From contig CACOVO010000004.1 in the NCBI GenBank assembly GCA_902630715.1, positions 22,694 to 86,693 of the forward strand: 64,000 bases of DNA. The letters run 5' to 3'. Positions 1-64,000 of the stretch are shown piece by piece. The translations under genes were made by a program, and so were the position numbers. Below the pieces are notes generated by a model. The model saw only the letters and a program-made list of their open reading frames with translations. It was not told the DNA's origin and searched no databases. The DNA comes from an uncultured SAR86 cluster bacterium. Lineage in GTDB: Bacteria; Pseudomonadota; Gammaproteobacteria; Magnimaribacterales; Magnimaribacteraceae. Each line of letters opens with the position of its first letter. The stretch's first letter is position 1.

Positions 1-485
1 CCTATTGTCTCAGCTACTCTTCTATCTTGTCTATTTCCTATCAGTAATCCAGGTCGATAAATTGCTATGGATTCAAAGTTTAATTGAGATATTTTATCTT
101 CTATTTCACCTTTGCATCTTAAATAGAAGTTCTTAGATTTTGGGTCGGCTCCCACAGATGTAACTATGGATAAATGAGGTACTTTCGCATCAGAAGCTAC
201 ACTCGCGATACTGAAACAATAATCAACATCAATCTTTCGAAAAGCTTCTTGTGAGCCTGCCTTTTTTATTGTTGAACCGAGGCATATGAAGGCATCAGAA
301 ACACCTTCAAATAAATTTTGGTAAGTACTCTTGTCGTCAAAATTTATATCGTGATAAGTTAAAGCTTCATGATGTGAAGGTAATTTGTTTCTGCAAATAG
401 CATTTACTCTTGAGTTTGATTCCAAAAGTTCATCGATCAACAAAGATCCAACCAAGCCTGTAGAGCCTGCTACCAAGCTATTCAT
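1..485 (-). CDS. NAD(P)H-binding oxidoreductase, HTATIP2/TIP30-like atypical SDR (3' end cut by window edge)
   Basis: Translated by hand because the ORF track omits it. The minus-strand ATG is at 485 and the frame stays open to base 1, so about 161 residues are visible and the C-terminus is missing. The N-terminus reads MNSLVAGSTGLVGSLLIDEL, a GxxGxxG Rossmann dinucleotide-binding motif with the spacing of atypical SDRs. Later segments (FICLGSTIKKAGS, HLSIVTSVGADP, FYLRCKGEIE, YRPGLLIGNR) resemble the TIP30/YraR-like NAD(P)-binding family. The substrate is unknown. It lies 10 nt beyond the stop of the acyl-CoA ligase gene on the same strand and is probably co-transcribed with it. Confidence 0.8.
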   Translation of the reverse strand, partial: MNSLVAGSTGLVGSLLIDELLESNSRVNAICRNKLPSHHEALTYHDINFDDKSTYQNLFEGVSDAFICLGSTIKKAGSQEAFRKIDVDYCFSIASVASDAKVPHLSIVTSVGADPKSKNFYLRCKGEIEDKISQLNFESIAIYRPGLLIGNRQDRRVAETI

Positions 486-495
486 TTTTGAACTA

Positions 496-2031
496 TTACT
501 TCCAATATTTATCTTTAAGTAGACGTTTATAGAGTTTACCGGTCGGGTGTCTAGGTAGCTCTTCTTGAAAATCTATTGAACGAGGACTCTTGATAGATGA
601 TATGTTATCTTTACAAAAAGCAATAAGTTCTGCTTCTAAATCGGGTCCCGCATCACTAAAGTCAGCGGGTTGAACTACTGCTTTTACTTCTTCCCCCATC
701 TCTTCATTCGGTACTCCAAATACAGCCACATCAGCAACTTTCGGATGCATAACCAGAAGATCTTCTGTTTCTTTCGGATAAATATTTACACCGCCGGAGA
801 TTATCATGAAAGATTTTCTATCAGTGAGATAAAGAAAACCCTCTTCATCTAAGTAACCTACATCGCCAAGAGAACTATAACCTTCTTTAGTCATTGCATT
901 TTTAGTTTTTTCTTCGTCATTATGGTACTCAAAGGTCGTTGCTGTTTCTCCGCCAAAATAAACACCTCCTACTTCTCCAATAGGAAGTTCCTCACCATCA
1001 TCATCCAAAATATGTAAAGAACCGAACAGAGGTCTCCCTACACTTCCCTTATGTTCAAGCCATTCTTGTGAATTAATCATAGTTATACCGTTGTACTCTG
1101 TACCGGCATAATATTCATGAATTATCGGGCCCCACCAGTCGATCATTTGTTCTTTCACTGCAACTGGGCAAGGTGCAGCAGCATGAATTGCAACCTGGTG
1201 AGAAGAAAGGTCGTACTGAGTTCTTATAGAGGGATCAACTTTTAGAAATCTTACAAACATTGTTGGTACCCATTGAGAATGGGTTACCTTATATTTTTCT
1301 ATAGATTCAAGGGCCTTTTCTTCGTCAAATTTTTCCAGAATTATCGAAGTCCCACCTGCTGCTAAAAAACCTGTATTAAAATTTAAGGGCGCAGCATGAT
1401 ACAAAGGCGCAGGTGATAGATAAATGCTTTCTTCTCCAGCTCCATATAATAGTAGTACTCTTGCAAGTCCAGGATCTTCATCTTCAATCTCGTAAGGCAG
1501 TGGTGTGAGAGGCAATTCCCTTTTGACTCCCTTTGGTTTTCCTGTAGTGCCGGAGGAATATAGCATTGATCCTCCTTGACACTCATCCTTAATAGATTCA
1601 ACGGGCATATTCTCGATTGCACTCTCGTAAGAATCGTATCCAGAAGTTTCCCCATCAAGCATAAACTTATGCACTCCGTCCAAAACTGAATTTAAATCCT
1701 GTGCAGTTGACTCCAAAAATTTTGATGTAATAAGTATTTTTGCCTCACAATCCTTAACAATGTATTCGACTTCGGAAGGTTGTAATCTCCAACTTATAGT
1801 TGTGTATCTTAGGCCACTTCTCCAAGCTGCAAAAACAATAGGAAAAAATAAGTAATGATTTTCTAGCATAATTGCCACTGAATCGCCTGGTTTAAGTCCA
1901 AGAGACCTAAATAAGTGAGCTCCTTGATTAGATAGCTCATTCAACTCTCCATGAGTTATAACCTTTTCACTTCCAGCCATAATTACTGCTGGTTTTTCCG
2001 GAAATTTTTTGCCGTTTACACCTGGATGCAT
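496..2031 (-). CDS. Acyl-CoA synthetase (AMP-forming, ANL superfamily), LvaE-like candidate
   Basis: This enzyme should activate a carboxylic acid to its CoA thioester via an acyl-adenylate. The AMP-binding P-loop SSGTTGKPKG lies near residue 160. YYAGTEY, GDVGYLDEEGFLYLTDRKS and the C-terminal catalytic-lysine region PTGKLYKR are all present. The track starts at 2085, but MHPG at 2031 is preferred: it is preceded by AAGGGAGAAGTT, a good ribosome-binding site, and begins like family members, leaving 511 aa. It is divergent from the ketoacyl synthase operon, sharing a roughly 90-nt promoter region. Because that operon holds LvaA/B/C-like genes, it could supply the CoA ester, as LvaE does in levulinate catabolism. 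The substrate cannot be read from sequence; a medium-chain fatty acid is the main alternative. Confidence 0.88.
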   Translation of the reverse strand: MHPGVNGKKFPEKPAVIMAGSEKVITHGELNELSNQGAHLFRSLGLKPGDSVAIMLENHYLFFPIVFAAWRSGLRYTTISWRLQPSEVEYIVKDCEAKILITSKFLESTAQDLNSVLDGVHKFMLDGETSGYDSYESAIENMPVESIKDECQGGSMLYSSGTTGKPKGVKRELPLTPLPYEIEDEDPGLARVLLLYGAGEESIYLSPAPLYHAAPLNFNTGFLAAGGTSIILEKFDEEKALESIEKYKVTHSQWVPTMFVRFLKVDPSIRTQYDLSSHQVAIHAAAPCPVAVKEQMIDWWGPIIHEYYAGTEYNGITMINSQEWLEHKGSVGRPLFGSLHILDDDGEELPIGEVGGVYFGGETATTFEYHNDEEKTKNAMTKEGYSSLGDVGYLDEEGFLYLTDRKSFMIISGGVNIYPKETEDLLVMHPKVADVAVFGVPNEEMGEEVKAVVQPADFSDAGPDLEAELIAFCKDNISSIKSPRSIDFQEELPRHPTGKLYKRLLKDKYWK

Positions 2032-2121
2032 AACTTCTCCCTTGTTACATATATTTAAAAAATTTTTATGAATATTGCCATACAATGTTATTTTAAGTAA
2101 GACTATTGTTGTTTTAATGTA

Positions 2122-3864
2122 ATGAATTCGAAATCTATAGCTTTAATAACAGGTTTTGGCGGAATAAACTCAGCAGGAAGAAGTTCTTCTCACCTGTCTT
2201 ACAAAAATCTCATCTTCAAATCTCTAGATGAAAAAGAACAATTAGAAGTTCTTCAAGATCTTGCTGTTTTACAGGGGAAAATTGAACCTTTAGGAAAGAC
2301 ATGGGAAACAATATCTGGAGATAACATCAATTTGAAAAGTTATCTTTTTGAAAATTCTAAAGCTATCAGAAACGACACAATGGTGCGTAAATTAGATGGT
2401 GATATTTATGACAAAGAAGGAATTATTCTAGAGCAGATAAAAGCAAGTGCCGCGGGTCAACTCCCTAGCGGGTTTGATCCTGCAAGTCTTTATCCAGCTA
2501 GACAGCATCCTAAAGCTCTTCAAATGACAGTATTCGGGATGGGCGATGCTTTAGGTCAGCTTGGTATTAACTGGAAAACTGTTATGGATAAAATCTCACC
2601 AGATGAAGTTGCTGTCTTCAGTGGTGCAGCTATCGGGCAGCTTGATTCATATGGTTTTGGAGGTTTGATGCAGTCTCGGATGAAAGGATCTAGAGCCAGT
2701 TCAAAAAACTTAGCTCTTGGATTGGTAGAGATGTCTGCGGATTTTATAAACGCCTATATATTGGGAAGCGTAGGAAGAACTGGCCATAGTGTCGGTGCAT
2801 GTGCAACTTTCCTTTATAACTTGCAAATGGGAAAAGAGGCCATTGAGTCTGGATCCGCAAAAGTGGCAGTGGTAGGAGGTGCTGAAGCTCCTATCACTCC
2901 TGAAATAGTAGATGGGTTCTTTGCAATGAGTGCGCTGTCGGACGATAAGAGAATGATTGAGCTTCAAGCACAAAACAATGAAGACATATCAAAAGGACCC
3001 ATTCAAAACAAAGCCTGTCGTCCTTTTGGAAATAATGTCGGAATGGTTTTGGGTGAATCTGCTCAATTTATAATCTTAATGGAAGATTCTTTGGCACTAG
3101 ATTTAGGAGCACAGATATATGGAACAGTTTCATCTGTATCCTCTCATTCTGATGGATTTAAAAGTTCAATAAGTGGGCCTGGAATAGGTAATTATATTAC
3201 GGTTGCAAAATGTGTCTCCGAAGGAGAAAAAATATTAGGTTCGAAAAAGATTAAAAATAACAGTTTTGTCCATGCTCACGGAACAGGTACACCAGCAAAT
3301 CGAACAACTGAATCTCACATTCTCAACGAAGTGGCAGAGACTTTTGGTATTAAATCTTGGGCAGTGACAGGCATTAAGTCATATCTTGGGCATAGCATGG
3401 CTCCAGCATCAGGTGATCAATTAGTGACAGCGCTCGGGACTTGGAATAAGGGAGTAATTCCAGGCATACATTCTACAGACGCAATTGCTGAAGATGTTTT
3501 TGATGATAATTTGGATATCTTGCTAGAGGACAAACTATCTGAAGATGACTTTTACAGCGCTGTCCTACTTAACGCTAAAGGTTTCGGAGGGAATAATGCC
3601 TCGGCAATGATTCTCTCCCCTTTAGAGTCAGAAAATCTACTTAAACAAAAATACTCTAAAAATAAGATTGCTAATTATCATTCTAAATTAAAGGATGTTC
3701 AGGTTAAGGCAAGGCAGCACAATAAACGTTGCCTCAAAGGAGACTACAACATTATTTACAAGTTTAATGAAAATGTACTGCAAGGTGAGACAGACGTAAG
3801 CATCGATAAGTCTAAAATCAATCTTAAGAGTTTTAAAAATCCAATCAATCTCAAAAGGAAATAG
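2122..3864 (+). CDS. Beta-ketoacyl synthase, FabY-like (KAS I/II fold)
   Basis: This is a condensing enzyme of the thiolase superfamily, 580 aa. The triad is visible: Cys227 in VGACATFLYN, His386 in HAHGTGTPANRT and His424 in YLGHSMAPASGD. The N-terminus ITGFGGINSAGRSSSHLSYKNLIF resembles FabY of Pseudomonas aeruginosa, a long KAS that starts fatty acid synthesis; that enzyme is roughly 630 aa, so this one is somewhat shorter. It is first in a plus-strand operon, and the acyl-CoA dehydrogenase begins 1 nt after its stop. A biosynthetic synthase heading an apparently catabolic operon is unusual. It could instead make or remodel a product that the downstream genes act on. The KAS fold is certain; the FabY assignment is from motif memory. 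Confidence 0.85.
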   Translation: MNSKSIALITGFGGINSAGRSSSHLSYKNLIFKSLDEKEQLEVLQDLAVLQGKIEPLGKTWETISGDNINLKSYLFENSKAIRNDTMVRKLDGDIYDKEGIILEQIKASAAGQLPSGFDPASLYPARQHPKALQMTVFGMGDALGQLGINWKTVMDKISPDEVAVFSGAAIGQLDSYGFGGLMQSRMKGSRASSKNLALGLVEMSADFINAYILGSVGRTGHSVGACATFLYNLQMGKEAIESGSAKVAVVGGAEAPITPEIVDGFFAMSALSDDKRMIELQAQNNEDISKGPIQNKACRPFGNNVGMVLGESAQFIILMEDSLALDLGAQIYGTVSSVSSHSDGFKSSISGPGIGNYITVAKCVSEGEKILGSKKIKNNSFVHAHGTGTPANRTTESHILNEVAETFGIKSWAVTGIKSYLGHSMAPASGDQLVTALGTWNKGVIPGIHSTDAIAEDVFDDNLDILLEDKLSEDDFYSAVLLNAKGFGGNNASAMILSPLESENLLKQKYSKNKIANYHSKLKDVQVKARQHNKRCLKGDYNIIYKFNENVLQGETDVSIDKSKINLKSFKNPINLKRK

Positions 3865-3865
3865 T

Positions 3866-5074
3866 ATGAATAAAAATTGGCAAGAAGTTAGAAAAGAAGT
3901 GAAAAAATTTGTTGAGGAAGAAGTTTACCCTGCTGAGCCCGCGCTTCAAAAAAGGGATGAAGAGTCTAAAGTGATTATGTCAGAACTAATGCAAAAGGCG
4001 AAAGATAGATCATTGTGGGCTCTAGGACATCCCAAAGATATTGGTGGTGAAGGGATGCCTTTTATGGAATATGTTTATATCAATGAAGTGGTTGGCAGAT
4101 CTTCAAGTGCCATGGTGGCTCTGGGCACACACTCTCTTCAAGATTCAATAATGTTGCGAGAATATGCCTCTGAAAAATGGAGAGATAAATATTTAGAACC
4201 TCTAGTTCAAGGAGAAATCTTTCCTAGCTTTGGCATGACTGAGCCTGATGTATCTAGTTCAGATCCTACTCAGCTTGAGACATCGGCTGTTTTGGAGGGA
4301 GATGAATGGGTAATCAATGGAAAAAAATGGTTTACAAGCGGGGCAGCAGGCGCGGCTTACACAACAGTGATGTGTAAAACAGAAGTAGATGTTCCTAGTC
4401 ATGGAGCTTTTAGCATGATCATAGTGCCTACTGATAATCCCGGTTATAAAATTTTAAGAGAGACTCCTGTGCTTGGTATGCAAGGAGGGCATGGAGGTCA
4501 CTATGAGGTAGCTTACGATAACGTAAGGGTTCCAAAAGAGAATTTACTAGGCCCACGAGGACAAGGTTTTATTATTGCTCAAAGAAGATTAGGTCCAGGA
4601 AGAATTTTCCACTGTATGCGTTGGCTTGGTCAGGCACAAAGAGCTTTTGACCTCATGTGTCTTAGACTACATGAAAGAGAAGCCTTCGGAAGTTCTTTAG
4701 CTGAAAAGCAGCTTATGCAGAAATTTGTTTTTGATAGTGCTTGTGAAATTCAAGCTAGTAGACAGCTTACCTTAGATGCTGCTAAAAGAATCGATCAAGG
4801 AGATGACGCAAGGATAGAAATTGGGATGATAAAAGTAGTTGGTGCAAGCATGTTACATAATGTTATTGATAGGGCTATTCAAGTTCATGGTGCTAAGGGA
4901 CTTACCGACGATACTCCGCTGAGCCAAATGTACAGGCATGCCAGAGAAGCTAGAATTTACGACGGGCCCGACGAAGTTCATGTCCAATCAGTTGCTAGAA
5001 GAATATTAAAAAACTACCAGCACAATGGCGCAGGTTGGGATTTTGGTGAAAGAGATGCAAGTCTTGTCAATTAG
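3866..5074 (+). CDS. Acyl-CoA dehydrogenase family protein, ACAD10/11 / LvaC-like
   Basis: 402 aa with the three-domain ACAD layout: helical N-terminus, FAD-contacting FGMTEPDVSSSDPT and WVINGKKWFTSGA near residues 115-155, and a C-terminal helical domain. The C-terminus carries QVHGAKGLTDDTPLSQMYRHAREARIYDGPDEVH; the DGPDEVH signature is typical of the ACAD10/11 branch rather than classical YEGTNEI enzymes. In human ACAD11 this domain is fused to an APH-like kinase, and here the kinase gene starts on the next base after the stop. In the Pseudomonas lva pathway the corresponding enzyme LvaC converts 4-phosphoacyl-CoA to 3-hydroxyacyl-CoA. The same chemistry is inferred here, not shown. Confidence 0.9.
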   Translation: MNKNWQEVRKEVKKFVEEEVYPAEPALQKRDEESKVIMSELMQKAKDRSLWALGHPKDIGGEGMPFMEYVYINEVVGRSSSAMVALGTHSLQDSIMLREYASEKWRDKYLEPLVQGEIFPSFGMTEPDVSSSDPTQLETSAVLEGDEWVINGKKWFTSGAAGAAYTTVMCKTEVDVPSHGAFSMIIVPTDNPGYKILRETPVLGMQGGHGGHYEVAYDNVRVPKENLLGPRGQGFIIAQRRLGPGRIFHCMRWLGQAQRAFDLMCLRLHEREAFGSSLAEKQLMQKFVFDSACEIQASRQLTLDAAKRIDQGDDARIEIGMIKVVGASMLHNVIDRAIQVHGAKGLTDDTPLSQMYRHAREARIYDGPDEVHVQSVARRILKNYQHNGAGWDFGERDASLVN

Positions 5075-6058
5075 ATGAAGCAAGAGTTAAGTGGACAGTT
5101 ATCCGATAAGCTCGCAAAGGAATCCATTACAGGTGAAATCTTAAATCTTGAGCCTCTAACGGGTGGTGCTTCCAAGGAAATTTGGAAATTTGAAATAAAA
5201 TCAAAAGATTCAATTTCTAAGTTTATCTTGAGACGTGGTTCAGGGATTGAAGGACCACTGGCTATAAAAACTTCAGATGAAGCACTGATTCAAAAAAATG
5301 TAAGGGAGCTTGGTGCGTGCGTACCTGAGATTGTGGCTGTCTCTAGAGTAGATGAACCGCTTGGAGATGCTTACGTAATGAAATTTGTGGAAGGTGAGTC
5401 TATAGCGAGAAAAATTCTACGCGATGATGAATACCGTGCAGCTTTGGCGAATCTTGCTTTTGAATGCGGTGAGTCCATAGCCAAAATCCATCAAGCAGAC
5501 ATCACAGACTTTTCTTTTCTTCCAAAGAAAACTGTTATGGAACAAATTGATGAGCTTTATCAGACTTACGTTTCTTTTGATCAGCCCTCCCCTGTTTTCG
5601 AATACACTTATCATTGGTTACAGGGTCAAGATTTTGGAGATCTAAATGATACTTTAGTGCATGGAGATTTTAGGCTAGGCAACATAATAGTTAACTCAGA
5701 AGGACTCCAATCTATTATAGATTGGGAACTTGCACACATAGGGAATCCGCTACAAGATCTCGGATGGATTTGTGGCAATTCATGGAGATTTGGCAAAATT
5801 AATAAAGTTGTTGGAGGGTTCGGAGATTTAGAAGACCTTCTGAGGGGCTACAATTCCATCAGCGAATATCAAGTAACAGAAAATAATGTAAAAGCTTGGC
5901 AAGTTTTCGGTACTTTCAGATGGGGGGTAATATGCTTGATTCAAGCTTCCGCTCATTTGACAGGTGCAGTGAACTCGGTAGAGAAGGCAGCAATAGGACG
6001 CAGAGTGTCTGAAACTGAACTAGACATAGTAGATCTACTTTTTCTCGGAGGGAAATAA
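5075..6058 (+). CDS. APH-like phosphotransferase, ACAD10/11 kinase / LvaA-like
   Basis: 327 aa, aminoglycoside-phosphotransferase/choline-kinase fold. The Brenner motif is VHGDFRLGNIIV (catalytic Asp, metal-binding Asn) and the DFG-equivalent is IIDWELAHIGNPLQDLGWI. The N-terminal lobe has GGASKEIWKFEI and the ATP-contacting FILRRG. This is the bacterial counterpart of the ACAD10/11 N-terminal kinase, which phosphorylates the 4-hydroxyl of a 4-hydroxyacyl-CoA. There is no spacer from the dehydrogenase gene, and its TAA overlaps the next ATG by 1 nt (TAATG), so tight translational coupling is likely. Antibiotic resistance is unlikely in this context. Confidence 0.88.
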   Translation: MKQELSGQLSDKLAKESITGEILNLEPLTGGASKEIWKFEIKSKDSISKFILRRGSGIEGPLAIKTSDEALIQKNVRELGACVPEIVAVSRVDEPLGDAYVMKFVEGESIARKILRDDEYRAALANLAFECGESIAKIHQADITDFSFLPKKTVMEQIDELYQTYVSFDQPSPVFEYTYHWLQGQDFGDLNDTLVHGDFRLGNIIVNSEGLQSIIDWELAHIGNPLQDLGWICGNSWRFGKINKVVGGFGDLEDLLRGYNSISEYQVTENNVKAWQVFGTFRWGVICLIQASAHLTGAVNSVEKAAIGRRVSETELDIVDLLFLGGK

Positions 6059-6426
6059 TGATATTTGACAAACCCAACACTCTAGAATTACTTGATGCTG
6101 TTAAGCATTTCCTAGATACCAAAATCAAAGATGAAGTTCCGCCTCATTTAGCTTTTAAACTCAGAATAGTTGAAAATGTTTTGAGTATTGTAATCAGAGA
6201 AATTGAAACAGGTAACGATTTATCTCAAGAGGTAATCTCTGGTTTAAAGAAATTAGTTGAATCTGAAACCGCAAACATCGAGGAATTGGCCCATTTAATA
6301 CGTGATAGAAAAATAGACCTAGAAAACCCAGAATTAAAAAATCTATTGGTTCAATTGTCTAAAAATAAAATCGCAGTGGATAATCCTCGGTACTCAACTT
6401 ATAAAAAGTTAATCGAGAGTACTTAG
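6058..6426 (+). CDS. Small DUF6285-type protein, LvaB-like kinase partner
   Basis: 122 aa, mostly helical. The N-terminus has PNTLELLDAVKHFLDTKI, then HLAFKLRIVENVLSIVIREIE, the pattern of the DUF6285 family (ELLDAVxxFL... FxxRVAxNxLxIVxRE). In Pseudomonas putida LvaB is a small protein needed for activity of the kinase LvaA, and family members usually follow an APH-like kinase as here. The start overlaps the kinase stop by 1 nt. Its last 18 nt overlap the convergent SDR gene, an overlap of coding 3' ends on opposite strands. The family call rests on remembered pattern. Confidence 0.78.
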   Translation: MIFDKPNTLELLDAVKHFLDTKIKDEVPPHLAFKLRIVENVLSIVIREIETGNDLSQEVISGLKKLVESETANIEELAHLIRDRKIDLENPELKNLLVQLSKNKIAVDNPRYSTYKKLIEST

Positions 6427-7320
6427 AGGTTTTTTGTCCCTAAACATCATCAAAAAAGGCATGAATAGCAGCCAGGTTTTGTGATAATTTTTTGGAAAAA
6501 GCCTTTGAGACAGATCCAAAAGCTTAGCGTCTAACCCAACAAAAATTCTACTTTTATTTTTCTTGACGCCATTAAGGATAATCTCGGCAGCCTTGCTAGG
6601 GTGCATTCCTCCTTCTCTGAACATTTCCCCCATCTCTTTTTGAGTTTCTGGAGCTTTTCTTGTGAATATACTTGGAGTCTGTGTTCCTTCTTCTTGCGCT
6701 TTTGCAAACTGCTCCTCATCGAATCTTGCAGTTGCTGCAATATTAGTTCCTATGTGACCAGGATGAACACAATGTATTTGTAGATTTGGATTGGTTTCCT
6801 TCATCTCAAGTGCAAGACTTTCCGTGAAACCTCGGACAGCAAATTTTGTTGCATGGTAAACAGTTTGACCTGGTACAGCGACCATTCCAAATATAGAAGA
6901 AGTATTGATAATTGCTGCTTCAGGGCTATCGATCATATGCGGGATAAATGCTCTAGTGCTATTCACTACACCTTCGAAGTTAATTCCCATCACCCAATCC
7001 CAATTTTCTTCCTCTAAATCTTTAAAATGGGAACCAGTTGTGACTCCAGCATTATTAAAAACCAAATCTACTTTTCCGTGCTGTTCAATAACTTTTTCAG
7101 GAAGAGACTCGATTGCTTCCTTATCTGATACATCGAGCAAATGGGAGGAAACAGAAACATTGTATTGCCTCAACATTTCTACTGTTTCATTTAATGTTTC
7201 TTCATTTACATCACAAACACAAACATCCGCTCCATCTTTTGCAAGAAGTATTGCTAAATACCTTCCCATTCCAGATCCAGCACCTGTAATGACTGCGACT
7301 TTATCTTTGAAAGTTTTCAT
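6409..7320 (-). CDS. Short-chain dehydrogenase/reductase (SDR), possible LvaD-type reductase
   Basis: 303 aa classical SDR. The cofactor motif TGAGSGMGRYLA is near residue 13, followed by CDVNEET (an acidic residue favouring NAD), LDVSD and NNAGV. Catalytic Ser is in NTSSIFG and Tyr-Lys in YHATKFAVRGF. The C-terminus extends about 50 residues beyond a minimal SDR and ends in a hydrophobic stretch (HKTWLLFMPFLMMF) that could associate with membrane. Its start overlaps the stop of the upstream SDR by 4 nt (ATGA). Facing the kinase/dehydrogenase operon, it is a candidate for the keto-hydroxy interconversion that LvaD performs, but the substrate is unproven. Confidence 0.88.
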   Translation of the reverse strand: MKTFKDKVAVITGAGSGMGRYLAILLAKDGADVCVCDVNEETLNETVEMLRQYNVSVSSHLLDVSDKEAIESLPEKVIEQHGKVDLVFNNAGVTTGSHFKDLEEENWDWVMGINFEGVVNSTRAFIPHMIDSPEAAIINTSSIFGMVAVPGQTVYHATKFAVRGFTESLALEMKETNPNLQIHCVHPGHIGTNIAATARFDEEQFAKAQEEGTQTPSIFTRKAPETQKEMGEMFREGGMHPSKAAEIILNGVKKNKSRIFVGLDAKLLDLSQRLFPKNYHKTWLLFMPFLMMFRDKKPLSTLD

Positions 7321-8255
7321 ATGATATTTTCTCCCCTTCTATCTCCGTGAAAAGTAATATTGTAAGCTTCTTCTGGATCATTTCTAACGTACTCATCTAA
7401 TGCTTTGGCATCGTCTCCAACTAAAATTCTCCATTTTTTTTGTTTTACGGCATCAAGAATTATCTTCGATGCTTCAGCTGAAGAGGTCGGTGCATCTTTT
7501 GCAAAAGCCTCTGCGTGTTCTTTCATCTGTTCTCTTATCTGATCGAGAGAAAAATTATGGACGGGTAATCCCATTTTTATCATATTCTTTTTTGCAGTTT
7601 CAAGTTCGGCATCAGATCTCTCAATATTGAGTATTTTTCCAGTATTTATTGCTATCGATGTCCCTATATGACCTGGCATTACTACTGAAACTCCCACATG
7701 AGGAGCATTTACTCTGAAGTCATCTATCAATGCTTCACTAAAGCCTTTTACTGCAAATTTTGCTGCCGAGTAGGATGTATGAGGAGTACCCCCTAGACTT
7801 GCCCAAAAACCATTAATGCTGCTTGTATTAATTATGTGAGCTTCTTCACTTGCCAAAATGTATGGCATAAAAGCTCTTGAACAATAGTAAACACCATGCC
7901 AGCAAACTGCAAAAACTCTGTCCCATTCTTCTCTTGAGCTATGAATAAAGCTTCCACCACCTCCAATTCCTGCATTATTAAATAAAAGATTTACATGGTC
8001 AGTTTCTTGTTGGGCAATGACTTCGTCTTTAAATCGAATGACATCATTTTCATTAGATACATCACAAATATGTTTAGTGATCTTTACATCAGGGAATTGC
8101 TTAGTAGCCTTATCAAAGGTTTCCTGCATGTTCTCTTCAATGACATCGCACATAGAAACATTACAACCTTCATTAGCAAGCTGAAGGACTAGTTCGCGGC
8201 CCATCCCAGTTCCACCACCAGTTACTACAGCTATTTTATTGTTAAAATTATCCAT
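7317..8255 (-). CDS. Short-chain dehydrogenase/reductase (SDR)
   Basis: 312 aa, a paralogue of the following gene with the same architecture: TGGGTGMGRELV at the N-terminus, CDVIEEN, NNAGIGGGGSF, catalytic Ser in NTSSINGFW and YSAAKFAVKGF as Tyr-Lys. A C-terminal extension of about 60 residues (ILVGDDAKALDEYVRNDPEEAY) matches the ILVGxDAK motif of its neighbour, so both belong to one SDR subfamily. The 4-nt overlap between the two indicates co-translation. One may oxidise and the other reduce related hydroxy/keto acyl substrates. No substrate can be named. Confidence 0.88.
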   Translation of the reverse strand: MDNFNNKIAVVTGGGTGMGRELVLQLANEGCNVSMCDVIEENMQETFDKATKQFPDVKITKHICDVSNENDVIRFKDEVIAQQETDHVNLLFNNAGIGGGGSFIHSSREEWDRVFAVCWHGVYYCSRAFMPYILASEEAHIINTSSINGFWASLGGTPHTSYSAAKFAVKGFSEALIDDFRVNAPHVGVSVVMPGHIGTSIAINTGKILNIERSDAELETAKKNMIKMGLPVHNFSLDQIREQMKEHAEAFAKDAPTSSAEASKIILDAVKQKKWRILVGDDAKALDEYVRNDPEEAYNITFHGDRRGENII

Positions 8256-8261
8256 AATTTA

Positions 8262-8606
8262 TTACTTTTCTTCTTCGTTTGATTTGGGGAAATCACTGAA
8301 AGGAAATGGTTTATCTCCAGTTTGGTAATTTAAATAGTCTAATATCTGAACCATATAATTTCTAAAACCGACTGCAATTTTGGAGACATTTTCACTGCGT
8401 TTATCAGTAAAAAGAACAAATAGAAACTGAAGGAGGACAATTATCCATAAGACTGTCATAGAAGCGTAATAAACAAAAGAGAATACAACCATGAATAGTA
8501 ATCTAAGCCACTTTCCTTGCTTAAGAAAATTATCCTTCCACTCCTCACTGTCAATGAAATCCTCATTGCCAACATCAATTATTTTTTCTTCTTCTTTTTC
8601 TACCAT
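8262..8606 (-). CDS. DUF4389 family membrane protein
   Basis: 114 aa. A charged N-terminal tail is followed by two membrane spans (RLLFMVVFSFVYYASMTVLWIIVLLQFLFVLF) and the conserved FTDKRSENVSKIAVGFRNYMVQILDYLNYQTGDKPFPFSDFP. The LLQFLFVLFT and KPFPFSDFP signatures are those of DUF4389. In many gammaproteobacteria a DUF4389 gene sits directly beside gpsA, as here (stop-to-start gap about 4 nt). Its function is unknown; the context suggests a membrane-lipid link. Confidence 0.85.
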   Translation of the reverse strand: MVEKEEEKIIDVGNEDFIDSEEWKDNFLKQGKWLRLLFMVVFSFVYYASMTVLWIIVLLQFLFVLFTDKRSENVSKIAVGFRNYMVQILDYLNYQTGDKPFPFSDFPKSNEEEK

Positions 8607-8610
8607 TGTT

Positions 8611-9618
8611 TTATTTTATAAATTCAACGTCTTTTACCATATCTTTGCCTAGAACATTTTGTATTGAACCTTCTAGACTACTACCTTTATAGATGATTTT
8701 ATACAGAGAATCCACTATAGGCATCTCAACATTGTGTTCGTCAGCGATTTTTTTGACAACTTTCAATGTCTTCAAGCCTTCAATTGTCTGGCCTATTTTC
8801 TTAATTGACTCTTCAACAGACAATCCGGTACCAATCAATTTGCCGAACTGATGATTCCTGCTCAAAGGAGAAGCACAAGTAGTGATTAGATCCCCCACTC
8901 CAGAGAGACCCAGAAATGTTTGGGGATTGGCGCCTAAGTCAACAGCCAAGCGCCCCATCTCCCCTAATCCTCTTGTCATTATCATTCCGACAGTATTTTC
9001 TCCAGAATTTAGTCCGTCGGCTATTCCACAAGCTATCGCGTATATATTTTTCAAAGCTCCGCCCATTTCAACTCCATAGGGATCATTGTTCTCATAGATC
9101 TTAAAAAAGTCAGTGGACAGTTCCTCAATTAAAGATTCTCTCAATAATTTGTGTTTGCTTGCTATAACGGTACCAGACAAGTGATGTGCGGCTATTTCCT
9201 CAGCTAGATTGGGTCCACTCAAGATTCCAATATGATTTTTGGGATAATGTTCTTCTAAAATAGTGCTCATTAAGCTAAATCCCTCTTTTTCTACCCCTTT
9301 TGTAGCCGTAACAAGGTAAGTTCTTTCATCAACATAAGTTCTTGCACTATCAGATATTTCGCGAAATGCATCGCTCGGAACACAAAAAATAATAATGTGT
9401 GAGTTGGAAATTTCTTCCATGTCGGAGGTTGCAAAGACGTTAGGCCCAAATTTTAAATTTGGCAAATAATTTCTATTGACCTTTTCTTCATTTATCGACG
9501 TTGCCAATTCTTTATTTCTCATCCATAGCGTTACGTCGTTATTATTCATTGCCGCGAGATAAGCCAAAACACTTCCCCAACTTCCTCCACCAAGGATCGA
9601 TATTTTTTTTCTAGTCAT
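8611..9618 (-). CDS. gpsA: Glycerol-3-phosphate dehydrogenase [NAD(P)+]
   Basis: 335 aa, full length. It reduces dihydroxyacetone phosphate to sn-glycerol 3-phosphate, the backbone for phospholipids, in the cytosol. The N-terminal Rossmann motif is ILGGGSWGSVLA. VTATKGVE and LSGPNLAEEI are conserved substrate/cofactor loops, and the catalytic lysine lies in GGALKNIYAIACGI, followed by TRGLGEMGRLA and FLGLSGVGDLITTC. It is transcribed with the DUF4389 gene. Confidence 0.96.
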   Translation of the reverse strand: MTRKKISILGGGSWGSVLAYLAAMNNNDVTLWMRNKELATSINEEKVNRNYLPNLKFGPNVFATSDMEEISNSHIIIFCVPSDAFREISDSARTYVDERTYLVTATKGVEKEGFSLMSTILEEHYPKNHIGILSGPNLAEEIAAHHLSGTVIASKHKLLRESLIEELSTDFFKIYENNDPYGVEMGGALKNIYAIACGIADGLNSGENTVGMIMTRGLGEMGRLAVDLGANPQTFLGLSGVGDLITTCASPLSRNHQFGKLIGTGLSVEESIKKIGQTIEGLKTLKVVKKIADEHNVEMPIVDSLYKIIYKGSSLEGSIQNVLGKDMVKDVEFIK

Positions 9619-9712
9619 TAATTTCCAACAATTAAAGTGTAAGAAGTTACAATTTATTCAGAATTCTAACAGTTTGTATTTGTTTTATGCTAAAACCGTT
9701 ACGAAAGAAAAC

Positions 9713-11107
9713 ATGAAAATACGAGAATTAAAAACTCCTGAGGAAATAAAGAATTATTTGGATTCCTTTGAAACGAACTATGTAAAAGTTGCTATCACAG
9801 ATATAGATGGTGTTCTGCGAGGTAAATACATGCACGTAGATAAATTTATAAAATCCTCTGAATCGGGATTTGGATTTTGTGATGTTATATTTGGTTGGGA
9901 CAGCAATGACGAATTATATAACTTCAAAAATGTCGGCGAGGAAGATTTATTTACGGGCTGGCATTCTGGTTTTCCTGATGTCAAGACCGCAATAATTCCA
10001 GAATCTGGTCGGCAAAATCCGTTCGAAAAAAATATACCTATATTTCTAGCTGAACTATCTGATGCACAAGTATGTCCGAGAGGCGTTCTTAAAAAAGTTC
10101 TATCGAGGTTGGAGGAAGAGGGTTTGAGATCTATGTCTGCTTTCGAATACGAATTCTTCCTTTTCAATGAAAATTCACATTCGATTCATGAAAAAGGCTT
10201 CAAAAATCTTAATAACTTTACTCCAGGAATGTTCGGATATTCGATATTAAGAAATTCAGTTCAGTCCGATTTTTATAATGAAATCCTTAATATGTGCATT
10301 GATATGGATATGCGTTTGGAGGGACTACATACAGAAACCGGTCCCGGCGTTTTAGAAGCTGCCTTAATGGTCGATAAATCTATGAATTCAGCCGATAAAG
10401 CAACTTTATTTAAGACATTCACAAAGGTTCTCTGTCAAAAAAATGATCTTATGGCTAATTTTATGGCCAAATGGTCAGAAGATTATCCAGGTCAATCAGG
10501 ACACATTCACGTATCCTTGCAAGATTTGAATGGCGACTCAATTTTTTCTTCGATAGATGGAGAATTACCTGAATCCTATAAATTCTTTTTGGGAGGTTTA
10601 CAAAAATACATGCGAGAATTTTCCGTCATGATTGCCCCTACTGTTAATTCCTATAAAAGACTTTGTCCAGGCGCATGGGCCCCTATTAACATGACCTGGG
10701 GGATTGAAAATCGTACTACAGCTTTTAGAGCCATACGAGGAGATTCATCAAGCCAACGTATCGAAAATAGATTACCTGGAGCAGATTCCAACCCTTACCT
10801 AGCACTTGCGGCTACTTTGGGAGCTGGATTTTTAGGTATTAAAGAACAGCTTCTTCCTACTCCTGAAACTATAGGTGGTGCATACGATTTAAAAGTCGAA
10901 CAAAAATATCAAGTGCCAAATGACTTGAAACAAGCTGCATACCTTTTCAAAAATTCTGAATCAGCCAAAAATCTTTTTGGCGAGGAATTTGTTGAACATT
11001 TTTCTAACACAAGAATTTGGGAATATGATGAGTATTTGAAAAATAAAAACCTTTTTGATTCGTCTATTACTTCCTGGGAACTCCAAAGATATTTTGAAAT
11101 AATTTAA
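9713..11107 (+). CDS. Glutamine synthetase family protein (gamma-glutamyl-amine ligase, PuuA/GlnA3-like)
   Basis: About 464 aa from the ATG at 9713; the track start at 9674 adds 13 residues with no family resemblance. Glutamine-synthetase catalytic segments are present: AFEYEFFLF, HTETGPGVLEAAL, SGHIHVSLQD, NSYKRLCPGAWAP and RIENRLPGADSNPYLALAA. The last two are typical of the GlnA3/PuuA branch that gamma-glutamylates amines such as putrescine rather than ammonia. The next gene, 2 nt downstream, is an acetylpolyamine-deacetylase-like enzyme, which supports a role in polyamine or amine nitrogen use. The exact amine is unknown. Confidence 0.87.
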   Translation: MKIRELKTPEEIKNYLDSFETNYVKVAITDIDGVLRGKYMHVDKFIKSSESGFGFCDVIFGWDSNDELYNFKNVGEEDLFTGWHSGFPDVKTAIIPESGRQNPFEKNIPIFLAELSDAQVCPRGVLKKVLSRLEEEGLRSMSAFEYEFFLFNENSHSIHEKGFKNLNNFTPGMFGYSILRNSVQSDFYNEILNMCIDMDMRLEGLHTETGPGVLEAALMVDKSMNSADKATLFKTFTKVLCQKNDLMANFMAKWSEDYPGQSGHIHVSLQDLNGDSIFSSIDGELPESYKFFLGGLQKYMREFSVMIAPTVNSYKRLCPGAWAPINMTWGIENRTTAFRAIRGDSSSQRIENRLPGADSNPYLALAATLGAGFLGIKEQLLPTPETIGGAYDLKVEQKYQVPNDLKQAAYLFKNSESAKNLFGEEFVEHFSNTRIWEYDEYLKNKNLFDSSITSWELQRYFEII

Positions 11108-11109
11108 AA

Positions 11110-12210
11110 ATGAAGACAGGAATAGTATTTCACGAACTTTATCTATGGCATCACACAGGCAACCACGCGGACTATGTTCCATATGGTTTTCCGGTTGAGC
11201 CTTTCATACACTCTGAAAATTCTGATACAAAAAGAAGAGTCAAAAATTTGATGGAAGTGTCTGGACTTTATGAAAAACTTCATAAAATTAACCCGAGAAA
11301 AGCAACAAAAGAAGAAATACTTTATTTTCATACGGAAGACCATTTTAATCATATCAAGTCTTTGAATACTTCGATTAGCATTGATGCAGGGATCAGCACA
11401 CCCTCTGGGATTGGGAGTTTTGATATAGCTCTTCTCTCAGTAGGTGGAGTAATTGAGGCCTTAGACTTCGTAATAGATCGAAAAGTTGACAATGCCTATG
11501 CTCTCGTTAGACCTCCAGGGCATCATGCAATGCCTGATAAGGCTATGGGGTTTTGTATATTTGGCAATGCTGCCATAGCAGGAAAACATGCAATAAATAA
11601 AAGAAATTTAAAAAAAATAGCTTTTGTTGACTGGGATGTACACCATGGAAATGGCACTCAAGCAGCCTTCTATGATGATCCGAGCGCTCTTACTATTTCT
11701 ATCCACCAGGATAGGAATTTTCCAACAAACTCTGGATTAATATCTGAAAATGGAGAAGGAGAAGGAAAGGGTTTTAATATCAACATTCCTTTACCTCCTG
11801 GGTCAGGCGTCGGAGCTTATGAAGCAGCATTCGATAGAGTTGTTTTACCGGCATTAGACATTTATCAACCGGAAATAATAATCATACCTTCCGGTTTCGA
11901 TGGAGGGGCTAATGATCCACTTGGTAGACAAATGATGACTAGCGAAGGATTTAAATCATTAACAAAAAAAATCAAAAAATCTGCTCAAGAGATATGCGAT
12001 GGTAAAATTCTTATGACACACGAAGGAGGATATAACGCTGCAACCGTTCCTTTCTTTGCACATGCAGTGATTGAAACTCTTGCGGGAGAGGATATGAATG
12101 TTAAAGATCCTTTTCAAAATATAATTGGGAATATGGGACAACAAGAACTTCAACCTCATCAAAATAATCTCATTGGTGAAGCAGAATCTTTGCTAAAAAA
12201 TATTAAATAA
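11110..12210 (+). CDS. Histone deacetylase-like amidohydrolase (acetylpolyamine amidohydrolase-type)
   Basis: 366 aa arginase/deacetylase fold. The active site is visible: tandem His in RPPGHHAMPD, zinc ligands Asp and His in DWDVHHGNGTQAAF, the second zinc Asp in PSGFDGGANDPLGR, and the catalytic Tyr region HEGGYN near the C-terminus. Bacterial homologues deacetylate acetylated polyamines or other acylated amines in the cytosol. Adjacent to the PuuA/GlnA3-like ligase, it probably releases free amine for gamma-glutamylation. That coupling is inference from gene order. Confidence 0.9.
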   Translation: MKTGIVFHELYLWHHTGNHADYVPYGFPVEPFIHSENSDTKRRVKNLMEVSGLYEKLHKINPRKATKEEILYFHTEDHFNHIKSLNTSISIDAGISTPSGIGSFDIALLSVGGVIEALDFVIDRKVDNAYALVRPPGHHAMPDKAMGFCIFGNAAIAGKHAINKRNLKKIAFVDWDVHHGNGTQAAFYDDPSALTISIHQDRNFPTNSGLISENGEGEGKGFNINIPLPPGSGVGAYEAAFDRVVLPALDIYQPEIIIIPSGFDGGANDPLGRQMMTSEGFKSLTKKIKKSAQEICDGKILMTHEGGYNAATVPFFAHAVIETLAGEDMNVKDPFQNIIGNMGQQELQPHQNNLIGEAESLLKNIK

Positions 12211-12217
12211 TTTTGTT

Positions 12218-12976
12218 ATGAATAATCTTTTTAATGTGAAAGGAAAAACTGCAATTATTACTGGTGCATCATCTGGACTGGGTAAACATTTTGCAAAAAC
12301 CTTATCCAAAGCTGGAGCTAACTTAATTATTTGCGCTAGAAGGATGCAAAATTTAGAAGATCTAAAAAAAGAATTGGAAGGAGAAGTCCATGTGCTTCCA
12401 CTTGATGTTGCATCGGAGGAGAGTGTTCTAAATTTCTTTTCAGAAGTTCAAAACCTCATTGGAAGTGCAGATATATTAATTAATAATGCGGGGACATCCG
12501 ACCCAAAGAAATTTAAAGATCTGGATGAAGAAAGTTGGAAATACGTTCTTGAAACAAATTTGAATGGTTGCTACAGAGTAGCCAAAAATTTCACTGATGC
12601 TCTGCTTAGAGAAAAAAAGCCCGGGAGTATCATCAATATTGCTTCTATTTTAGGATTGAGGGTAGGCCTTAATCTTACAAGTTATGCAACTGCGAAGGCT
12701 GGGCTGGTCCAACTTACAAAAAGTATGGCCTTAGAGCTTGCTAGATCGAATATCAGGGTAAATGCGATTGCTCCTGGATATATATTGACTGAAATTAATG
12801 AAGATTTTTTTGCAACAGAAGAAGGTCAGAGTTACATCAAAAATATTCCTATGAATAGACTGGGCCTTGAGTCAGACTTAGATGGAATATTGTTACTCTT
12901 ATGTAGCGACGCCTCCTCATTCATGACGGGTTCAATCATTCCCGTTGATGGTGGTCATCTTATTAATCCACTTTAA
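12218..12976 (+). CDS. Short-chain dehydrogenase/reductase (FabG/gluconate 5-dehydrogenase-like)
   Basis: 252 aa classical SDR with all key motifs: TGASSGLGKHFA near residue 14, CARRMQN (an Arg favouring NADP), NNAGTSD, catalytic Ser in NIASILG, YATAKAGLVQ and the C-terminal DGGHLI. It follows the deacetylase by 7 nt and probably shares its operon. Its stop abuts the stop of the convergent M48 protease gene with no spacer. The substrate is unknown. Confidence 0.88.
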   Translation: MNNLFNVKGKTAIITGASSGLGKHFAKTLSKAGANLIICARRMQNLEDLKKELEGEVHVLPLDVASEESVLNFFSEVQNLIGSADILINNAGTSDPKKFKDLDEESWKYVLETNLNGCYRVAKNFTDALLREKKPGSIINIASILGLRVGLNLTSYATAKAGLVQLTKSMALELARSNIRVNAIAPGYILTEINEDFFATEEGQSYIKNIPMNRLGLESDLDGILLLLCSDASSFMTGSIIPVDGGHLINPL

Positions 12977-14404
12977 CTACTTAACTATTTTAATTATTCT
13001 TCCTTCATCAAGAGATTTATTTGGATAATCGCCATTAATGAGACGCAGCTGATCTTCTGCATTGATATTAATACTGCTTTTTGATGCTAGGGTTTTGTAG
13101 GTGTCGCCTTTTTTTACTTTATAACTAGTCAACCTTAAAGGTTTTGATAAAGAAAATTCGTCATTTTGTAGTTTTCTAAAAGAATTAATAATCTTTAAAA
13201 AGCTTTCATCAAATTGGTCAATATCTGAATATTTGTCCTTAAGATATCCTATAAATTGATAGACCTGATCATTTTTAAAAAGAACCGCCATTCTGACCGT
13301 TCTTCCAGATCTATAGGCTTTAGATGTAAATCCTTCAAAACCATTCACGACTATATTCTGATCCTCGAAAGTATTTGAAGCAAAGCGTTTCATGTAAGAT
13401 TCAGGTGTCTCTTTAAAATTCAAATCTTCAAGTGTCATTTCTAATATTGCTTCACCAAAAGGTGAAATAAAAATTAGGGTGTTAGGTGTATTTATTATTT
13501 CCCAAGTATCAGGTGAAGACATATATAAGTTTAAGGGGCCATGATAAAAATCATTTCCTCGTCTGATACCTGATTGTTCTGAATCCCCGAAAACCATACC
13601 TTCAATTTTCTCTAAATAAGTATCTTCCTCTTTTTTTTCGCCCATTTGAAATGAGTTTCCAACATTATCTAAAACCTCCTGTAATCTGAGATCATTCGAT
13701 GGATGACTAGCAAATACTCCATGGTAACTTCTGGGTTCTTGCCCCCTTTGTTCTGCTATTTTTTTTGAATATATTTCCTGGTCCTTTAAAACAGAGAGTA
13801 CCTCATACATACCCTGAGGAGAGTAACCATCTTGATAAATATACTGGGCTCCTAGATCGTCGGCCTCAAGCTCCATATCTCTTCCATATCCAGAAAGGAG
13901 AGCGCCTGAAGCCAGATTTGCAATATTTCCTGCAGTTCTTCCCGAGTTGATCTCAATAGCAGTGGATAAAATACCCATAAGCTGAGCTTGAGAATATTGT
14001 CTGACACTGTGTCTTGCAGTGACATGCCCTATTTCGTGACCTAGAACAGCTGCTAATTCTTCTTCAGTTGATAGATAGCTCATTAGGCCTCGATTAATGT
14101 AGATGTAGCCTCCAGGTAAAGCAAAAGCATTAATATCTGGACTATCCAAAACGGTAAATCTATAAACTAAGTTTGGTCTATGACTTTTTAAAGCGAGAGA
14201 CTCGCCGATAGATTGAACATATTCTTGTAGGCGTTGATCTTTATATACTTGATATTGTTTAAGTATTTGTGAGTTATATTCCCTTCCCATCTGGATCTCT
14301 TGATTTTCACTAATCATTACGAAATCTTGCCTACCTGTTACGGGATTCACAGAACAGCTGCATAACAAACCCAATGAAAGGAATATCAATAGTTTAGTTT
14401 TCAT
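12977..14404 (-). CDS. M48 family metalloprotease lipoprotein with C-terminal LysM-like domain
   Basis: 475 aa. A lipoprotein signal peptide ends in the lipobox LLCSC, so the mature protein should be anchored in the outer membrane facing the periplasm. The zinc motif HEIGHVTARH lies near residue 120 with the third ligand region DMELEADDLGAQY. A middle domain of unknown function follows. The last ~50 residues (YKVKKGDTYKTLASKSSININAEDQLRLING) look like a LysM peptidoglycan-binding unit. It resembles BepA/LoiP-type quality-control proteases. The start overlaps the patatin gene by 11 nt. Confidence 0.9.
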   Translation of the reverse strand: MKTKLLIFLSLGLLCSCSVNPVTGRQDFVMISENQEIQMGREYNSQILKQYQVYKDQRLQEYVQSIGESLALKSHRPNLVYRFTVLDSPDINAFALPGGYIYINRGLMSYLSTEEELAAVLGHEIGHVTARHSVRQYSQAQLMGILSTAIEINSGRTAGNIANLASGALLSGYGRDMELEADDLGAQYIYQDGYSPQGMYEVLSVLKDQEIYSKKIAEQRGQEPRSYHGVFASHPSNDLRLQEVLDNVGNSFQMGEKKEEDTYLEKIEGMVFGDSEQSGIRRGNDFYHGPLNLYMSSPDTWEIINTPNTLIFISPFGEAILEMTLEDLNFKETPESYMKRFASNTFEDQNIVVNGFEGFTSKAYRSGRTVRMAVLFKNDQVYQFIGYLKDKYSDIDQFDESFLKIINSFRKLQNDEFSLSKPLRLTSYKVKKGDTYKTLASKSSININAEDQLRLINGDYPNKSLDEGRIIKIVK

Positions 14405-15296
14405 CGCTTAAAAGATTTAGTGTTTCTAATCCGAAATTATCCCACCATTTTTCACCCATTTTAATAATTTTCTTTAAATTTGGTTCACTCTTGTCGTCTA
14501 ACCTTCTATTGACGCCATCAAGTGCAGAGTTAACTCTTATATAGTTTTCTCCGATAAGATCACCCGCAAGTTCGTGATCCAAGCTACTTTCGACCATTAA
14601 TCCGAATAGATCATGCATCATCCAACCTACTATCCCCCATTTTTTGGAGGCTTCACCTTTGAGGGGCCTTTTGCTTAATCCAGTCCCCAAACTTAAAACT
14701 TTCAGTTCACAATTTGGAAATATTTTCTTCGCTTCAACATATCCATGTAAAACCGGATGATTTGCAACAATTGCTCCGTCGATTAGATACCTATCTCCTA
14801 CTTTGGCTGTTGGATAGTATATGGGTGCAGCACTAGTGGCGTCTCCGGCATCAACGAGCGTAATATCTTTATCTATTTCTGAATAAGATGTTAAAAGAAC
14901 TGGAGAGCGAGTTTCAATATCATAACTGAGTATTGCCACTGGTTTATTTGCTTCGCTAATTTTTGTATCGCCAAAATATTCTTGAAGAACTTCGCGTTTA
15001 CCTTCACTGGTATATTTTGGATTAGCCTGGAGTAACCCAAGTTTAGTTTCCCAAGATGAGGCTCGCATAGTTTTAGTTAAGTTTTCGTGAGACCACATGC
15101 TTTCTAACTCTACAGCAGAAAAGTTTTTTGCCGATAAAGCCAAACATGAAATAGCACCAGCTGAGGTTCCTACGAAAAAATCAAATTGTTCGCTTACTCT
15201 CTTACCCATTTCTTTTTCAAGTAATTTGAGAAAAGTTATTGACGCGAGAGTTCTAACACCTCCCCCATCCATGGATAATATGTATTTTTTTTTCAT
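14394..15296 (-). CDS. Patatin-like phospholipase
   Basis: 300 aa. The glycine-rich oxyanion loop MDGGGVRTLAS is at the N-terminus, the nucleophile elbow GTSAGAIS holds the catalytic Ser near residue 45, and the catalytic Asp is in LIDGAIVANHP. This Ser-Asp dyad defines patatin lipid acyl hydrolases. No signal peptide or membrane span is seen, so it is likely cytosolic. The compact size resembles CapV/patatin-type enzymes, but no nucleotide cyclase or other defence partner lies nearby, so a housekeeping lipase is more likely. Confidence 0.92.
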   Translation of the reverse strand: MKKKYILSMDGGGVRTLASITFLKLLEKEMGKRVSEQFDFFVGTSAGAISCLALSAKNFSAVELESMWSHENLTKTMRASSWETKLGLLQANPKYTSEGKREVLQEYFGDTKISEANKPVAILSYDIETRSPVLLTSYSEIDKDITLVDAGDATSAAPIYYPTAKVGDRYLIDGAIVANHPVLHGYVEAKKIFPNCELKVLSLGTGLSKRPLKGEASKKWGIVGWMMHDLFGLMVESSLDHELAGDLIGENYIRVNSALDGVNRRLDDKSEPNLKKIIKMGEKWWDNFGLETLNLLSDEN

Positions 15297-15404
15297 AATT
15301 CAGCCAATATTAATCTATGCAAATTTTAATGACAAAATAGTATATTGAGATTAAGCTTGACTTTTATTTTTCTATTAAAGAAATTGCATTTGGGGGCAAG
15401 TTTT

Positions 15405-18305
15405 ATGAAAAAATTCTTACTTATTACATTATCTATACTCACCGCTTCTATTTCTGCTGCCGACGAAATTGAAGAGGTGGTTGTAACAGGTTCGCAAATA
15501 AAAGGTGCGCAAATCACAGGTGTATTACCTGTCACTGTTCTAACCTCCGAGGATATTGACGCAATTGGCCCAGAGGATGGAACGGAACTTATGGAAAATA
15601 TCGCAGAGCAGGGACTGAACTACTTTTCGGAAGCCGAGTCTGATTCTGGTGGGGTTAATTCAGCAAGAGGTGATGTTGGAGCGTATAACCTAAGAAATAT
15701 TGGTGTAGGAAATACTTTGGTCCTTCTCAATGGAAGAAGACTTGTAAATAATGCAGGCTATCAGACAGAATTACTCGGGGGTGATTTCGTTCCAACCATG
15801 TCAGTAAATACCAACCTTATTCCATCTAATGCCTTGGACAGAGTAGAACTTTTAAAAGATGGCGCTTCAGCGATTTACGGCGCGGATGCTGTAGCTGGAG
15901 TAGTAAATAATGTTCTTGAAACAGATTTCACAGGTTTTGAAGTTTCCTTCAGAGGGACTGGTTATGACCATTTCGCTGCAAATGATGACAGAATACAAAT
16001 CAAATACGGTGGAGACTTCAATGATGGTCGAACAAATATATCTTTAATGTTCGATTATTACGATAGGGATTCGATAGCTGCATCAGAGGATCCTAGATGG
16101 GGTGATTCGGATCATAGAAAATGGATTCCTGCAGACTCTTTATGGGCTGGTGACACTTCATTTAGAAATCTATATTCAGGCAAGTGGCCACAATTGGACC
16201 TGAGGGGGAGAACTTCATATTCAGATAGCGCAGGAGAAATACAAATGATGCCAGCATCAGACCCCAGATGTTCAAGGTCAGATTCTAAAGATACAGGTTA
16301 CGGTACTTGTTTAGGGGTGGATACGGTGTCTCTCGCAAATGGAGAATACTACATAAACCCGGGTCAATTCAGGGACTTTAGAGGCGAACTAGAAAGAGAT
16401 AATACTTTTTTATTTGTTAATCATGAGATGATCTCTGGTATAGAACTATTTGCCGAAATAGGTAAATATAATTCAGAGTACAGAAGATTGAAGGAACCTG
16501 CTGGTGACTTCTCCACAGCGCTTTTGAATATAGGTCCGGATTACTATTACACAAATCTTCTTGGAATAAATGATGATAATAGTAGTTCTAATAAGAACAT
16601 AAGAATTGATAATTGGAGACCTGATATAGGGCCAAGAGTTATTAATGTTGATAAAGAAACATCAAGGTACCTAGTTGGTCTTCGAGGAACAACTGATTCT
16701 GGATGGGATTGGGAAACTGCAATTTTGAAATCTAAAGCGGAGTCAGAAGATTTTACTCAAAACCGCCTATCGAATAGTCTACTCCAAGCTGGACTAAATG
16801 ACTCCACTGAAAATGCCATTAATATTTTTTCGTCTGATGTAAAAACTGCATTAGCTCCTGCAATTATTGACGTCTTCAGGAACGATACTAGTGAATTAAA
16901 TTCAATTGATTTTAAGCTTTCAAATCCTGCTATATTTGAAATGCCTGCGGGACCAGTGGCCTTGCTAATAGGTTATGAATATAGGGAAGAAAAATATTCA
17001 GATGATAGGGATCCGAGGTTAGATGGCACAATTAAATATACTTCTTTTGTAACTGGTTTGACCTTTCCATTTGTAGGAGATGTTCTTGGATCAAGTCCAA
17101 CGGTTGATACCAAGGCAGAAAGAGAAACTAATTCTATATTTGCAGAGTTAATTATTCCTCTAGCAAATAATATTGAGTCTCAAGTGGCAATAAGACACGA
17201 AGATCCAGATGATACGGAATCATCGACAGTTGGAAAATTTGCAATAGGATGGAATGCTACAGAAAATCTATCCTTTAGAGGATCCATATCAACTTCTTTT
17301 AGGGTTCCAAATTTAATACAACAAAATCAACCTTATGTTACCAGAAGTGGAAATGTTGATGATGCTGTAGGTGAATATATTGGTGGAAAGGTATTGGATG
17401 ATAGATATCAAATTGGTAGTTACAGAATCGGAAATCCTAACTTAAAACCTGAAGAGTCTGAAAATACTTCTGTTGGTTTTGTGTGGACGCCTGAAATTCT
17501 CGATGGTCTTACAATAACTTATGATTCTTGGGAGATTGAAAAAGAAAATACAATCGTTCTTCTTGGCAGGCAGAATAGGATGGTTGCCGACTTAGTTGAT
17601 TTACTAGATTACGGAACGTCAAACTGCTCAAACTATAATAATCCCAACGTTCTGAGGGACCCTAATCCTGGCTATTCTGTTGCAGATATTGGAGTATTCA
17701 CTGCTGCGGGAATTTGCCCCGTTGGGGAAGCTTACTTAGTAACAGATCCTTATGCCAATGCTGCAACGAGAACTTTATCAGGCGATGATATTGGCGTCTA
17801 TTATGATTTAGATACAGGCATCGGAAGTTTTAAACTTACAATTAATTACTCCGAAACTGACGAGTTCACTCAAGAACCTACTGCGGAATATGCAAAATTA
17901 GTTGCTGCTCAAGCGAATGGCAGAATCCCTTTTGATGTAACACTGTCAGGTTTTGGAGATCTTGCCGGTTTGGATGGTAATTACACCGAAAAAACAAGCA
18001 TGAAACTCAGCTATAGATTCGGTGATTGGGGTGCTCAAATCTCCAGTTTAAAGAAAGGTGATTTTTATCAAAGTAGTGAGACTAGATCTGATGGTACAAA
18101 ATATGTGATCCCATCGATGAGAACTGTCAACGCTTCTGTATACTATAACTTTGACATCGGAGAATACGATGCAAGGATTCGACTTGCTGTTAAAAACATA
18201 GATGATGAGAGGGCTCCGCTTGCTGATAGATTCTATGGATTTTTTGCCGATGCTCACCAAGATTATGGAAGAAATTACTATCTTGATTTTAGGTTAAGAA
18301 TGTAA
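15405..18305 (+). CDS. TonB-dependent outer-membrane receptor
   Basis: About 966 aa from the ATG at 15405, chosen because it gives a clean signal peptide (MKKFLLITLSILTASISAADEI) and follows GGGGGC; the track start at 15345 adds 20 residues. A TonB box-like EEVVVTGSQIKG begins the mature protein, followed by the plug domain (VLLNGRRLVNN, DRVELLKDGASAIYGADAVAGVVN) and a long beta-barrel ending LDFRLRM. The NGRRL and DGASAIYG plug motifs are common in marine gammaproteobacterial receptors for large organic substrates. The substrate is unknown. A hairpin terminator follows directly. Confidence 0.95.
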   Translation: MKKFLLITLSILTASISAADEIEEVVVTGSQIKGAQITGVLPVTVLTSEDIDAIGPEDGTELMENIAEQGLNYFSEAESDSGGVNSARGDVGAYNLRNIGVGNTLVLLNGRRLVNNAGYQTELLGGDFVPTMSVNTNLIPSNALDRVELLKDGASAIYGADAVAGVVNNVLETDFTGFEVSFRGTGYDHFAANDDRIQIKYGGDFNDGRTNISLMFDYYDRDSIAASEDPRWGDSDHRKWIPADSLWAGDTSFRNLYSGKWPQLDLRGRTSYSDSAGEIQMMPASDPRCSRSDSKDTGYGTCLGVDTVSLANGEYYINPGQFRDFRGELERDNTFLFVNHEMISGIELFAEIGKYNSEYRRLKEPAGDFSTALLNIGPDYYYTNLLGINDDNSSSNKNIRIDNWRPDIGPRVINVDKETSRYLVGLRGTTDSGWDWETAILKSKAESEDFTQNRLSNSLLQAGLNDSTENAINIFSSDVKTALAPAIIDVFRNDTSELNSIDFKLSNPAIFEMPAGPVALLIGYEYREEKYSDDRDPRLDGTIKYTSFVTGLTFPFVGDVLGSSPTVDTKAERETNSIFAELIIPLANNIESQVAIRHEDPDDTESSTVGKFAIGWNATENLSFRGSISTSFRVPNLIQQNQPYVTRSGNVDDAVGEYIGGKVLDDRYQIGSYRIGNPNLKPEESENTSVGFVWTPEILDGLTITYDSWEIEKENTIVLLGRQNRMVADLVDLLDYGTSNCSNYNNPNVLRDPNPGYSVADIGVFTAAGICPVGEAYLVTDPYANAATRTLSGDDIGVYYDLDTGIGSFKLTINYSETDEFTQEPTAEYAKLVAAQANGRIPFDVTLSGFGDLAGLDGNYTEKTSMKLSYRFGDWGAQISSLKKGDFYQSSETRSDGTKYVIPSMRTVNASVYYNFDIGEYDARIRLAVKNIDDERAPLADRFYGFFADAHQDYGRNYYLDFRLRM

Positions 18306-18320
18306 AAATCAATCTTTTAG

Positions 18321-18347
18321 AAAAGGGAGCCTTTGCTCCCTTTTTTA
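18321..18347 (+). terminator. Rho-independent terminator after the TonB receptor
   Basis: AAAAGGGAGC-CTTT-GCTCCCTTTTTT forms a strong stem with a short loop followed by a T-run, 16 nt after the receptor stop and before the transporter start. It is one of only two clear hairpin terminators seen in the window. Confidence 0.9.
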
Positions 18348-18361
18348 TTTAGAATAAAGAA

Positions 18362-19810
18362 GTGATCAATTTTTTAACAGATAACAAAGGTTTTGGTCTA
18401 GGTGTGGTTTTAGCATTTCTCGTGCTTGCTCTTCCTGCACCTGAAGGATTATCACTTGAAGGTCAACGAACAGCCGCTATTTTCTTGTTAATGGGAGCCT
18501 GGTGGGCCACTGAAGCAGTTCCTGTTGCTGTAACAGCGCTAGTTCCTTTAGCCTTATTTCCTTTATTGGGTATCGTAGATATACAAAATGCAGCTGATCC
18601 TTATGCCAATAAAACGATTTACTTGTTCTTTGGTGGATTTTTAATGGCCACCGCTATTCAAAAATGGGATTTACATAAAAGAATTGCTCTATTTGTACTT
18701 CAAAATGCAGGATCAAATGGAGCATCACTAATTTTCGGGTTCATGCTTACTGCAGCACTTATAAGTATGTGGGTAATGAATACTGCAACTACCATCATGC
18801 TCCTGCCAATTGGTTTAGCAGTTATAACAGTAGTTAAATCAACTGTTAAATATCTATCAGATGAAGAAATTGAGGCCTTTCAATTAGCGCTTCTTCTTGG
18901 GATTGCCTATGGAGCAACAATTGGAGGCATGTCTACCCTTATAGGAACCGGTCCTAATGGCATGTTGGCAGCATTTATGGCAGATAATTACAATTTAGAT
19001 ATTAGTTTTGTGGACTGGATGAAAGTTGGAGTGCCTCTAAGCGCCGTTATGTTGCCGTGTAGCTGGCTAATTCTCACTAAAGTTATATTTAAAGTGAATT
19101 TTGAAACTTCCTCGGAAACAAAAGTATTACTCTCATCGATGAAGGAGGAACTCGGTGTATTGAAAGGTCCAGAACTTAAAGTTTTAATTATCTTTTTTAT
19201 AACTGCACTAGCCTGGATGTTCAGGACTGTTCTAGATAACTTTTCATTTCTTAACGGATTGTCAGACGCGGGTATAGCTATGGTCTCCGCACTTTTTCTT
19301 TTTCTTGTTCCAAACGGAAACACAGATAAGAAAGGTCCTTTATTGGAATGGAAGGATGCTCAAGAAAATGTTCCTTGGGGCTTGTTGGTCCTTTTCGGAG
19401 GTGGTTTAAGTCTTGCCAATGCAGTTCAAGCAACGGGATTAGCAATTTGGATGGGAAGCTTAATCCCACAAGGTGTAAGTTTGGCTTTAATAGTGATTTT
19501 AGTTGTCGCTTTAATAATTTTCTTGACTGAATTGACTTCTAATATGGCTACAACAGCAACATTTTTACCTGTCGTGGCTGCGATTGCACTGCAGTCAAAC
19601 TTTGATCCTCTGCTTGTTACAGCTGCTGTTGCGCTAGCTGCTAGTTGTGCTTTTATGTTGCCAGTTGCAACACCCCCTAACGCCATTGTTTTTGGATCAG
19701 GACTTATTAGAGTTCCTCAAATGGCTAAAGCGGGATTCCTTATAAACATTTTGGGAATAACGGTGGTTTCTTTAGTGGCTGTTTTTTCTGTTCCCTACTT
19801 CTTGCTTTAG
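18362..19810 (+). CDS. SLC13/DASS family anion:sodium symporter
   Basis: 482 aa polytopic inner-membrane protein. It carries the DASS features SNMATTATFLPVVAAIA and the family signature CAFMLPVATPPNAIVFGSG near the C-terminus, plus the N-terminal half repeat TTIMLLPIGLA. Members import di- or tricarboxylates or sulfate with sodium. The start is GTG at 18362; no in-frame ATG gives a better N-terminus. It lies beyond the receptor terminator, so it probably has its own promoter. Its TAG overlaps the TAA of the convergent ggt gene within one TTAG. Confidence 0.93.
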   Translation: MINFLTDNKGFGLGVVLAFLVLALPAPEGLSLEGQRTAAIFLLMGAWWATEAVPVAVTALVPLALFPLLGIVDIQNAADPYANKTIYLFFGGFLMATAIQKWDLHKRIALFVLQNAGSNGASLIFGFMLTAALISMWVMNTATTIMLLPIGLAVITVVKSTVKYLSDEEIEAFQLALLLGIAYGATIGGMSTLIGTGPNGMLAAFMADNYNLDISFVDWMKVGVPLSAVMLPCSWLILTKVIFKVNFETSSETKVLLSSMKEELGVLKGPELKVLIIFFITALAWMFRTVLDNFSFLNGLSDAGIAMVSALFLFLVPNGNTDKKGPLLEWKDAQENVPWGLLVLFGGGLSLANAVQATGLAIWMGSLIPQGVSLALIVILVVALIIFLTELTSNMATTATFLPVVAAIALQSNFDPLLVTAAVALAASCAFMLPVATPPNAIVFGSGLIRVPQMAKAGFLINILGITVVSLVAVFSVPYFLL

Positions 19811-21510
19811 TTGCCCTTTGCAAGAGCCCCAGGTCTGCGAGTGTCAGCAACTCCAAAGATTTTGTCATTATCTAGAAATATAGCTTGAACACTGCCCATA
19901 GTAGTTGACGCCTCAGGTTCGTGCCCTCGTTGCTTCAACAACTCAATAGTATCAGGACTAAAACCGTTCTCTAACTGGAGTTTTCCTTCTAGTCGTTGAT
20001 TAATTCTGGGAGCTATTACCGCTTCAGTGAAACTCATTTCATGATCGATGACATTACTAATAACCTGAGTGATTATATTTGGAATTCTTCCTCCACCAGG
20101 TGAACCAAGAATCATCATAAGTTCTCCATTTGGTTTAAAAACCAAAGTAGGAGTTTGGGTGCTAATCATTCTCTTACCTGGTTCGAGTCTATTTGCTTCA
20201 CTATCTCCATACTCTGCATGTTCTTTGCCATAAAAGTGCGAAAAATTTCGCATTTGATTGTTCATTAGAAATCCACCCTTTTTGATTGTTACCCCTGATC
20301 CAAATGAGGAGCCTAGCGTATAAGTGTTAGATACAGCATTGCCCTCTGCATCTATAATTGAAAAATGAGTTGTGTCTGGACTCTCATCGTATTTCTTCAA
20401 ATTTCCCTCGAATATTTGACCGTCTGGTGTGCGATTTTCAGAGATTTCTTTTGATAATTTTAAAGAGTATTTTTTGCTGAGAAGAGCTTTTACAGGTACT
20501 TCATAAAAATCAGGATCGCCATGATACTCAGCTCTATCTGCATATGCTCTTTGCATGGCCTCAGACAGAAGATGAATAGTTTTTGCTGAATTATGACCAA
20601 AACTTTTTAAGTTGAAATTTTCTAATATATTCAAAGTCTGAAGAAGAACTAAGCCTCCACTTGCAGATGGAGGCATTGAAACTATGCGGTAACCTCGATA
20701 AAAAGTTTCAATTACATCTCTGTCTTTAGCTCTATAAGAAGCCATATCTTCCAGAGTGATTAATCCTCCATTAGACAAAGACTCATCTGAAATCCATTTA
20801 GCTATTTCACCTTGATAAAATTCATCCTTCCCTTGCTCACTAATCTTTTGCAAAGTTTTAGCTAAATTTGGTTGTTTGAAATTGGACTTAACTTTTATTG
20901 GCTCCTCATCTGATGCATAAAACTTTCGCTTTGAAGCTTCGTTAACGACCATAGATTCTCTGCCCCAATCTAAAACAAAATTAAGATCATATGTAACCTC
21001 AAATCCTTCCCTAGCTAATCTAATTGCAGGTTGCAATAGTTCAGAAATTGGAAGAGTTCCGTGGTCGGTATGTGCTTTTAATAGTCCTGCGACTGATCCT
21101 GGAACTGCATTTACTAAGTGTCCAAATCTTACTACTTTATCTCCATTCAAAAACAAATCACTTGTTGAGGACTTAGGTGCAGCAGAACGGTAATCTATTG
21201 AAAAAACTTTATCTTCCTTTTCGTTGTAAATAAGTATAAATCCGCCCCCGCCAATATTACCTGCCCTAGGAAGAGTCACGGCCAAAGCAAAACCTACAGC
21301 AACTGCCGCATCAACTGCATTACCTCCCTTTTTTAAAATACTGTAGCCAGCCTCGGTTGCATGTTCATTTTGAGTTACAACCATAAATTCCGAAGATATC
21401 TCGGGATGAATCCTGTCTTGATAATCGAGAGTAGTTTGAGTTCTAGCCTGAACAGGCACTTCAAAAAAAATCAACGCAAGACAAATTAACAGAGAATAAC
21501 TTTTCAACAT
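19807..21510 (-). CDS. ggt: Gamma-glutamyltransferase (copy 1)
   Basis: 567 aa, exported (N-terminal signal MLKSYSLLICLALIFFEVPVQA). It cleaves gamma-glutamyl bonds of glutathione and related peptides in the periplasm. The precursor self-cleaves before the catalytic Thr, seen in DTTHFSIID; the small-subunit segments SNTYTLGSSFGSG, LGSPGGGRIPNI and TMGSVQAI are intact. The N-terminal GGNAVDAAVAVGFALAVTLP is a family hallmark. It lies directly downstream (9 nt) of a second ggt gene and a beta-lactamase-fold hydrolase. Confidence 0.96.
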   Translation of the reverse strand: MLKSYSLLICLALIFFEVPVQARTQTTLDYQDRIHPEISSEFMVVTQNEHATEAGYSILKKGGNAVDAAVAVGFALAVTLPRAGNIGGGGFILIYNEKEDKVFSIDYRSAAPKSSTSDLFLNGDKVVRFGHLVNAVPGSVAGLLKAHTDHGTLPISELLQPAIRLAREGFEVTYDLNFVLDWGRESMVVNEASKRKFYASDEEPIKVKSNFKQPNLAKTLQKISEQGKDEFYQGEIAKWISDESLSNGGLITLEDMASYRAKDRDVIETFYRGYRIVSMPPSASGGLVLLQTLNILENFNLKSFGHNSAKTIHLLSEAMQRAYADRAEYHGDPDFYEVPVKALLSKKYSLKLSKEISENRTPDGQIFEGNLKKYDESPDTTHFSIIDAEGNAVSNTYTLGSSFGSGVTIKKGGFLMNNQMRNFSHFYGKEHAEYGDSEANRLEPGKRMISTQTPTLVFKPNGELMMILGSPGGGRIPNIITQVISNVIDHEMSFTEAVIAPRINQRLEGKLQLENGFSPDTIELLKQRGHEPEASTTMGSVQAIFLDNDKIFGVADTRRPGALAKGN

Positions 21511-21519
21511 TGATTGAAA

Positions 21520-23235
21520 TTAAGGAGTAGCCACTCCAGCACTTGGTCGCCTAGGATCGGCAGAACCATAAAAATAGTCGCCTTCTTTCATGATCGCTTG
21601 GATACTCCCCATGGTCGAGGAAGGATAAAGTTTATAACCTTTTTGAACTAAATTTTTCTCAGTATCAGGGCCGAAACCACTTTCAATCATAAGAACTTCA
21701 GGCAACCATTGATGATGAATTCTGGGACTATGAACTGCTTGAGCAATATTCATATCATGATCCATGACATTAATGGCGACTTGTAATACTGTTGTAATAA
21801 TCCGACTGCCCCCTGGACTTCCGAAAACAACAAAAGGTTCGTTATTTTTGAAAATTATCGTCGGGGTCATTGATGATAATGGCCTTTTATTGCCCTCGAT
21901 TGCATTAGCTTCAGAACCTAATAAGCCGTAGCCATTAGGAGTGCCTGGTTTAGAAGAAAAATCATCCATTTCGTTATTTATCAGCATACCAGTGCCAGGA
22001 ATCATTTTTCCTGATCCGTAAGAAAAATTGAGAGTATAAGTATTTGCAACTGCATTACCGTAAGAATCCATCACAGAAAAGTGGGTAGTGTCAGGACTTT
22101 CGTAAGGATAAGGATCTCCAGGAGAGACTTCGCTTGAAGGAGTAATTTTATCACTTGAAATATTCATATTTAAAGACTTAGCATATTGCTTGCTGGTAAG
22201 ACTTGAAGGGACTTCATAGAAATCACTATCGCCTAAGTATTTACTTCTGTCCGCGTAAGCTCGTTTCATTACTTCGGCAAGGATATGTATGCTTTCAGAG
22301 CTTCCAAAGCCCATTTCTTTTATAGGAAATTCCTCGAGCATGTTTAACATTTGGATTAAATGTGTTCCGCCCGAACTGCTGGGCGGCATTGATACTATTT
22401 CAAACTCTTTATAACTGCCAACTAGAGGCTCTCTCTCAACTATATTGTAGTTTGCTAAATCTTCGAGTGTAATCAAACCCCCGTTACGTTCCATTTCTTC
22501 AGCAATCAGTTTGGCAATTTTTCCTTTATAAAATGCGTCTGGACCAAATTCGCTTAATTGTCTTAGAGTGCTAGCCAGATCTTTCTGAACCAACAATTCT
22601 CCGGCTTTATAAAGACTACCATCTTCCTTAAAAAAAACTTTAGAAGCAGCTGGATCAGCAGATAGTCTTTCTCTATATCTTTTTGAGGCGAGAGTATTTG
22701 CCAAATCATGTGGAATAATGAAGCCTTCCTCAGCAAGTTTTATTGCTGGTTTTAAAGCATCTTGCCAACTTATAGTGCCATAATTAGTCAGAGCATAATG
22801 AAAACCTGCTACAGATCCTGGCACGCCAGCTGATAATAAAGAGAATTGAGCTTTCTTTCGATCGTAGTTACCTTCCTCGTCTAAAAATAAATCTCTGTGT
22901 GCTGCAGATGGGGCTTTTTCTCTATAATCGATTGTCAGGGATTTGTCTTTATCTTTGAGATAAACAACCATGAAACCACCGCCGCCAATATTGCCTGCTC
23001 TGGGTAAAACGACAGCCAAAGCCAATCCAGTTGCGACAGCTGCATCAACTGCATTGCCGCCCGATCTCAAAATCTCTGCTCCTACCTCGCTAGCTATCCC
23101 TCTTTGTGACACCACCATTCCTTCACTAGCGATTACAGGATGATTGATCGATTTATATTCGATAATAGGTAGGTCATTTAGGAATAAATTGCCTAAGAAA
23201 AAAATGGATATAAATAATATAGAGATTTTTTTCAT
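21520..23235 (-). CDS. ggt: Gamma-glutamyltransferase (copy 2)
   Basis: 571 aa, exported, a clear but diverged paralogue of the following gene. The autoprocessing/catalytic Thr is in DTTHFSVMD. GGNAVDAAVATGLALAVVLP, MPPSSSGGTHLIQ, FGSPGGSRIITT and TMGSIQAIM are present. The two copies differ throughout, so this is an old tandem duplication rather than an assembly artefact. The pair may have different donor or acceptor preferences. It starts 6 nt downstream of the hydrolase stop, indicating one operon of three exported hydrolases. Confidence 0.96.
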   Translation of the reverse strand: MKKISILFISIFFLGNLFLNDLPIIEYKSINHPVIASEGMVVSQRGIASEVGAEILRSGGNAVDAAVATGLALAVVLPRAGNIGGGGFMVVYLKDKDKSLTIDYREKAPSAAHRDLFLDEEGNYDRKKAQFSLLSAGVPGSVAGFHYALTNYGTISWQDALKPAIKLAEEGFIIPHDLANTLASKRYRERLSADPAASKVFFKEDGSLYKAGELLVQKDLASTLRQLSEFGPDAFYKGKIAKLIAEEMERNGGLITLEDLANYNIVEREPLVGSYKEFEIVSMPPSSSGGTHLIQMLNMLEEFPIKEMGFGSSESIHILAEVMKRAYADRSKYLGDSDFYEVPSSLTSKQYAKSLNMNISSDKITPSSEVSPGDPYPYESPDTTHFSVMDSYGNAVANTYTLNFSYGSGKMIPGTGMLINNEMDDFSSKPGTPNGYGLLGSEANAIEGNKRPLSSMTPTIIFKNNEPFVVFGSPGGSRIITTVLQVAINVMDHDMNIAQAVHSPRIHHQWLPEVLMIESGFGPDTEKNLVQKGYKLYPSSTMGSIQAIMKEGDYFYGSADPRRPSAGVATP

Positions 23236-23241
23236 GTATTT

Positions 23242-24603
23242 TTAATCTTCTATTGATTGATATACAAGAGCACTGAATGTTTCTCTCATTGGCCAAGGAC
23301 TTGCCAATAATTGAGTCATTACAACTGCTACTAACTCTTCTTTAGGATCAACCCAGAAAAAGGTATCGGCCGCACCGCCCCAAAAGTACATTCCTTCTGA
23401 TCCATATTGGCCCAGCAATCCCGGATCTTCAATTACTCCTACCGTTATTCCAAATCCCGCACCTCTTATATAGTCATCTGAGCTAACAATATCTTCTGAT
23501 AAAAGGTTAGACGACATTAATTCAACTGATTTTCTGCTTAAAATTCTTACTCCTGAAAGCTCTCCTCCATTTAGAAGCATTTGAGCGAACTTTAAGTAAT
23601 CTTCGGCGGTAGAAACTAAACCCGATCCTCCATCAAAAAGGGTTGCTGGTTTTAGATAAGGACTGAATGAACGATCATCAACTTTTATCATCATTAAATC
23701 ATCAGGTATCTTTCCTTCCAGTTCAGGAATCAACCTACCTAAATCTCCAGGATATGCATACAAAGATGTAAATCTATCTAACTTAGAAGCTGGAACATAA
23801 AAAGCTGTATCGTCCATGCGTAGTGGTTTAAAGATTTTATCTTCTAAAAAGACATCAAATGTCATCCCAGATGCTCGCTCAATCACACATCCCAAAACAT
23901 CCATACCCATTGAATAGGTATATTTCTCACCTGGTTGATGCATCAAAGGAGCTTTGGAAGCTAGCGCTGAAGAAAAGGAACATACATCTGGAAAAGATTT
24001 ACCGGAGCTAACTACAGTGGCCCCATTAACCTGCAAGGCTTCAAAATTGTCTATAAAAAAGTAAGGCGATAATCTTTCTTCAGAATAAATCTTTCGTAAC
24101 TGGGGAATTGCTGTGAAGCTATATGCTATGCCTGAAGTGTGGGTAGCTAAATCTCTAATGGTAACTTGTCTTTTGAGTTTTTCTCTCGAGGTCGTTCCGT
24201 CTTCATTAATAAACATAACCTCGGTGGTTGCAAATTCAGGTATATAAAGAGATACAGGATCACTCAGTCGAACCTTACCCTCCTCCAAAAGTATCATCAA
24301 TGCTACTCCAGTTACAGGCTTACTCATTGAGTAGATTCTAAAAATCGAATCCTTCTCAAGAGGAATTTTCTTTTCTACATCAGAAAATCCCTGGGTTTCG
24401 TAGTGAACAACCTCACCCTTTCTGGCTACAGCAGTTATAAACCCTGGAAAACGACCTGCTTGAATATTTTCTTCTAAAACAGGTGCTATCTTATTGAGCC
24501 TCTCTTTTGATATACCAACCTTACTTGCTTCATATGCATTAGAGGTTACAAGAAAGCTTATAACTGAAGATATAAAAAATAAAATCCATTTTGATTTCAA
24601 CAT
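23242..24603 (-). CDS. Serine hydrolase, class C beta-lactamase/esterase (EstB-like) family
   Basis: 453 aa with an N-terminal signal peptide (WILFFISSVISFLVTSNA). The SxxK nucleophile is in YSMSKPVTGVAL near residue 95, the YxN-equivalent Tyr is in YTYSMGMDVLG, and WGGAADTFFWVDP sits in the HTG-like position. This pattern fits periplasmic esterases or D-aminopeptidases more than true beta-lactamases. It is first in an operon with two gamma-glutamyltransferases, so a role in peptide or amide breakdown is plausible but unproven. Confidence 0.88.
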   Translation of the reverse strand: MLKSKWILFFISSVISFLVTSNAYEASKVGISKERLNKIAPVLEENIQAGRFPGFITAVARKGEVVHYETQGFSDVEKKIPLEKDSIFRIYSMSKPVTGVALMILLEEGKVRLSDPVSLYIPEFATTEVMFINEDGTTSREKLKRQVTIRDLATHTSGIAYSFTAIPQLRKIYSEERLSPYFFIDNFEALQVNGATVVSSGKSFPDVCSFSSALASKAPLMHQPGEKYTYSMGMDVLGCVIERASGMTFDVFLEDKIFKPLRMDDTAFYVPASKLDRFTSLYAYPGDLGRLIPELEGKIPDDLMMIKVDDRSFSPYLKPATLFDGGSGLVSTAEDYLKFAQMLLNGGELSGVRILSRKSVELMSSNLLSEDIVSSDDYIRGAGFGITVGVIEDPGLLGQYGSEGMYFWGGAADTFFWVDPKEELVAVVMTQLLASPWPMRETFSALVYQSIED

Positions 24604-24681
24604 AATTACCCCAATGTAGTTATTATGTTTAATGATACTTAATAATCTGAATAAATTAAGACTTAACTGGAATATTTACGA

Positions 24682-25479
24682 ATGAATTTAAATTTGAGTG
24701 ATAAAAATGCAATGGTCTGTGCATCAAGCCAAGGATTGGGGAAGGCAGCTGCATTAGAGCTTGCTAAAGAAGGAGCAAATCTTGCCATTTGTTCTAGAGA
24801 CCAAAAGAAAATAAATAAAGTTAGAGATGAAATTCTTAAACAACTTGAAAATGAGGTTGAAATTCTTGCTCTTGAAATAGATTTGAACAACTCAAAAGAA
24901 ATAGAGGAATTTCACCTAAGGACCACAGAACATTTTGATGCTGTTGATATATTAGTAAACAATAATGGCGGCCCTCCTCCTAGTTCATTTGAAAAATTAA
25001 CTGATGCTGATTGGGAAAAAGCCTTCAATTCAACAATGATGTCCTGTATTCGACTTTCAAAGCTTGTAATACCTAAAATGAAACAAAAAAATTGGGGCAG
25101 AATCATCAACATATCTTCAGTGTCCGTAAAGACCCCGGTAACAGGACTTTTTTTATCGAATAGCCTAAGAATGGGAGTTCTTGGTTGGGCAAAGGCATTG
25201 TCAGATGAGATTGCACCATTTGGAATTACTGTAAATACAGTTTGTCCGGGTTATACGAAAACCGAAAGAGTGGAGGCAATATTAGATGCACAGTCTAAAT
25301 CGTCAGGTTTGACGAAAAAGGATATTGAAAAATCTATAGCGGAGAATATTCCAATGAAAAGAGTTGGAGAAGCTGAAGATTTAGCTGGATTGATAACTTT
25401 TCTTGCTTCAGAAAAGGCAAACTATATGACAGGACTAGCTGTACAGGTGGATGGTGGTTCGGCCAGAACTTTTTATTAA
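24682..25479 (+). CDS. SDR family protein with non-canonical active site (BKR-like)
   Basis: 265 aa SDR fold. The cofactor motif is altered (CASSQGLGKAAALE), and the usual YxxxK is absent: after the Ser region NISSVSVKTPV comes LFLSNSLRMGVLGWAKAL, with NSLR where YxxxK is expected. NNNGGPPPSSFE replaces NNAG. A recognised FabG-like SDR subgroup shares these substitutions, so the gene is not broken. It may use a different proton relay or not be a classical reductase. Its TAA overlaps the stop of the convergent gene within TTAA. Confidence 0.85.
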   Translation: MNLNLSDKNAMVCASSQGLGKAAALELAKEGANLAICSRDQKKINKVRDEILKQLENEVEILALEIDLNNSKEIEEFHLRTTEHFDAVDILVNNNGGPPPSSFEKLTDADWEKAFNSTMMSCIRLSKLVIPKMKQKNWGRIINISSVSVKTPVTGLFLSNSLRMGVLGWAKALSDEIAPFGITVNTVCPGYTKTERVEAILDAQSKSSGLTKKDIEKSIAENIPMKRVGEAEDLAGLITFLASEKANYMTGLAVQVDGGSARTFY

Positions 25480-25802
25480 TCCTTAAAGTACTTATTAAGC
25501 TTTCTTACTTGCTTAGGGGGCTTTCGCAACAGAACATAAATTATAGAGGTAATGACTCCAGAAATGATAAGTGGTGTCGCAAAATAGCCGATATAAAAAT
25601 AAGCTGAAGCATCAGCTGGTAAGTCTCCTCCATAGCTTTGCATAAAGAATAAAAGCAAAGAAAATATAATAAAAAACGAAATTATCTTTTTTTGATAAGC
25701 CTGGTGCCTAGAGGCCTCTGCAATCAATTCCTTTAAAAGAAATTGCTGGTCTACTTTATCTGAGCTTATATTAAGTTTTCCATTGGTATATGACCACTTC
25801 AT
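25476..25802 (-). CDS. Small membrane protein of unknown function
   Basis: 108 aa from the ATG at 25802, which is preceded by GGGAGAATTCTT; the track uses a TTG at 25856 that adds 18 residues. The N-terminal ~45 residues are hydrophilic. Two membrane spans follow (KIISFFIIFSLLLFFMQSY and YIGYFATPLIISGVITSIIYVLL), then a basic tail. No family recognised. Confidence 0.65.
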   Translation of the reverse strand: MKWSYTNGKLNISSDKVDQQFLLKELIAEASRHQAYQKKIISFFIIFSLLLFFMQSYGGDLPADASAYFYIGYFATPLIISGVITSIIYVLLRKPPKQVRKLNKYFKD

Positions 25803-25877
25803 AAGAATTCTCCCAACCTCATTATAATCGAAATTAAGTTTGAGATGCTTTTTCAAAAGACGTTTTGAGCAAGCTTA

Positions 25878-26342
25878 TTATTTTTCTAATCTCCGCCACA
25901 CCCAAGGTTTGATGGGATCTGAATCTATCCACAATCCTTTTCTGCTCAACTTGGCTTTTGTTTGATCATCATAGAAAGAGTAATCAGTGACATATTCATC
26001 ATATACCCATGCGTAGCCCGCAGAGACAAGTTCACGATTGATATCTTTTCCTTTCCAATACAATCTAGCTAACTTTCTGCCGTATCTATCAGTACCAGAT
26101 ATATCTATATCTACTTTTCCCTCTCCAAGCAGTTTTTTAAGATAATTAGTTGAATCTATACCAAAAGGTTGATCCCTCTCCGGAGCATCAATCTCGGTAA
26201 GTCGTAACTTATAAACTTCATCCTTAAAAAAAACATGAACAGTATCCCCATCTACAATTCTTTTTATAGCTAAGTTCTCAAGGTAATCTGCGCTGCAAAA
26301 ACTAGCAAAGATAAGTAAAAAAATAATCTTAAAGTTTTTCAA
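25878..26342 (-). CDS. Secreted thermonuclease family protein (staphylococcal nuclease fold)
   Basis: 154 aa with an N-terminal signal (KIIFLLIFASFCSA). The SNase core is intact: IVDGDTVHVFF, RLTEIDAPERDQPFG with the catalytic Arg and Glu, and DRYGRKLARLYWKGKDINRELVSAGYAWVY with the second catalytic Arg. Single-domain enzyme, likely calcium-dependent and periplasmic or extracellular, degrading DNA/RNA for nutrients. Confidence 0.92.
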   Translation of the reverse strand: MKNFKIIFLLIFASFCSADYLENLAIKRIVDGDTVHVFFKDEVYKLRLTEIDAPERDQPFGIDSTNYLKKLLGEGKVDIDISGTDRYGRKLARLYWKGKDINRELVSAGYAWVYDEYVTDYSFYDDQTKAKLSRKGLWIDSDPIKPWVWRRLEK

Positions 26343-26411
26343 TTTATATTTCTTCGTATCCCCTTTATTTTATTTTCATTAGCTTTTATGCATCTAACTT
26401 TGTTTCCTGTC

Positions 26412-26434
26412 TTAATCCTTGTCAATGAATTTAT
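26412..26434. repeat. Direct repeat copy 1 at gene 3' end
   Basis: TTAATCCTTGTCAATGAATTTAT, overlapping the stop of the 178-aa gene, matches 27922-27944 at 21 of 23 positions. Confidence 0.65.
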
Positions 26435-26948
26435 GAATAATGTCGATAGCTTCCAACAGATCATCATAGCGTTCGTCCTTTCTACTTAAATTATCTTTTT
26501 CTAAATCAGCTGAAGCTATTTCAACTCCATCATGGGGATCATGAAGACTTATATTGAGCGGTTTACCTTCCCAAAAAGAAATCCTGATACTCAGTAAATA
26601 CCCACCAGAAATCTGGCGATTACACAGGAAAAGTTCTTCTGAGACACCATGCCTCAATCCTTGTTTAAATCTAAAATGACAAACATAGTTTTCAAAGTCA
26701 TAACTAACCCAATTCCTTGGCAGCTCACCCTCTTCGAGGTCACTCCATACATCGTCATATGTATCAAAAAAAATTGAAAGGAATTCATGATTTTCCATTT
26801 TACTTTCCCCAGTTTTTAAATCACTGAGGAAATCTATAAAGGGGACGCTGACTAAACCTGTGAATAATCTATCCTGACTTGATTCATAAACAATGCCATT
26901 ACGATTAACCAAATCCAAAACATAGTCTTTTCTTATTCCAAAATTCAT
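26412..26948 (-). CDS. Unknown protein, possibly MORN/YwqK-like; third gene of an unknown operon
   Basis: 178 aa, no signal peptide or membrane span. Segments such as GIVYESSQDRLFTGLVSV and FRFKQGLRHGVSEELFLCNR resemble degenerate MORN/YwqK-type repeats (xLFTG... GxxHG). The C-terminus EAIDIIHKFIDKD closely matches the end of the 553-aa protein (KNKFIDRD), and the DNA matches there too. It is 9 nt downstream of the 325-aa gene, so probably one operon. Function unknown. Confidence 0.6.
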   Translation of the reverse strand: MNFGIRKDYVLDLVNRNGIVYESSQDRLFTGLVSVPFIDFLSDLKTGESKMENHEFLSIFFDTYDDVWSDLEEGELPRNWVSYDFENYVCHFRFKQGLRHGVSEELFLCNRQISGGYLLSIRISFWEGKPLNISLHDPHDGVEIASADLEKDNLSRKDERYDDLLEAIDIIHKFIDKD

Positions 26949-26957
26949 GGTCGCATA

Positions 26958-27911
26958 CTATCCAAGAGGGCTGACCTCACTTAGATTATCCAAATCTTTT
27001 AGAGTCAAAGATTTAAAATATCCACGACTTCCAATAACAAATCTTTCCCAAGACCAAGTTTCAATGAGACTTACAGAGGATTCTATCTGACCTCTAACGC
27101 CAATATTTTCGATTCCAAAATATTTAATATAATCCTTAATGAACCTCTTAGATTTGTTATCAAACTTAAATTCTTTTGTAAAAAATAACTTATCATCAAA
27201 ACTATAATGACCTGAACATATGCATTTAGGTTCTAAATACTCTCCCATACTTTCATACTTAGTTGAATCCGATTTCATCCAAAAGATTCCAGTAGACATA
27301 GAAAAAAAGTCATAGATCTCATCAAAATCTTTCTTACAGTCTTCCAAGGCATGCTTATAAAGTTGATAGAGTTGAGATTTTAGATAATCATTTACATACT
27401 CAGTATTTTTCCCATCCTTAATGAATACATTGGCTTCTTTTTCTATACGATCTGCATCCCATTTGTGAAAATTATCTAATTCGACTTCGTTGAGTGTTGG
27501 GAATCTTAAAAAAATTTTTATTCCTGAGAAATCATCTTTTAAACTCCAACCAAATAAACCGTCTAGGAAATATACTTCAAGAGTTTCGTTTTTCTCTTGA
27601 ATTAGAACTCTTTCACAATTCTTCACAGAATCAGGCCCGTAGTATTCTGGACCGTTTACAAAAGGGCATTGGGGATGCCAGCTTTCTTCAACACTGCCAA
27701 AGCCTGTCCAGGCAATGAGTAAACCTTCTTCATAGTAATGTAACTCGTTATATTTAAATCGCTCTTTTTGGTTTTTATTTTTTTCATCCAAGCATACGGT
27801 TGAAAAAGCAAAGCCTGAAAAAGGGTAATTTTTATATTTTATATAATGAAGACTATTGTCTCGTTCGATTAGGTTTTCAATATTGGTAAAACTAGGAAAT
27901 GAAAATTTCAT
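26958..27911 (-). CDS. Unknown protein, possibly MORN/YwqK-like; second gene of an unknown operon
   Basis: 317 aa from the ATG at 27911; the track start at 27935 is a TTG inside the preceding gene's end. The N-terminal part has YIKYKNYPFSGFAFSTV and YNELHYYEEGLLIAWTGFG, reminiscent of YwqK/MORN repeats (PFSG, YYxxGLL). The middle is acidic and helical (RIEKEANVFIKDGKNTEYVNDYLKSQLYQLYKHALEDC), and the end is aromatic-rich. No catalytic motif, signal peptide or membrane span is evident. Function unknown. Confidence 0.6.
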   Translation of the reverse strand: MKFSFPSFTNIENLIERDNSLHYIKYKNYPFSGFAFSTVCLDEKNKNQKERFKYNELHYYEEGLLIAWTGFGSVEESWHPQCPFVNGPEYYGPDSVKNCERVLIQEKNETLEVYFLDGLFGWSLKDDFSGIKIFLRFPTLNEVELDNFHKWDADRIEKEANVFIKDGKNTEYVNDYLKSQLYQLYKHALEDCKKDFDEIYDFFSMSTGIFWMKSDSTKYESMGEYLEPKCICSGHYSFDDKLFFTKEFKFDNKSKRFIKDYIKYFGIENIGVRGQIESSVSLIETWSWERFVIGSRGYFKSLTLKDLDNLSEVSPLG

Positions 27912-27921
27912 TGAGCCAGTG

Positions 27922-27944
27922 TTAATCCCTGTCAATAAATTTAT
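27922..27944. repeat. Direct repeat copy 2 at gene 3' end
   Basis: TTAATCCCTGTCAATAAATTTAT, overlapping the stop of the 553-aa gene, matches 26412-26434 at 21 of 23 positions. Confidence 0.65.
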
Positions 27945-29583
27945 TCTTTAAGGCTATCATGTCCCACTTTGGAATTTCGATCATCATTCTGCATTCAGGG
28001 GTGGAAACTCCATTAGGAGCTGAGGTCGTTGTTAATACTTCAGGGAGAAGCTCTAAAAAAGCTTTTTTTGTTTGAATATTAGAAAACAAAAACCAAACAT
28101 AGCGCTTTTTCCCAGGATCTAAGAAATCAGCTAAGTTTAATTCTATCCATCCTATGTTTTCTTTACGTATAGGTTTAAAAGGTCTCATTTTGTATTTAGG
28201 GTGCCATTCTATGATCTCCTCAATCCTTAACGCATCAGGTTCAATTTCTCGCGCTACAATTGCTTCAATCGATTCTCCATATTTAAAATAAAATTCTACG
28301 CAAGCAGAAACAAGCTCTTCCATGGGTTCAAGTTCTTTATCTATTTTTGCTTGATTATTTTCAGTTTTTTTATTTAAGTATTTAGATATTTCAGATGCCC
28401 TGTTAATTAGATCTCTCTTGACGTTATGTTCGTTCCAATCTGGAAAGTCATTGCCTATGTTCCAATCAACCATATACGCACATACGGCTTCTCTTATTTC
28501 TTTGGGCTTTATGCCAAGGGTTAGCAGGGTCTCAATATGTGAACTTTCGATATCGTTTGCACATAAATATGAATCTTCGTCTTCATGTGCAGGTGTTGGA
28601 ATAAACTCACCACCACTTAAATCATTAACTCTAATAATTTTTTGGTCTCTTAACTGCCAATACAAACTACCAACTTGATAGCTAATATCAGAAATGCGTA
28701 AGTTAGAGATGTTTATGTATTTTTCGTTCCTAAAGTCAAAATACCACAAAACCTTCTCGAGAAAATCGACGTCTCCAAAAGGCCATGAGTTGTCACCCTC
28801 ACCTGAAAATATGTGATGCTCCAATTCTCCAACACCCTTATCTAGAGAATTGTATTCAAACTCTTTAACTAAATTAGTCTTATCTAAATTGAAATTGAAA
28901 TATCTTTTTAGATAATGAATCTCTCTTTTATTAAAACCTTCCAACGTAGTTACAAACTTATGGGTAAAATGGTTAAATTCGGTGTACTTTGGAATTGGAT
29001 CTCGATAGAAGAACTCATGTGTATTTTTTGTAGGCTTGAGGTTCTGCAGTTTTAGACCTTGTTTACCGTAATTGAATTGAATTAAATCACTTAAATCCCA
29101 TATCCATTCTTTTTCATCGGACCAATAAATATTTCCATTAATAGAGTTTTTTGTATTTACTTGAGTTGTGCTATCCCCAAATTTTCTAATATCTTCTTTG
29201 CTCATCAGAATTTTTCTAGATTCAATAGAAGAATCTATTGACATAGCTATCTTCTCAATCAGAGTTTCGTATTGTTTTCTGTTATAAGTAACATAGCCAT
29301 TAAATTTAGTTTCACGACCCATAGTTTCTCCAAACAGAGGAATGAAGTTTTCTCGAAGCTCATTAAAATTGGGAAAATCTAATTCGATAATTATTTTTTG
29401 GGATTTCTCAGAAAAACTAATTCTTTTTCTCTGGTAGAGAGGTTGCTTAAAGAAAGGCATGAAGTGATAGATAGAAAAAGGCAAATCGACGATATCAAAC
29501 CAAATTGGATATATATCAGAATTGTATGCAAGCCAATGTTGAGTCAACAATTTTTCTAGAAATAAGATTTTTTTTTGTTTCAT
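27922..29583 (-). CDS. Large protein of unknown function; first gene of an unknown operon
   Basis: 553 aa, no signal peptide, no membrane span and no motif I can assign. It is rich in aromatic and charged residues (WPFGDVDFLEKVLWYFDF, GSLYWQLRDQKIIRVND, AYMVDWNIGNDFPDWNEHN). Residues ~355-400 look helical and could form a small helical domain. No ribosome-binding site is obvious before the ATG at 29583. It lies about 240 nt from the 3' end of tRNA-Asp, a common location for acquired genes. Function unknown. Confidence 0.6.
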   Translation of the reverse strand: MKQKKILFLEKLLTQHWLAYNSDIYPIWFDIVDLPFSIYHFMPFFKQPLYQRKRISFSEKSQKIIIELDFPNFNELRENFIPLFGETMGRETKFNGYVTYNRKQYETLIEKIAMSIDSSIESRKILMSKEDIRKFGDSTTQVNTKNSINGNIYWSDEKEWIWDLSDLIQFNYGKQGLKLQNLKPTKNTHEFFYRDPIPKYTEFNHFTHKFVTTLEGFNKREIHYLKRYFNFNLDKTNLVKEFEYNSLDKGVGELEHHIFSGEGDNSWPFGDVDFLEKVLWYFDFRNEKYINISNLRISDISYQVGSLYWQLRDQKIIRVNDLSGGEFIPTPAHEDEDSYLCANDIESSHIETLLTLGIKPKEIREAVCAYMVDWNIGNDFPDWNEHNVKRDLINRASEISKYLNKKTENNQAKIDKELEPMEELVSACVEFYFKYGESIEAIVAREIEPDALRIEEIIEWHPKYKMRPFKPIRKENIGWIELNLADFLDPGKKRYVWFLFSNIQTKKAFLELLPEVLTTTSAPNGVSTPECRMMIEIPKWDMIALKNKFIDRD

Positions 29584-29822
29584 AGGTTGCTATTGAAATT
29601 GATAGGCCTAAGATTCTTTATCAATTAACTTGAAGACCTCTCTTGGGCTTAATTTACTACCATTAACTCTTAAAATAATACATCGTCTCTAGTTTGCTTA
29701 ATAGATGTATTAAATCACCACTTTGCGACATAAAGTGTCGTTATAAGCAGCATAGTTCACAAATCTATAGACTATGATAAGGATGAGTTAGCTACTGCAC
29801 CCATTGAGTTTTAGGTTTGAAG

Positions 29823-29900
29823 TGGCGGACCGGACGAGACTCGAACTCGCGACCTCCGCCGTGACAGGGCGGCGTTCTAACCAAACTGAACTACCGGTCC
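29823..29900 (-). tRNA. tRNA-Asp (anticodon GUC)
   Basis: On the minus strand the sequence begins GGACCGGTAGTTCAG, carries the anticodon loop CCTGTCACGG (GTC), has the T-loop GGTTCGA-type segment GAGTTCGAGTC, and ends GGTCCGCCA with encoded CCA. Acceptor, anticodon and T stems all pair. It sits between the unknown operon and the peptidase E gene. Confidence 0.96.
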
Positions 29901-29958
29901 AAATGATTTTGGCATTCTAACAGGAGTAAATTATTTTGCAGTGAATACTTTAGATTTT

Positions 29959-30657
29959 TTAAACTCTAATGGATAAGTCCTCGAAAGCAGCTTCCTTAAC
30001 ATTCTTGTCGTCAATTGAGACAAGATAGGATTTCTTTTCTTTACCAAAATTTACTGACAAAAAATCTTCTTCGTTCTTTACATGAAGTGCGCAATTTCCT
30101 TCAGATGCATAACAAAAATTGAATACATCTTCTTCAAGGAAACGTTTTACTGCGGGTCTTCTTTCAGGCTCTTCGTCATAATGAGGACAAAAATTTCCCT
30201 TTAAAAATCCTAAACACTCTATAACCTTTAGTTCATCGTCCCATGAATCTACAACGGACTTTTCAAACCAACAATTAGCTCCTGCACTTACGCCACTCAT
30301 TACAACTCCATTTTTATAAGCTTCATGAAGAATTTTATCTAAACCCCAGTCCTTCCAAACAGCCAACATACTCTTGGTGTTCCCCCCTCCTACAAAAATC
30401 ACATCTTGACTAGATATTAATTTTTCTAGATTTGGTGTCCTTTTAAAAAAATCTAGATGCACTGGATTACACTTTAATTTTGAAAATGTGGAATAGTAAT
30501 TAACTTTATATGCTTCATTATCGCCAGTAGCTGTGGGGATAAAACAAATATTTGGACTTTGACTGGATGATAAATCAAGTATGTATTGTTCAATGACTCC
30601 GTCACCTGGATTTCTTCCAAAACCTCCGCCTCCAATGGCAACTACATGTCTATCCAT
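29959..30657 (-). CDS. Peptidase E-like (family S51) dipeptidase
   Basis: 232 aa from the ATG at 30657, chosen because it overlaps the upstream stop (ATGGATAG), suggesting translational coupling; the track start at 30681 adds 8 residues. The nucleophile Ser is in MSGVSAGANCWF. IFVGGGNTKSML, GFLKGNFCPHYDEE and YASEGNCALHV are typical S51 segments. Family members hydrolyse Asp-X dipeptides or cyanophycin-type products in the cytosol. Last gene of a five-gene overlapping operon. Confidence 0.9.
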   Translation of the reverse strand: MDRHVVAIGGGGFGRNPGDGVIEQYILDLSSSQSPNICFIPTATGDNEAYKVNYYSTFSKLKCNPVHLDFFKRTPNLEKLISSQDVIFVGGGNTKSMLAVWKDWGLDKILHEAYKNGVVMSGVSAGANCWFEKSVVDSWDDELKVIECLGFLKGNFCPHYDEEPERRPAVKRFLEEDVFNFCYASEGNCALHVKNEEDFLSVNFGKEKKSYLVSIDDKNVKEAAFEDLSIRV

Positions 30658-30868
30658 GAGAAAACATAAGGGCTGAAACAAACACTACTCCCATTGATAA
30701 AACGCCAATGGTAGATATTAGCAAGTTAATTAATAGAAGTTTAATGGATCGAGATTTGTTTAACTCGATGGGATTATTTCTAAAGTAAATGTTTAGTATG
30801 AATATCCAATTAGCAAGGAAAGTAATTCCTCCCAAGCAAAAAATAAGCGTAATGGTATTTGAGGACAT
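30650..30868 (-). CDS. Small two-span membrane protein
   Basis: 72 aa: one span near residues 5-28 (ITLIFCLGGITFLANWIFILNIYF), a short basic loop, then a second span (LLLINLLISTIGVLSMGVVFVSALMF). It starts on the base after the DUF4345 stop and overlaps the peptidase E start by 8 nt. Family unknown; the tight packing supports it being translated. Confidence 0.7.
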   Translation of the reverse strand: MSSNTITLIFCLGGITFLANWIFILNIYFRNNPIELNKSRSIKLLLINLLISTIGVLSMGVVFVSALMFSHG

Positions 30869-31270
30869 CTATTCGGTTGCTTCTTCTTTTCTTCTTCGCA
30901 AAAAGAAAAGCCTGATGAGGCACAAGAGCACAACGACTATTTCAGCTGCGGTTACTATCATTATTGTATTGTTCAGATCTTCCGTTAGGAAATAATTCAA
31001 AACTCTACCCATTATTAGGCTGGTGAAAATTACGGCATAAATAACGTAAGTTTGCCTAACTAACGATTTAAAAAAGATTGCAAAAAATGCCATTAAGCCT
31101 AGAACAGTAAACATTGCATAATTTGCTCTAATCTCGGAGAAAGAAAACTCTGTTTTCAATTCATAGCCTACTAAATCTGCTATTGAGGTTGGGCTATACA
31201 ATCCATAGATACCAAAACCTAAGTGCTCAAGTGCTAGCAAGGCCAGGATAAACTTATCGAATTTACTCAT
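30869..31270 (-). CDS. DUF4345-like membrane protein
   Basis: 133 aa with four predicted membrane spans. The N-terminal LALLALEHLGFGIYGLYSPTSIADLVGYEL and RANYAMFTVLGLMAFFAIF fit the DUF4345 pattern. A basic tail (RLFFLRRRKEE) ends the protein. Its ATG overlaps the stop of the DUF2256 gene (ATGA). Function unknown. Confidence 0.72.
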   Translation of the reverse strand: MSKFDKFILALLALEHLGFGIYGLYSPTSIADLVGYELKTEFSFSEIRANYAMFTVLGLMAFFAIFFKSLVRQTYVIYAVIFTSLIMGRVLNYFLTEDLNNTIMIVTAAEIVVVLLCLIRLFFLRRRKEEATE

Positions 31271-31404
31271 TTTCTGTTTCTCTTACATTTGACGCTACAA
31301 AACTTAATTTCATCCCAATTTCTCTCCCATTTTTTTCTCCAAGCAAAAGGTTTATTGCAAGTTAAGCAGACTTTTTCAGCTAAATGAACTTTTTTATGTG
31401 CCAT
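31267..31404 (-). CDS. DUF2256 zinc-ribbon-like small protein
   Basis: 45 aa, too short for the ORF track. Hand translation gives MAHKKVHLAEKVCLTCNKPF, then AWRKKWERNWDEIKFCSVKCKRNRK. The CxxC...CxxxC cysteine set and WRKKWERNWDEIKFCSxxC are the DUF2256 signature. The start overlaps the 149-aa gene by 11 nt and the stop overlaps the DUF4345 start (ATGA). DUF2256 genes are often found near cryptochrome/photolyase genes; here one lies about 1 kb away. A zinc-binding structural or nucleic-acid role is likely. Confidence 0.88.
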   Translation of the reverse strand: MAHKKVHLAEKVCLTCNKPFAWRKKWERNWDEIKFCSVKCKRNRK

Positions 31405-31843
31405 CTTTTAGTACTTCGGTTACCTTTTTGAAACTAAATCCTCTTAATATTACTTCCTCAGGCGATAATCCTTCATTTAGAAGTTCCTTAATTCTCTCTA
31501 TTGCGGGCAGATCGACTCTCTCTTTGTGGGGCTTGGATTCAGTTGAAAGATGATAATTGTTTTTATCATATTTTGAATGACTTATTTCATTAGCAATGTT
31601 ACACCAAGAGACAACTACCTCCTCTTTTGTTTTTGACTGACGCCAAATCTTTATCCAAAAAAGGATTTTTGATGCCTTTTGTATCTCCAAATCAACTGCG
31701 TCATCTTTCATTAAAATAGAAATTTCCTCTAAAGAATGGTTGAAACCTCTCTCCTCTAGAATAGAAATGGCTTGAGATTCCCATGTATTTATAAGATTTC
31801 TGGGACTATTTTTAAATTCCAATTCAGACAATATTGATATCAA
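31394..31843 (-). CDS. Unknown protein with possible C-terminal helix-turn-helix
   Basis: 149 aa, soluble and mostly helical. The C-terminal part (AIERIKELLNEGLSPEEVILRGFSFKKVTEVLKDG) has the look of a helix-turn-helix or a coiled hairpin. It is first in the overlapping operon with DUF2256, DUF4345, a small membrane protein and peptidase E. No family recognised. A regulatory role is only a guess. Confidence 0.6.
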   Translation of the reverse strand: MISILSELEFKNSPRNLINTWESQAISILEERGFNHSLEEISILMKDDAVDLEIQKASKILFWIKIWRQSKTKEEVVVSWCNIANEISHSKYDKNNYHLSTESKPHKERVDLPAIERIKELLNEGLSPEEVILRGFSFKKVTEVLKDGT

Positions 31844-32063
31844 AGATGTTGATGAAAGAATTTTATCACCAGAACTCTTGCCATGGGTTTATTTACCAAA
31901 AAAATCACATTAATATAATTTTTACTCTATAATGCGCGTTTACATTTTCAATATGTAGATGCTACGTCCAGATTAATTTCTGTTTTGCTAAGAATTACTA
32001 AAATAGGGGGCACTCTATTTTAGGTTATGTTTTTAGATGCTCAGACTCAACTTAGGAGTAAAT

Positions 32064-32396
32064 ATGAAAAAGTTATTAGTAATGCTTTTTGTCTTAACAT
32101 CAAATCTAACATTTGCCAGTTACCACGGTGGTGGTGAATCTGATTCAAGCGGCGGCGGTGGCGGCGGATACGGAAGTGGAAGTTCTGCTGCAGGAGCCCT
32201 AGTAGGGGTTGGTTTGATTGCTTATTTCGTCATGAACAGAAGTGATGATGAGGAAGCTACAGAGTTTGCTGATCAAGATAAAATTCAAAAATTCCAGATC
32301 AATTTTACAAAAGAAGATAATCACTTTAATTCATTTACCGAGAATGACTTTTATCAAAATGATTTCCAAGTAAATTTCAAATACTACTTAAATTAG
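32064..32396 (+). CDS. Small exported glycine-rich protein with one membrane span
   Basis: 110 aa from the ATG at 32064, preceded by TAGGAG; the track start at 32037 lies upstream of that site. A signal peptide (MKKLLVMLFVLTSNLTFASY) is followed by a Ser/Gly-rich linker (SDSSGGGGGGYGSGSS), a hydrophobic span (AAGALVGVGLIAYFVMN) and an acidic, aromatic tail. Likely envelope-located; family unknown. A hairpin terminator follows at once, so it is a single-gene unit. Confidence 0.75.
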   Translation: MKKLLVMLFVLTSNLTFASYHGGGESDSSGGGGGGYGSGSSAAGALVGVGLIAYFVMNRSDDEEATEFADQDKIQKFQINFTKEDNHFNSFTENDFYQNDFQVNFKYYLN

Positions 32397-32400
32397 TACA

Positions 32401-32427
32401 AAGGCCCTTCGGGGCCTTTACTTTATC
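32401..32427 (+). terminator. Hairpin terminator with TTCG tetraloop
   Basis: AAGGCCC-TTCG-GGGCCTT is a perfect 7-bp stem capped by the very stable UUCG loop, followed by TACTTTATCT, a weak T-run. It separates the glycine-rich protein from the photolyase gene. Confidence 0.8.
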
Positions 32428-32438
32428 TAGAAAAGAAA

Positions 32439-33923
32439 ATGTCTACATTCATATTACTTGGAAATCAGCTTTTTGAGCCGAAGTATTTAAAAGAGCATGA
32501 ATGTACTGATGTTTTCATGGCCGAAGACTTCGGTTTATGTACATTTGTAAAACATCACAAACTGAAGCTCTATTTTTTTCTCACTTCAATGCGTGAATAC
32601 AGAGATGAGCTTGAAAAAAAAGGGATAAAAGTTCATTACTATGATCTTAATTGCAGGAAGTCCAATGAAACTTATATTCAATGTTTGAAAGAATTTATTA
32701 AAAAGAAGGGCCTGGAAGAAATTAATATATTTGAAATCGAAGACAAGCCTGTAGAAAAAGAAATACATGCCTTAGCTAATGATGGCATATCAATCAAAGA
32801 GCATAAAAGTCCAATGTTCTTGTTTCCGAGGGAGACTTTTGAACAATTTCATGATGGAAAAAAGATCTTCAGAATGGCGTCTTTTTATAAATTTGCACGA
32901 AAGCAACTAAACATACTTATTGAAAATGACGAAGAGCCTCTGGGTGGAAAATGGTCATTCGATGAAGAGAACAGAAAAAAGATACCTAAAGGTTTAGAGC
33001 TACCAAAATTGCCTTCTTTCGATCAGTCCATTCATCATCAAGAAGTGGTTGATTTGATAGAAAAGTACTTCAAAGATCATCCAGGAGTGCTTGAAAAAAT
33101 ATGGTTCCCAACAAAGAGGAAAGAAGCACATAAAGCTTTGTCTCTTTTCTTAAAGGAAAGAATTGAGAATTTTGGAATTTACGAGGATGCGATGCTGGAA
33201 AAAGAAAATTTCTTGTTCCATAGTGCGTTAAGCCCCCTTCTAAACATTGGCCTGATTACGCCAAAAGAAATTATAGAGAGTGCATTGAAGGTTTTTAAAG
33301 AGAATGATGTTCCTTTAAATTCTGTTGAAGGTTTCATAAGGCAAGTAATAGGATGGCGAGAATTCATAAGAGGAATATATCAAGTGAAGGGAGATTTTCA
33401 AAAAAAGGCAAATTTCTGGGGTCACAAAAAAAAACTGACTGATAGCTGGTATGAAGGCAACACAGGAATCGTCCCTCTCGATGATTGCATCAAAACAACT
33501 TTAAAGGATGGTTATCATCATCACATTCCTAGACTGATGGTGATAAGTAATATCATGAATATGTGTGAAATTGATCCTGATGAAATTTATAAGTGGTTCA
33601 TGGAAATGTACATTGACTCATCAGATTGGGTAATGATTCCAAATGTCTACGGAATGGCAACTTATTCAGATGGAGGCTTAATGTCTACTAAGCCCTATAC
33701 TTGTGGTTCTAACTATTTCATAAAAATGTCCAATTATAAAAGGGGTGAATGGTGCGATATAGTTGATGGTCTGTATTGGCGTTTCACGGACAAACATAGA
33801 TCCTTTTATGAAAAAAATGCACGTATGGGCTTTATGACTCGTACTTTAGATAGAATGGATCCCAACAGAAAAAAAATGATTTTCAAAGAGGCTAACAAAT
33901 TTATAAAAAATAATACTCACTAA
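32439..33923 (+). CDS. Cryptochrome/photolyase-related protein, Fe-S type (FeS-BCP, PhrB-like)
   Basis: 494 aa. The N-terminal domain (FILLGNQLF, FMAEDFGLC, KLYFFLTSMREYRDEL) is the Rossmann domain of the photolyase-related PF04244 group. The C-terminal FAD domain has EGFIRQVIGWREFIRGIY, HHIPRLMVISNIMNMCEIDPDEIYKWFMEMYIDSSDWVMIPNVYGM and KPYTCGSNYFIKMSNYKRGEWCDIVDGLYWRF. Cys in NMCEI, YTCGS and GEWCD are the likely Fe-S ligands. Members repair (6-4) photoproducts or act as blue-light sensors. The conserved core favours a repair role in a sunlit-water bacterium. Confidence 0.93.
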   Translation: MSTFILLGNQLFEPKYLKEHECTDVFMAEDFGLCTFVKHHKLKLYFFLTSMREYRDELEKKGIKVHYYDLNCRKSNETYIQCLKEFIKKKGLEEINIFEIEDKPVEKEIHALANDGISIKEHKSPMFLFPRETFEQFHDGKKIFRMASFYKFARKQLNILIENDEEPLGGKWSFDEENRKKIPKGLELPKLPSFDQSIHHQEVVDLIEKYFKDHPGVLEKIWFPTKRKEAHKALSLFLKERIENFGIYEDAMLEKENFLFHSALSPLLNIGLITPKEIIESALKVFKENDVPLNSVEGFIRQVIGWREFIRGIYQVKGDFQKKANFWGHKKKLTDSWYEGNTGIVPLDDCIKTTLKDGYHHHIPRLMVISNIMNMCEIDPDEIYKWFMEMYIDSSDWVMIPNVYGMATYSDGGLMSTKPYTCGSNYFIKMSNYKRGEWCDIVDGLYWRFTDKHRSFYEKNARMGFMTRTLDRMDPNRKKMIFKEANKFIKNNTH

Positions 33924-33939
33924 ATCAGAGGAAGGAAAA

Positions 33940-34194
33940 ATGAAAAAATTACTAATCATGTTTTTAATAATAACAAGTACTCACAGTTTCTCGGAGGATG
34001 GCATGACCGTGGGAGATCTAACAGTTGAGCAGCTTACCGAAATTGTTAGGACCATCCTGCAAGAGAGCTTACAAAAATGCCTCGTCACTGGATCTATGAA
34101 AGGCAGAGCAAAAGTAAATCTAGCTGTAGTGGGATCAGTTGAAGCAAAGATGGAATGTAATTTCGATCAAGAATTAGAAGAAATTCAGGAATAA
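33940..34194 (+). CDS. Small exported protein of unknown function
   Basis: 84 aa with a clear signal peptide (MKKLLIMFLIITSTHSFS) and a good ribosome-binding site (AGAGGAAGG). The mature part contains a helical segment (LTVEQLTEIVRTILQESLQKC) and a second Cys in KMECNF, which could form a disulfide. 16 nt after the photolyase gene. Family unknown. Confidence 0.7.
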   Translation: MKKLLIMFLIITSTHSFSEDGMTVGDLTVEQLTEIVRTILQESLQKCLVTGSMKGRAKVNLAVVGSVEAKMECNFDQELEEIQE

Positions 34195-34196
34195 TT

Positions 34197-34874
34197 TCAT
34201 CTTATTCTTGAAACTAAAATCCAAAGATATCTTAAAGACAAAAAACTTGTTAGCGCGCCTATCACATATGTAAACGCTGCTGCCCTCAAGACATCTCTGC
34301 ACTGTGCATGATAAGCTTCGGGTATCTTTTCTTCCAATATAGGCATTGCCCTTTTGAAGCTCGCATCCATTTCCACATCTAATGTCATGAAATGAATAAA
34401 TACATTCAATAAAATCGATATTAAGGCAATACCTACAAAAATCTTTATAAGTCCTAAAAAACCTGTAGCTAAAACAATTGGAAGACCGCTATAGAGAATA
34501 AGTCCTCCAACTTTTGAAATCCATTGAGTTTTTTCAACTATTTCGGTTCTCCTCATCAAAGGGCCATAGCTTTCTTTATGCTGTATGGCGTGACTTATCT
34601 CATGACATACTATTGCCAAAGAAGTTAAACTTTTCTTATCTAACCTCCCCTCTAAAACCCTTACAGTTTTATCCCTTAAATCGTAATGGTCTCCTAGATT
34701 TGTTTCCTCAATTTTTACCTCTTCAAGTTCATTTTCTTGTAATAATATTTTTCCAAATTCCCTTGCATTAAAGGGCATCTGCAACATTTCTTTATCGTTT
34801 CTATTCAATGATAAAGATAGCCAAGCCTTGGGTAGTAAAAAGAAAAATAAAAAAAATATTATCGCAAAAGCCAT
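34197..34874 (-). CDS. Neutral zinc metallopeptidase, YugP-like membrane protein
   Basis: 225 aa. An N-terminal span (IIFFLFFFLLPKAWL) and C-terminal hydrophobic segments frame the zinc motif HEISHAIQH near residue 95. Segments YDLRDKTVRVLEG and KVGGLILYSG are typical of the YugP/PF04298 family, and VEMDASFKRAMPIL carries the likely third ligand. Inner-membrane zinc peptidase of unknown substrate. Converges with the small exported protein gene with a 2-nt gap. Confidence 0.87.
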   Translation of the reverse strand: MAFAIIFFLFFFLLPKAWLSLSLNRNDKEMLQMPFNAREFGKILLQENELEEVKIEETNLGDHYDLRDKTVRVLEGRLDKKSLTSLAIVCHEISHAIQHKESYGPLMRRTEIVEKTQWISKVGGLILYSGLPIVLATGFLGLIKIFVGIALISILLNVFIHFMTLDVEMDASFKRAMPILEEKIPEAYHAQCRDVLRAAAFTYVIGALTSFLSLRYLWILVSRIR

Positions 34875-34974
34875 AGGTCTATTTTAAATTGATTTAGAGT
34901 TTTATTTCACTTAAGAGATAAAAATATGCCCATTTATAGTAAAATTCACGGCTTTTTTAATATAAGATCATCTT

Positions 34975-36300
34975 ATGAGCATAGAACAAGAACAGGAATT
35001 TGATTACAGAAATATATCTAATGCTGAAATCAAAGCAAAGTGGGGTCTCCCGGATGACATAGATCCTAACGAGGTTGAGATTGAAAAAATAAACCCAGCG
35101 AATAATGATTGGTTTGGAAAAAACCTTGATCCAATCGTTTTCAAAAGATTAAGAGAGGAAAGTCCAGTTCACTATACTGAAGACAGCCAGGTTGGTCCTT
35201 ATTGGTCCATTGCTAAGTATGAAGATGTCAAAGCCATCGACATGGATCACAAAAGGTTTTCTTCGGATATTATGAATGGAGGCATTAGGTTAGGTGGGCA
35301 GCCAATGTCAGAACCACCAGACGCTATCTTCCATCTACCTATGTTTATCATGCAGGATCAACCAAAACATACTGGACAAAGAAAAACCGTAGCTCCAATG
35401 TTCACTCCTGCTCACTTGGCAAATTTCGATGACCTTATTCGTAGGAGAACGAGAAAAGTGCTTGATGATTTGCCCCATGACGAGACCTTTAATTGGGTAG
35501 ATAAAGTTTCGATTGAGCTTACTAGTAGAATGTTAGCAACACTGTTTGATGTTCCTCAGGAAGATAGACTTAAACTGATACATTGGTCCGACACGGTAGA
35601 GAGAATTTCTGACCCGGCTTTTTTTGATACTCCTGAAGAGGGTTTCCAAGAATTATGGAAATGTTTTGAATATTTCAATGGAATATGGGAGCAACGAAAA
35701 GCTGATGGTGGCGAAGGAAATGACCTTATTTCTATGTTGGCTAGGGGTGAAGATACTAAAAATATGACTCCTAATGAGTTTCTTGGAAATGTAATTTTAT
35801 TGATAGTTGCTGGAAATGATACAACAAGAAATTCCATGAGCGCAGGAATAAAGGCTTTCAATAAATATCCTGAGGAGCTTGAGAAAGTTAAATCTAATAA
35901 AGAGCTTATTGGAAATATGGTCTCTGAAATTATTAGATGGCAAAGCCCCGTTGGACATATGGCAAGAACAGCCATGGAAGATGTAGAAATCGGCGGAAAA
36001 CTAATTAAGAAATGGGATAAGGTTGCTATCTGGTATACCTCTGCGAATAGAGATCATGATAAGTTCCTAGATCCTGATCGTTTGAATATTGAAAGAGAAG
36101 ATGCTAGACAGCATATATCCTTTGGCTTTGGAATTCATAGGTGTTTAGGAAATAGACTCGCAGATTTACAATTAAAAATTCTATGGGAGGAAATTCTTGA
36201 ACGTTTTTCTTTTATAGAGGTTGATGGAGACACTCAATATCTCAATTCAAGCTTTATAAGAGGCATCACAGAATTACCCGTTAGAGTACATCCAAAGTAA
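34975..36300 (+). CDS. Cytochrome P450, CYP153-like
   Basis: 441 aa soluble bacterial P450. The heme-binding Cys is in FGFGIHRCLGNRLADLQLKILWEEI, the I-helix oxygen motif is IVAGNDTTRNSM, and the ExxR is in SEIIRWQSPVGHMARTA. FIMQDQPKHTGQRKTVAPMF and GNDTTRNS are close to the CYP153 family, which hydroxylates the terminal carbon of medium-chain alkanes and fatty acids. No ferredoxin or ferredoxin reductase gene is adjacent, so redox partners are supplied elsewhere. The CYP153 assignment is from motif resemblance. Confidence 0.92.
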   Translation: MSIEQEQEFDYRNISNAEIKAKWGLPDDIDPNEVEIEKINPANNDWFGKNLDPIVFKRLREESPVHYTEDSQVGPYWSIAKYEDVKAIDMDHKRFSSDIMNGGIRLGGQPMSEPPDAIFHLPMFIMQDQPKHTGQRKTVAPMFTPAHLANFDDLIRRRTRKVLDDLPHDETFNWVDKVSIELTSRMLATLFDVPQEDRLKLIHWSDTVERISDPAFFDTPEEGFQELWKCFEYFNGIWEQRKADGGEGNDLISMLARGEDTKNMTPNEFLGNVILLIVAGNDTTRNSMSAGIKAFNKYPEELEKVKSNKELIGNMVSEIIRWQSPVGHMARTAMEDVEIGGKLIKKWDKVAIWYTSANRDHDKFLDPDRLNIEREDARQHISFGFGIHRCLGNRLADLQLKILWEEILERFSFIEVDGDTQYLNSSFIRGITELPVRVHPK

Positions 36301-36307
36301 GATATAG

Positions 36308-36324
36308 TTGAGAATCGTTCTCAA
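36308..36324. promoter_or_regulatory. Fur box upstream of iron ABC importer
   Basis: TTGAGAA-TCG-TTCTCAA is a perfect 7-bp inverted repeat matching the GAGAATnnTTCTC core of Fur boxes, 18 nt before the ATG of the iron-binding protein. Expected effect: repression by Fe-loaded Fur. Confidence 0.85.
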
Positions 36325-36342
36325 TAAAGTAAAATTCCCTTC

Positions 36343-37362
36343 ATGAGAAAACTTCAACTAATATTAATTTTATTTCTTTTTGGGCAAGTCGCTTCAGCTA
36401 GCGAAGTCAATGTCTACACCTCTAGGCACTACGATTCTGATGATGCTCTATATGAAGAATTTACTGCAGAGACAGGTATTCAAGTAAATATAATTTCAGG
36501 AAAAGGTAGCGCATTATTAGAAAGATTGAAAGCTGAAGGCGATAACTCACCTGCGGACATATTTTTTACCGTCGATGCAGGGAATCTTTGGAGAGTGCAA
36601 AAGGAAAACCTTTTTCAAAGCATTTCTTCTAAAAAGGTACTGGATGTTGTTCCTTCTAACCTAAGAGGCCCTAACGACGAATGGACTGCAATCGCTAAAA
36701 GGGCTCGGGTCATTTTTTATAACCCAAAGAATGTCAGTGCAGATGAAATCCTAGATCTGTCATATGAAGATCTTGCTGATTCAAACTGGAAAGGCAGGAT
36801 TGTGATTAGAAGCTCAAGCAATATGTACAACCAATCTCTAGTCGCTTCTTTGATTGCAAATTTAGGTGAGGAAAAAACCGAATCTTGGGCTAAAAAATTA
36901 GTTAGTAATTTTGCGAGAACTCCACAGGGAAATGATAGATCTCAAATTATTGCCGTTGCAAATGGAGAAGCTGACATAGCAGTTGCAAATAGTTACTACA
37001 TCGGAATTATGCTGTCAGGTGCTGCTGGCGAAGAACAGTTAAACGCAGCAAAAAAAGTCAAAATGCTATTCCCAAATCAAGATGATAGAGGAGCGCATAT
37101 CAATATAAGTGGTGCAGGAATATTAAAGAATGCTCCGAATCCTGAAAATGCAAATCTATTCCTAGAATTTCTTTTGTCAAAGAAAGTACAAAAATCAATG
37201 GTTGATAATTCATTTGAATATCCAATTCTTAAAGGAATTTTACCCAGTGATGAGATAGCTAGCTTTGGTCTAAACTTTAAACAAGATCAGACTTCAGTAA
37301 AAGACTTTGGTGAACTTAATCCTGCAGCGGTAAGGCTGATGGATAGATCCGGTTGGAAATAA
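36343..37362 (+). CDS. Ferric iron ABC transporter, periplasmic binding protein (FbpA/FutA-like)
   Basis: 339 aa with signal peptide (LQLILILFLFGQVASA). VNVYTSRHYDSDDALYEEF and NIISGKGSALLERLKAEG are hallmark segments of the Fbp/Fut group. The Tyr pair in ANSYYIG and upstream Tyr in YTSRHY are likely Fe(III) ligands. First gene of a three-gene importer behind a Fur box, so iron starvation should induce it. Confidence 0.95.
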   Translation: MRKLQLILILFLFGQVASASEVNVYTSRHYDSDDALYEEFTAETGIQVNIISGKGSALLERLKAEGDNSPADIFFTVDAGNLWRVQKENLFQSISSKKVLDVVPSNLRGPNDEWTAIAKRARVIFYNPKNVSADEILDLSYEDLADSNWKGRIVIRSSSNMYNQSLVASLIANLGEEKTESWAKKLVSNFARTPQGNDRSQIIAVANGEADIAVANSYYIGIMLSGAAGEEQLNAAKKVKMLFPNQDDRGAHINISGAGILKNAPNPENANLFLEFLLSKKVQKSMVDNSFEYPILKGILPSDEIASFGLNFKQDQTSVKDFGELNPAAVRLMDRSGWK

Positions 37363-37402
37363 TTTTTACTTAGTTTAAGCTGAAAATAAACTAGGCTTTA
37401 AA

Positions 37403-39013
37403 TTGAATAATTTTTCCCTATGGAAATTTTCTCCACTGGCAGTATTGCTGATTTTTACTGCTCCACTGGCTATAGTTCTCTCAAGCCTATTTGGGCAATA
37501 TACAGAAAATTGGTCTCATTTATATGAGTTCGTTCTATTAGATTATGTAAGTTCTTCGTTTTTTTTGGTAATTGGAGTTACGGTTATTGTCCTCATTGTT
37601 GGTACTTTGACTGCTTGGATAGTTACTAATTATAATTTTTTTGGTAAGGGATTTTTTGAATGGGCGTTGATACTGCCTCTTGCTATTCCTCCCTACATTC
37701 TTGCATATACTTTTACAGGCCTGTTTGACACTTATGGGGATGCAAACAATCTTGTAAGATCGCTTTTCAATCTTGATGATCGGGTGACTGTATTTCCAAA
37801 TATTAGAAATATTTATGGTGCCATAATTGTTTTTGGCTTCACACTTTATCCATATGTTTATTTAGTCTGCAGAAGTGCTTTCATAAATCAGTCTAAGTCT
37901 ATGAAAGAAGCTGGAAAACTTTTAGGACTTAATGAATCTCAGGTTTTTTTTCGCCTAGGCATACCACTCATCAGGCCAGCACTCATAGGTGGTTTAATGC
38001 TGGTAATAATGGAAACATTATCTGATTTTGGTGCAGTTGATCATTTTGCCGTGCAAACTTTCACAACTGGTATTTTTAGGACATGGTACGGTCTCTATGA
38101 CATACAAACAGCGATGCAACTGGCCTCCCTACTCCTTATCACAGTTGGAGTTTTTTACATGATTGAGAGGAATTCAAGAAGTGGTATCTATTCATCGAGT
38201 AATTCTACCTTTTCACCAAACTACGAAATTCAATTGAAAGGCACAAAATCCTCTCTAGCCTTCCTCATTTGCTTTACCCCAATTTTTATAGGTTTTCTTT
38301 TACCAATAATAGAGCTTATCTTATGGGCATTCGAGGTAAATTTAGCTTTCTTCAGTAAGAAGTTTATTGAAAATTCGCTAAATACTATCGGATTGTCTAT
38401 TCTGACGGGACTTATTTGTGCTTTCCTAGCGTTGTTCATAAATTTTTCCGTAAGATTAGAACCCAAATCAGTGATCAAAAGGATGAGCTCATTATTGTCT
38501 ATAGGGTATGCAGTTCCTGGATTAATCCTTGCAGTGGGAATGGTTCAACTCCTAATTTATCTCGATTCATTTACTACGAAAATTGATATTGTTTTAACAG
38601 GTTCACTCGTTGGACTAGTGACTGCTTACGTGATCAAGACTTATGCTCTTGCAAATTCGTCTATCGAGTCAGGTTACGAGAGAATAAGTTTCTCAATTGA
38701 TGATTCTTCGAAATTACTTGGATCAAATGGCTGGAGCATGCTGAGCAGAATCCACGCGCCTTTATTAAAGACGAGCATTCTTACCTCAGTTCTATTGGTT
38801 ATGTCAGATGTAGTTAAAGAGCTGCCAGCCACATTGATTCTTAGGCCTTTTAATTTTGAAACTTTGGCAGTTTCTACATATATCTATGCTTCTGAAGAAA
38901 GAATGCTGCAAGCGGCAGCGCCTGCTATTGCTATTGTACTTGTTGGTTTGATACCAATAATTTTGCTTTCGAAAATGATAAGATCATCCAGGATGGTACA
39001 AAAAAATGTCTAA
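37403..39013 (+). CDS. Ferric iron ABC transporter permease (FbpB-like)
   Basis: 536 aa with two fused permease halves of about six spans each. EAA-type loops contact the ATPase: SMKEAGKLLGLNESQVFFRLGIPLIRPALIGG and DDSSKLLGSNGWSMLSRIHAPLLKTS. The start is TTG at 37403; no upstream ATG is available and downstream ATGs would delete the first span. Its stop overlaps the ATPase start by 8 nt. Confidence 0.93.
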   Translation: MNNFSLWKFSPLAVLLIFTAPLAIVLSSLFGQYTENWSHLYEFVLLDYVSSSFFLVIGVTVIVLIVGTLTAWIVTNYNFFGKGFFEWALILPLAIPPYILAYTFTGLFDTYGDANNLVRSLFNLDDRVTVFPNIRNIYGAIIVFGFTLYPYVYLVCRSAFINQSKSMKEAGKLLGLNESQVFFRLGIPLIRPALIGGLMLVIMETLSDFGAVDHFAVQTFTTGIFRTWYGLYDIQTAMQLASLLLITVGVFYMIERNSRSGIYSSSNSTFSPNYEIQLKGTKSSLAFLICFTPIFIGFLLPIIELILWAFEVNLAFFSKKFIENSLNTIGLSILTGLICAFLALFINFSVRLEPKSVIKRMSSLLSIGYAVPGLILAVGMVQLLIYLDSFTTKIDIVLTGSLVGLVTAYVIKTYALANSSIESGYERISFSIDDSSKLLGSNGWSMLSRIHAPLLKTSILTSVLLVMSDVVKELPATLILRPFNFETLAVSTYIYASEERMLQAAAPAIAIVLVGLIPIILLSKMIRSSRMVQKNV

Positions 39014-39656
39014 GCCTGTTCTTGAAATCCAAACATTAAGTTTTTCTTATAAACCAGACAAACTCTGCCTTGATAATGTAAATATTAAGATTGAGGAAGG
39101 AGAAAAAGTTTCTATATTAGGTCCTTCTGGTTGCGGCAAGAGCACCCTATTGAGGTTAATAGCAGGATTTGAGAAACCTCAAAAAGGGATTATTAAACTT
39201 GATGATCAGGAAGTATTTGCTGAGAACAAATTCCTACCACCACACAAAAGAAATGTCGGGCTAGTTGTCCAAGAGAAGGCATTATTTCCTCACCTTTCTA
39301 TTGCTGAAAATATTGGATTTGGTGTAAGAAAAAGTCCTCACAAAAAAGTCATTGTTAATGAGTTATTAGAGCTTTTTAGAATAGAAGACTTGAAAAGCAA
39401 ATATCCCCATGAAATTTCTGGAGGAGAACAACAAAGAGTGGCATTCGCTAGATCTATGGCTCCTAGTCCTAAATTTTTGATGTTGGATGAACCCTTTAGT
39501 GCTTTAGACGAAAAACTGAAAGAGACTCTTTATAATGACCTTTTGGAAATTTTTTTGAAGAAAAATTTTTCTGTGCTACTTGTTACCCATGATGAAAATG
39601 AAGCTAAGATCATGACCGATAAACAAATTAAAATTTTAGATGGGAGGCTCTCTTAG
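39006..39656 (+). CDS. Ferric iron ABC transporter ATP-binding protein (FbpC-like)
   Basis: 216 aa. Walker A GPSGCGKST near residue 38, Q-loop VVQEKALFPHLS, signature ISGGEQQRVAFARS, Walker B FLMLDEPFSALDE and H-loop LVTHDE are all intact. It is shorter than classical FbpC (about 350 aa) because the C-terminal TOBE/regulatory domain is absent, so transport is not regulated through that domain. Stop lies 2 nt from the convergent MFS gene stop. Confidence 0.94.
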   Translation: MSKPVLEIQTLSFSYKPDKLCLDNVNIKIEEGEKVSILGPSGCGKSTLLRLIAGFEKPQKGIIKLDDQEVFAENKFLPPHKRNVGLVVQEKALFPHLSIAENIGFGVRKSPHKKVIVNELLELFRIEDLKSKYPHEISGGEQQRVAFARSMAPSPKFLMLDEPFSALDEKLKETLYNDLLEIFLKKNFSVLLVTHDENEAKIMTDKQIKILDGRLS

Positions 39657-39657
39657 T

Positions 39658-40965
39658 CTACTCGTTTAGATTTGTCTTATAGGTTTCTGTCAAAAAGTAA
39701 ACTGATACTAGAGAAGCTATTGAAGCTGTCGCTATATAGACAGATACCCAAAATATGTCATAACTTGTCCAAAGTAGTGTTGCAATTGTTGGTGCGAACG
39801 ATCCTCCAATAATTGCACCAATTTGGTATCCAAGGGATGCGCCTGAGTATCTTACTTCCGTTGTAAAAAGTTCTGCAAAAAAAGCAGCTTGAGGCCCATA
39901 CATCATACCCAAAAAGGTTAAACCTCCTGTTACGCCTAAAATGACTAAGTAGAAATTCCCGCTATCGATAAGAGGGAAAAGGAAGAACGCCCATATAGCT
40001 GTCAATAAAGCTCCAGCCATGAAAATACCTTTTCGCCCTTTTTTATCTGAATAATCCGAAAAGAGGAACTGAGTTGGGACCATTATTGCAGATCCAATTA
40101 GAACAGCAGTAAGTAAGTCATTTCTTGATAGGTCCGTGGTCTCAACTCCATAAGCAAGCACAAAAGCGACCAATATATAAAAAGTAACTTGTACCGAGAG
40201 AAAAGCACCAGCCGCCAATGAAATTCTTTTCGGATATCTCTTCAGAGCTTCAAGAATGGGGGAAGTTTTTATCACTTTGCTTCCATCTTCGTCAGATTCT
40301 TTTGCAGCTTCGAGCTCTTTGAAAGCTTTTGTATCTTCTAATTTGAGCTGTATGTACATACTAATTATCACAAGTACAAAGCTTATAATGAATGGGATAC
40401 GCCAACCCCAGGTTAGAAAACTTTCCTCCGTAGTAAGCAAGCTAACCGAAATAAAAGCTATGTTTGCCAAAATCACGCCCATGGGTGCACCTGCCTGGGC
40501 ATAAGCTCCGTAGTATCCTCTTCTGTTACTTGGGGCGCTCTCAGTAACAAGGAGCATAGCGCCCCCCCATTGACCACCAATAGCTATGCCTTGGCAAAAT
40601 CTTAGAAAAGTTAAAAGAATCGGAGCTGCAATTCCAATTGTTTCATACGTTGGTAAAAAGCCTATTAGAGTTGATGAAACTCCCATCAACATTAAAGCAA
40701 TAACTAATGTCTTTTTTCTTCCAACGATGTCACCAAAATGACCAAAAATTATCCCACCCACTGGCCTTGCAATAAAACCTGCGGCAAATGTCATATAAGA
40801 GAGTATCAATGCAGTTGTTGCATCTACTTCACCAAAGAACAATTTTGGAAAGACTAATCCTGCCGCAGCTCCGTACAGGAAAAAATCATACCATTCGATG
40901 CTTGTGCCTGATAAAGATGTTAAGGCTACTTTTCTTATATTTGATTCGTTTTGTGCAGTGCTCAT
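39658..40965 (-). CDS. MFS transporter, metabolite:H+ symporter (MHS) family
   Basis: 435 aa with about 12 spans. The MHS N-terminal signature SGTSIEWYDFFLYGAAAGLVFPKLFF and the MFS loop motif GHFGDIVGRKKTLV are clear, with RFCQGIAIGGQWGGAMLLVTE following. Relatives (KgtP, ShiA, ProP-like) import organic acids or osmolytes with protons. The substrate is not readable here. Confidence 0.93.
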   Translation of the reverse strand: MSTAQNESNIRKVALTSLSGTSIEWYDFFLYGAAAGLVFPKLFFGEVDATTALILSYMTFAAGFIARPVGGIIFGHFGDIVGRKKTLVIALMLMGVSSTLIGFLPTYETIGIAAPILLTFLRFCQGIAIGGQWGGAMLLVTESAPSNRRGYYGAYAQAGAPMGVILANIAFISVSLLTTEESFLTWGWRIPFIISFVLVIISMYIQLKLEDTKAFKELEAAKESDEDGSKVIKTSPILEALKRYPKRISLAAGAFLSVQVTFYILVAFVLAYGVETTDLSRNDLLTAVLIGSAIMVPTQFLFSDYSDKKGRKGIFMAGALLTAIWAFFLFPLIDSGNFYLVILGVTGGLTFLGMMYGPQAAFFAELFTTEVRYSGASLGYQIGAIIGGSFAPTIATLLWTSYDIFWVSVYIATASIASLVSVYFLTETYKTNLNE

Positions 40966-41041
40966 AATGCCATGATAAACTCAAACCGGTTTGCTTTACA
41001 CAGAAATCAAAATCAATAACAAATTATTTTAAGGAGAAACT

Positions 41042-41404
41042 ATGAAAAAATTTTTATTAACAACATTGCTTTCAATTCCTTTGTCAGTTTTTTCATCAAC
41101 ATTAGTCATTTTAGAATGCGAATTACTTGAAGGCGGAACAATGGATGATGTTAAAAGAATAAATTCAGCCTGGGTTGAGGCCGTTAATCAAATGGGCGAT
41201 AAAAAAGTAAGCAGCCAAGTGCTTGAAGCTGTACTTGCGGACAATACTGGAGGCTTTATGTATATCGACACTTACCAAGACTCTATACATTGGGGCGAGA
41301 TAAGATATGAAATAAAGAATGGTGCAATTCAAAATATCGACGATCAGTTTGAAACTGTTTCTAAATGTACATCTGGAAAAATGTACGATGCTGAAGATAG
41401 CTAA
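41042..41404 (+). CDS. Small exported protein of unknown function
   Basis: 120 aa with signal peptide (MKKFLLTTLLSIPLSVFSS) and a strong ribosome-binding site (AAGGAGAAACT). The mature protein is compact and has two Cys (LVILECELL and TVSKCTSG), suggesting one disulfide. The fold may be of ferredoxin/dimeric alpha-beta barrel type. No family recognised. Confidence 0.72.
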   Translation: MKKFLLTTLLSIPLSVFSSTLVILECELLEGGTMDDVKRINSAWVEAVNQMGDKKVSSQVLEAVLADNTGGFMYIDTYQDSIHWGEIRYEIKNGAIQNIDDQFETVSKCTSGKMYDAEDS

Positions 41405-41428
41405 AATAAAATTTTTTTGTTTGAGAGT

Positions 41429-41794
41429 TTAAGATTTACTAAAACCATCAATATAAGGTAGGTATAAAGGCTGCCAAGATTCAAGAATATCTTTCAGGGC
41501 GTCATTTGGCTGACCTAAAACTGTAAGTTCAATTACTTCAAATAATCTTCCAAAGGGTTCGTTAACGGGGCTGTTGATTAAATTTTCTACTCTTAATACA
41601 GCAGCCTCAGAATCTTTAAAGGTCTCGAGAATAAGAGCTCTTTTCTTTTCTTTGTTTAGATACCATTCAAAGCTAATAGTATTGGGCTCATCGCATTGGG
41701 CAGTGTAAGGAACAGATAGATCTTTAATAAAACTTTCAGCAGACTCTATATCGTCTAGTAACTTTAAATTTAGGATAAAATTGATCTTAGACAT
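41429..41794 (-). CDS. ABM-like (dimeric alpha-beta barrel) small protein
   Basis: 121 aa, no signal peptide. INFILNLKLLDDIESAESFIKDL, ISFEWYLNKEKKRALILETFKDSEAAVLRVENL and FEVIELTVLGQPND follow the pattern of antibiotic-biosynthesis-monooxygenase-like proteins. Catalytic function cannot be judged. 1 nt after the upstream hot-dog gene stop, so in its operon. Confidence 0.65.
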   Translation of the reverse strand: MSKINFILNLKLLDDIESAESFIKDLSVPYTAQCDEPNTISFEWYLNKEKKRALILETFKDSEAAVLRVENLINSPVNEPFGRLFEVIELTVLGQPNDALKDILESWQPLYLPYIDGFSKS

Positions 41795-41795
41795 A

Positions 41796-42623
41796 CTAAG
41801 AACCTCTTAATTTATAAATTGCGGTCAAATTAACGCTCATAACGCATTTCTTGTCATTCTCTTTAAATAAATTTACATACACATCAATGAATTCATGTCC
41901 TTTTTTCTCAAATATTTTATTTATCTCCATCTCAGCTATTAGAGAGGTATTCATCTCAACAGCTTCATAATTTTGAGAAATAGTTTGCAAGTGAATCCAT
42001 GGGTTCATATATGCGTTTCCGGCTAGTATCCAGTTAGAGCAACCAAGTAAAAAGGCAAGATTTGAATACCCCTCTTTCTGAGGTTGCAACAAATGTGGTA
42101 ATTCGTTTTCATCTCGAAGATACAGTAAAGGATTAATCTCCCCCCAATTAAATTTGAATGCTAGACAACCCTCGTATTGCAGTTTCTCCCAAATATGTTT
42201 CTCAGCAACTGGTGGCTTATAGTCATCATCAGCAATTTTATCTCCCCTATAAGTAGGAGGTATAGGCTTATCATCGGAGAGATGCATTTCAGCGTTAGCA
42301 GAAATAACTCCGTTACTCCTTATGAGTATGGTATTAAGCTTATTCTCGTCAGTAATGCTACTTTTGACTGAGAAAGATTCCTCATCATATAGAGGGGAAG
42401 TTATTCGGCAATTTGCATAACCATGATCTAACCATTCTTTACCCCATTTTTTTATTGCAGGATGTGCGAGATATGCTGAAATGGTAACACCTGGAACCAA
42501 CCCACCCTCGAAGCCATATTGTTGCGCTAGATCATCTCCGTGAATTTTATTTTCAGAATCCGGGGCGGTATTGAAAGCAATACCCTCCCAATCATAGATT
42601 TCAGAACTCAACTCAATAGCCAT
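41796..42623 (-). CDS. MaoC-like hot-dog fold protein
   Basis: 275 aa, cytosolic. SENKIHGDDLAQQYGFEGGLVPGVTISAYLAHP resembles the N-terminal hot-dog strand/helix of MaoC-like hydratases (GGLVPGVT plus helix). A second half (WIHLQTISQNYEAVEMNTSLIAEMEINKIFEKKGHEFIDVYVNLF) could be a second hot-dog. A clear D...H hydratase dyad is not seen, so thioesterase, hydratase or non-catalytic roles are all open. The start overlaps the small membrane gene by 16 nt. Confidence 0.65.
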   Translation of the reverse strand: MAIELSSEIYDWEGIAFNTAPDSENKIHGDDLAQQYGFEGGLVPGVTISAYLAHPAIKKWGKEWLDHGYANCRITSPLYDEESFSVKSSITDENKLNTILIRSNGVISANAEMHLSDDKPIPPTYRGDKIADDDYKPPVAEKHIWEKLQYEGCLAFKFNWGEINPLLYLRDENELPHLLQPQKEGYSNLAFLLGCSNWILAGNAYMNPWIHLQTISQNYEAVEMNTSLIAEMEINKIFEKKGHEFIDVYVNLFKENDKKCVMSVNLTAIYKLRGS

Positions 42624-42802
42624 GAATCAATTATTAAGACGCCCACGCTTAATCCTAAAATAATTGAGATAGCTTCGTAGGTCCTTTTATTTTTTATGAA
42701 AGTTGAAAGGACTCTGTTGGAAGTAAACCAAACGATTCCACCCAAAAAAATCATTAGTAAGAAAATTAACAGGTCATTTAAAGTATTCCATACATGCTCC
42801 AT
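42608..42802 (-). CDS. Small two-span membrane protein
   Basis: 64 aa with two membrane spans (LLIFLLMIFLGGIVWFTSNRV and EAISIILGLSVGVLIIDSWLL) joined by a basic loop (FIKNKRTY). Overlaps the MaoC-like gene by 16 nt, so likely co-translated. No family recognised. Confidence 0.6.
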   Translation of the reverse strand: MEHVWNTLNDLLIFLLMIFLGGIVWFTSNRVLSTFIKNKRTYEAISIILGLSVGVLIIDSWLLS

Positions 42803-42939
42803 AGTCTTAATATTGGGTTAAACCCGTTTTCTTTGCAAATTGTTTAAGGTCTCAAAAAAATTTTTGCTACAATTTGCAACAAAATTATTATTACTTCTTA
42901 TGATCTTCACTGCGCAGAAGATTAAACCTTAAGGATTAA

Positions 42940-45210
42940 ATGAAACTTAGAAATAAACTGATGTACAAATCACATTCACGCTTTTTGACTTTTTTGATTA
43001 CCGCACTTTTTACAAGTAGCTGTGCCGCAATTAAAGAGATTAATTTAATTGAATCCTTTGACGAAGAGAATGCATCATCTCCTTATCAATTGACTGAAGA
43101 AGAGCTGTCTTATAATCACCCTATTATTCTTCCCGGAGCTCCTGGAGAAAAATCATCAATAATCGATTCAAGAGAAGCTTCAAATATTGCCACAACCTCA
43201 TACGTGGAAGCTGATGTTAATTTTCTTCAAGGAATGATACTTCATCATAAACAGGCAATTCTTATGTCCAACATGGCTTATAAAAGAACCAATAATGAAA
43301 TCATCGTTGACTTAGCTAAAAGGATCGATGCTTCTCAAGAGGATGAAATTGAATTCATGGAGAATTGGTTAATTGAGAGAAATGAAGAAATATCTCATCA
43401 GCATGAAAATCACATGGGCCAAATGAAAATGGCTGGAATGGCAAGTGATTTGGACTTGAAGAGGCTTGAAGACTCAAATAGTACTGATTTTGATAAATTG
43501 TTTTTGACCTTGATGATTGCTCATCACGATGGTGCCTTAAAAATGGTGAAGGATTTAAAAGAGTATCCTGGTAATGCCTATGATCCTATTCTTAGTGAAT
43601 TCATATCAGACCTTGTAAATGACCAAGGTGTAGAAATTGAAAGGATGAATGGAATTGCAGTAAATTTATCTGATGACCCAAGATCAAGACTCTCATCTGG
43701 TCTCTATGATGCCGGGGAGGCAATACTTAATCTTGAAAAAATAGTTTCTCTAAAAAAGCCCATCGGATTTTATAATCCTGAAAATCCTAAAGCTAAAGGT
43801 GTTGAAAACCCATCTGATAATAAAAAAGATGAAAAAAAAGAAAGGACAGTTGAAGCAAAATCAAAATCTCTTCGTTCGCCTATTCTGAGTTTTGCAAATA
43901 CTGATATGGCATTTAGGGATAACCTATTGGCTGTAGGAAGCTATCATGGCTTTAATCTATATGAAATTGATCAAAGTGGTACACCTGAACTCCTGTCTTC
44001 GGTCGTTTGCCCTGGAGGTCAGGGAGATGTCTCGATTGTTGATAACCTGCTCATAATGTCTGTTGAGCAAAATAGAAGTCGACTAGATTGCGGTTTACAG
44101 GGTGTATCGAAGGAGGCAAGCCCTGAAAGATTTAGAGGTATCAGAATTTTTGATATCTCAAACTTATACGAACCTAAACAGGTTGGTGCAGTTCAAACTT
44201 GCAGAGGTTCGCATACCCATTCCGTTGTATCCGGTCCAGATGAAGATGGAAAAATTATAGTTTACAACTCTGGCACCCAAGGAGTAAGAGATGAAGAGGA
44301 GATGGAGAGTTGTATTGGAAATATACCGGGTGACAAAAGAACAGCATTATTTAGAATTGATGTCATAGAAATACCAATTGACGATCCTGCAAAAGCAAAA
44401 ATTGTTAGTAGTCCGACAGTATTTGCTGATCCAGAAACAGGAGCCCTAGGCGGTTTATGGGCTGGTGGAGATCACGGTGACGATACACAAGAAACAAGAC
44501 GTACCGATCAATGTCACGACATAACGGTGTTTCCTTCAAAGAACCTAGCTGCAGGAGCATGTTCTGGAAATGGCATTCTTTTTGACATAACAGACCCTTA
44601 CAATCCTGAACGAATTGATGTGGTTACAGATGTTGGTTTTGCTTATTGGCACTCTGCAACATTTAATAATGATGGGACTAAATTGATTTTCACTGACGAA
44701 TGGGGAGGTGGAGGAAGAGCACGTTGCAGAGCCTGGGATCCTTTGAATTGGGGAGCTAACGCTATTTACGATATTGTCGATAATAAGATGGAGTTCAGAA
44801 GCCATTACAAAATGCCCGCACCACAATTGGAAACTGAAAATTGTGTCGCTCATAACGGATCATTAATACCTGTTCCAGAAAAAGATATTCTCGTGCAAGC
44901 CTGGTATCAAGGTGGCATATCCATAATGGACTTTACAGACTCGTCTAACCCAAAAGAAATTGCTTTTTTTGACCGAGGTCCGATTGATGAAGAGCTGCTC
45001 ATCACCGGAGGCTACTGGTCGGCCTATTACTATGACGGTTTTATCTACGGAACAGAGATATCAAGAGGATTAGATGTTTTTAAGCTTCTCGCTAGTGAAT
45101 ATCTCACTGAAACCGATATTGTTGAAGCCTCTAACGCAAGACCTATGTATGGACCTAAAGTATTCAATCCACAACAGCAAGTTCCATTAGGTTGGCGTGA
45201 TATCAATTAG
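42940..45210 (+). CDS. Lipoprotein with DUF305 domain and LVIVD-type beta-propeller
   Basis: 756 aa. An N-terminal signal with a probable lipobox (ALFTSSC) is followed at ~90-245 by a DUF305 domain in duplicate-helix form (FLQGMILHHKQAILMSNMA and LTLMIAHHDGALKMVKDL), a ferritin-like, possibly metal-binding module. From ~310 on comes a beta-propeller of LVIVD-like blades (NLLAVGSYHGFNLYEID, FRGIRIFDISNLYEPKQVG, GILFDITDPYNPERID, GGISIMDFTDSSNPKEI). Probably envelope-anchored; function unknown. A 137-nt promoter region precedes it. Confidence 0.85.
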   Translation: MKLRNKLMYKSHSRFLTFLITALFTSSCAAIKEINLIESFDEENASSPYQLTEEELSYNHPIILPGAPGEKSSIIDSREASNIATTSYVEADVNFLQGMILHHKQAILMSNMAYKRTNNEIIVDLAKRIDASQEDEIEFMENWLIERNEEISHQHENHMGQMKMAGMASDLDLKRLEDSNSTDFDKLFLTLMIAHHDGALKMVKDLKEYPGNAYDPILSEFISDLVNDQGVEIERMNGIAVNLSDDPRSRLSSGLYDAGEAILNLEKIVSLKKPIGFYNPENPKAKGVENPSDNKKDEKKERTVEAKSKSLRSPILSFANTDMAFRDNLLAVGSYHGFNLYEIDQSGTPELLSSVVCPGGQGDVSIVDNLLIMSVEQNRSRLDCGLQGVSKEASPERFRGIRIFDISNLYEPKQVGAVQTCRGSHTHSVVSGPDEDGKIIVYNSGTQGVRDEEEMESCIGNIPGDKRTALFRIDVIEIPIDDPAKAKIVSSPTVFADPETGALGGLWAGGDHGDDTQETRRTDQCHDITVFPSKNLAAGACSGNGILFDITDPYNPERIDVVTDVGFAYWHSATFNNDGTKLIFTDEWGGGGRARCRAWDPLNWGANAIYDIVDNKMEFRSHYKMPAPQLETENCVAHNGSLIPVPEKDILVQAWYQGGISIMDFTDSSNPKEIAFFDRGPIDEELLITGGYWSAYYYDGFIYGTEISRGLDVFKLLASEYLTETDIVEASNARPMYGPKVFNPQQQVPLGWRDIN

Positions 45211-45296
45211 ATAGAAGTTCCTATAGATAAAAACTACTAATGAAGTTTGTTCGACCCTAATTTTTAGACAGGTATTAAGAAACTAATGAATATCCA

Positions 45297-45758
45297 TTAT
45301 TCATAGAGATCTTCAAAAAGTTCTGGATAATCTCTTATCAGTCTATTATTAAGTCTGTTCATCATCCTTTGGGCCACCTTCATCCCGATCTCCATAGAAT
45401 CCGAAGCCATTGAGGCTTGTTTTGCCACAAATGAAGACCCTGCATCTTGAATTATGAATTGATGGTAGGCAGAGATTTCTTCCTCAGAAAATTTATCTAG
45501 ATATAGTTTTTTGATCTCCTCTTTCATTTCATCAAGGTATTCGGCAATAAAGAGATTAAAATAGGTATCAAAATCATCCAAGTCAGAAACATCAATATCA
45601 AATTGCTCTAAAGCAAACATTGTTATTTCTTTAATTTCGTCGGTAGTATCTTTGGACATTTGTTGATCGACAATAAAGTCTATCTTTTCTTCGAAAGAAA
45701 TATTTTCTGCAGCTATCAAAGGTGCAAACACGAAAATGATCAATAAAATTGTTTTCAT
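45297..45758 (-). CDS. Exported DUF2059-like protein
   Basis: 153 aa with signal peptide (MKTILLIIFVFAPLIAAE). The mature part is all-helical; LYLDKFSEEEISAYHQFIIQDAGSSFVAKQASM matches the DUF2059 core (FTxEELxxxxxFYxTPxGxxF). Periplasmic, function unknown. It lies 39 nt downstream of tRNA-Val on the same strand. Confidence 0.72.
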   Translation of the reverse strand: MKTILLIIFVFAPLIAAENISFEEKIDFIVDQQMSKDTTDEIKEITMFALEQFDIDVSDLDDFDTYFNLFIAEYLDEMKEEIKKLYLDKFSEEEISAYHQFIIQDAGSSFVAKQASMASDSMEIGMKVAQRMMNRLNNRLIRDYPELFEDLYE

Positions 45759-45797
45759 TTATTCATTTAAACAGAAATTGAAGGATTTAAAAGGGAA

Positions 45798-45873
45798 TGG
45801 TGGGCGATACAGGACTTGAACCTGTAACTTCCACCGTGTAAAGGTGGCACTCTACCAATTGAGTTAATCGCCC
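45798..45873 (-). tRNA. tRNA-Val (anticodon UAC)
   Basis: Minus strand: GGGCGATTAACTCAATTGGTAGAGTGCCACC, anticodon loop TTTACAC (UAC), T-arm ACAGGTTCAAGTCCTGT, ending ATCGCCCACCA with encoded CCA. All stems pair. The 5' half is duplicated about 810 nt away at 46643-46683. Confidence 0.96.
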
Positions 45874-45885
45874 AGAGGAGCCCGG

Positions 45886-45914
45886 ATTATAGTATTCAAA
45901 CTTGTGTAAGTCAC
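45886..45914 (-). promoter_or_regulatory. Sigma-70-type promoter for tRNA-Val
   Basis: On the minus strand GTGACT and TATAAT are separated by exactly 17 nt, ending 12 nt before the tRNA 5' base. The -10 box is consensus and the -35 box is near-consensus. Confidence 0.75.
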
Positions 45915-45959
45915 TAGAGTTCTGTTGACCAAATTCAATAAAGAATATAACGTTTCGTT

Positions 45960-46070
45960 ATGAAACACCTACTCCTCTCACTAGCCCTAATCATCTCTGC
46001 TAATGCTTGGGCTGATGATGATATTTTAAATTTAAATTGCCTATTGAAAGGAGAACAGTGTTTTATATGA
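45960..46070 (+). pseudogene. Short signal-peptide ORF, probable gene remnant
   Basis: 36 codons: MKHLLLSLALIISANAWADD then ILNLNCLLKGEQCFI and a stop. It is an almost perfect exported-protein N-terminus with cleavage after AWA, but only about 17 mature residues remain. It sits in the scarred segment between the two tRNA-Val sequences, so it is more likely the 5' end of a broken exported-protein gene than a functional peptide. A possible promoter (TTGACC, 15-nt spacer, TATAAC) precedes it. Confidence 0.5.
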
Positions 46071-46109
46071 TAATGAAACAAGAGAAGTTATATTGGCTTA
46101 CTAAATAGA

Positions 46110-46150
46110 GAACTTTCTTACTACATCACATTCTTCAAAGTCTTCTTTGT
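46110..46150. repeat. 41-bp direct repeat, copy 1 (gene-tail remnant)
   Basis: GAACTTTCTTACTACATCAC... matches 46456-46496 at 36 of 41 positions. On the minus strand one frame reads KEDFEECDVVRKFSI and stop, the likely C-terminus of an eroded gene. It overlaps the 3' end of the 99-aa ORF in another frame. Confidence 0.75.
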
Positions 46151-46434
46151 TCAGAAAAATGCTGAACATATTTCTTCTTATAAAGACAAGCTAAGACCTC
46201 GTAATAATCCGCTAGATTTTGTTCTTCCCCAGCTCTATCTTTTCTCCAAACAATATCATGAGCTTCAGACTCTATGGCTCTCATAATTTCATCTGGCAAT
46301 TGAGCTATCGGAAAAAAATATTCTCTTAAGTTCCAATATGACTTTTTAGTTAACCAGATGATAATTTCCATAAAAGTAAAAAAAAGCACAGAGAAAAGAA
46401 AGAGAAATGTAATGTAATCAAATAAAATATCCAC
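46135..46434 (-). CDS. Small unknown protein with N-terminal membrane span
   Basis: 99 aa. One long span (ITFLFLFSVLFFTFMEIIIWL) is followed by a soluble helical part (LPDEIMRAIESEAHDIVWRKDRAGEEQNLADYYEVLACLYKKKY). The C-terminus runs out of frame into the EDFEEC repeat, so the natural end may have been altered by rearrangement. No family recognised. Confidence 0.5.
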   Translation of the reverse strand: MDILFDYITFLFLFSVLFFTFMEIIIWLTKKSYWNLREYFFPIAQLPDEIMRAIESEAHDIVWRKDRAGEEQNLADYYEVLACLYKKKYVQHFSEQRRL

Positions 46435-46455
46435 GAAGTAATCTTACATGCCTTT

Positions 46456-46496
46456 GAACTTCCCTACTACCTCACATTCTTCAAAGTCTTGCTTGT
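46456..46496. repeat. 41-bp direct repeat, copy 2 (gene-tail remnant)
   Basis: GAACTTCCCTACTACCTCAC... matches 46110-46150 at 36 of 41 positions. On the minus strand it reads QDFEECEVVGKFKGM and stop. No upstream ORF is attached, so only the tail of the gene survives. Confidence 0.75.
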
Positions 46497-46642
46497 ACTA
46501 AATTAAAACAATTTACTCCCTAAGCAATCGTGTACTGCCTATGTATTGCCTTTCAACTCTATTTCTACCCTATCTCTTAGAAATAGAATGTTGATTTAAA
46601 GGGATTTTTTGTTGAATAAATGGGTTTTGGGAGGGACTGTAT
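46497..46642. other. Non-coding stretch between remnants
   Basis: Part of the roughly 380-nt gene-free stretch 46435-46815. No ORF, tRNA or terminator is seen here. It contains only AT-rich sequence between the gene-tail repeat and the tRNA remnant; the flank 46684-46815 holds the leader of the next gene. Confidence 0.5.
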
Positions 46643-46683
46643 ACCGTGCAAAAGTGGCACTCTACCAATTGAGTTAATCGCCC
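46643..46683 (-). pseudogene. Truncated tRNA-Val remnant (5' half only)
   Basis: Minus strand GGGCGATTAACTCAATTGGTAGAGTGCCAC is identical to the intact tRNA-Val from the 5' end through the D-arm, then TTTTGCACGGT with an altered loop (UGC in anticodon position). Pairing breaks down after the anticodon and there is no T-arm, acceptor 3' strand or CCA. A TATAAA -10-like box remains upstream on the minus strand. It is a decayed partial copy of the gene and part of its promoter. Confidence 0.88.
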
Positions 46684-46815
46684 AGCAAAACGCTATTTAT
46701 ATTATTCAAAGAAGTTACTTGCTACTTTTTAGTTCACACGCAATCAATCCTTTATTTATATTGAACTTTATAACATAGTTATTATTTTAAATTTGATCAA
46801 TAGGAGTTAAGAATT

Positions 46816-47091
46816 ATGTTGATAGCGGTAAGAGCAGAAGTAGAAAATGTTGAACATTGGAGAGAGCAATTTAAGACTCACGATGAATTATTTAAAAGCC
46901 AGGGAGTATCAGTTGCTCATATGGGTTCATCAGAAGGAAATAAGGTCATAGCGGTATTCGAAACATCAAATGTTGATGAGTTCATTAGAATATTCAATGA
47001 TGCAAAGACAGCCGAAGCAATGGCAAATGACAAAATCACAGGTGGTGTAGAAATGTTCATACTAGATGAGTCCTATAAACCAGGCGATTGA
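46816..47091 (+). CDS. Small dimeric alpha-beta barrel-like protein
   Basis: 91 aa, cytosolic. MLIAVRAEVENVEHWREQFKTHDELFKSQGV, VIAVFETSNVDEFIRIFND and ITGGVEMFILDE give the strand-helix pattern of a ferredoxin-like barrel, similar to ABM or DUF3764-type stress-related proteins. Preceded by TAGGAG. No active site evident. Confidence 0.7.
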   Translation: MLIAVRAEVENVEHWREQFKTHDELFKSQGVSVAHMGSSEGNKVIAVFETSNVDEFIRIFNDAKTAEAMANDKITGGVEMFILDESYKPGD

Positions 47092-47318
47092 CTTCAAAAA
47101 AGAATATAGAAAACTTTAAGATGACTTACTTAGTACTTGGAATATCTATAGTTAACACTATTTTGATCGGTGTTATTCTGCTGAAGCAAAAAGAGTTGAA
47201 TTTGAAACTTGTGAATTCTCTAAAATCGAAGGAAGAGGATATTGAATTGAATACACTTGAAAATAAAAAACATATAGATGATATGCTAAAAATGAGAGAG
47301 ATGTATGAATCAGATTAA
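47088..47318 (+). CDS. Small single-span membrane protein
   Basis: 76 aa from a TTG overlapping the previous stop (TTGA), or 65 aa from the ATG at 47121. One N-terminal span (YLVLGISIVNTILIGVILL) is followed by a charged coiled-coil-like tail (KQKELNLKLVNSLKSKEEDIELNTLENKKHIDDMLKMREMY). Likely an inner-membrane protein with a cytosolic helix. Family unknown. Confidence 0.55.
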   Translation: MTSKKNIENFKMTYLVLGISIVNTILIGVILLKQKELNLKLVNSLKSKEEDIELNTLENKKHIDDMLKMREMYESD

Positions 47319-47388
47319 AAAAGATATTAAAGCTATTTTATTAGCTTTAATATTGGGAATATCCTTCGTTTTAATATTAGGAGCTTAG
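47305..47388 (+). CDS. Putative 27-aa single-span peptide
   Basis: MNQIKKDIKAILLALILGIS then FVLILGA and stop: a basic N-terminus and one membrane span. It overlaps the end of the previous gene by 14 nt, and its stop abuts the RidA ATG. Position between tightly packed genes suggests coupled translation, but chance cannot be excluded at this length. Confidence 0.4.
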   Translation: MNQIKKDIKAILLALILGISFVLILGA

Positions 47389-47778
47389 ATGAATAAAAAA
47401 TTACTTAGAGTTGGCCCATACGCAGATTTTTTCTCTCAAGGTGTGCAAGTGGGAAACATTTTAACTTTGGCCGGACAGGTGGCTGTAGACGATGACGGAA
47501 ATACACCGAACGACTTAAAAGAACAAATGACTGTCTGTTATGAAAACATTAAAAACGTGTTGAAAGAATTTGATGCAACTCTAGATAATGTAATTGATGA
47601 GACATGGTTTGTAACTGATGTTGAAGAGTGTATGCAAAATGTTACTGAAATTTTTTCAGAAAGAGAAAAGATTTACGGTTGTAAACCAGAGGTTTCTCAG
47701 ACTTTGATTGGTACAAATGCGCTCGTTCAACCTAATTTGAAAATTGAAATCAAATGTATTGCTTACATTGGTAATTGA
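47389..47778 (+). CDS. RidA/YjgF family protein
   Basis: 129 aa. ADFFSQGVQVGNILTLAGQVAVDDDGNTPNDLKEQM, NIKNVLKEFDATLDNVIDETWFVTDVEE and EVSQTLIGTNALVQPNLKIEIKCIAYI follow the trimeric RidA fold. The canonical Arg of imine deaminases before the final strand is not clear (ALVQPNL in place of RLxxPxxxIE), so it may belong to a RidA subfamily with another or no deaminase function. Ribosome-binding site TAGGAG lies inside the preceding small ORF. Confidence 0.87.
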   Translation: MNKKLLRVGPYADFFSQGVQVGNILTLAGQVAVDDDGNTPNDLKEQMTVCYENIKNVLKEFDATLDNVIDETWFVTDVEECMQNVTEIFSEREKIYGCKPEVSQTLIGTNALVQPNLKIEIKCIAYIGN

Positions 47779-47779
47779 T

Positions 47780-48040
47780 ATGGATCAAAAAAATCTGGAC
47801 AAACAAATATCTTTGCTTCAAGACAGAACTGAATTTCTAGAGAAGAAATTAAAGGATCTTCAAGCCCAACAACTTGAGATGAGCAACAATATCATTACTC
47901 TGATTCAACATGCGGAAACTATGAACAATGTTACTGATGCTTCGGGCTTACTTGCTGAGCATGTAACTGAACTGGAACTTAAACTGGAAAAGTTAATGAG
48001 TTTCATCCAATCAGAGGTTAAGCCTGAAAAACTGAACTGA
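47780..48040 (+). CDS. Small coiled-coil protein
   Basis: 86 aa from the ATG at 47780, one base after the RidA stop; the track start at 47744 lies inside ridA. Two long amphipathic helices (LDKQISLLQDRTEFLEKKLKDLQAQQLEM and LLAEHVTELELKLEKLMSFIQSEV) predict a coiled coil. No enzyme motif. Probably translated with RidA. Confidence 0.65.
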   Translation: MDQKNLDKQISLLQDRTEFLEKKLKDLQAQQLEMSNNIITLIQHAETMNNVTDASGLLAEHVTELELKLEKLMSFIQSEVKPEKLN

Positions 48041-48042
48041 AA

Positions 48043-48465
48043 TTACCATTCTCCAATATTCTCCATTGAAGCCCATGGCTCTGAATTTTCTAAAGCATTC
48101 CCTTTTTGGAGTAACTCCACCGATATATTGTCAGGTGATTTTACAAACGCCATTCTTCCATCTCTAGGAGGCCTGTTAATTAGAACTCCTTGATCCATTA
48201 ATTTTTGACAAGTTTCATAGATGTTTTCAACTTCGTAAGCTAAGTGGCCAAAATTTCTGGAACCCGTGCCAAGATCATCTCCATCCCAATTATAGGTGAG
48301 TTCTATTTGTGACTCTTCATTGCCCTCGGCTGCGAGAAAAATCAGGCTAAACCTGCCCTCTTCTATATCAATTTGTCTAATTAACTTAAGACCTAATGCA
48401 TCTACAAAAAATTTCATAGAAGCATCGACATCTTTGATTCTTAACATAGTGTGCAAATACTTCAT
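48043..48465 (-). CDS. Glyoxalase I-like (lactoylglutathione lyase family, VOC fold)
   Basis: 140 aa with two betaalphabetabetabeta modules. The metal/acid set is visible: His in YLHTMLRIKDVDAS, Glu in SQIELTYNW, His in FGHLAYEVENI and Glu in ISVELLQKG, with FFVDALGLKLIRQ and VKSPDNISVE typical of glyoxalase I. It should convert the methylglyoxal-glutathione hemithioacetal to lactoylglutathione. Compact bacterial (Ni/Co-type) length. Confidence 0.88.
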   Translation of the reverse strand: MKYLHTMLRIKDVDASMKFFVDALGLKLIRQIDIEEGRFSLIFLAAEGNEESQIELTYNWDGDDLGTGSRNFGHLAYEVENIYETCQKLMDQGVLINRPPRDGRMAFVKSPDNISVELLQKGNALENSEPWASMENIGEW

Positions 48466-48555
48466 ACATTAATATTAATATAGATTCTTTGAGGAACGAA
48501 TAAGTTCTAATAGATTATCTCATGTAAAATATGAGCCAATAATTGAGGAGAAAAA

Positions 48556-49725
48556 ATGTCTGAACGAAAATTTGATGTGATTGTATTTGGAGCAACTGGT
48601 TATACAGGGAAGTTAGTTGCAGAGTATATGAAAAACGAATATGGAGATGACGAGAATATCAAATGGGCCATAGCAGGAAGAAATATGGACAAGCTGATGC
48701 AGGTAAAAAATGATCTAGGACTAAAAGATGAAATCGAAATGATCGAGGTTGATAGTTCAGATATAGATACATTGAATAAAATGGCCTGCTCTACGAAATG
48801 TGTTTTAACGACAGTTGGTCCTTATCAGCTTTATGGATCAGATTTAGTTCAATCTTGTGCTAACAATGGAACAGATTATGTAGATCTTACTGGTGAGCCC
48901 GGATGGATGTATGAAATGATAAACCTATGCAAAGAACAGGCTGAAAAGTCAGGTTCACGAATAGTTTTCTCATGTGGTTTCGATAGTATTCCTTTCGACC
49001 TTGGTGTTTATTTTCTTCAAAAAGCATTTATAGAAAAAAATGGTAAGCCTGCTGAACGAATTCGTGGTCGTGTCCAAGCTATGAATGGCGAGTTTTCGGG
49101 TGGAACAATTGCTTCGCTAGGAGCCACTATGGCAACTCTAAAAGAAAAACCGGAATTGATAAAAGTTTTGGCTAATCCTTTCTCCTTATCAGAAGGATTC
49201 GAAGGTCCTCCTCAACCAGATGACTCAAAAGTGATACTGGACGAAAAAATTAATATGTGGGTTGCCCCTTTTGTAATGGCACCGATAAATACAAAAAATA
49301 TTCATAGGTCTAATTTCTTACTAAATCATATGTACGGAGAAAACTTTGAATATGATGAAATGATGATTGCAGGGGAAGGAGAAGATGGAAAGATAATTGC
49401 TGATGCTATGACTACCGCTAATCCTATGGGGGGAGACAATGTTCCTCAACCCGGTGAAGGTCCATCGAAAGAGTCTAGAGAACAAGGAAATTATGACGTA
49501 CTGTTCGTTGCTGAATCAGGAGACGAAACTATGCAGGCTAGAGTAACAGGAGATATGGATCCTGGTTACGGATCTACATCGAAAATGATCGCAGAGAGTG
49601 CTTTATGTTTAGTAAAAGATTGCGATGCATTGCCTGGAGGCATCTATACTCCAGCGCCGTCAATGGGAGAAACTCTAATATCTAGGCTAGTTCAAAGAGC
49701 TGGGTTGACCTTTGATTTAATATAA
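48556..49725 (+). CDS. Saccharopine dehydrogenase-like NAD(P)-binding oxidoreductase (trans-acting enoyl reductase type)
   Basis: 389 aa. The Rossmann N-terminus DVIVFGATGYTGKLVAEYM is followed by WAIAGRNMDKL, TTVGPYQLYGSDLVQSCANNGTDYVDLTGE and VFSCGFDSIPFDLGVYFLQ, which match the saccharopine-dehydrogenase-like/trans-acting enoyl reductase group. True lysine metabolism is unlikely because the C-terminal catalytic domain differs. Relatives act on lipid or polyketide substrates. Preceded by GAGGAG. Confidence 0.9.
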   Translation: MSERKFDVIVFGATGYTGKLVAEYMKNEYGDDENIKWAIAGRNMDKLMQVKNDLGLKDEIEMIEVDSSDIDTLNKMACSTKCVLTTVGPYQLYGSDLVQSCANNGTDYVDLTGEPGWMYEMINLCKEQAEKSGSRIVFSCGFDSIPFDLGVYFLQKAFIEKNGKPAERIRGRVQAMNGEFSGGTIASLGATMATLKEKPELIKVLANPFSLSEGFEGPPQPDDSKVILDEKINMWVAPFVMAPINTKNIHRSNFLLNHMYGENFEYDEMMIAGEGEDGKIIADAMTTANPMGGDNVPQPGEGPSKESREQGNYDVLFVAESGDETMQARVTGDMDPGYGSTSKMIAESALCLVKDCDALPGGIYTPAPSMGETLISRLVQRAGLTFDLI

Positions 49726-49768
49726 ATTTAACTTATGCCTTAAGATAAGATTATTGTATAATGCGGGT

Positions 49769-50206
49769 ATGAAAAAATTCGCATTATTAATTCTTCTACC
49801 CCTCTTTGCACATACCGTCTTTTCAGAGCAGCATATCGTAAAAATGCTAAATGCTGGAAAAGAAGGCATGATGGTTTTTGAACCAGCATATTTGTCAGTT
49901 AAGAAAGGTGATTCAGTCAAGTTTGTCGCCACTGACTTAGCACATAACTCGGCTTCAATTGAAGGAATGATCCCTGAAGGAGCGCAACCTTGGGTAGGAG
50001 TCATGAGTAAAGACATTGAAGTAACTCTGACAGAAGAAGGTGTTTATGTTTATCAATGTACTCCTCATAACATGATGGCTATGGTGGGAGTAATTAAAGT
50101 TGAATCTAGCTCTAATCTCGAGCAAATAAAACAAAAGGCAGCTGAGTTTAAAAAGACTTTTTTGATGAATCAAGAAAGATTGGACAACTATCTATCTAGA
50201 ATCTAA
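49769..50206 (+). CDS. Pseudoazurin-like type 1 copper protein
   Basis: 145 aa from the ATG at 49769, which starts a signal peptide (MKKFALLILLPLFAHTVFSE). Blue-copper ligands are all present: His in LAHNSASIEG, Cys and His in YQCTPHNMMAMVG and Met in the same loop. The cupredoxin core matches pseudoazurin, followed by a C-terminal helical extension (SSNLEQIKQKAAEFKKTFLMNQERLD). A periplasmic electron carrier; no nitrite reductase or other partner gene is nearby. Confidence 0.9.
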   Translation: MKKFALLILLPLFAHTVFSEQHIVKMLNAGKEGMMVFEPAYLSVKKGDSVKFVATDLAHNSASIEGMIPEGAQPWVGVMSKDIEVTLTEEGVYVYQCTPHNMMAMVGVIKVESSSNLEQIKQKAAEFKKTFLMNQERLDNYLSRI

Positions 50207-50210
50207 AACA

Positions 50211-50399
50211 ATGAAGGTACAAGTAGTAAAGGACCAAGCAGACGAAACAACATTCGAAGATTGGAGAAATGAAGACTACATGAATAAAATGGAATTCAGT
50301 CCATTAGTTATGTTTGTAGTAATCCCTACGATTGTTCAGGCAGCCTGCTTATTATTTATGGGTGCTGCAATGCTCCTGAACACATTTATATTTGCTTAG
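50211..50399 (+). CDS. Small single-span membrane protein
   Basis: 62 aa. An acidic cytosolic N-terminus (DQADETTFEDWRNEDYMNKMEF) leads to one long hydrophobic segment (SPLVMFVVIPTIVQAACLLFMGAAMLLNTFIF). It lies 4 nt after the pseudoazurin stop, so a functional link is possible. Its TAG shares TTAG with the stop of the convergent monooxygenase. Family unknown. Confidence 0.6.
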   Translation: MKVQVVKDQADETTFEDWRNEDYMNKMEFSPLVMFVVIPTIVQAACLLFMGAAMLLNTFIFA

Positions 50400-51997
50400 T
50401 TCACCCTATCAAATATAAAACCTTTGTAGTTCTCCGAAACTACCTCTTCAAGCTTTTCTGTATAAACTGGAACACCTATAAAAGGCAAAAAGGCCTTAGC
50501 TTTAGACTCTATATTTGATCCGTTATACCATGACTTTGTATCCGTAAAAATCGTCATGTCTGCAATTTCGTTTACTAAAACCATCCAGTCTTCCTCAGCG
50601 GTTGCAGAAGATTCGATGACCTTTTTTTCATTTTTAATCATCCAGTCGATACAATCAGTAATCCAGTTAACGTGTTGTTCGATTGAAGGCATCATATTAG
50701 AAAGAACTGATGGGCTACCAGGTCCTGTGACAGTAAATAAGTTAGGAAAGTTTGAAATGCCTAATCCTAGGTAAGACTTTGCTCCCTCCTTCCATTGATC
50801 CTTTAGCTTTATGTTGTCCCTTCCGGATATATCTATATTTGTGAGAGCACCTGTCATTGCGTCAAACCCTGTTGCAAGTATTAGAGTATCGATTTCATAA
50901 ACCTCATCTGAATTTATGGAATTCGACGTAATTTCCGATATAGGATTTTCTTTCAAATTAATTAGATGGACATTCTCTTTATTAAAAGTTTCGAAATAGC
51001 CTGTATCTACGCAAAGCCTCTTGCCTCCAATATGATAATCAGGTGAAAGAAGGGCTGCTGTGTGTGGATCTTTTACAATTCCCTTAATTTTGTTTCGAAC
51101 AAAATTCGCTGCTACGGCATTTGCATCTACATCTAGGGGAATATCTGCATATCCACCAAAGAATCCTAAACCTGCATTTTTCCAGTTTTCTTCAAAGTTA
51201 GCATTAACCTCTTCAGGATCAGACTCAGAGATCAAAGCTTCGTCGGACATAGCTGCTATTCCAAATCCATTAAGATAATTTTCTTTTCTAAACTCTGGAT
51301 ACCTTGACTTAACTTGCTTTTCAACTTCTTTATCCATAGGTCCATTGTTGGAAGGTATTGAATAATTTGGAGTTCTTTGGAAAACATATAATTCTTCTGC
51401 TTGCTCAGCTATAAGAGGTATCGATTGAATTGCGGATGAGCCTGTACCGATGATTGCAACTTTTTTTCCAGAGAAATTTTGTTCTTCTTGGGGCCAAGTG
51501 GAAGTTTGAAGAATCTCTCCTTCAAAATTTTCTAAACCGTTGAAGTTAGGCTTATTGGGAACCGATAAGCAGCCAGTAGCGAAAATACAAAATCTTGTTT
51601 CATATTTATTTTTAGAAGTCTCAACATACCATTTTGATTCGGACTCAATGAAAGTTGCCTTTGAAACTTCCTCTTCAAAATTTATTCCATCCCTGAGTTC
51701 GAATCTGTCTGCAACATGATTGATATATTCTAGAATTTCAGGTTGAGCAGAATACTTTTCTGACCAGTTCCACTCCTGTTGCAAATCTTCATCGAACTGA
51801 TAAGAATATTCTAGTGAGGGTATATCGCACCTTGCGCCCGGATATCTATTCCAATGCCATGTGCCTCCAATTTGATCTGCTTTCTCTAAGATTACGGCTG
51901 ATAAGCCAAGTCTTCTGAGTTTGAGTAGTTGATATATCCCAGCAAAACCTGCCCCTACTATTATTGCATCAAATTCTTTTATAGTTTGATCATTCAT
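50396..51997 (-). CDS. Flavin-dependent monooxygenase, Baeyer-Villiger (class B) type
   Basis: 533 aa. N-terminal FAD motif VGAGFAGIYQLL, then GGTWHWNRYPGARCDIPSLEYSYQF, typical of Baeyer-Villiger enzymes. The NADP Rossmann motif GTGSSAIQSIP lies near residue 185. The fingerprint FxGxxxHxxxWP is present as FEGEILQTSTWP, with Gln in place of His. C-terminal ATGFDAMTGALTNIDI and GPGSPSVLSNM match the cyclohexanone-monooxygenase group. It should insert oxygen next to a ketone to form an ester, but the Gln makes activity less certain. Neighbouring carboxylase genes suggest a role in cyclic or branched ketone breakdown. Confidence 0.9.
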   Translation of the reverse strand: MNDQTIKEFDAIIVGAGFAGIYQLLKLRRLGLSAVILEKADQIGGTWHWNRYPGARCDIPSLEYSYQFDEDLQQEWNWSEKYSAQPEILEYINHVADRFELRDGINFEEEVSKATFIESESKWYVETSKNKYETRFCIFATGCLSVPNKPNFNGLENFEGEILQTSTWPQEEQNFSGKKVAIIGTGSSAIQSIPLIAEQAEELYVFQRTPNYSIPSNNGPMDKEVEKQVKSRYPEFRKENYLNGFGIAAMSDEALISESDPEEVNANFEENWKNAGLGFFGGYADIPLDVDANAVAANFVRNKIKGIVKDPHTAALLSPDYHIGGKRLCVDTGYFETFNKENVHLINLKENPISEITSNSINSDEVYEIDTLILATGFDAMTGALTNIDISGRDNIKLKDQWKEGAKSYLGLGISNFPNLFTVTGPGSPSVLSNMMPSIEQHVNWITDCIDWMIKNEKKVIESSATAEEDWMVLVNEIADMTIFTDTKSWYNGSNIESKAKAFLPFIGVPVYTEKLEEVVSENYKGFIFDRVN

Positions 51998-52059
51998 ATA
52001 AATACTCCCAAACTGAAGTATATATAAAGTTTCCTTTTTTTTTAATATGGTTTAAGAAT

Positions 52060-52251
52060 TTAAGGAAATCTTCTGAGGGAAAGTTTGTCTCGTGAGGACA
52101 TATCTTCAGCCCTTAAGATCATGTAGTGTGCGAGTACGATTTTATCTATACCTTGAGATCTTTCTTGAGCTTTTTGCATTAGAACGGGATCAAAGAAATT
52201 TTTATCAACTTCCTCGATGACCTTCCTAAAATGGAAACGGTTAGCTTGCAT
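52060..52251 (-). CDS. Small unknown protein
   Basis: 63 aa, charged and helical (RFHFRKVIEEVDKNFFDPVLMQKAQERSQGIDKIVLAHYMIL), no span or signal peptide. It is divergent from the carboxylase operon and its start region lies next to the 21-bp palindrome. No family recognised; existence moderately supported. Confidence 0.45.
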   Translation of the reverse strand: MQANRFHFRKVIEEVDKNFFDPVLMQKAQERSQGIDKIVLAHYMILRAEDMSSRDKLSLRRFP

Positions 52252-52275
52252 AACTTATTAAAAAATATACTTTTG

Positions 52276-52296
52276 TTAACAACTGTCAGTTGTTAA
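52276..52296. promoter_or_regulatory. Perfect 21-bp palindrome, probable TetR-type operator
   Basis: TTAACAACTG-T-CAGTTGTTAA is symmetric on both sides of one central base. It overlaps a second palindrome (TTGTTAACAA at 52273-52282). It sits about 60 nt before the carboxylase operon start and about 25 nt before the divergent small gene. Such sites are usual for TetR-family repressors of branched/terpenoid acyl-CoA operons. No regulator gene is in the window. Confidence 0.75.
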
Positions 52297-52357
52297 TATC
52301 TAATCAACAATTTTGGACTTATAAAGAAGAGCAGCAACAGCATTATACAAGATACTT

Positions 52358-54013
52358 ATGAAAAATACTCTATTAGCACCCGCCCTCACAACCAACATAG
52401 ACAAGAAGTCAGAAGAATTCGAAAATTATAAAAATGCAATGTTAGAAAAGTTAGATGGCATTCAGGATTTACTTGATTACGTCGAACTCGGTGGTGGTAT
52501 GCATCATCACGAGAGATTGGCTGCTAGAGGGAAAATGTCTGTTAGAGATAGAATTGCAAATTTCTTAGATCCTGACACTCCTTTTCTAGAAATTAGCTCT
52601 CTAGCTGCATATGCGTCTGATTATCCTGTAGGTGGCGGTGCTGTGGCAGGAATAGGTATAGTAGCTGGTACTGAAGTTGTTATATTTGCAAATGACCCTA
52701 CTGTATTGGCAGGCGCGATGCATGCTTACTCAGGAAAAAAATGGACAAGGGCAATGGAGATTTCAAGAGTCAATAAAATCCCTTATGTCCAATTTGTTGA
52801 ATCTGCTGGTGGCGATCTAAGAATGGGTGGAGGAAAAGGGAAAGGAAGCTCTAGAGGTCAAATACTAGGCGCAGGTCACTTTGCCGAGTCTGGAAGGACA
52901 TTTTACGATGTAACAGAATTATCAAAATTAAGAATACCCACAATCTCAATAGTATTTGGTTCATCTACAGCGGGTGGAGCTTATCAACCCGGAATGTCGG
53001 ATTACAACATATTCATAAAAAAACAATCAAAAGTCTTTTTAGGAGGGCCACCTCTAGTAAAAATGGCTACAGGAGAGGAATCTGATGATGAGACTTTAGG
53101 TGGAGGTCAAATGCATGCTGAAGTGTCAGGTTTGGCAGATTATCTTGCTGAAGACGAAATGGATGCTCTCAGAATTGGTCGAGAAGTCGTGTCTCACCTC
53201 AATTGGAGGAAAGAAGGAAAAGAACCAAAATTGAAACCAGATGAGCCTGTTTTAGATACTGAGGATCTTCTTGGTCTCGTAGATCCAGATCTCAAAAGGC
53301 CATTTGATGTGAGGGAAGTAATAGGAAGAATATCAGATGGATCGAGATTTGAAGAATTTAAACCTCTTTTTGGTCCAACTATCGTATGCGGCTTCGCTTC
53401 AATACATGGTTATACAGTAGGGATTTTAGGCAATAACGGTCCTATCTTTCCAGATACAGCTTCGAAGGGAGCACATTTTGTTCAATTATGTAATCAAATA
53501 GATATTCCTATTATTTTTCTTCAAAATATTACTGGTTTCGTTGTTGGAAAAGATTACGAAAGAGCTGGTCAGATCAAGAGAGGAGCTCAATTCTTAAACT
53601 CGGTATCTAACTCTACCGTGCCTCATCTTACAGTGATACTTGGCGCAAGTTATGGAGCAGGAACTTATGCTATGTCTGGAAGAGCTTTCGATAATAAATT
53701 CACTTTCTTATGGCCAACTGCGAAAGTTGCTGTAATGGGACCTCAACAAATTGCTGGAGTAATGTCGATTGTGAGAAGAGCAAGAGCTGCTAGGACTGGT
53801 GAAAAATTTGATGAAAAAGAAGATGCAAAGATGGTTGCATTTGCCGAAAAAGCACAGGAAGAAGGATCGCTTGCATTAAGAGCCACTGGTGCAATAAGTG
53901 ATGATGGAATTATTGATCCAAGAGACACGAGAAATGTTCTGGGAATGTGCTTGTCTCTTGTAAATGGAAGAAATATTGAAGGCGCACCTGGATATGGAGT
54001 GTATAGACTATGA
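52358..54013 (+). CDS. Acyl-CoA carboxylase beta subunit (methylcrotonyl/geranyl-CoA carboxylase-like, AtuC-type)
   Basis: 551 aa carboxyltransferase subunit. The N-terminal GGGMHHHERLAARGKMSVRDRI and the acyl-CoA pocket YVQFVESAGGDLRMGGGKGKGSSRG begin it; FGSSTAGGAYQPGMSDYNIFIK, FLQNITGFVVGKDYERAGQIKRGAQFLNSV and LGASYGAGTYAMSGRAFDNKF are typical of biotin-dependent beta-methylcrotonyl-type carboxylases. It transfers CO2 from biotin to an enoyl-CoA. Context with AtuA suggests geranyl-CoA-like substrates, but methylcrotonyl-CoA is equally possible from motifs alone. Confidence 0.92.
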   Translation: MKNTLLAPALTTNIDKKSEEFENYKNAMLEKLDGIQDLLDYVELGGGMHHHERLAARGKMSVRDRIANFLDPDTPFLEISSLAAYASDYPVGGGAVAGIGIVAGTEVVIFANDPTVLAGAMHAYSGKKWTRAMEISRVNKIPYVQFVESAGGDLRMGGGKGKGSSRGQILGAGHFAESGRTFYDVTELSKLRIPTISIVFGSSTAGGAYQPGMSDYNIFIKKQSKVFLGGPPLVKMATGEESDDETLGGGQMHAEVSGLADYLAEDEMDALRIGREVVSHLNWRKEGKEPKLKPDEPVLDTEDLLGLVDPDLKRPFDVREVIGRISDGSRFEEFKPLFGPTIVCGFASIHGYTVGILGNNGPIFPDTASKGAHFVQLCNQIDIPIIFLQNITGFVVGKDYERAGQIKRGAQFLNSVSNSTVPHLTVILGASYGAGTYAMSGRAFDNKFTFLWPTAKVAVMGPQQIAGVMSIVRRARAARTGEKFDEKEDAKMVAFAEKAQEEGSLALRATGAISDDGIIDPRDTRNVLGMCLSLVNGRNIEGAPGYGVYRL

Positions 54014-55932
54014 ATTTTCATAAATTACTTATAGCAAATAGAGGTGAAATAGCCTGCAGAATAATTAAAACAGCGCATGAAATGGGTATATCTTGTGTCG
54101 CTGTTTATACAGAGCCTGATACGAACTCACCTTTTGTTCGCATGGCGGATGAAGCCGTAAAGCTTAATGATAGCTATTTAAATGGTAAAGAAATTATTGA
54201 AGCTGCAATTGATACTGGCGCAGAAGCAATACATCCTGGATATGGCTTCCTATCTGAGAATGCTAAGTTTTCTAGAGATGTTTTGAAAGCTGGATTAATT
54301 TGGGTCGGACCAAGCTCAAAAGTTATAACATCCATGGGAGATAAGCTTAAAGCAAAGGAAATAGCTGAAAAGGCTGGAGTGCCTACTCTTCCTATGACAA
54401 CTAATCCGAATAAAGCTAATGAGATAGGCTATCCCATTCTTATAAAAGCTGCTGCTGGCGGTGGCGGTAAAGGCATGAGAATTGTAGAAGACAAAAAAGA
54501 ACTTAAGGAAGCAATTCTTGGTGCTAAAAGAGAAGCTAAAACAGGATTTGGTGACGATAGGGTTTTCATTGAGAGATACGTTGCCCGTTCAAGACATATT
54601 GAAATCCAAGTTCTGGGTGATAAGCACGGAAATGTTGTACATCTCGGAGAAAGAGAATGTTCTATTCAAAGAAGGCATCAAAAAATTATTGAAGAATCAC
54701 CCTCACCCAGAGTCAATTCTAAGATGAGAAATGCTATGGGAGATGCAGCTCTAAAACTTGCAAGAAAACTTAAGTATGAGTCAGCAGGAACGGTTGAATT
54801 CCTTGTCGATGATAAAACTGGAGAGTTTTGGTTTTTAGAGGTGAACACAAGATTACAGGTCGAACATCCTGTTACAGAGGAGGTAACAGGCAAAGATTTA
54901 GTTTACGAGCAATTAAGAATTGCTCGCGGAGAGGAACTTGGATATTCACAAGACGATATCACTTGGGAAGGCTCATCAATCGAAGCAAGGTTATATGCTG
55001 AAGATCCATCAAACGATTTTTTACCAGCAACTGGAACACTTATTGCTTACGAAAATGATACAAATATTGATGCAAGATGGGATACTGGAATTGAGCAAGG
55101 CTCAGTAGTAGGAACTGATTTCGATCCTATGCTGGCTAAAGTAATTACTAAGGGAAAAACAAGAACTGATGCAGCAAATAAACTTGCTCTTGCTCTTGAA
55201 AGCATGCACATAGGAGGAGTAACAACAAACAGAGACTTCCTCGTAGCATCTTTAAGAACAAAAGATTTTTTAGATGGTAAAACTACATCTGATTTTATCG
55301 AAAAAACGAATCCTCAAAGATCAGTTATTCTTGAAGGATCTAACTTAGAAAGTGCAGCTTGTGCCTTAGCCCTTTGGATACAAGGTAAAAATAGAGAAAA
55401 TGCAAATATACTGAAAGGCATGCCTACAGGGTGGAGAAATTCCCGCCTTCCCAAACAAAATTTGAAATTAAGTTACCTTGATAAAGAGTTAATGATTTCT
55501 TATAAATCCAATAGAGATGGGTCTTTTGATATAAATGAAAATACTAAGGCTAGAATAAAAGAATGGACTCCAGGCGGCATTGACATAGAAGTCAACAACA
55601 GGAGATTCTTTTCAAAAGTGACACAAGATAATGATCAAGCTGTTGTCCATGGTCCTTGGGGCGATGCGTTATTTAATATCATACCGCGATTTAGCCTACC
55701 AGGTAATGAATTGCAGGCTGGAGGACTGATTGCTCCAATGCCTGGAAAAGTCATAGATCTAAAAGTAAAAGTTGGGTCAAAGGTCAAGAAAGGAGAAACT
55801 TTAGTCATCCTCGAGGCAATGAAAATGGAACATCAAGTCAAAGCATCTGCGGATGGTAAGGTAACCAAAGTCCTAATTAAAAAAGATGATCAGTTAGAAA
55901 ATGGTGCTCTGCTGATGGTTCTCGATAGCTAA
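54010..55932 (+). CDS. Acyl-CoA carboxylase alpha subunit (biotin carboxylase plus BCCP, AtuF/LiuD-type)
   Basis: 640 aa. N-terminal biotin carboxylase with ATP-grasp motifs (LIKAAAGGGGKGMRIV, VEFLVDDKTGEFWFLEVNTRLQVEHPVTEEVTG) over about residues 1-445, then a linking BT-like region and a C-terminal biotinyl domain with the biotinylation site EAMKMEHQV near residue 605. It loads CO2 onto its own biotin for the beta subunit. ATGA overlap with the beta gene, so the subunits are co-translated. Confidence 0.94.
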   Translation: MNFHKLLIANRGEIACRIIKTAHEMGISCVAVYTEPDTNSPFVRMADEAVKLNDSYLNGKEIIEAAIDTGAEAIHPGYGFLSENAKFSRDVLKAGLIWVGPSSKVITSMGDKLKAKEIAEKAGVPTLPMTTNPNKANEIGYPILIKAAAGGGGKGMRIVEDKKELKEAILGAKREAKTGFGDDRVFIERYVARSRHIEIQVLGDKHGNVVHLGERECSIQRRHQKIIEESPSPRVNSKMRNAMGDAALKLARKLKYESAGTVEFLVDDKTGEFWFLEVNTRLQVEHPVTEEVTGKDLVYEQLRIARGEELGYSQDDITWEGSSIEARLYAEDPSNDFLPATGTLIAYENDTNIDARWDTGIEQGSVVGTDFDPMLAKVITKGKTRTDAANKLALALESMHIGGVTTNRDFLVASLRTKDFLDGKTTSDFIEKTNPQRSVILEGSNLESAACALALWIQGKNRENANILKGMPTGWRNSRLPKQNLKLSYLDKELMISYKSNRDGSFDINENTKARIKEWTPGGIDIEVNNRRFFSKVTQDNDQAVVHGPWGDALFNIIPRFSLPGNELQAGGLIAPMPGKVIDLKVKVGSKVKKGETLVILEAMKMEHQVKASADGKVTKVLIKKDDQLENGALLMVLDS

Positions 55933-55933
55933 A

Positions 55934-57703
55934 ATGAATAATCAAAAAGATAAAATAATTATAGGTAACTGCAGTGGATTTTATGGGGATAGGCTATCCG
56001 CAGCGAAAGATATGGTTGAGGGAGGTCCCATTGATGTTTTAACTGGGGATTATTTAGCTGAATTGACTATGACAATTTTGTACAACCAAAGAATGCAACG
56101 TGGAGAGGATCAAGGTTATGTTGGAACATTTCTAAAGCAATTCAAAGATGTGGCTGTTTCTTGTCAGGATAAAGGAATAAAAATTGTTACAAATGCTGGA
56201 GGTCTAAACCCAGCTTCAATGGCTAATAAGGTAGAAGAAATCATTCAAGAATTAAATTTAGATTTAAAGGTAGCTTACATTGATGGGGATGACTTAATTC
56301 CTCGTTTTGAAGAACTTAAAAAAAATAAAGAGCCTTTAAAAAATATCGAAAAAGGTATCTCTTTACATGAATATTCCAAAAAACCTTTAACTGCAAATGT
56401 TTATTTCGGAGCCTGGGGTATAAAAGAAGCTCTTGATGCTGGTGCGGATATTGTTGTTTGTCCAAGAGTTACTGATGCCGCAGTGGTGATCGGTCCTGCT
56501 GCCTGGAAATATAATTGGTCAAGAGATGATTATGATGCGTTAGCAGGAGCCCTTGCAGCTGGACATATAATCGAATGTGGAGCTCAAGCAACTGGAGGAA
56601 ATTATTCTTTTTTTCAAGAAGTTCCCTCTTTTTTCAATATTGGATATCCCATTGCTGAAATTTACGAGGATGGTAGTTTCACCATAACCAAGCATCCAGG
56701 TACGGGTGGACTAGTATCTATCGGTACTGTCACAGCTCAACTACTTTATGAAATTGGGTCGCCAGCTTATATGAATCCAGATGTCATTGGTCATTTCGAT
56801 ACTTTAAAAATGGAACAAGAATCTGATGATAGAGTTTATGTTTCTGGTTGCAGAGGTTCAAGTGCACCAAAAACACATAAAGTCTGTGTAAACCTTGCAG
56901 GTGGATTCAGAAATGGAACTGAAATCTTATTAACTGGAATAGATATAGAGGAAAAAGCAAAACTCGTCACAGACTTAATCTTTGAAAATGTTGGTGGTAA
57001 AGATCAGTTTGATCATGTCGATGTTCAGCTAATAAGAACAGACCATAACAATCCTAATTCTAATGAAGAGGCTCAAGCTTCTTTGAGAATATCTGTTATG
57101 TCAGAAAATCCTGACCTCGTAGGACGTCTGTTCAGTGCAAAGATAGTTGAACTTGGACTAGCCAGTATTCCTGGATACACAGGACGATCAGGAATGCCAA
57201 CTGGACCATATATTCAATATTGGCCTGCTCTTATAGACAGTAAATACATAAAAGAAAGAGTACATTTCGATGGAAAATTAACAGAAGTTGAGCCTACGAG
57301 TCAGATGAATTTTGAAGAGATTTATTATCAAAAAGAGCCTTACGAAAATAAAGTACCTGATTATAAAAACACTACCAAAACTAAGTTTGGTAGTCTTTAT
57401 GGAACAAGGTCGGGAGATAAAGGTGGATGTGCGAATCTTGGGGTTTGGGCAAAGAACCAAGAAGCTTATTCTTATCTTTATGAATTTCTTTCAGTTGATA
57501 AACTCAAAGAACTTTTACCTGATCTGAGAGAATATGAAATAGAGAGATATGAGTTACCCAATATCCTTTCTCTCAACTTTTATGTTCACGACATCCTGCA
57601 AGATGGGGTTTCATCATCGACTCGTTTAGATGGCCAGGCAAAATCTCTTGGAGAATATCTAAGGGCAAAAGATATCGATGTCCCTGATTTTTTAACAAAT
57701 TAA
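55934..57703 (+). CDS. AtuA-like protein (DUF1446 plus C-terminal AtuA-like domain)
   Basis: 589 aa. The N-terminal ~450 residues are DUF1446 (GNCSGFYGDRLSAAKDMVEGGPIDVLTGDYLAELTMTIL, NAGGLNPASMANKVEE, GADIVVCPRVTDAAVVIGPAAW). The last ~110 form the AtuA-like ferredoxin-fold (YGTRSGDKGGCANLGVWAKN to ILSLNFYVHDIL). AtuA is needed for growth of Pseudomonas on citronellol/geraniol, but its biochemical role is still unclear. Two-nucleotide gaps or less link it to the carboxylase genes. Essentially full-length. Confidence 0.9.
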   Translation: MNNQKDKIIIGNCSGFYGDRLSAAKDMVEGGPIDVLTGDYLAELTMTILYNQRMQRGEDQGYVGTFLKQFKDVAVSCQDKGIKIVTNAGGLNPASMANKVEEIIQELNLDLKVAYIDGDDLIPRFEELKKNKEPLKNIEKGISLHEYSKKPLTANVYFGAWGIKEALDAGADIVVCPRVTDAAVVIGPAAWKYNWSRDDYDALAGALAAGHIIECGAQATGGNYSFFQEVPSFFNIGYPIAEIYEDGSFTITKHPGTGGLVSIGTVTAQLLYEIGSPAYMNPDVIGHFDTLKMEQESDDRVYVSGCRGSSAPKTHKVCVNLAGGFRNGTEILLTGIDIEEKAKLVTDLIFENVGGKDQFDHVDVQLIRTDHNNPNSNEEAQASLRISVMSENPDLVGRLFSAKIVELGLASIPGYTGRSGMPTGPYIQYWPALIDSKYIKERVHFDGKLTEVEPTSQMNFEEIYYQKEPYENKVPDYKNTTKTKFGSLYGTRSGDKGGCANLGVWAKNQEAYSYLYEFLSVDKLKELLPDLREYEIERYELPNILSLNFYVHDILQDGVSSSTRLDGQAKSLGEYLRAKDIDVPDFLTN

Positions 57704-57710
57704 AGTAAAT

Positions 57711-58499
57711 ATGGAAAAAAAGTTATCAATGGAAGGACTTGAATTTCAAGCCACGAAAATCAAGATAGAAAATAATATCTTAACAATAACTCTCAATAGG
57801 CCTGAAAAAAAGAATGCGCTCAATAACGTAATGATGAATGAAATCTGTTATGCCCTAAGCTATGCAAAACAGGAAAGAGATATAAGAGTTGTAATAATAG
57901 GTGCTGAAGGAGATGTTTTTTGTGCAGGGGCAGATCTAAGAAGAGAACAATCAGAATCAAATGTCCCTAAAATTGAGGGATCAGATGACATCAGCTTATT
58001 AATAAGACATCTTTATAAGCCTGTAATTTGTCAGATACAAGGTTCAGTTCACGCTGGAGCGCTTCTAATGGTAACAAACTGTACACACGCTATTGCAGTC
58101 GAGGATGCAAAGTTTTCTGCACCTGAGATTTTAAGAGGAGTATGGCCTCATATGGTCATGGCTGGATTGTTTAGAGTTATGCCAAAGAGAGCTGGGTTGG
58201 ATTTTTGTATGAGAGGTCAAGCCATAGACGCAAATAAAGCCAAAGAATGGGGACTTATAAACGAATCGGTTCCAGCAGATGAACTTGAATCCGCAGTAAA
58301 TGAACTAGCTAAAGATTTAGCCAATCTGGCACCTGGAACTATGCAGTTTGGTTTAGAGGCATATGTAAACCAAGATGCAATGGACTTTGATGATGCTCTG
58401 CCCTATCTTGCTAAAAAAAGCGCTGAAACTTTTGCTGGTCCCGATGCTCAAGAGGGTATTGCTGCTTTTCTGGAGAAGAGAGAACCAAACTGGGATTAA
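57711..58499 (+). CDS. Enoyl-CoA hydratase/isomerase family protein (crotonase fold)
   Basis: 262 aa. LNRPEKKNALNNVMMNEI begins the fold, oxyanion-hole segments are FCAGADLRRE and GSVHAGALLMV, and the catalytic acid is in FSAPEILRGVWP. In Atu or Liu pathways the hydratase (AtuE or LiuC) adds water to the carboxylated enoyl-CoA before lyase cleavage. A second catalytic Glu in the usual GHEL-position (GSVHAGA) is absent, so substrate and chemistry are uncertain. 7 nt after the AtuA gene, same operon; stop overlaps the convergent DMT gene within TTAA. Confidence 0.9.
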   Translation: MEKKLSMEGLEFQATKIKIENNILTITLNRPEKKNALNNVMMNEICYALSYAKQERDIRVVIIGAEGDVFCAGADLRREQSESNVPKIEGSDDISLLIRHLYKPVICQIQGSVHAGALLMVTNCTHAIAVEDAKFSAPEILRGVWPHMVMAGLFRVMPKRAGLDFCMRGQAIDANKAKEWGLINESVPADELESAVNELAKDLANLAPGTMQFGLEAYVNQDAMDFDDALPYLAKKSAETFAGPDAQEGIAAFLEKREPNWD

Positions 58500-59374
58500 T
58501 TTTTTTTCGAAGCCATATATATGGCAATCAATACTATTAGACCACCCAGTAACTGAAATGAAGTAAGCAACTCTCCAAGCAATAACCAACCATAGAATGC
58601 TGCAGCAACTGGTTGCATCAATAAAATCAAGGAAGATAAATGAGCTGAGATCTTGGAGATTCCAGAAGTGATCATTCCCTGAGCTATGGTTTGAGAGAAG
58701 ATTGCATAGCTCAGTAATATATAAAATTCAGATGAACTGATTCCCAAATCGTTAGCTTCGATTATGCTCACAGGCAACAAACATAAAGAAGTTATGACTG
58801 TTACAAAAAACAAAGTTTTCGCAGGCTTTAAAACATTTGTTATGTCTTTTATCGACAAGATATAAGCAGCATAAAAAAAAGCCGCAATGATCCCTAAAAT
58901 ATCTCCGAATACCATATCTTGCTTTCCAGGGAGCATCACTAATGAGACTCCCGCAAGTGCAAGAATCAAGGTGAATATAAAGGATAATTTAATTTTATAG
59001 CCGAATAGTAAGATGCCAAATATTACGACAAATACTGGTGCTGTGTTTGCCATCAGTGTCGCATTAGCAACTGAGGTGAAAGAAAGAGACCAGTTCCATA
59101 TCGCCATATCTAAAGCAAAACAAAGACCGCCCAAGAAAAGGAAAAACCTATTCCGATTAGTCAAATTGATCTTCTTTAGATTTCCTCTTTCCTCAAATTT
59201 CATCCATAGATAGAGAAAAGGAAGAGCGAATAGAGATCTGTAGAAAGCTATCAAGGAGGGTGAAGATTCACTGATTTTAACAAAGATGCCTGACCCACCA
59301 AGCATGGCTGCGCCAACTAAAAGTAATAAGACTCCTTTGAAAAGTTGATTTGATATATTTTTATCTTCGCTCAA
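58496..59374 (-). CDS. DMT superfamily transporter (EamA family)
   Basis: 292 aa with about ten spans in two EamA repeats: GGSGIFVKISESSPSLIAFYRSLFALPFLYLWM in the first, GDILGIIAAFFYAAYILSIKD and SLILLMQPVAAAFYGWLLLGELLTSFQLLGGLIVLIAIYMAS in the second. Members export small metabolites or amino acids across the inner membrane. Substrate unknown. Divergent from xseA. Confidence 0.92.
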   Translation of the reverse strand: MSEDKNISNQLFKGVLLLLVGAAMLGGSGIFVKISESSPSLIAFYRSLFALPFLYLWMKFEERGNLKKINLTNRNRFFLFLGGLCFALDMAIWNWSLSFTSVANATLMANTAPVFVVIFGILLFGYKIKLSFIFTLILALAGVSLVMLPGKQDMVFGDILGIIAAFFYAAYILSIKDITNVLKPAKTLFFVTVITSLCLLPVSIIEANDLGISSSEFYILLSYAIFSQTIAQGMITSGISKISAHLSSLILLMQPVAAAFYGWLLLGELLTSFQLLGGLIVLIAIYMASKKN

Positions 59375-59396
59375 AGTCTTAAGTTATACTTTTGAA

Positions 59397-60743
59397 ATGA
59401 TCAAATTGTCCAACAATCAGGAAATTGTATCAGTATCAGATATAAATAATCTTGCTAAAGGTCTGCTTGAGAAAGAATTAACTAATGTTTGGATTCAAGG
59501 GGAAATTTCGAGCTTTACTGCTCATGGCTCAGGTCACTGGTACTTCACCATAAAAGATAAGAACTCGTCATTGAGCTGTGTGATGTTTAAATTTGAAAAT
59601 CAGAATGTTTTATTTGATCCGAAAGTTGGAGACGAATTAATTCTAAATGGCAATGTCAGTATCTATGCTCCATCAGGACGTTACCAGTTCAATGTAAAAC
59701 ACATCGAGGTTTTTGGGGAAGGTGCATTACTTAAAGCATTTGAAGATTTAAAGAGAAAATTAGAAAAAGAAGGATTATTTGAAGAGAGTGCTAAGAAACC
59801 GATTCCTGCCCTTCCATTGTCTGTAGCTGTAATATCCTCAGAGACAGGTGCTGTTATTGAAGATATTATAAACGTTCTAGGCAGGAGAGCCCCCTCTTTA
59901 AAACTTACCTTAATAAAATCTAAAGTGCAGGGAAAAACTGCAGATAAAGAAATTACTAAATCTATAGAATGGGCTAACCGCGCAAATATTTTTGATATTG
60001 TAATCTTGGCGAGGGGTGGAGGGTCTATAGAGGATCTTTGGTGTTTTAATATGGAATCTGTTGCAAGGGAAATTGCTAAATCAAAATTACCGATAATAAG
60101 TGCTGTTGGTCATGAAACTGATTTTACGATCAGCGATTTTGTAGCAGATCTTAGAGCTCCAACTCCTTCTGCTGCTGCAGAAATTATCAGTCAAAGATAT
60201 TCGACACTAATAGATACATTCATAATGAGTCAGGAAACGCTCAAAGACAAACTAAATAAAAATCTTGCTCAATTAAAAGAAAATCTCTATCTAAAAACAT
60301 CTTTGCTAAAACATCCAGGAGATAAGCTGAGAGAAACATCGCAATTAATTGATAGTCATGAAATAAGATTAAAAGATCTTCTTTACCGAAAAATACTTGA
60401 GAAAAAAAGTAACTTACAAGGGCATATATTGGGTCTTAGAAACTCATCTCCTGCAAATAAAATAAATTTAAATCAGACTGGGATATCAAATAAAAAATCA
60501 ATACTAATCAATAAGATAAATAATATTATTGAACAAAACAGAAGAAATTACTTAACAAAAATAAGTACTTTGGAAGCCGTTAATCCATTATCGGTTTTAA
60601 CCAGAGGTTACTCGATTGTTACGAATCAAAGCGGAAAAATTATTTCTTCTAGTGAGAGTCTGGAAATTAATGAAGAAATTCAAGCTGAATTTAAAAAAGG
60701 TAAAGTAAAAGCTAAAGTAACTGAAAAATTTGATAATGAATAA
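59397..60743 (+). CDS. xseA: Exodeoxyribonuclease VII large subunit
   Basis: 448 aa. The N-terminal OB-fold (VSVSDINNLAKGLLEKELTNVWIQGEISSFTAHGSGHWYFTIKD) is followed by the catalytic core (VAVISSETGAVIEDIINVLGRR, LARGGGSIEDLWCFN, AVGHETDFTISDFVADLRAPTPSAAAE) and a C-terminal coiled coil ending with the TRGYSIV segment. It degrades single-stranded DNA with XseB. Normal length. It overlaps the next gene by 8 nt. Confidence 0.97.
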   Translation: MIKLSNNQEIVSVSDINNLAKGLLEKELTNVWIQGEISSFTAHGSGHWYFTIKDKNSSLSCVMFKFENQNVLFDPKVGDELILNGNVSIYAPSGRYQFNVKHIEVFGEGALLKAFEDLKRKLEKEGLFEESAKKPIPALPLSVAVISSETGAVIEDIINVLGRRAPSLKLTLIKSKVQGKTADKEITKSIEWANRANIFDIVILARGGGSIEDLWCFNMESVAREIAKSKLPIISAVGHETDFTISDFVADLRAPTPSAAAEIISQRYSTLIDTFIMSQETLKDKLNKNLAQLKENLYLKTSLLKHPGDKLRETSQLIDSHEIRLKDLLYRKILEKKSNLQGHILGLRNSSPANKINLNQTGISNKKSILINKINNIIEQNRRNYLTKISTLEAVNPLSVLTRGYSIVTNQSGKIISSSESLEINEEIQAEFKKGKVKAKVTEKFDNE

Positions 60744-61572
60744 GTTCATCATAGTGCTTTTATTCTTGGCCTCCGCGTGCGCTAACTTACCTTCCTCCAA
60801 AACAGTTGCAAATTGTGTATTTCCCTCGGAAGAGGTATTTCCGGGAGGAGTGATTAACTACGAATTCGATTCAAACGGAATTAATATTGAAGATTCCCTA
60901 TACTCAGATAATCTTGATTTTATTGTCTGCGAATCGAATAAAAATATCGTCAATATAATTATTCCGATTCCACTATCTTTTGAAAAAAAAGAGGTGAACT
61001 TTGGTGTTCCAGGCTTATTCAGTGCTTCTTTTCCTATAAAAGAAAGATACTATCGGGAATCAAGAATAGAAATAAAAAATAAAGATTTAGTTAATCCTCC
61101 AAGCTCATTCAATGAGAGAATTAGCAAAGAATATGCCTTAGGGATTAAAGCTAAACAAACTGTGTCCGACAGAAAGTTGCGAAATACTAAAATGGAAATG
61201 CCCCTAGAAGGCATTATTAGCAGCGAATTCGGAGTAAGAAGATTTATCAATAATCAGCCAAGGAATAGGCATGTAGGTTTAGATATAGCAGCTGATGAAG
61301 GTACTCCTGTGATCGCGCCTTTGAAGGGTGAAGTTATAATCTCAGACGAGTTTTTTTACAAAGGAAATGTTGTATACATTGACCATGGTAATGGGTTAGT
61401 TTCAAGCTACTCTCATTTGAGTGAAAGGAAGGTCTCTACTGGAGATAATGTCTCCAAAGGACAAGTACTTGGCTATGTAGGAAGTACTGGAAGAGTTACT
61501 GGACCCCATTTACATTGGGAGATTTCACTCTTAGGAATCTCTTTAGATCCTGAGATATTTGTAAATCAGTAA
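60736..61572 (+). CDS. M23/LytM family endopeptidase lipoprotein
   Basis: 278 aa from the ATG at 60736 (the track uses a TTG two codons earlier). The lipobox LASAC indicates lipidation and envelope anchoring. The LytM domain is C-terminal: RNRHVGLDIAADEGTPVIAP holds the first His/Asp zinc ligands and GPHLHWEISL the HxH. Both sets are intact, so it is likely an active peptidoglycan crosslink hydrolase. It overlaps xseA by 8 nt; convergent with the thioredoxin gene, 2-nt gap. Confidence 0.93.
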   Translation: MNKFIIVLLFLASACANLPSSKTVANCVFPSEEVFPGGVINYEFDSNGINIEDSLYSDNLDFIVCESNKNIVNIIIPIPLSFEKKEVNFGVPGLFSASFPIKERYYRESRIEIKNKDLVNPPSSFNERISKEYALGIKAKQTVSDRKLRNTKMEMPLEGIISSEFGVRRFINNQPRNRHVGLDIAADEGTPVIAPLKGEVIISDEFFYKGNVVYIDHGNGLVSSYSHLSERKVSTGDNVSKGQVLGYVGSTGRVTGPHLHWEISLLGISLDPEIFVNQ

Positions 61573-61574
61573 TT

Positions 61575-62027
61575 TTACTCAATAAGTGCTTCTAGACTTT
61601 CTTTAGTTTGAGGACCTATCAGCGTGTGAATTAACTCTCCTTGAGGATTGATAATGTAAGTTGCTGGTAAACTGGGAGGAGACTCCCAACCGAATAACTT
61701 CCCTGGATCGTTTAAGATACTCGGCACGTTTACTCCAAATCTTTTTATCTGGCCTTGCAATTCCTCTCCTTCTAACCTGTCAAAGTTGTAGGCAAGAACA
61801 AGAGCTTTTGCTTTATTCTCTTTATAGAAACTTTCTAATTCAGGCATCTCTTTAATACAAGGCGGACACCAGTCTGCCCAATAATTTACAATTAACCACT
61901 TGCCTAGAAAATCATTCATCTGACCTGTGTCACCATCAGCGAGGAAGTAATCAGGTTCAGAGCAAGAGGTTATAATAAAAGTGAGACTTATCAGAAAAAA
62001 TTGCTTAGTCTTATAATATATTTTCAT
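61575..62027 (-). CDS. TlpA-family thioredoxin-like lipoprotein
   Basis: 150 aa from the ATG at 62027, which gives a signal peptide and lipobox (MKIYYKTKQFFLISLTFIITSCSEPD); the track start at 62105 runs into the divergent arsC gene. The redox site is WADWCPPCIKEMPELESFY, and cis-Pro is in SLPATYIINPQGE. Periplasm-facing disulfide reductase, probably for cytochrome maturation or repair of oxidised proteins. Confidence 0.92.
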   Translation of the reverse strand: MKIYYKTKQFFLISLTFIITSCSEPDYFLADGDTGQMNDFLGKWLIVNYWADWCPPCIKEMPELESFYKENKAKALVLAYNFDRLEGEELQGQIKRFGVNVPSILNDPGKLFGWESPPSLPATYIINPQGELIHTLIGPQTKESLEALIE

Positions 62028-62054
62028 TAATTTTATAGGGAAAGATTTATCTGC

Positions 62055-62408
62055 ATGGAACATTTTAGCATTTACCACAATCCTAGGTGTAGCAAATCTC
62101 GTCAAACCCTCAACTTGATGAAAGAGAATGGTATTAATCCAACTATTATTCTTTACTTAGAAAACAAACCCAAAGTTAATGAACTAAAAAAAATATTGGA
62201 TTTGATGAATATGAAGCCCAGAGAACTTCTGAGAAAAGGGGAAGATGATTACAAAATATTTAATTTAAATGATTCAAACAAAAGCGATGAGGAGATATTA
62301 AAAATTATGTCAGAAAATCCAAAACTCATTGAAAGACCCATTGTCGTCACTGATAATAAAGCGGTTATCGGAAGACCGCCTGAAAATATATTTAAAATCA
62401 TAAAGTAA
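62055..62408 (+). CDS. arsC: Arsenate reductase, glutaredoxin-coupled (ArsC family)
   Basis: 117 aa. IYHNPRCSKSRQTLNLMKENGI carries the catalytic Cys in the NPRCSKSR loop, and ERPIVVTDNKAVIGRPPENI contains the conserved RPIV and Arg-Pro motif. It reduces arsenate to arsenite with glutathione/glutaredoxin; some ArsC-like members have other roles (YffB-type), but the loop here is canonical. No arsB or arsR adjacent. 5 nt upstream of sppA. Confidence 0.92.
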   Translation: MEHFSIYHNPRCSKSRQTLNLMKENGINPTIILYLENKPKVNELKKILDLMNMKPRELLRKGEDDYKIFNLNDSNKSDEEILKIMSENPKLIERPIVVTDNKAVIGRPPENIFKIIK

Positions 62409-62413
62409 AGACC

Positions 62414-64000
62414 ATGGAACAAAAAAGTTTTATTGAAAAATTTAAGAAAAATCCTTTGTTTTGGGTTTTCTCAGGAGAATTATTCTTTTTCACCTTAAAT
62501 GTTATCTTCTTAATCGCGCTTCTTATTGCAATATTTTCTTTTATAAGCTCAATCTTTATAGATCAATTTGAAGACCCAACCGATAAGGCGCTAGTCATCA
62601 ATCCTATTGGTCCAATAGTTGAGCAAGTGGCAGGTTCAAATGATCCTCTTCAAGAATTTACTGGTGAAGTACCAAGGGAATTATTTGTTGGGGATTTAAT
62701 GGAAGTATTAAATTCTGCTGCTACTGATGATAGAGTCCAAAATATTCTTCTGAGATTAGACAACATTAATGGGACAGGGCAAAGCGTTTTGTTCGATGTA
62801 GGAAATGCTTTACAAAAACTCAAAGACGCTGGTAAAAAAATAATTGCAGTTGGAGACTACTACACCAGGAGTAGTTACTATCTTGCTTCATTTGCCGACG
62901 AGATTATCCTCAATACAGATGGAATCGTTGAGCTCTATGGATTTGGGCGAAGTAGACTTTTCTATAAGTCTTTACTAGATAAACTGAAGATTGATTTTAA
63001 TGTCTTTAGAGTGGGTACTTTTAAATCTGCTGTGGAGCCCTATATAGCTGATGAAATGTCCTCAGCTGCAAAGGAAGCAAACTTGAGCTATTTAAATGTT
63101 CTATGGGATTCTTATAAAGATGTAGTTGCAAGAAATAGAGGCTTATCAGCTTCTGAAATACAAAACCTAGTTGATAATGCAGATGTAATCCTCACTAATC
63201 CGGACGAATCAACGGCAGAGGCTCTGAAGGGTTACGGTCTTGTTGACAAGCTGCTTCCAAGAACTAAAACCCGGACATATTTAAAAGAAATTTTTGGTGA
63301 ATCAGAAGACGGAAAGACTTTTGCAAGGATATCCGGTTATGATTATTTCCAACTAATACAATCTGAAAAAGAACAAGAATCTAGTAAGGATATAATCTCT
63401 GTGATTGTTGCCAGGGGGACAATAGTTGACGGAGTTCAACCTCCGGGAATGATAGGAGGCGATTCAACTTCTAGGCTTATAAGAGAAGCACACGAGGACA
63501 AAAATGTTAAGGCAATTGTCCTTAGAGTTGATTCAGGTGGTGGGGGTGTTTTTGCATCAGAACAAATAAGATTGGAGTTGATGGAGGCAAAAGAAAAAGG
63601 AATTACTTTTATTGCCTCTATGGGAAATGTCGCCGCATCTGGAGGCTATTGGATCTCAGCAAATGCCGATGAAATTTGGGCTTCGCATAACACAATCACT
63701 GGCTCAATTGGTATATTTGGTCTACTTCCCACCTTCGATAGAGCCCTAAAAGAGATAGGCATTAGTAATGACGGAGTATCTACATCTAAGTTAGACCTAT
63801 CAGGCGATGTCACAAAACCTCTAGATCAAGGCCTAGCAAAAATAATTCAAAGTGAAATTAATTATGGCTATAAAAGATTTATTGAGTTAGTGAGTGAGGC
63901 TAGAGAGATGCCAATAGACGAAGTTGACAACATAGCACAAGGTCGAGTTTGGGCTGGTTCAAAAGCAAAAGAGTTGGGTCTGGTCGACAGTATAGGTGAT
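62414..64000 (+). CDS. sppA: Signal peptide peptidase SppA, 67-kDa type (3' end beyond window)
   Basis: Hand-translated because the ORF runs off the end; 529 codons are visible. An N-terminal membrane span (FFFTLNVIFLIALLIAIFSFISSIF) precedes two peptidase halves. The catalytic Lys is in VGTFKSAVEPY in the first half and the nucleophile Ser in GNVAASGGYWISA in the second, matching E. coli SppA (about 618 aa). It degrades cleaved signal peptides in the inner membrane. About 90 residues are missing. Confidence 0.95.
   Translation, partial: MEQKSFIEKFKKNPLFWVFSGELFFFTLNVIFLIALLIAIFSFISSIFIDQFEDPTDKALVINPIGPIVEQVAGSNDPLQEFTGEVPRELFVGDLMEVLNSAATDDRVQNILLRLDNINGTGQSVLFDVGNALQKLKDAGKKIIAVGDYYTRSSYYLASFADEIILNTDGIVELYGFGRSRLFYKSLLDKLKIDFNVFRVGTFKSAVEPYIADEMSSAAKEANLSYLNVLWDSYKDVVARNRGLSASEIQNLVDNADVILTNPDESTAEALKGYGLVDKLLPRTKTRTYLKEIFGESEDGKTFARISGYDYFQLIQSEKEQESSKDIISVIVARGTIVDGVQPPGMIGGDSTSRLIREAHEDKNVKAIVLRVDSGGGGVFASEQIRLELMEAKEKGITFIASMGNVAASGGYWISANADEIWASHNTITGSIGIFGLLPTFDRALKEIGISNDGVSTSKLDLSGDVTKPLDQGLAKIIQSEINYGYKRFIELVSEAREMPIDEVDNIAQGRVWAGSKAKELGLVDSIGD

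Follow-up and report, generated by a model that had tools for sequence, protein, structure and literature searches.

Three Tightly Packed Genes Beside tRNA-Asp

The stretch of DNA analyzed here, hereafter called the window, covers 64,000 nucleotides of an uncultured SAR86 cluster bacterium and belongs to a genome bin of 1.26 Mb that is 64% complete (contig C4). Three genes, termed A, B and C, lie in it between an intact tRNA-Asp gene and an SNase-like gene (Table 1), tightly packed head to tail with a gap of 9 nt between B and C; an alternative TTG start at position 27935 would lengthen the protein of gene B to 325 aa and let the gene run 14 nt into gene A. The original prediction, made from the DNA letters and their open reading frames, had placed proteins of 553, 317 and 178 aa at 26412-29583 on the 3′ side of a tRNA gene, and these values proved exact, the tRNA gene being that of tRNA-Asp at 29823-29900 on the minus strand. 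The same tRNA gene is found at the same place in relatives. The 239-nt leader that separates it from gene A shows neither a significant RNA structure (fold z -0.95) nor a promoter above chance.

Table 1. Features of the variable site beside tRNA-Asp, in window coordinates
Feature	Coordinates	Strand	Description
Gene A	29583..27922	-	553-aa ORF, ATG start
Gene B	27911..26958	-	317-aa ORF; suggestive YwqK-like leader near the N-terminus
Gene C	26948..26412	-	178-aa ORF, ATG start; degenerate YwqK-like, without signal peptide
tRNA-Asp (GTC)	29823..29900	-	Intact; left edge of the variable site; ARAGORN, Rfam RF00005 68.7 bits
Leader from tRNA-Asp to gene A, 239 nt	29584..29822	-	Without counterpart in relatives
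SNase-like nuclease	25878..26342	-	PF00565 77.6 bits; synteny; right flank of the insertion
126-aa protein with hydrophobic segments	25476..25856	-	Conserved; bounds the hotspot on the right where SNase is missing
Peptidase S51 (PepE-like)	29959..30681	-	PF03575 163.9 bits; synteny; left anchor of the hotspot

Genes A, B and C are real coding genes. Their codon log-odds are positive in the annotated frame only (A +0.22, B +0.21 and C +0.20 per codon), where the 35 other genes of the window that served as yardstick give 0.15-0.42 per codon, and no stop-free frame longer than 166 aa arises when the region is shuffled 500 times. The GC content of the three genes is 32-35%, slightly below the 36-38% typical of the window. 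A contig chimera could be ruled out from the synteny of both flanks and a codon usage close to the host's. The encoded proteins are soluble and acidic, with pI values of 4.7-5.7 (A: 66 kDa, pI 5.7), and none has a hydrophobic segment able to form a transmembrane helix; all three look cytoplasmic and none is apparently exported. No homology signal was detected between B and C or between either of them and A, nor any signal of internal duplication within A. AlphaFold2 run without alignment returned unusable models for both A (pLDDT 34) and B (pLDDT 33).

Elsewhere in the window, two adjacent gamma-glutamyltranspeptidase genes (19807-23235, minus strand; PF01019, 530 and 594 bits) form a divergent tandem pair that is also found in several relatives (L025, L026, L028, L031).

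Orphan Status of the Three Proteins

In hmmscan searches of Pfam, PADLOC, NCBIfam and PHROGs, none of the three proteins has a match with a meaningful E-value, which agrees with the initial statement that they carry no recognized catalytic domain. Protein searches found A, B and C in none of the 202 other genomes of the order, 18 of which belong to the same genus, and gene A is likewise absent from the 368 other genomes of a class sample and the 388 other genomes of a phylum sample (203, 369 and 389 genomes, respectively, when its own is included; the class and phylum samples were evenly drawn). Many of these genomes are incomplete, however incompleteness does not explain an absence across all of them. 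Seed scans gave no relative of A or B in the genome contigs of 84,980 species and none of A, B or C in IMG/VR, with the reservation that such scans require an exact short peptide match and that the genome searches reach only reasonably close relatives, so that distant homologues may exist. With tblastn, nothing credible was obtained in phage or plasmid records. The plasmid matches of B and C (E 0.04-0.07) fall under transposase and RadA and were taken as chance, and the sequence matches to PDB entries are chance only for all three proteins. No second copy of A-B-C was found in the collections searched, and clear homologues of known function, which would have told against an undescribed system, were not found.

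A Gene-Turnover Hotspot Between tRNA-Asp and the 126-aa Gene

The same locus was fetched from relatives, one genome per species, using the neighboring SDR gene as an anchor; in G016 (L024) this SDR gene is itself broken by a TGA stop and lies in two different frames. Nine same-genus genomes (G004, G005, G008, G009, G011, G012, G016, G017 and G018) share the order pepE, tRNA-Asp, SNase, 126-aa protein and SDR, and the distance from tRNA-Asp to SNase is roughly 20-70 nt in these nine, as against 3480 nt in the window, where the flanks on both sides of A-B-C are otherwise syntenic with the relatives. This shows that A-B-C is present in one genome as a lineage-specific insertion that measures about 3.4 kb and has tRNA-Asp on one side and the SNase gene on the other, and a fixed presence among relatives, the other finding that would have spoken against the original prediction, is contradicted by the nine genomes in which SNase directly follows tRNA-Asp.

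Further genomes vary at this site. In G001, G019 and G022 both SNase and cargo are missing, a PhyH-type dioxygenase gene in opposite orientation (PF05721, 45.5 bits) replaces SNase in G003 (L025:2973-3887, minus strand), and G015, where the contig ends within the tRNA, carries an orphan of 136 aa whose N-terminus resembles a signal peptide (L026:177-587, minus strand) and which has no match in Pfam or NCBIfam. Because relatives carry differing cargo or none at exactly that point, the interval from tRNA-Asp to the 126-aa gene is shown to be a gene-turnover hotspot. It resembles the tRNA-flanking hotspots, or genomic islets, of small-genome bacteria in having a varying cargo on the 3′ side of an intact tRNA, between conserved core genes, however it differs from them in lacking an integrase and an att repeat, and its cargo amounts to only one to four genes.

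The 3′ side of a tRNA is a classical integration site, and A-B-C could be the remnant of a phage or satellite that integrated at tRNA-Asp and from which the integrase and further genes have since disappeared. The position on that side of the tRNA and the differences among several relatives would agree with such an origin. However, no integrase was found in the insertion (Pfam, PADLOC, NCBIfam, PHROGs), no att-like direct repeat of the tRNA-Asp 3′ end is present on the far side, and the lack of relatives in seed scans of IMG/VR and in phage records also weighs against a phage or satellite source, which we regard as quite improbable. Because there is neither a tRNA-end repeat nor an integrase, the means of acquisition leaves no visible trace, and the three genes were probably gained by homologous recombination through the conserved flanks.

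Orphan cargo is common in variable tRNA-flanking sites, and A-B-C may be nothing other than ordinary cargo of this hotspot, that is, three accessory genes that evolve fast and share no toxin or defense role, their products having to do, for instance, with the cell surface, stress or substrates; the genes would have been gained by recombination and be neutrally kept or lost. What other relatives carry at the site are single genes unrelated to these, among them the metabolic PhyH-like gene, which argues that this is not a dedicated defense site, and A, B and C hold no recognizable effector domain. On the other hand, the head-to-tail packing, the near-native coding signal and the YwqK-like sequence in C, possibly also in B, suggest a joint unit. 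Taken together we consider ordinary cargo a plausible account, if one that falls somewhat short of being probable. As for the original prediction, its picture of an accessory insertion beside a tRNA holds, as the genes are absent from the sampled relatives; its further suggestion of an undescribed system is tempered by the fact that ordinary cargo explains the locus too.

Resemblance of the Smaller Proteins to YwqK

The two smaller proteins had been described as carrying degenerate YwqK/MORN-like segments. The Pfam model of this repeat, PF07661 (MORN_2), matches neither A, B nor C at E<=1. YwqK-type proteins were then gathered from further genomes, with PF07661 and one YwqK protein of the same order as starting points, and a profile was built from the N-terminal part of ten of them, comprising the leader “lv.rnGlyY.....PFTG” and the first repeat. 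The sequences were gathered without reference to B or C; some caution is nonetheless due, as the leader region was picked when a similarity between C and one YwqK protein was already apparent. Among the window ORFs of at least 100 aa, gene C ranks first with this profile (17.2 bits, E 1.7e-5, 0/2000 shuffles) and gene B second, with a weak score of 6.4-6.5 bits (E 0.04, 1/2000 shuffles), and gene A stays at noise level. A version with seven sequences gives C 16.2 bits and leaves B at noise.

The aligned segments of C are residues 12-34 and 94-105, and a YwqK-type N-terminal leader followed by a Y/F-x-G-x-x-x-G repeat is present. In terms of the YwqK family (COG2849-type, MORN_2/PF07661), C and perhaps, more weakly, B share the leader “LV.RNG..Y....FTG” and one repeat-like segment, “F.QGLRHG”. 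At the level of sequence statistics C is shown to be a degenerate YwqK-family protein, and B is possibly another; the resemblance first proposed for both is thus upheld for C and is suggestive only for B.

The host genome has a YwqK paralogue of its own (L044), a lipoprotein-like protein of 341 aa without evident toxin partner. Its gene (L051:4491-5516, minus strand, genome G000) lies downstream of two large genes, encoding 819 and 823 aa, which look by reading like a restriction-type pair. In G004 (L036:212-1120 and 1444-1965, plus strand), the gene of a NucS_C/MrcB_N-type PD-(D/E)XK nuclease is situated just upstream of that of a YwqK-like lipoprotein on the same strand.

A Possible Effector With YwqK-Like Partners

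The closest known arrangement for comparison, and the one from which YwqK takes its name, is YwqJ/YwqK of Bacillus subtilis, a polymorphic toxin/antitoxin pair of 602 and 154 aa that is encoded in a larger operon and has a nucleic-acid target (PMC6562991). LXG toxins serve in competition within biofilms of B. subtilis (PMC8321402). We chose an effector and immunity reading of A-B-C because the layout resembles that of YwqJ/YwqK, with a large protein first and smaller YwqK-like ones after it: C is near YwqK in size (178 vs. 154 aa), and both C and B come after a large gene (553 vs. 602 aa). The differences are that C is degenerate and does not score with PF07661, that A is without LXG or any known toxin domain, that there are two downstream partners here, and that host and genomic setting are not the same. 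In this proposal, the three genes would be co-transcribed in the order A-B-C, A would act as a toxin-like effector, and C, perhaps together with B, would restrain A within the cell in the way that YwqK restrains YwqJ in Bacillus.

The large gene in first position, the lack of signal peptides and the patchy distribution fit polymorphic toxin/immunity or defense cargo. Several findings tell against the proposal: A matches no LXG or other polymorphic-toxin domain in Pfam, NCBIfam or PADLOC, YwqK-type proteins elsewhere often resemble exported lipoproteins without evident toxin partner, no transport system is linked to A-B-C, and the YwqK signal of B is weak. Because the models failed, a catalytic role of A is also without structural support. 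We therefore put forward only tentatively, as a doubtful candidate if still the likeliest of the specific mechanisms, that A is a lineage-specific effector for which C, and perhaps B as well, would serve as YwqK-like antitoxin or immunity proteins. A more far-reaching reading, in which the genome-specific islet as a whole would be an undescribed three-gene toxin/immunity or defense module of one large effector and two divergent YwqK-like regulators, seems to us rather unlikely.

The activity could also be directed against phages, in which case A would be a sensor or effector, B and C its repeat-type partners, and the hotspot a small defense island. Genome-specific presence at a tRNA-adjacent hotspot, as seen here, is typical of defense cargo, and the absence of relatives from phage records points in the same direction. 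However, no PADLOC model matches at E<=1, the insertion contains no known defense gene, and the other genes found at the site in relatives are not recognized defense genes, so that we hold an anti-phage module to be a rather unlikely explanation, though one not far behind the effector reading. Plain orphan cargo, with the fair measure of plausibility that it has, is as good an answer as an effector with its immunity proteins, but makes fewer predictions.

Implications

There is good support for A-B-C being an accessory islet: orphan genes, one of which can be tied to a known family, inserted at a tRNA hotspot. A small-genome lineage thus swaps cargo at a tRNA-Asp/SNase hotspot, and this cargo includes proteins unlike any described family. 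Should A indeed be an effector that is checked by the YwqK-like proteins, immunity of the YwqK type would extend to a new effector class.
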